DNA of 14,231 nucleotides from Nitrospira sp. (lineage in GTDB: Bacteria > Nitrospirota > Nitrospiria > Nitrospirales > Nitrospiraceae). Under the pieces are notes generated by a model. It searched no databases and was not told the origin of the DNA. It saw nothing but the letters and a program-made list of their open reading frames with translations. Positions 1 to 14,231 of the stretch are shown piece by piece. Made by a program: the position numbers and the translations under genes. How positions within the stretch are numbered: position 1 is the stretch's first letter; every line of letters starts with the position of its first letter. The stretch is from contig JACOEF010000435.1 in the NCBI GenBank assembly GCA_024998705.1, forward strand, positions 1 to 14,231, given 5' to 3'.

Positions 1-1103
1 AGTTGGAGCAGAATCATGAATCCGACCCGCAGGTGCGTGTCCTGAGCGAGACACTCGCGCAGCTCAATCTCGTGACGACCGATTTGCAATTGGCCGTGAT
101 GAAAACCCGCATGCTGCCGATCAAGAAGGTCTTCGCCAAGCTCCCCCGTATGGTCCGCGATCTCTCCCAAAAACTCAATAAGCAGGTCCATCTGGAAATG
201 CGCGGAGAGGAAACAGAACTCGATAAGTCCGTGGCCGATGAAGTCGGCGATCCTCTGGTGCACTTGGTGCGCAATGCCATCGACCATGGCATCGAAACGC
301 CGGCTGAACGCCAGGCCAAAGGGAAACCAGGCGAAGGCCAATTGACGATTGCGGCCAGTCAAGAAGGGAACAGTATCGTCATCCGTATTAACGACGACGG
401 TCGCGGGATTCAGGTTGAAAAGATCAAAGCGAAAGCGCTCGCCAAAGGGCTGATCAGCGAGACCGAACTGGCGGCCATGGAGCATCGCGAGATCCTCAAT
501 CTTATTTTTCTGCCCGGGTTCAGCACGGCCGAGCAGGTCACGGATGTGTCCGGCCGCGGCGTGGGCATGGATGTCGTGCGGACAAACATCCGCAAGATCA
601 ACGGAACGGTCGACCTCGAGTCCGAGGTCGGCACAGGCAGCCAAATCACCATCAAGCTGCCGTTGACCATCGCTATCATTCAAGCATTGATGGTTGAGGT
701 CGAGCGATCCATCTTCGCCATTCCGTTGAGCACTGTTATCGAAGCCGTTCGGATTTCCCGCCATGACATCAAGACGATCAATGGACGGGAAGTCCTGCAT
801 TTACGCGACCGTGTTCTGCCGTTGATCCGGCTGGCCCAAGAGTTCGACATTCCCACGGACGCGGAGCGCGAGCGCTTCTACGTCGTGGTGGCCGCGTTGG
901 GCGATCGCCGAGTCGGGGTAGTCGTTGATGAATTGCGGTCACAGGAAGAAGTCGTCATCAAGTCCATCTGGGATTACCTGGAAACCGTCAAGGGTGTCTC
1001 CGGCGCGACGATCACCGGAGAAGGAAAGGTCGTATTGATCTTGGATACGTCAGAGTTGGTGCAGAATGCTCAGGCCTGGCACAACTCCGGGATTGCGGCC
1101 TGA
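1..1103 (+). CDS. cheA: Chemotaxis histidine kinase CheA, 3' part (5' end outside window)
   Basis: This is the C-terminal 367 or so codons of CheA, the cytoplasmic kinase that takes receptor signals through CheW and phosphorylates CheY and CheB. The frame is open from base 3, and bases 1-2 (AG) end an unseen codon. Counting from base 3, residues 1-55 are the end of the P3 dimerisation hairpin (TRMLPIKKVF, GEETELDKS). P4, the ATPase domain, follows with the N-box HLVRNAIDHG (Asn near 91), NDDGRGI, and the F/G2 boxes PGFSTAEQVTDVSGRGVGMD. From about residue 225 comes the CheW-like P5 domain ending in ATITGEGKVVLILD. The P1 phosphotransfer domain lies upstream, unseen. The TTG at base 3 is only the first possible start in view, not the true one, because the gene enters mid-P3. 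The stop is TGA, and cheV follows after 94 bases. Identity is secure. Confidence 0.95.
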   Translation, partial: LEQNHESDPQVRVLSETLAQLNLVTTDLQLAVMKTRMLPIKKVFAKLPRMVRDLSQKLNKQVHLEMRGEETELDKSVADEVGDPLVHLVRNAIDHGIETPAERQAKGKPGEGQLTIAASQEGNSIVIRINDDGRGIQVEKIKAKALAKGLISETELAAMEHREILNLIFLPGFSTAEQVTDVSGRGVGMDVVRTNIRKINGTVDLESEVGTGSQITIKLPLTIAIIQALMVEVERSIFAIPLSTVIEAVRISRHDIKTINGREVLHLRDRVLPLIRLAQEFDIPTDAERERFYVVVAALGDRRVGVVVDELRSQEEVVIKSIWDYLETVKGVSGATITGEGKVVLILDTSELVQNAQAWHNSGIAA

Positions 1104-1197
1104 TGTGACGCGCCCAGGCCGGTGTCTGCCGCCTGGTCATCCAAAGATGATCGAGGCGTGAGAAACAGGGGGCGAGAAGGAAAGAAGCGGAGGAAGT

Positions 1198-2181
1198 ATG
1201 TCCACTCTCATCAATGAAATCGACGCACGAACCCGACTGGCCGGCGCCAATCAGATGGAGTTGCTCCTGTTCAAACTCGGGACCAACGAAATCTTCGGCA
1301 TCAACGTATTTAAAGTTCGGGAAGTAATGAAATTGCCGGAACTTACCCAGATTCCGGAGGCAGATAGCCGCATCGTGGGCATGGCCAACATTCGTGGGAT
1401 CATGGTGCCTGTGGTGGGCCTCAAGCGCAGTTTGGGGCTCGGCTCGGAAAACGAGGGGCAGGTGGGAGGTGCGCCGGGCACCCATCCCTACCTGATCGTG
1501 TCCGAATACAACGGGACCTTACAAGGGTTCCTCGTGGCCGGCGTCGATCGCATCATTCGCTTTTCCTGGTCCGCCATTAAGACCCCTCCCGCCATCGTCA
1601 GGGAAAATAACAAAGGCGCGGTCACGGCCGTCACGATGCTGGAGGACGGACGCATGGTCCTGATCCTCGACGTTGAAAAGGTTCTCAACGATATCTGTCC
1701 GCGTTCCGATGATGAAGTGTTTGCCGGAATGGTTCCCGCCCCCGGCTTGAAATCCAAATGCATGCTGTTCGCCGACGATTCCTCCGTAGCGCGAACGCAG
1801 ATCCGCAAAGCATTGGAACGCCTCGAGATGTCCTACATCATGGCGACGACCGGCGGCGAGGCCTGGAAAAAACTCGAAGCCCTAGCGGAACAGGCCACGG
1901 CCGAGGGCAAGGAGCGAGTGGATCAGATTCACTGCATCCTCAGCGACATTGAGATGCCTGAAATGGATGGCTTCACCTTGACCAAGCATATTCGCGCGGA
2001 TCCGAGATTGGCGCACCTCCCAGTCATGTTGCACTCCTCCTTAACCGGAGCCTGCAACATGGAGAAGGGGAAAGCGGTCGGAGCGACCGATTACATCACC
2101 AAATTTGACGCCAAGATGTTGGGCGAAAAACTGGCCTATCATCTCGACGCGAATAAGACACCGGTGAGCAACGCGGCCTAG
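1198..2181 (+). CDS. cheV: CheV: CheW-like coupling domain fused to a receiver domain
   Basis: This 327-residue protein has the CheV architecture. The CheW-like domain (about residues 18-170) carries INVFKVREVMKLPELTQIP and IVGMANIRGIMVPVVGL, the parts expected to dock receptors and CheA P5. The receiver domain (about 190-320) has the acidic pair D193/D194, phospho-acceptor D250 in SDIEMPEMDG, a Ser in the LHSSL motif and K302 in TKFD, so it should accept phosphate from CheA. In known systems CheV couples receptors to CheA and its phosphorylation tunes adaptation. The ATG at 1198 is preceded by GGAGGA six to seven bases upstream, which fixes the start. It lies between cheA and cheB. The length matches the family (about 300-330). 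The stop is TAG, used here as a normal terminator. Confidence 0.95.
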   Translation: MSTLINEIDARTRLAGANQMELLLFKLGTNEIFGINVFKVREVMKLPELTQIPEADSRIVGMANIRGIMVPVVGLKRSLGLGSENEGQVGGAPGTHPYLIVSEYNGTLQGFLVAGVDRIIRFSWSAIKTPPAIVRENNKGAVTAVTMLEDGRMVLILDVEKVLNDICPRSDDEVFAGMVPAPGLKSKCMLFADDSSVARTQIRKALERLEMSYIMATTGGEAWKKLEALAEQATAEGKERVDQIHCILSDIEMPEMDGFTLTKHIRADPRLAHLPVMLHSSLTGACNMEKGKAVGATDYITKFDAKMLGEKLAYHLDANKTPVSNAA

Positions 2182-2221
2182 AGGAACCGACTCGCAGCGG
2201 GCAAGTGGGCACCGGCCTATT

Positions 2222-2248
2222 CAAGCTTTGGCCGTAGACAGCCGATGT
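2222..2248 (+). promoter_or_regulatory. Possible sigma-28 (FliA-type) promoter before cheB
   Basis: The octamer CAAGCTTT (2222-2229), then exactly 11 bases, then GCCGATGT (2241-2248) resembles the flagellar sigma-28 pattern TAAAGTTT-N11-GCCGATAA (5/8 and 6/8 matches). It lies in the 82-base gap between cheV and cheB. Transcription would start near 2255, giving a leader of only about nine bases before ATG 2264 with no room for a Shine-Dalgarno, which counts against it or against that start codon. Weak call. Confidence 0.25.
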
Positions 2249-2263
2249 ATCGGGCAACAACGT

Positions 2264-3355
2264 ATGGCACTTCCACAAACGCAGAGCGGAACAAATCGGG
2301 TGCGAGTGTTGGTCGTAGACGATTCCGCGTTCATGCGCAAAAGCCTGTCCAGCATGCTGGAGGAAGGCAAACAGATTCAGGTGGTGGGCGTCGCGCGGAA
2401 CGGTGAGGAAGCTGTTCAACAGGTCCTGCAACTGAAACCGGACGTCGTCACCATGGATGTGGAAATGCCGGGCATGACAGGACTTCAAGCGTTACAGCAA
2501 ATCATGGCGAAACATCCGGTGCCGGTCATCATGGTGAGTTCTATTACCGTCGAGGGCGCTCAAGAGACCCTGCAGGCCCTGGAATGGGGTGCGATCGATT
2601 TTGTGCCCAAACAACTGGATGGTGTGGCCTCCAAAATCACCGAAATACAACGCCTCTTAGTGCCCAAGGTGCTGGCTGCCAGATATGCCGGTTCGAAGTT
2701 GAAGAAGGTTCCCCTGATGGGAGGCGCTAAACCGGTAGCCCACCCAGCCAAGGCGTTGAGCAGCCTCTCCGTCAGCATGACCCGCGGCTCCAAGATTATT
2801 GCGATCGGCTGCTCCACGGGAGGGCCGCAAGCGCTGTTTGAAATCATGCCGACGATTCCGGCGGACTGCCCGGCCGGCATTGTCATCGTGCAACACATGC
2901 CGAAATCCTTTACCAAACCTTTTGCCGAGCGACTGAACAACCTCTGTGCGCTTGAAGTGCGAGAAGCAGTCGAGGGAGACGAAGTCAAACCAGGCCGCGT
3001 TCTCGTGGCGCCGGGCGGCCTGCAGTTCCGGGTCGTCAAAAAAAGCATTACCAGCTCCGTCGTCAAGTTGTCTCCCAATGTGGAGAACCATCCTCACGCG
3101 CCCTGTGCGGACATCATGATGCAATCAGTGGCAGCACTGTATGGAGAGCGGACCATCGGTGTGATTCTGACGGGCATGGGACACGATGGGTTGGAGGGCA
3201 TGCGCGCGATCAAAGCAGCGAAGGGACGAACGGTCGCGCAAGATGAAGCGTCCAGCGTGGTGTATGGGATGCCGAAGGCCGTGGTGGAAGCCGGGTGCGC
3301 AGAGAAAGTGGTTTCGCTCTCCAAAGTCATCGGCGAAATCATGAACATGGTGTAA
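2264..3355 (+). CDS. cheB: Protein-glutamate methylesterase/deamidase CheB
   Basis: CheB removes methyl groups from receptor glutamates and may deamidate glutamines, with activity raised by phosphorylation from CheA. From ATG 2264 the protein is 363 residues. The receiver domain (about 13-120) has VLVVDDSAFMR, D65 in TMDVEMPGM, VSSIT and the PKQ lysine. The C-terminal esterase (about 172-360) has the triad S184 (IGCSTGGPQ), H211 (QHMPKSFT) and D308 (GMGHDG). All key residues are present. The start is uncertain. An in-frame TTG at 2228 would add 12 residues, and neither site has a convincing Shine-Dalgarno. I prefer ATG 2264 because it places the receiver near the N-terminus. The gene is 82 bases after cheV and 47 before the heme MCP. 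No cheR is in the window. Confidence 0.93.
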   Translation: MALPQTQSGTNRVRVLVVDDSAFMRKSLSSMLEEGKQIQVVGVARNGEEAVQQVLQLKPDVVTMDVEMPGMTGLQALQQIMAKHPVPVIMVSSITVEGAQETLQALEWGAIDFVPKQLDGVASKITEIQRLLVPKVLAARYAGSKLKKVPLMGGAKPVAHPAKALSSLSVSMTRGSKIIAIGCSTGGPQALFEIMPTIPADCPAGIVIVQHMPKSFTKPFAERLNNLCALEVREAVEGDEVKPGRVLVAPGGLQFRVVKKSITSSVVKLSPNVENHPHAPCADIMMQSVAALYGERTIGVILTGMGHDGLEGMRAIKAAKGRTVAQDEASSVVYGMPKAVVEAGCAEKVVSLSKVIGEIMNMV

Positions 3356-3402
3356 CAAGGAACGTAATTCACTCGTTCACAACTGGAGAGGTAGGAGGCG
3401 TT

Positions 3403-5088
3403 ATGGGCAGCATGATGAAGGGGATGACCATCGGGCCGAAGTTTGTCCTGTCGATTATGATGGCGGCGTTGGTCGCAATTGGCATGGGCCTTACCGTCTT
3501 GTATCAGCAAGAAGAGAATAAGATGGATGTCATGTTGACCGGGCGTGCTCAGGTGCTGACGCAACAAATACAAATCGGACGCGCCTACATCGCCAGCAAC
3601 TATGTCGCCAAGCTGAAGAAGATGAAGGCGGGGGCGGACATTCAGATCCTGAAAGATCATGCCGGAAATGCGGATGCGATTCCGATTCCCGCGACCGCCG
3701 TCCGAGAAATGGGGGAGGAAGCCGCGAAGGGTGGCATGTACAGCGCGAGGCTGGTGAGCCAGAATCCGATGAATCCAAGCAACTCTCCGAAAGATAATTT
3801 CGAAAACGAAGCCATCCGAGCCATCATGGGCGGGGCCGAAAGTTATGCCCGCCGGGACGAAGTCAACGGGGTCCCGACCTTCCGCCGGGCGATGGTGGAT
3901 AAGGCCAGTACGGCCGCCTGCGTCAGCTGCCACACCAGCAATCAGATCGGTGACACGCTGGGTATGATGAGCATTTCGCTGCCCATGGGCCCCGCCATCG
4001 CACTGTCGAACAAATCGATGTGGCAAACCGGTGGACTGATGGTCGGGGTCGTTGTGCTGATCATGCTCGTTACATATCTCTTGCTCCGAAGCATCGTCCT
4101 GCAGCCTCTGGCAAAAATGAGCGACATCTCGCGCGATATTGCCAAGGGCGAGGGTGACCTCACCAAGCGCGTGCCGGCTGAAGGGAGCGACGAAATCGCT
4201 CACATGGGCCAGTATTTCAATGAGTTCATCGAAAAACTGCAGCTGATGATTAAGAAGGTTGCACATGTGACGGATAAAGTCGCTTCGGCATCGGTCGAAT
4301 GGTCCGCCACCGCTGAGGAGATTTCTAAAGGCACCGACACATTAACGTCGCGCGCCTCTCAGACCGCCGCCGCGGTGGAGGAGATGAACGCCACCGTCGG
4401 CCAAGTTGCGCAAAACTCGGGCAAAGCGGCAAGTTTGGCGCAAGATACCGTCAAGACTGCTCAAGAGGGCGGTACGGTGGTCTAGAGCACGATTTCCGGT
4501 ATGCAGCAATTGTCCGAAGCGGTCTCCAATTCGGCGACGATCATTTCCGACCTCGGGAAGTCTTCCGATCAAATCGGAGAAATCGTGCGGACGATTGAAG
4601 ACATTGCCGACCAGACCAACTTGCTGGCGTTGAACGCCGCGATCGAAGCGGCGCGAGCCGGTGAGCAGGGTCGTGGATTTGCGGTGGTCGCCGATGAAGT
4701 CCGGAAATTGGCTGAACGGACGACCAAAGCCACGAAGGAAATCGGCGATATGATCCGCCAGATTCAGCAGGATACGCGGGGAGCGGTGGACTCGATGCAG
4801 CAAGGAACGCAGAAAGTCACCGCGGGTGTGGATCTGGTGAATAAGACCGGTGAGGCCCTGTCTCAAATCGTGCGCATGGTCTCGGAGAGCGCCGATATGA
4901 TTCGACAGATTGCCGTGGCTTCGGAAGAGCAATCCGTCGCGACGCAGCAAATCGCCAGCGACATCGAAAACGTGGCGAAGGTCACCAAAGAGTCGTCCTC
5001 CGGCGCTCATGAGTCGGCCAAGGCGAGTCAGGATCTCAGCCAGCTGGCAGTGGAGCTGCAGGGAATCGTGGGTGGCTTCAAGATCTAA
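3403..5088 (+). pseudogene. Heme c-binding transmembrane MCP, interrupted by in-frame TAG at 4483
   Basis: This is a methyl-accepting chemotaxis receptor of 562 codons if read through codon 361 (TAG). ATG 3403 follows GGTAGGAGG, a strong ribosome site. TM1 is about residues 12-34. The periplasmic sensor (35-206) contains CVSCH (C173, C176, H177), the covalent c-heme motif typical of DUF3365/Tll0287-like sensors, so redox or gas sensing is likely. TM2 is about 209-229 and HAMP about 229-282 (LTKRVPAEGSDEI). E326/E327 sit in a good methylation consensus (AAAVEEMNAT). After the stop, the conserved signalling hairpin is intact at about 399-440 ([20 protein letters not shown]) and the gene ends at TAA 5086. 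No C-terminal CheR-binding pentapeptide is seen. If translation stops at 4483 the product lacks the CheA/CheW-contacting tip. No frameshift or other stop is present. Confidence 0.85.
4483..4485 (+). other. In-frame TAG inside the heme MCP (likely former GAG Glu)
   Basis: TAG is codon 361, in the context [18 protein letters not shown]. Receptors of this family commonly have Glu or Gln after the GG-x-VV motif, and GAG to TAG is one base change. ATG 4501 lies 15 bases downstream in frame but has no Shine-Dalgarno, so reinitiation is not favoured. Confidence 0.85.
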
Positions 5089-5115
5089 GTCGCCAAGCAC
5101 GAGAAGGAGCTCAGC

Positions 5116-5634
5116 ATGGGTGCCACTGAACAACAGGTCAAATCCCAGTATCACGCGGATCCGGAGATGAGCGTGGATCATCTGGGGGAAAAAACGGCAG
5201 ACGATCTCCTGCAGTTCGTGATCTGCCGGATCGGAAGTGAGGAGTTTGCGGTCGATGTCCTGAGCGTGCAGGAGATCAACCGGATTGTGGAAGTCACACG
5301 TGTTCCGAAGACTCCCCCCTATGTGGAGGGGGTCATCAATCTTCGAGGCCGCATTATTCCCGTGCTGGATTTGCGAAAACTATTCGGCCTCAGCGGGGCC
5401 CAGCAGACCACTCAGACTCGAATTGTGGTGGTATCGGTGCAGGCCCGCTTGGTCGGATTAGTCGTCGATTCAGTGGAAGAAGTATTGCGGGTGCCGAGGA
5501 GTGCGATCGAGCCGCCGCCCTCAGTCGGGACGATGGCCGGTGCGGAATTCACCCAGGGAGTCGGACGGATTGACGACCGGCTCCTGATCTTGGTGGATCT
5601 GAGCCGACTGCTTCTGGCTCGTGAAGCGGCTTGA
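5116..5634 (+). CDS. cheW: CheW coupling protein
   Basis: This 172-residue CheW bridges receptors to CheA P5 in the signalling array. The CheW fold covers about residues 32-168: QFVICRIGSEEFAVDVLSVQEI, the conserved VEGVINLRGRIIPVLDLRKLFG, then VGLVVDSVEEVLRVP and the closing LLILVDLSRLL. The N-terminal 30 residues are an acidic, probably flexible extension. ATG 5116 is preceded by AAGGAG at 5104-5109, a good spacing that decides the start. It follows the heme MCP by 27 bases, so it is probably co-transcribed with it, and it is the last gene of module 1. The stop is TGA. The window has a second CheW (11887), so each CheA module carries its own. Confidence 0.95.
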   Translation: MGATEQQVKSQYHADPEMSVDHLGEKTADDLLQFVICRIGSEEFAVDVLSVQEINRIVEVTRVPKTPPYVEGVINLRGRIIPVLDLRKLFGLSGAQQTTQTRIVVVSVQARLVGLVVDSVEEVLRVPRSAIEPPPSVGTMAGAEFTQGVGRIDDRLLILVDLSRLLLAREAA

Positions 5635-5653
5635 TCAGACCCAAACGAGGACC

Positions 5654-5700
5654 AAGTGGGGTGCCGGGAGGGGGCACATCCGCCCTCCCGGCCTCCACTT
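5654..5700. terminator. Strong hairpin between convergent genes, probable bidirectional terminator
   Basis: The arms 5654-5672 and 5683-5700 pair over 18 base pairs with one bulged T (5662) and one G-T pair, around a 10-base loop. The hairpin starts 20 bases after the cheW stop, and its right arm overlaps the stop codon of the minus-strand gene at 5699-5701. No T-run follows on either strand, so it is not a classical intrinsic terminator. Placement between convergent genes still supports transcription termination or mRNA 3' end protection. Confidence 0.6.
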
Positions 5701-5941
5701 AGGAACTCTGCGGATGAGAATCGGGCGGGGGATCCGAGCGTTGTCGATTCCTGGTCTCCAGGACGCGCTCAAGCAACTGTAACGATTCCGTCAACACGTC
5801 CGATGCGCACGTCAGGGTGACATGAAATTGTTGCATGGCTTCGGGCCAGCGCCCTTCCTTCTGCAGGACCTGAAATTTCCGATGCTGCTCATCGAGAATC
5901 GCTTGTTTGGCATCGAGCATCAAGCTATCGGCAGGACCCAC
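5699..5941 (-). CDS. Small helical protein of unknown function, minus strand
   Basis: I do not recognise this gene. It encodes 80 residues from GTG at 5941 (read on the minus strand). The start is chosen because a full GGAGGT Shine-Dalgarno (complement of 5948-5953) lies six bases upstream; the open frame extends further upstream to 6118, but that part looks like noise and crosses the motA start. Residues 8-58 look amphipathic and alpha-helical (LDAKQAILDEQHRKFQVLQK, then ESLQLLERVLETRN), with a W and a Pro/Ser-rich tail (SDPPPDSHPQSS). There is no signal peptide or TM segment. The size and helical character recall small flagellar chaperones such as FliT, but no diagnostic motif supports that. 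It is convergent with cheW, divergent from motA, and shares the 5654-5700 hairpin as its likely terminator. Confidence 0.55.
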   Translation of the reverse strand: MGPADSLMLDAKQAILDEQHRKFQVLQKEGRWPEAMQQFHVTLTCASDVLTESLQLLERVLETRNRQRSDPPPDSHPQSS

Positions 5942-6071
5942 AAGAGCACCTCCATGCAACAGAATTGTGACTCGATCGCACGCTATCAGAGTGCTTCCGA
6001 GAGGCGCAAGCCCACCATTCTGGGTACAGCCGATACGCTGCGTTCGGAAGCGATGATGAGGTAATCGACCA

Positions 6072-6842
6072 GTGGATATCGCAACAATCTTAGGTGTCGT
6101 CATCGCGATCGGGTCCATCCTGGGTGGTCAGGCGCTCGAGGGCGGCCATGTCGGGTCGGTACTCCAACTTACCGCGTTCATCATCGTGATGGGTGGAACG
6201 ATCGGCGCCTGTTGTGTGCAAAACCCCCTCTCTGTCGTCTTGAAATCCATCAGTATGGTCACGCTCGCGCTGACCAATCCTCCCCACGACGTCAAGGGAA
6301 CCATTACCCAGATCCTGGATCTCGCCAACGTCTCACGCAAACAGGGTTTGCTGGCCTTGGAAGGAAAAATAAAGGATTTGCACGACCCATTTTTCAAGAA
6401 GGGCGTTCAGCTCATCGTCGACGGGACCGACCCGAAGCTCATCCAAGAAATCTTGGAGATTGAGGTCGAGCACCATGAAGAAGAAGGGGTCCATGCGGCC
6501 AAGGTGTGGGAAGCCGCCGGTGGATACGCACCGACCGTCGGAATTCTTGGCGCCGTGCTCGGGTTGATCCACGTGATGGAAAATCTTGCCGACCCGTCCA
6601 AACTCGGCGGCGGTATTGCGGTGGCGTTCGTGGCGACGGTCTACGGCGTCGGCGCAGCCAATCTATTCTTCCTGCCGATCGGCAACAAGATGAAGTTCAA
6701 GCTGAAGGAAGAAGCCGGATTGCGGAACATGGTGATTATGGGGCTCGTCGGCCTGGCTCAGGGAGAAAATCCCCGCCTGCTGCAGGAAAAACTCGAAAGT
6801 TTCCTCCCTCCACATGAACGGACGAAAGACGACAAGAAATAA
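6072..6842 (+). CDS. motA: Flagellar motor stator protein MotA (proton/sodium channel subunit)
   Basis: MotA is the inner-membrane stator subunit that turns ion flow into torque on the flagellar rotor. The protein is 256 residues from GTG 6072, supported by TGAGGT at 6057-6062 (nine-base spacing) and the typical N-terminus MDIATILGVV. Four TM segments are visible: about 4-22, 30-52, 152-172 and 182-203. A long cytoplasmic loop lies between TM2 and TM3 and carries the charged rotor-contacting helices. GGYAPTVGILGAVLGLIHVM (TM3) and the C-terminal GENPRLLQEKLESFLPP are family hallmarks. The length matches short MotA/PomA proteins (about 250-260). Whether it uses H+ or Na+ cannot be read safely. 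motB follows after 82 bases. The 130-base gap upstream is shared with the divergent minus-strand gene. Confidence 0.94.
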   Translation: MDIATILGVVIAIGSILGGQALEGGHVGSVLQLTAFIIVMGGTIGACCVQNPLSVVLKSISMVTLALTNPPHDVKGTITQILDLANVSRKQGLLALEGKIKDLHDPFFKKGVQLIVDGTDPKLIQEILEIEVEHHEEEGVHAAKVWEAAGGYAPTVGILGAVLGLIHVMENLADPSKLGGGIAVAFVATVYGVGAANLFFLPIGNKMKFKLKEEAGLRNMVIMGLVGLAQGENPRLLQEKLESFLPPHERTKDDKK

Positions 6843-6924
6843 CGTTATTCGTCGTGCGTGACCCCTAGCTCGTTCCCGGGTTCAAACGCGTCCCCTTTCA
6901 CGAGCGACGATTCACGGGCATCCG

Positions 6925-7704
6925 ATGGCAAAGAAAAAACACGAAGAACACGAAAATCACGAACGTTGGCTGGTGTCCTATGCGGACTTCATCACGCTAC
7001 TGTTCGCCTTTTTTGTCGTGATGTATTCCGTGTCATCGGTCAACGAAGGCAAATATCGAACGGTCAGCGAGTCCATTAAAGCGGCCTTAAATCCGGTGAA
7101 CAGCACGCCTTCCAGCCGATTACCCTTTACCGTCGGCGACGCGAAGCCAAAGATGATCAATCCCGATATGTCGAGTGCCAACGAACCGGTTATTCGGCGA
7201 ATGAAAGAAATTTTGAAGAAAATCCATCCGAGCCTTGCCTTGGAAATGCCGGACATCAAAATTATTGAAACCGGTAATGGCACCATCATGATTTCCCTGC
7301 CGGAATCCATTCTGTTCGGAAGCGGGGAGGCGAGAGTGCGTTCGGAAGCCTTACCGTTTCTGAAAGCGTTGGCCGAAATCCTGATCGAAATGGACCGCCA
7401 CGTGCGCATCTTGGGGCACACAGACAACGTGCCGATACGAACGGCACAATTTCCGTCGAACTGGGAACTCTCCGCCCTGCGCGCAGTCATGGTTGCACGA
7501 ATCTTCTCAGAGCTCTACGAGCTACCGATAGCCCATCTCTCCGCGACCGGATTTGCCGACTCCAAACCAATCGCCACCAACGATACGCCCGAAGGACGGA
7601 CAAAGAACCGACGGGTCGAGATTATTGTCCTGGAAAAAAATCTGACAGGAGACAGCCTTGATTCGATGCTCCCCGGAGTGGGGCCTCCGGCCCAGCGGCT
7701 CTGA
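6925..7704 (+). CDS. motB: Flagellar motor stator protein MotB (OmpA-like peptidoglycan anchor)
   Basis: MotB pairs with MotA and fixes the stator to the cell wall. The 259-residue protein begins with a basic/His-rich cytoplasmic tail, then the single TM (about 18-38, SYADFITLLFAFFVVMYSVS) holding D21, the ion-carrying aspartate. The linker and plug region follow. The C-terminal OmpA-like domain (about 125-245) has ILGHTDNVPI, NWELSALRA and GRTKNRRVEI, which bind peptidoglycan. ATG 6925 is the obvious start from the N-terminal motif, though the preceding bases give no good Shine-Dalgarno. The 82-base gap to motA is longer than in many motAB pairs and holds no recognisable gene. The stop is TGA. 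Confidence 0.95.
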   Translation: MAKKKHEEHENHERWLVSYADFITLLFAFFVVMYSVSSVNEGKYRTVSESIKAALNPVNSTPSSRLPFTVGDAKPKMINPDMSSANEPVIRRMKEILKKIHPSLALEMPDIKIIETGNGTIMISLPESILFGSGEARVRSEALPFLKALAEILIEMDRHVRILGHTDNVPIRTAQFPSNWELSALRAVMVARIFSELYELPIAHLSATGFADSKPIATNDTPEGRTKNRRVEIIVLEKNLTGDSLDSMLPGVGPPAQRL

Positions 7705-7777
7705 GAACTGCTGGTGCTTCGGAGCGAATGGATATAGGCCCTGTGGGACAATGCCTTACTGTATGCCCCTTACGAGT

Positions 7778-7804
7778 TAAGAAGTTCGTGATTTAAACCG
7801 ATAC
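7778..7804 (+). promoter_or_regulatory. Possible sigma-28 (FliA-type) promoter before the STAS/MCP/cheY module
   Basis: TAAGAAGT (7778-7785), exactly 11 bases, then ACCGATAC (7797-7804) fits the sigma-28 pattern TAAAGTTT-N11-GCCGATAA. The core TAA matches and the -10 matches 6/8. It sits in the 138-base gap after motB, 38 bases before the STAS start, which leaves room for a short leader with its AAAGGA site. This is the best placed promoter candidate in the window for module 2. Confidence 0.4.
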
Positions 7805-7842
7805 CCCCCTGAAAAGTAGGTCGTTTTTTGAAAGGAACAGTC

Positions 7843-8073
7843 ATGATCCTCAAGCCTGCTGGTGACTTAACAATTTTCGAAGTCGGTGCGTTGCATGGGG
7901 AGATCAAGCAGGCAGCAGCGACGCATCCTCAAATCGAGCTGGATCTGCCCGAGATCGACAAACTGGATGCATCAGCGATTCAACTGCTGATTGCCCTCCG
8001 TCGGTCGGACCGCATGGTGTTGACAGGAATGACGGACGCGCTACGTACGCGCATGGCGGAACTGGGTGCGTAA
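7843..8073 (+). CDS. Small STAS-domain protein
   Basis: This is a 76-residue stand-alone STAS domain. The visible pattern is a beta-strand start (MILKPAGDLTIFEV), then IELDLPEIDKLDASAIQLLI, in which S44 of DAS occupies the position that anti-sigma antagonists have phosphorylated, and a shortened C-terminal helix (ALRTRMAEL). ATG 7843 has AAAGGA at 7831-7836; an in-frame TTG at 7828 precedes that site and is unlikely. It is at the small end for STAS. It begins module 2, 41 bases before the one-TM MCP. STAS proteins beside CheY and CheA occur in several bacterial chemosensory operons, where they are thought to be partners or regulators of the array rather than sigma-factor switches. The partner here is unknown and no anti-sigma kinase is nearby. 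Confidence 0.8.
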   Translation: MILKPAGDLTIFEVGALHGEIKQAAATHPQIELDLPEIDKLDASAIQLLIALRRSDRMVLTGMTDALRTRMAELGA

Positions 8074-8114
8074 CAACTGTCTGATCTCGTCATGACGTAC
8101 GGGAAACACCAGCA

Positions 8115-9230
8115 ATGATTTCATACTTACCGCTATTCTTGGGAGCGTTCGTGGTCGGTGCGTATCTTTCGTGGTTTTTGTGTCAGCGGCAGATGGCTTC
8201 AGCCAGAGAGGCATTGCAGGTCACACAGGAGGCCATGCTGAAAGAACGTGCGATGCGTACTATGGCCTGGGAGCAACTCGGGCAATCGACACTTCCGCTT
8301 GTACAGGTCCTGAACGCTCAGATGAAAAGTGTGATCGAGCAGACGGAGCGGGCAGCGACCGATTTGGGACAACGATTCGGCATGATTGCCGCCCGAGCGA
8401 CACAGCAGGCCAATCAATCCGCGCATCTGTTCGGCGACGGTGAAATGAGCGTGGATACGGTCCTCAAGACCGCCGATACGATGCTCGAAGGGTTTGTTGG
8501 TGACGTGATGAAGTCATCGGAAATGGCCCTTCAGATTGCAACCATTATGGACGAAGTCGAGCGAAGTACCAAAGCGATTACCGGGATGATCGGCGAGATT
8601 GAGTTTATTGCCGATCAGACGCGCTTACTGGCCCTCAACGCCGCGATCGAAGCCGCCCGGGCCGGGGAGCATGGCCGTGGATTCGCCGTCGTGGCCGATG
8701 AGGTCGCCAAACTGGCGAATCGTTCCGGGCAAGCGGCCAACAGCATCAACAGTCTGGTGAAGGACGTACAGAAAAACACGACATTGGCCATGAGCACGGT
8801 GGAGAGTCTCGCGTCGGTCGATTTGAGCAAAACCTTGGGAACTAAGCATCGGCTCGATCAGATGACCCGGGGCCTGGCCGACCGTAACAATGCGCTGAAG
8901 TCTGCCGTGATGACGTCAAAATCCCATGCCGATGAACTCGCGCGAGATGTCGGCCAAATCATCATGGCCCTCCAATTTCAGGACATCACAAGGCAAAAAC
9001 TGGAGCATGTGATTCAACCGCTCACTGAGGTTCGCGCGGTAATGGATGCCTTGATCCAGGGCCAGTCCCACGATCAGGTCGTCGGTAAAATGGATTTCCT
9101 AGCAAAGCTCGACCGCAGCTATACGATGGAAGAAGAACGTTCGATATTTCACCGGGTTGCAATCGGGTACGTCCCTGCGCCATCCCAGGGGAAAGCCCCT
9201 GTAGAAGACACCAATGTCACGTTGTTTTAA
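8115..9230 (+). CDS. One-TM MCP-like signalling protein with C-terminal DxxxQ motif
   Basis: This 371-residue protein has one N-terminal TM (about 4-24) and no periplasmic sensor or HAMP. The MCP hairpin is complete at about 163-205 ([37 protein letters not shown]), so it should dock CheW and CheA. The helix after the hairpin is short. From about 280 comes [16 protein letters not shown], where D290 and Q294 form the D-x-x-x-Q spacing of the CheZ phosphatase core (QDLTGQ in E. coli). An unstructured tail follows. It may sense at the membrane or organise the array, and it might act on CheY-P; the latter is inference. Start ATG 8115 has only a weak upstream GGGAAA. The neighbours are the STAS gene and cheY. 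Confidence 0.88.
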
Positions 9231-9267
9231 GTAACGTCGGATCATCAGAAGAATTAAGGAGTGCGCC

Positions 9268-9639
9268 ATGGCGAAAACGGTATTGGTTGTCGACGATTCT
9301 CCCACAATGCGACAGATGGTGGCGTTCACCCTGACCAGCGCAGGCTATCAGGTTGTGGAAGCCGGCAACGGCAAAGAGGCGGTCGGCAAGGTGAACGGCG
9401 GAGCCAAGCCGGACCTCGTCGTCACCGATCTGAACATGCCGGAGATGGACGGCATCACGCTGATCAAGGAGATCAGGAAGATGCCGGCGCTCAAGTTCAC
9501 GCCCATCTTGATGCTGACCACGGAAGCCTCTGATGACCAGAAAAAGGCAGGCCAGGCTGCCGGCGCCACCGGATGGATCGTGAAGCCCTTCAATCCGGAA
9601 CAGATGATGGCCGTGATTAAGAAGGTGCTGCCTGGGTAA
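9268..9639 (+). CDS. cheY: CheY-type single-domain response regulator
   Basis: This 123-residue receiver has no output domain. Key residues are all present: D9 and D10 (VLVVDDSPTMR), phospho-acceptor D54 (VVTDLNMPEMDG), T84 (LMLTTEAS) and K106 (WIVKPF). Phosphorylated CheY binds the flagellar switch to change rotation. ATG 9268 follows AAGGAG at 9256-9261. It sits 37 bases after the DxxxQ MCP and 63 before the second cheA, which is its presumed phosphodonor. Since the motA/motB pair is in the same window, a motor output is plausible. A role confined to this second module, for example as a phosphate sink, cannot be excluded. Confidence 0.95.
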   Translation: MAKTVLVVDDSPTMRQMVAFTLTSAGYQVVEAGNGKEAVGKVNGGAKPDLVVTDLNMPEMDGITLIKEIRKMPALKFTPILMLTTEASDDQKKAGQAAGATGWIVKPFNPEQMMAVIKKVLPG

Positions 9640-9702
9640 GTGCCCGCCTGGCAGCCCATGTGAACGAGCCGGCAGTACCAGCGATACAGAAGCAGGGGAA
9701 AC

Positions 9703-11826
9703 ATGAGCACTGACCTCTCACAATTCAAAGATGCCTTTTTCGAAGAATCGCAGGAACACCTGACGACCATCGAAGAGGGATTGCTTCAGCTCGAGCAACG
9801 ACCTGGCGACATCGATCTGCTGAACCGCATTTTTCGCGGAGCGCATTCCATCAAGGGCAACAGCGGGATGTTCGGCTTCACCGCCGTCTCTCAGTTTACG
9901 CACAAGATGGAATCGGTATTGGATCAGCTACGCAGCAGTCAGATGGTGGTCACGGTCGACATCACAGACCTCCTACTGCAGTCACTGGATTGTCTCAAAA
10001 CGTTAATTGATTGCGCGCGCACGGGAGAATCACCCGACGCGGCTCACGTCGAAGCTCTGAGCGTCAGACTCGAAGCGTGCCAAGGTGGACCATCTGCAGG
10101 ACACACAGCGACCGGCTCCGCAGCCGCTCCTCAAGCACATGCTCCGGGCATGCGCCGCTATACCATTACCTGGGTGCCGCCGGGGTATCTATTCCAACGA
10201 GGATTGGATCCTGGTCAGTTTATCAAGGAACTGGCCGGACTGGGCACTCTGACACATCTGGTCTTGGATGCCAGCCGGTTGCCCACATTGACTGAATTGG
10301 ATGCCGAGCTCTGTTACCTCGGTTGGACCATCGATCTGGAAACCGTCAAGGATCTCAAAGTCATCGAAGCGGTCTTCGATTTCGTGCGCGAGGACAGCAT
10401 CCTGACGATTGTGGAGAGTCAGGTCGCCGCGCACGCCGCCCACGTTGCATCAGACGGCGCGAAGCCATTGGGAGAAATCCTTGTCGAAACCGGCGTGGTG
10501 TCACAGTCTCAGCTGAATCAAGCGTTATCCCAGCAAAAAAAGGTTGGCGAAATTCTGGTCGAACAGAAGATGGCCACACCAGAGCAGATCTCCGAGGCAC
10601 TGAAGAAACAATCTGAAAGCACCGCTCCGGCGAAGAAGGCGGAAACTCCGTCGATCCGGGTCGATACCGTCAAGATCGATCGTCTCATCAACTTGGTCGG
10701 GTAATTGGTCATTACTCAGTCGATGCTGAGCGATCTCGGTTCTCGCTTTGAGATGAATCAACTGCCGGTATTACTGGAGCGCGTCGCGCAACTGGAACGA
10801 AATACACGCGAGATCCAAGAGCGCGTCATGGGGATCCGCATGGTTCCTATCGGCAATGCGTTCAGCAGATTCCCTCGTCTGGTTCGCGACTTGTCGGGCA
10901 AAGCCGGAAAAAAAATTCAACTGATCCTGTCCGGAGAAGAGACTGAACTCGACAAGACCGTGATTGAATCGATCGGCGATCCGCTGACCCACCTTGTCCG
11001 CAATTCGGCGGATCATGGCTTAGAACCACCCGACGAGCGTCTTGCTGCCGACAAACCGGAACAAGGCATTATTCTCCTCAACGCCTTTCATGAAGGCGGC
11101 AGCATTTGCATAACGGTGGAGGACGACGGGCGCGGACTGAATCGAGACAAGATTGTCGCGAAGGGAATCAAACAAGGATTGATCGCGGAATCCGACAAAC
11201 TGTCGGATGAGCAGATCTGGATGCTTATCTTCAAGCCGGGCTTCTCCACCGCGGACAAGATCACCGATGTGTCGGGTCGAGGCGTCGGCATGGACGTGGT
11301 GAAGCGAAACATCGAAGGACTGGGTGGCACGGTCAGCATCAAGACCGTCACGGGCAAAGGCACTACCTTTACCCTCAAGCTCCCGCTCACGCTCGCAATC
11401 ATCGAGGGCATGACCGTTCGTGTCGGTCGAGACACGTACATCGTTCCGCTCTTGTCGATTCTCGAATCGATTCAGCCCAAACGCGAGATGCTCAAGACCC
11501 TCGTCGGAAAAGGGGAGTTGGTCAATGTGCGCGGCACCTATCTTCCCCTGATGCGCTTGTATGAGGTGTTTCAGCTGGAGCCGGAAATCTCGGATCCTAC
11601 CAAGGCGATTCTGTTGATACTCGAGACGGAGGGCGAACGCGTCGCGGTCATGGTCGATGAAATTCTTGGGCAACAACAGGTCGTGATCAAGAGTATGGAG
11701 CAGAACTTCCGGAAAATCGAAGGAGTGGCCGGTGCGACCATTCTCGGCGACGGCACCGTCGGCTTTATTTTGGATGTCCGCGGATTGCTCAACATTGCGC
11801 GGGAAGGCACGGCAAAGGCGGCGTAG
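9703..11826 (+). pseudogene. cheA: Second CheA histidine kinase, interrupted by in-frame TAA at 10702
   Basis: This is a hybrid chemotaxis kinase of 708 codons counting codon 334 (TAA) and the terminal TAG. ATG 9703 follows AGGGGA at 9694-9699. P1 (1-110) carries H48 in AHSIKGNSGMFGF, the phosphorylated histidine. Residues 148-238 are a compact domain I do not name (GWTIDLETVKDLKVIEAVFD). Two 25-residue repeats starting GEILVE follow at 257 and 282, like the GspE N-terminal helical module. P3 opens with TVKIDRLINLVG and is then cut by TAA. Beyond it, LVITQSML resumes in the same frame, with N-box HLVRNSADHG (N434), DDGRGL, PGFSTADKITDVSGRGVGMD, and a CheW-like P5 ending GATILGDGTVGFILD. Downstream sequence is intact. 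Truncation would leave P1 without the kinase core. cheW follows after 60 bases. Confidence 0.9.
10702..10704 (+). other. In-frame TAA inside the second cheA (likely former GAA Glu)
   Basis: The codon lies in INLVG-stop-LVITQSML. CheA proteins almost always read NLVGELVI here, so the missing residue is Glu and GAA to TAA needs one change. The stop falls where the P1/linker half meets the P3-P4-P5 half. A TTG codon (10705) is directly adjacent, but no Shine-Dalgarno precedes it. Confidence 0.9.
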
Positions 11827-11886
11827 AGGCAGAGTTCTAGACAGGATCGGCGAGAACGATTCCACGAACAGGGCGAGGAGGCTACG

Positions 11887-12396
11887 ATGGCGACACAGGA
11901 ATTGACGGGAAAAGATTCGAATCAGCAGATCGGACTCACGACGGACGGCAGTCAATTCCTGACCTTCCAGCTGGGGGAAGAACTGTACGGAGTGGACATC
12001 CTCCGGGTTCAGGAGATTAAAGGCTACACGGCCGTCACACGCATCCCCAATACGCCGGCTCACATCAAGGGCGTGCTGAATTTGCGCGGTACCATCGTTC
12101 CAATCGTGGAGCTCCGGACGAAGTTCGGCATGCCGACAATCGAGTACACCATGTTCACTGTCATCGTGGTGGTGGTCGTGAAAGAAAAAATCATGGGACT
12201 CGTGGTGGATGCAGTGTCGGACGTCTTGGACATCGACAAGAAGGACATCCAACCCGCTCCGCAGTTCGGAGCACAGGTGGACGTGAGCTTCTTAAACGGC
12301 ATCGGCAAGGCCGGCGACAAGTTGGTGGCACTATTAGATATGGATCGTCTGTTGACCGATGGCGACATGCAAGAAGCGACGAAAGCTGCAGCCTAA
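11887..12396 (+). CDS. cheW: Second CheW coupling protein
   Basis: This 169-residue CheW differs clearly from the one at 5116. The fold runs from about residue 21 (QFLTFQLGEELYGVDILRVQ) through IKGVLNLRGTIVPIVELRTKFG, GLVVDAVSDVLDI and the closing KLVALLDMDRLL. Residues FEM-type insertions are absent. ATG 11887 has GAGGAGG just upstream (11875-11881), fixing the start. It lies 60 bases after cheA and 26 before the globin receptor. The spacing and shared orientation suggest one operon in which this CheW couples the globin receptor to the second CheA. The stop is TAA. Confidence 0.95.
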   Translation: MATQELTGKDSNQQIGLTTDGSQFLTFQLGEELYGVDILRVQEIKGYTAVTRIPNTPAHIKGVLNLRGTIVPIVELRTKFGMPTIEYTMFTVIVVVVVKEKIMGLVVDAVSDVLDIDKKDIQPAPQFGAQVDVSFLNGIGKAGDKLVALLDMDRLLTDGDMQEATKAAA

Positions 12397-12840
12397 TTAC
12401 TCGAACCAAGGGAGACCAGGACATGGCATTGAATGTTGAATTATTAGAGTCCAGTTTTAAGCTCGTTGCCCCCAAGGGAGAAGAGTTGGTCTCCCGGTTT
12501 TATGAGCGGCTGTTCAAGCAGTACCCGGCAGTGAAGCCCCTGTTCAAGAAGACCTCGATCAAGGAACAGAAAAAGAAACTCTTAGCGTCCTTAGTCTTGG
12601 TGATTCAGAACCTCCGTCGCCCCGAGAAACTCACGCCTGTCCTGCAGGACATGGGAGCCAGGCATGTGGGGTACGGCGCGCAGCCGGCCCATTACGATGC
12701 GGTCGGAGAAAATCTTCTGGCCGTTCTCGGCGAAGTGGCCGGATCGGCATGGACCCCTCAGGTCAAGCAAGCCTGGACTGAAGCCTACGGAGCGATCAAA
12801 AGCATCATGCTTGCCGGAGCAGAGCGTGCACAATCCACCC

Positions 12841-12857
12841 AAGGAGAGAAGACGATG
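12841..12857 (+). promoter_or_regulatory. Internal ribosome binding site and in-frame ATG at the globin/PAS junction
   Basis: AAGGAG at 12841-12846, eight bases, then ATG 12855 (MSKAKEKKG) in the frame of the long receptor. The site falls in the linker after the globin domain and before PAS A. It looks as strong as the starts of the flanking genes. It may produce a globin-free PAS-PAS-MCP, or be a relic of two once separate genes. Confidence 0.6.
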
Positions 12858-12923
12858 AGTAAGGCAAAAGAAAAGAAGGGCGCCTCTGCTGGAACGGACA
12901 TGCTGGGATTCTACCTGGGGGCC

Positions 12924-13628
12924 CTAGATCAATCGCAGAACAATATTCTGCTGTGCGATCGCAATCTGGTGATCACATATGCCAACTCGACGGCGCAAAA
13001 GACCCTCACCACTCTCGAGTCAGAAATCAAGAAAGTGCTGCCGAAGTTCAGTGCTGCCGCTGTCGTGGGAGTGTGCATCGATGACTTTCACGTGGACCCG
13101 AGCAAACAGCGTCGAATTTTGTCGAACCCTGCCAACATGCCGCATCGCGCGGATATTCACATCGGCCCGTTAACACTCAGCCTATTAGTCACGGCGATCA
13201 TGAGCCCCACGGGCGAATACTTGGGGAATGCGTTGGAGTGGGCCGATGTCACAGAGAAGCGCAGAATCGAAACCGAAATGTCCCGGCTCAAGGCGTCTCT
13301 GGACAATGCGCGATCAAACGTGCTCGTGTGTGATCGCAACTACACGATCGTGTATGCCAATAACCAATCTGCCACCACATTGCGCCGGCTAGAATCCGAT
13401 ATTCAGAAAGTCATGCCTACATTCTCCGTCGCGAAAGTCATTGGGTCGAACGTCGATCAGTATCACAAGAATCCGGCGCACCAACGCCGTTTGCTCGACA
13501 ACCCGCAGAACTTGCCGTACCGAACAGAAATCAAGATCGGGCCATTGACGCTCGACCTTGCGGTCGCGGCCATCATGGGTGAAAAGGGCGAGTACCTCGG
13601 GAACGTGGTCGAGTGGGCCGATGTCAGC
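12924..13628 (+). repeat. Tandem PAS domain duplication within the globin receptor
   Basis: Two units offset by about 375 bases (125 residues) can be aligned by eye: NNILLCDRNLVITYAN with SNVLVCDRNYTIVYAN, then IDDFHVDPSKQRRIL with VDQYHKNPAHQRRLL, IGPLTLSL with IGPLTLDL, and GEYLGNALEWADV with GEYLGNVVEWADV. Identity is high enough for an in-gene duplication rather than two unrelated PAS domains. Confidence 0.85.
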
Positions 13629-13964
13629 GCCCAGAAGAAGGCGCAGATAGAAATCGACAAGCTCATCGGTGCGGCAGCGGCCGGACAGCTTTCGGAACGC
13701 ATCAATGCGGCGGAGTTTGAAGGCTTCTTTAAGTCGCTCTCCGAAGGCGTGAATAAGATGCTCGATGCCGTCGTGACGCCCTTGCATGAGGCCCAGATGG
13801 TGCTCACAGCGATGGCGGCCAACGATCTCACCAAGACCATGACAGGGACCTATCAGGGTGAGTTCGAGCAAATGAAGTCCAGCCTGAACGGTGCGATGAA
13901 CACGTTGAGTGTCGCGATCTCGACGTTGCGCGACGGCGCAGAAAGTGTCACCGCCGGCGCGGAG

Positions 13965-13967
13965 TAG
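13965..13967 (+). other. In-frame TAG inside the globin MCP (likely former GAG Glu)
   Basis: The context is TAGAE-stop-ITKGNEDLSQR. Related receptors commonly have an acidic E-I-x-x-G-N-x-D-L-S sequence here, so Glu is the expected residue and GAG to TAG is one base. The next in-frame ATG (14044) has no ribosome site. Confidence 0.85.
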
Positions 13968-14231
13968 ATCACCAAAGGCAACGAGGACCTTTCACAGCGC
14001 ACGTCTGAGCAGGCCAGTGCGTTGGAGCAGACGTCGGCTTCTATGGAAGAGATGACCTCGACCGTGAAGCAAAATGCCGACAATGCCAAACAGGCCAACC
14101 AGTTGGCCATCGCAGCGCGCGACATCGCCGACAAGGGTGGATCCGTTACGGTTCGCGCGGTGGAAGCCATGGGTGAGATCAATAAGAGCAGCAAAAAGAT
14201 TGCGGACATCATCACCGTGATCGATGAGATC

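Follow-up and report, generated by a model that had tools for sequence, protein, structure and literature searches.

The window, which is the whole stretch of DNA analysed here (14,231 nucleotides), is one whole contig (C1025) of a fragmented Nitrospira draft genome (G000) that consists of 1028 contigs, with a completeness of 88.84% and a contamination of 4.88%. It contains a chemotaxis and motor gene cluster of 13 genes, three of which are each interrupted once:

3..1103, + strand: first cheA; 5' part missing, the contig begins here; open as far as seen
1198..9639, + strand: genes presumed by resemblance to be cheV, cheB, cheW, motA, motB, a STAS protein, a small MCP and cheY; no internal stop (3403-5088 aside)
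3403..5088, + strand: heme-type MCP gene, taken to encode a Tll0287-like/DUF3365 sensor, HAMP and MCP signal domains (our names for the precomputed Pfam list of protein P0001); one interruption
4483..4485, + strand: internal TAG of the heme MCP; Ser in relatives at at least 60% identity
9703..11826, + strand: second cheA; one interruption; 707-residue read-through frame aligned to relatives
10702..10704, + strand: internal TAA of the second cheA; Glu in relatives
11887..12396, + strand: cheW-like gene, uninterrupted; flanked by the second cheA and the globin MCP
12423..14231, + strand: globin-PAS-PAS MCP gene; one interruption; truncated by the contig end
13965..13967, + strand: internal TAG of the globin MCP; Gln or Glu in relatives

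An earlier note on this DNA had described these stops, and TAG at 4483, TAA at 10702 and TAG at 13965 are indeed present, each being the sole in-frame stop within its own gene; an in-frame scan of the other ten window genes revealed no internal stop. Consistent with its further description, there is no frameshift and conserved coding continues past each stop, as the read-through frames align to relatives unshifted. The heme MCP frame is 86-92% identical to relatives in 11 of 12 stretches, with the whole 561 residues aligned in ten of the 12, one beginning at residue 4 and one lacking the gene. The second cheA frame aligns over all 707 residues in every one of the 12 relatives' stretches (85-90% identity), and all 603 residues of the globin MCP that are present before the contig end cuts the gene align in eight of the 12.

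The relatives of the window are Nitrospira, and the same gene set is found in named ones. In Candidatus Nitrospira defluvii (FP929003) and Nitrospira sp. S2bin.17 (JACOEL), all 13 window genes are matched within a single stretch of about 18 kb, with 10 and 11 of the 13 proteins, respectively, at 85-99% identity and the second CheA at about 90% in both; unlike in the window, the copies of the three interrupted genes in these genomes contain no internal stop. Intact proteins also exist among closer kin: the heme MCP is 98% identical to P0001 (561 residues), the second CheA 96% identical to P0121 (707 residues) over the 440 residues searched, and the globin MCP 96% identical over 514 residues to P0241 (815 residues), one of four intact proteins, P0241-P0244, of 815-818 residues. 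Shortened forms of 360, 333 and 514 residues were absent from the best 120 of 493, the best 120 of 562 and all 67 rows, respectively, with query lengths picked to let such forms qualify as matches, but this absence says little, because the proteins searched had been clustered at 90% identity, and the shortened products of the window itself are not among the matches listed either. Among the relatives' rows for the 13 window genes, 12 carry a stop in the aligned part, which represents either a real lesion or alignment overrun: five at identities of 35% or less, one cheA at 73% (L049), the cheB of one genome at 85%, seen twice (L027 and L046), three cheW at 71-79% and a short globin MCP row at 58% (L068).

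The earlier note had held that each missing residue fits Glu, so that each stop arose by one G-to-T change. The relatives point to different residues at the three sites, counted over rows that are not independent genomes, because several genomes entered twice. At the heme MCP site, all 24 rows at at least 60% identity have Ser (TCG, TCC or TCA), and Glu, which is found in 34 of all 123 rows next to Ser in 27, Val in 25 and others, appears from the alignment to fit only more distant MCPs. Glu is found at the cheA site in 99 of 99 rows at at least 60% identity and in 121 of 121 overall. At the globin MCP site, the 49 rows at at least 60% identity are divided between Gln (33) and Glu (16), and all 64 rows between Gln (40), Glu (23) and one stop; the five top-scoring rows have Gln and the 96% identical P0241 has Glu. 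The nearest full-length proteins thus carry Ser (P0001), Glu (P0121) and Glu (P0241) at the stop columns. A Glu-only class of stops is ruled out by these residues, and the argument from a shared residue and a shared base change fails with it; that part of the observation falls, whilst the stops, the frame and the conservation stand. Under random single-base change with the codon usage of the window, 19-23% of new stops would arise from Glu codons, so one or two Glu among three stops are ordinary.

Internal stops are also found elsewhere in the draft. Three of 112 Response_reg domain matches contain one, and there are none among 116 in N. defluvii, which is in one contig, or among 113 in another fragmented Nitrospira draft (G002). 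ABC_tran matches contain an internal stop in two of 42 cases, one of them at the very edge of its own match, and on contig C489 an ABC gene is split by a frame change inside the Walker A motif. An ab initio scan of coding continuity, which gave 35 candidates in 88 contigs at its middle threshold versus 14 in the N. defluvii stretches, was dropped as a counting method owing to too many false positives.

Counts were instead taken from an ortholog comparison of the window and 87 other contigs (670,617 bases) with 41 N. defluvii stretches (815,001 bases), the latter picked around response-regulator genes, so that regulators are over-represented, and five of the contigs (C972, C881, C845, C270 and C489) chosen for a known stop or split gene. 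Genes were required to span at least 200 residues at at least 70% identity with mismatches mainly at third codon positions, and stops to lie 30 aligned codons from either end with 12 of 20 identical residues on both sides. This rule superseded a first scan, whose 25 stops were often in doubtful frames or near starts, and discarded seven rows in the draft and seven in the control, including the stop on C792, which the comparison suggests lies before the real start. There remained 12 internal stops in 57,139 codons of the draft, two in the window and ten in the 54,675 codons outside it, of which two lie on C972 and C750, known stop carriers whose counterparts are among the stretches. The globin MCP stop was left out of this count, its N. 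defluvii copy being only 61% identical. The reverse comparison, with N. defluvii as query, gave two internal stops in 58,348 codons, which fall at residue 71 in a query frame of 430 and at residue 31 in one of 394 and may also precede real starts. Frame changes, under looser rules, numbered three in the draft versus one in the reverse comparison. Lesions in the draft are therefore commoner than in the finished relative and spread over unrelated genes, other contigs and gene kinds being affected as well as the chemotaxis pathway. Clustering of lesions on some contigs was rejected, as the two same-contig pairs among 12 were reached in 2993 of 5000 shuffles.

One of the affected genes is metG, an essential gene whose product a living cell needs. 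The only metG found in the draft (contig C1004) is interrupted at codon 117 by a TAG. In four relatives, each of which yields a single strong and intact match, Gln occupies this position in seven of seven rows; the part of the genome that is missing (11%) could hold a second metG. Among the five pieces of the draft matched by PF00133, the single flagged TAG is the stop that precedes the metG start. No true internal stop was found among the other PF00133 matches or in any of 13 PF00361 matches, so the other essential-type families sampled offer a point against sequence error.

Outside the window, the ten stops replace residues that in N. defluvii are Gln (three), Tyr (two), Trp (two), Glu, Leu and Arg (one each). 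These ten, metG and the three window stops were pooled into 14 resolved lesions, with the stops on C845, C270 and C881 excluded. They comprise seven TAG, four TAA and three TGA, compared with 48, 35 and 17% expected under random substitution, and Glu is lost in two or three of the 14, compared with 19-23% expected; both the types of stop and the residues lost fit random single-base changes. Read against the relatives' codons, with synonymous third-base differences allowed, seven lesions are C>T or G>A changes, three C>A or G>T, two C>G and one T>A, and that of the globin MCP is C>T or G>T. On these codon readings, the set is not explained by any one mutation class. Half of the pooled lesions belong to the C>T/G>A class, which is also favoured by natural mutation, and this half is a further point against sequence error.

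The window is denser in stops than the rest of the draft, which likewise sits less easily with sequence error: three stops in 4,274 codons compare with 0.78 expected at the outside rate (Poisson P(≥3) = 0.045), or with 0.63 (P about 0.026) when the previously known C972 and C750 lesions are left out, and neither P value is corrected for the selection of the window on account of its stops. With the stops excluded, the three proteins carry 15 private missense changes in the window versus 10 in near kin, and a further 29 differences are unassignable. That private missense is only modestly above near kin also speaks against error, although the stop rate and a stop-to-missense ratio of 0.034 to 0.728 would predict an excess of only about 7. 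Residues private to the window, at positions that do not vary among the other stretches, number 74 of 2977 versus 0-22 per relative, a contrast that is inflated, since most relatives have a close sister in the set and the window does not.

The residues lost differ between sites and similar stops are scattered through the draft, even in an essential gene; the three stops are therefore most likely sequence errors. We put the probability at roughly 80% that they are random single-base errors in the low-quality consensus of a fragmented metagenome-assembled Nitrospira genome, the cause most likely being base-calling or assembly error rather than mutation. Random wrong bases would land on any codon and be noticed where they create a stop, and in the organism itself the three chemotaxis genes would most likely be intact and work normally. 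The stops are specific neither to chemotaxis, nor to Glu, nor to G-to-T change. Among the options listed in the earlier note, a sequencing artefact is thus the best supported, by the scattered lesions, their random spectrum, the affected metG and the intact, near-identical kin. Its interpretation is upheld in that option and in regarding reassignment as unlikely, and gives way on the shared residue, the shared G-to-T change and the single pathway. The view that one class had been hit three times in one pathway, and was special for that, does not survive the mixed residues and the unrelated genes affected on other contigs, and the mixed nonsense and frame lesions elsewhere in the genome do not bear out its expectation of a different pattern under random decay. 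Two of the findings that it had named beforehand as telling against its view were made: at one of the sites the relatives have no Glu, and other parts of the draft contain frameshifts and nonsense lesions at non-Glu codons.

Real nonsense mutations, either early pseudogene lesions in a strain that lost chemotaxis or rare damaging variants of a population caught by the assembly, are an unlikely source of the stops and less likely than sequence error. They would account for three genes of a single pathway being affected whilst the remainder of each is still conserved, as in recent decay, and for the transitions that make up half of the pooled lesions, the private residues and the raised stop density of the window. 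The lesions nevertheless reach unrelated genes, and that in metG counts against real mutation because a living cell needs this gene; moreover, ten other window genes have no internal stop, kin at 98-96% identity are intact, and the private-residue contrast is the inflated one described above. A process specific to G-to-T change, whether 8-oxoguanine damage or a mutator, is far less probable still. It was suggested by the C>A change of the heme MCP, the G>T of cheA and possibly a G>T in the globin MCP, which would form one class, but at most four of the 14 pooled lesions fit it, the others being C>T/G>A, C>G and T>A against the relatives' codons, and this mixed spectrum speaks against both damage and a mutator of that kind.

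Recoding or suppression, by which the stops would be read through with insertion of Glu or another residue, is similarly improbable. The conserved sequence beyond each stop and the internal stop even in metG would be in keeping with it, but a single replaced residue is not seen (Ser, Glu and Glu or Gln in the window; Gln, Trp, Tyr, Leu, Arg and Glu elsewhere), and no codon has been freed from ending genes. Genes in the window terminate with TAA, TAG and TGA alike, as the earlier note had stated in judging simple genome-wide reassignment unlikely, a judgement with which these results agree, and all three also occur inside genes. The variety of replaced residues and the involvement of three codons make recoding very unlikely. 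Such stops are also few in N. defluvii. A suppressor tRNA is disfavoured: the tRNA with a CUA or UUA anticodon that the earlier note proposed searching for is absent from the 29 tRNA loci of the draft, an incomplete set, as analysed with ARAGORN, and so is one with UCA. Least credible of all is that this Nitrospira lineage copes with about two hundred in-frame stops, a figure extrapolated from the ortholog comparison, even in metG, through broad nonsense suppression inserting near-cognate residues at all three codons.

If the stops are sequence errors, they have no bearing on Nitrospira biology, and they counsel caution with fragmented drafts, in which stops within a pathway should be compared with the draft-wide stop rate and with an essential gene before loss or recoding is inferred. 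Consensus errors that fragment genes in draft assemblies are the subject of the Kastor paper (PMC12007338), which likewise deals with spurious early stops and frameshifts in a draft, spotted against references; the assemblies there are long-read, and here substitutions outnumber frame changes.

At window positions 4300-4302, the heme MCP carries Trp where the kin protein, P0001, and 18 outgroup proteins all have Leu, a column that is invariant across this comparison. The Trp codon lies 61 codons upstream of the internal stop and may be a further wrong base.

Two of the lesions on other contigs of the same draft genome are:

metG, 2196-4217 of stretch L235 (G000 contig C1004): internal TAG at 2544
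ABC transporter ATPase gene, around 6444 of stretch L139 (G000 contig C489): frame change

This metG is the sole copy found in the genome, and four relatives have Gln at the position of its stop. The frame change in the ATPase gene falls in the Walker A motif.

The globin MCP (window 12423-14231) shares 90-93% identity with Nitrospira stretches L022, L023 and L026, but only about 60% with L020, L028, L030 and L031, while the adjoining cheA and cheW-like genes keep 85-97% identity. The receptor gene may have been swapped at one fixed site. The second cheA is present twice in one relative's draft, G017 (L024 and L029), the copies being 90 and 87% identical to that of the window.
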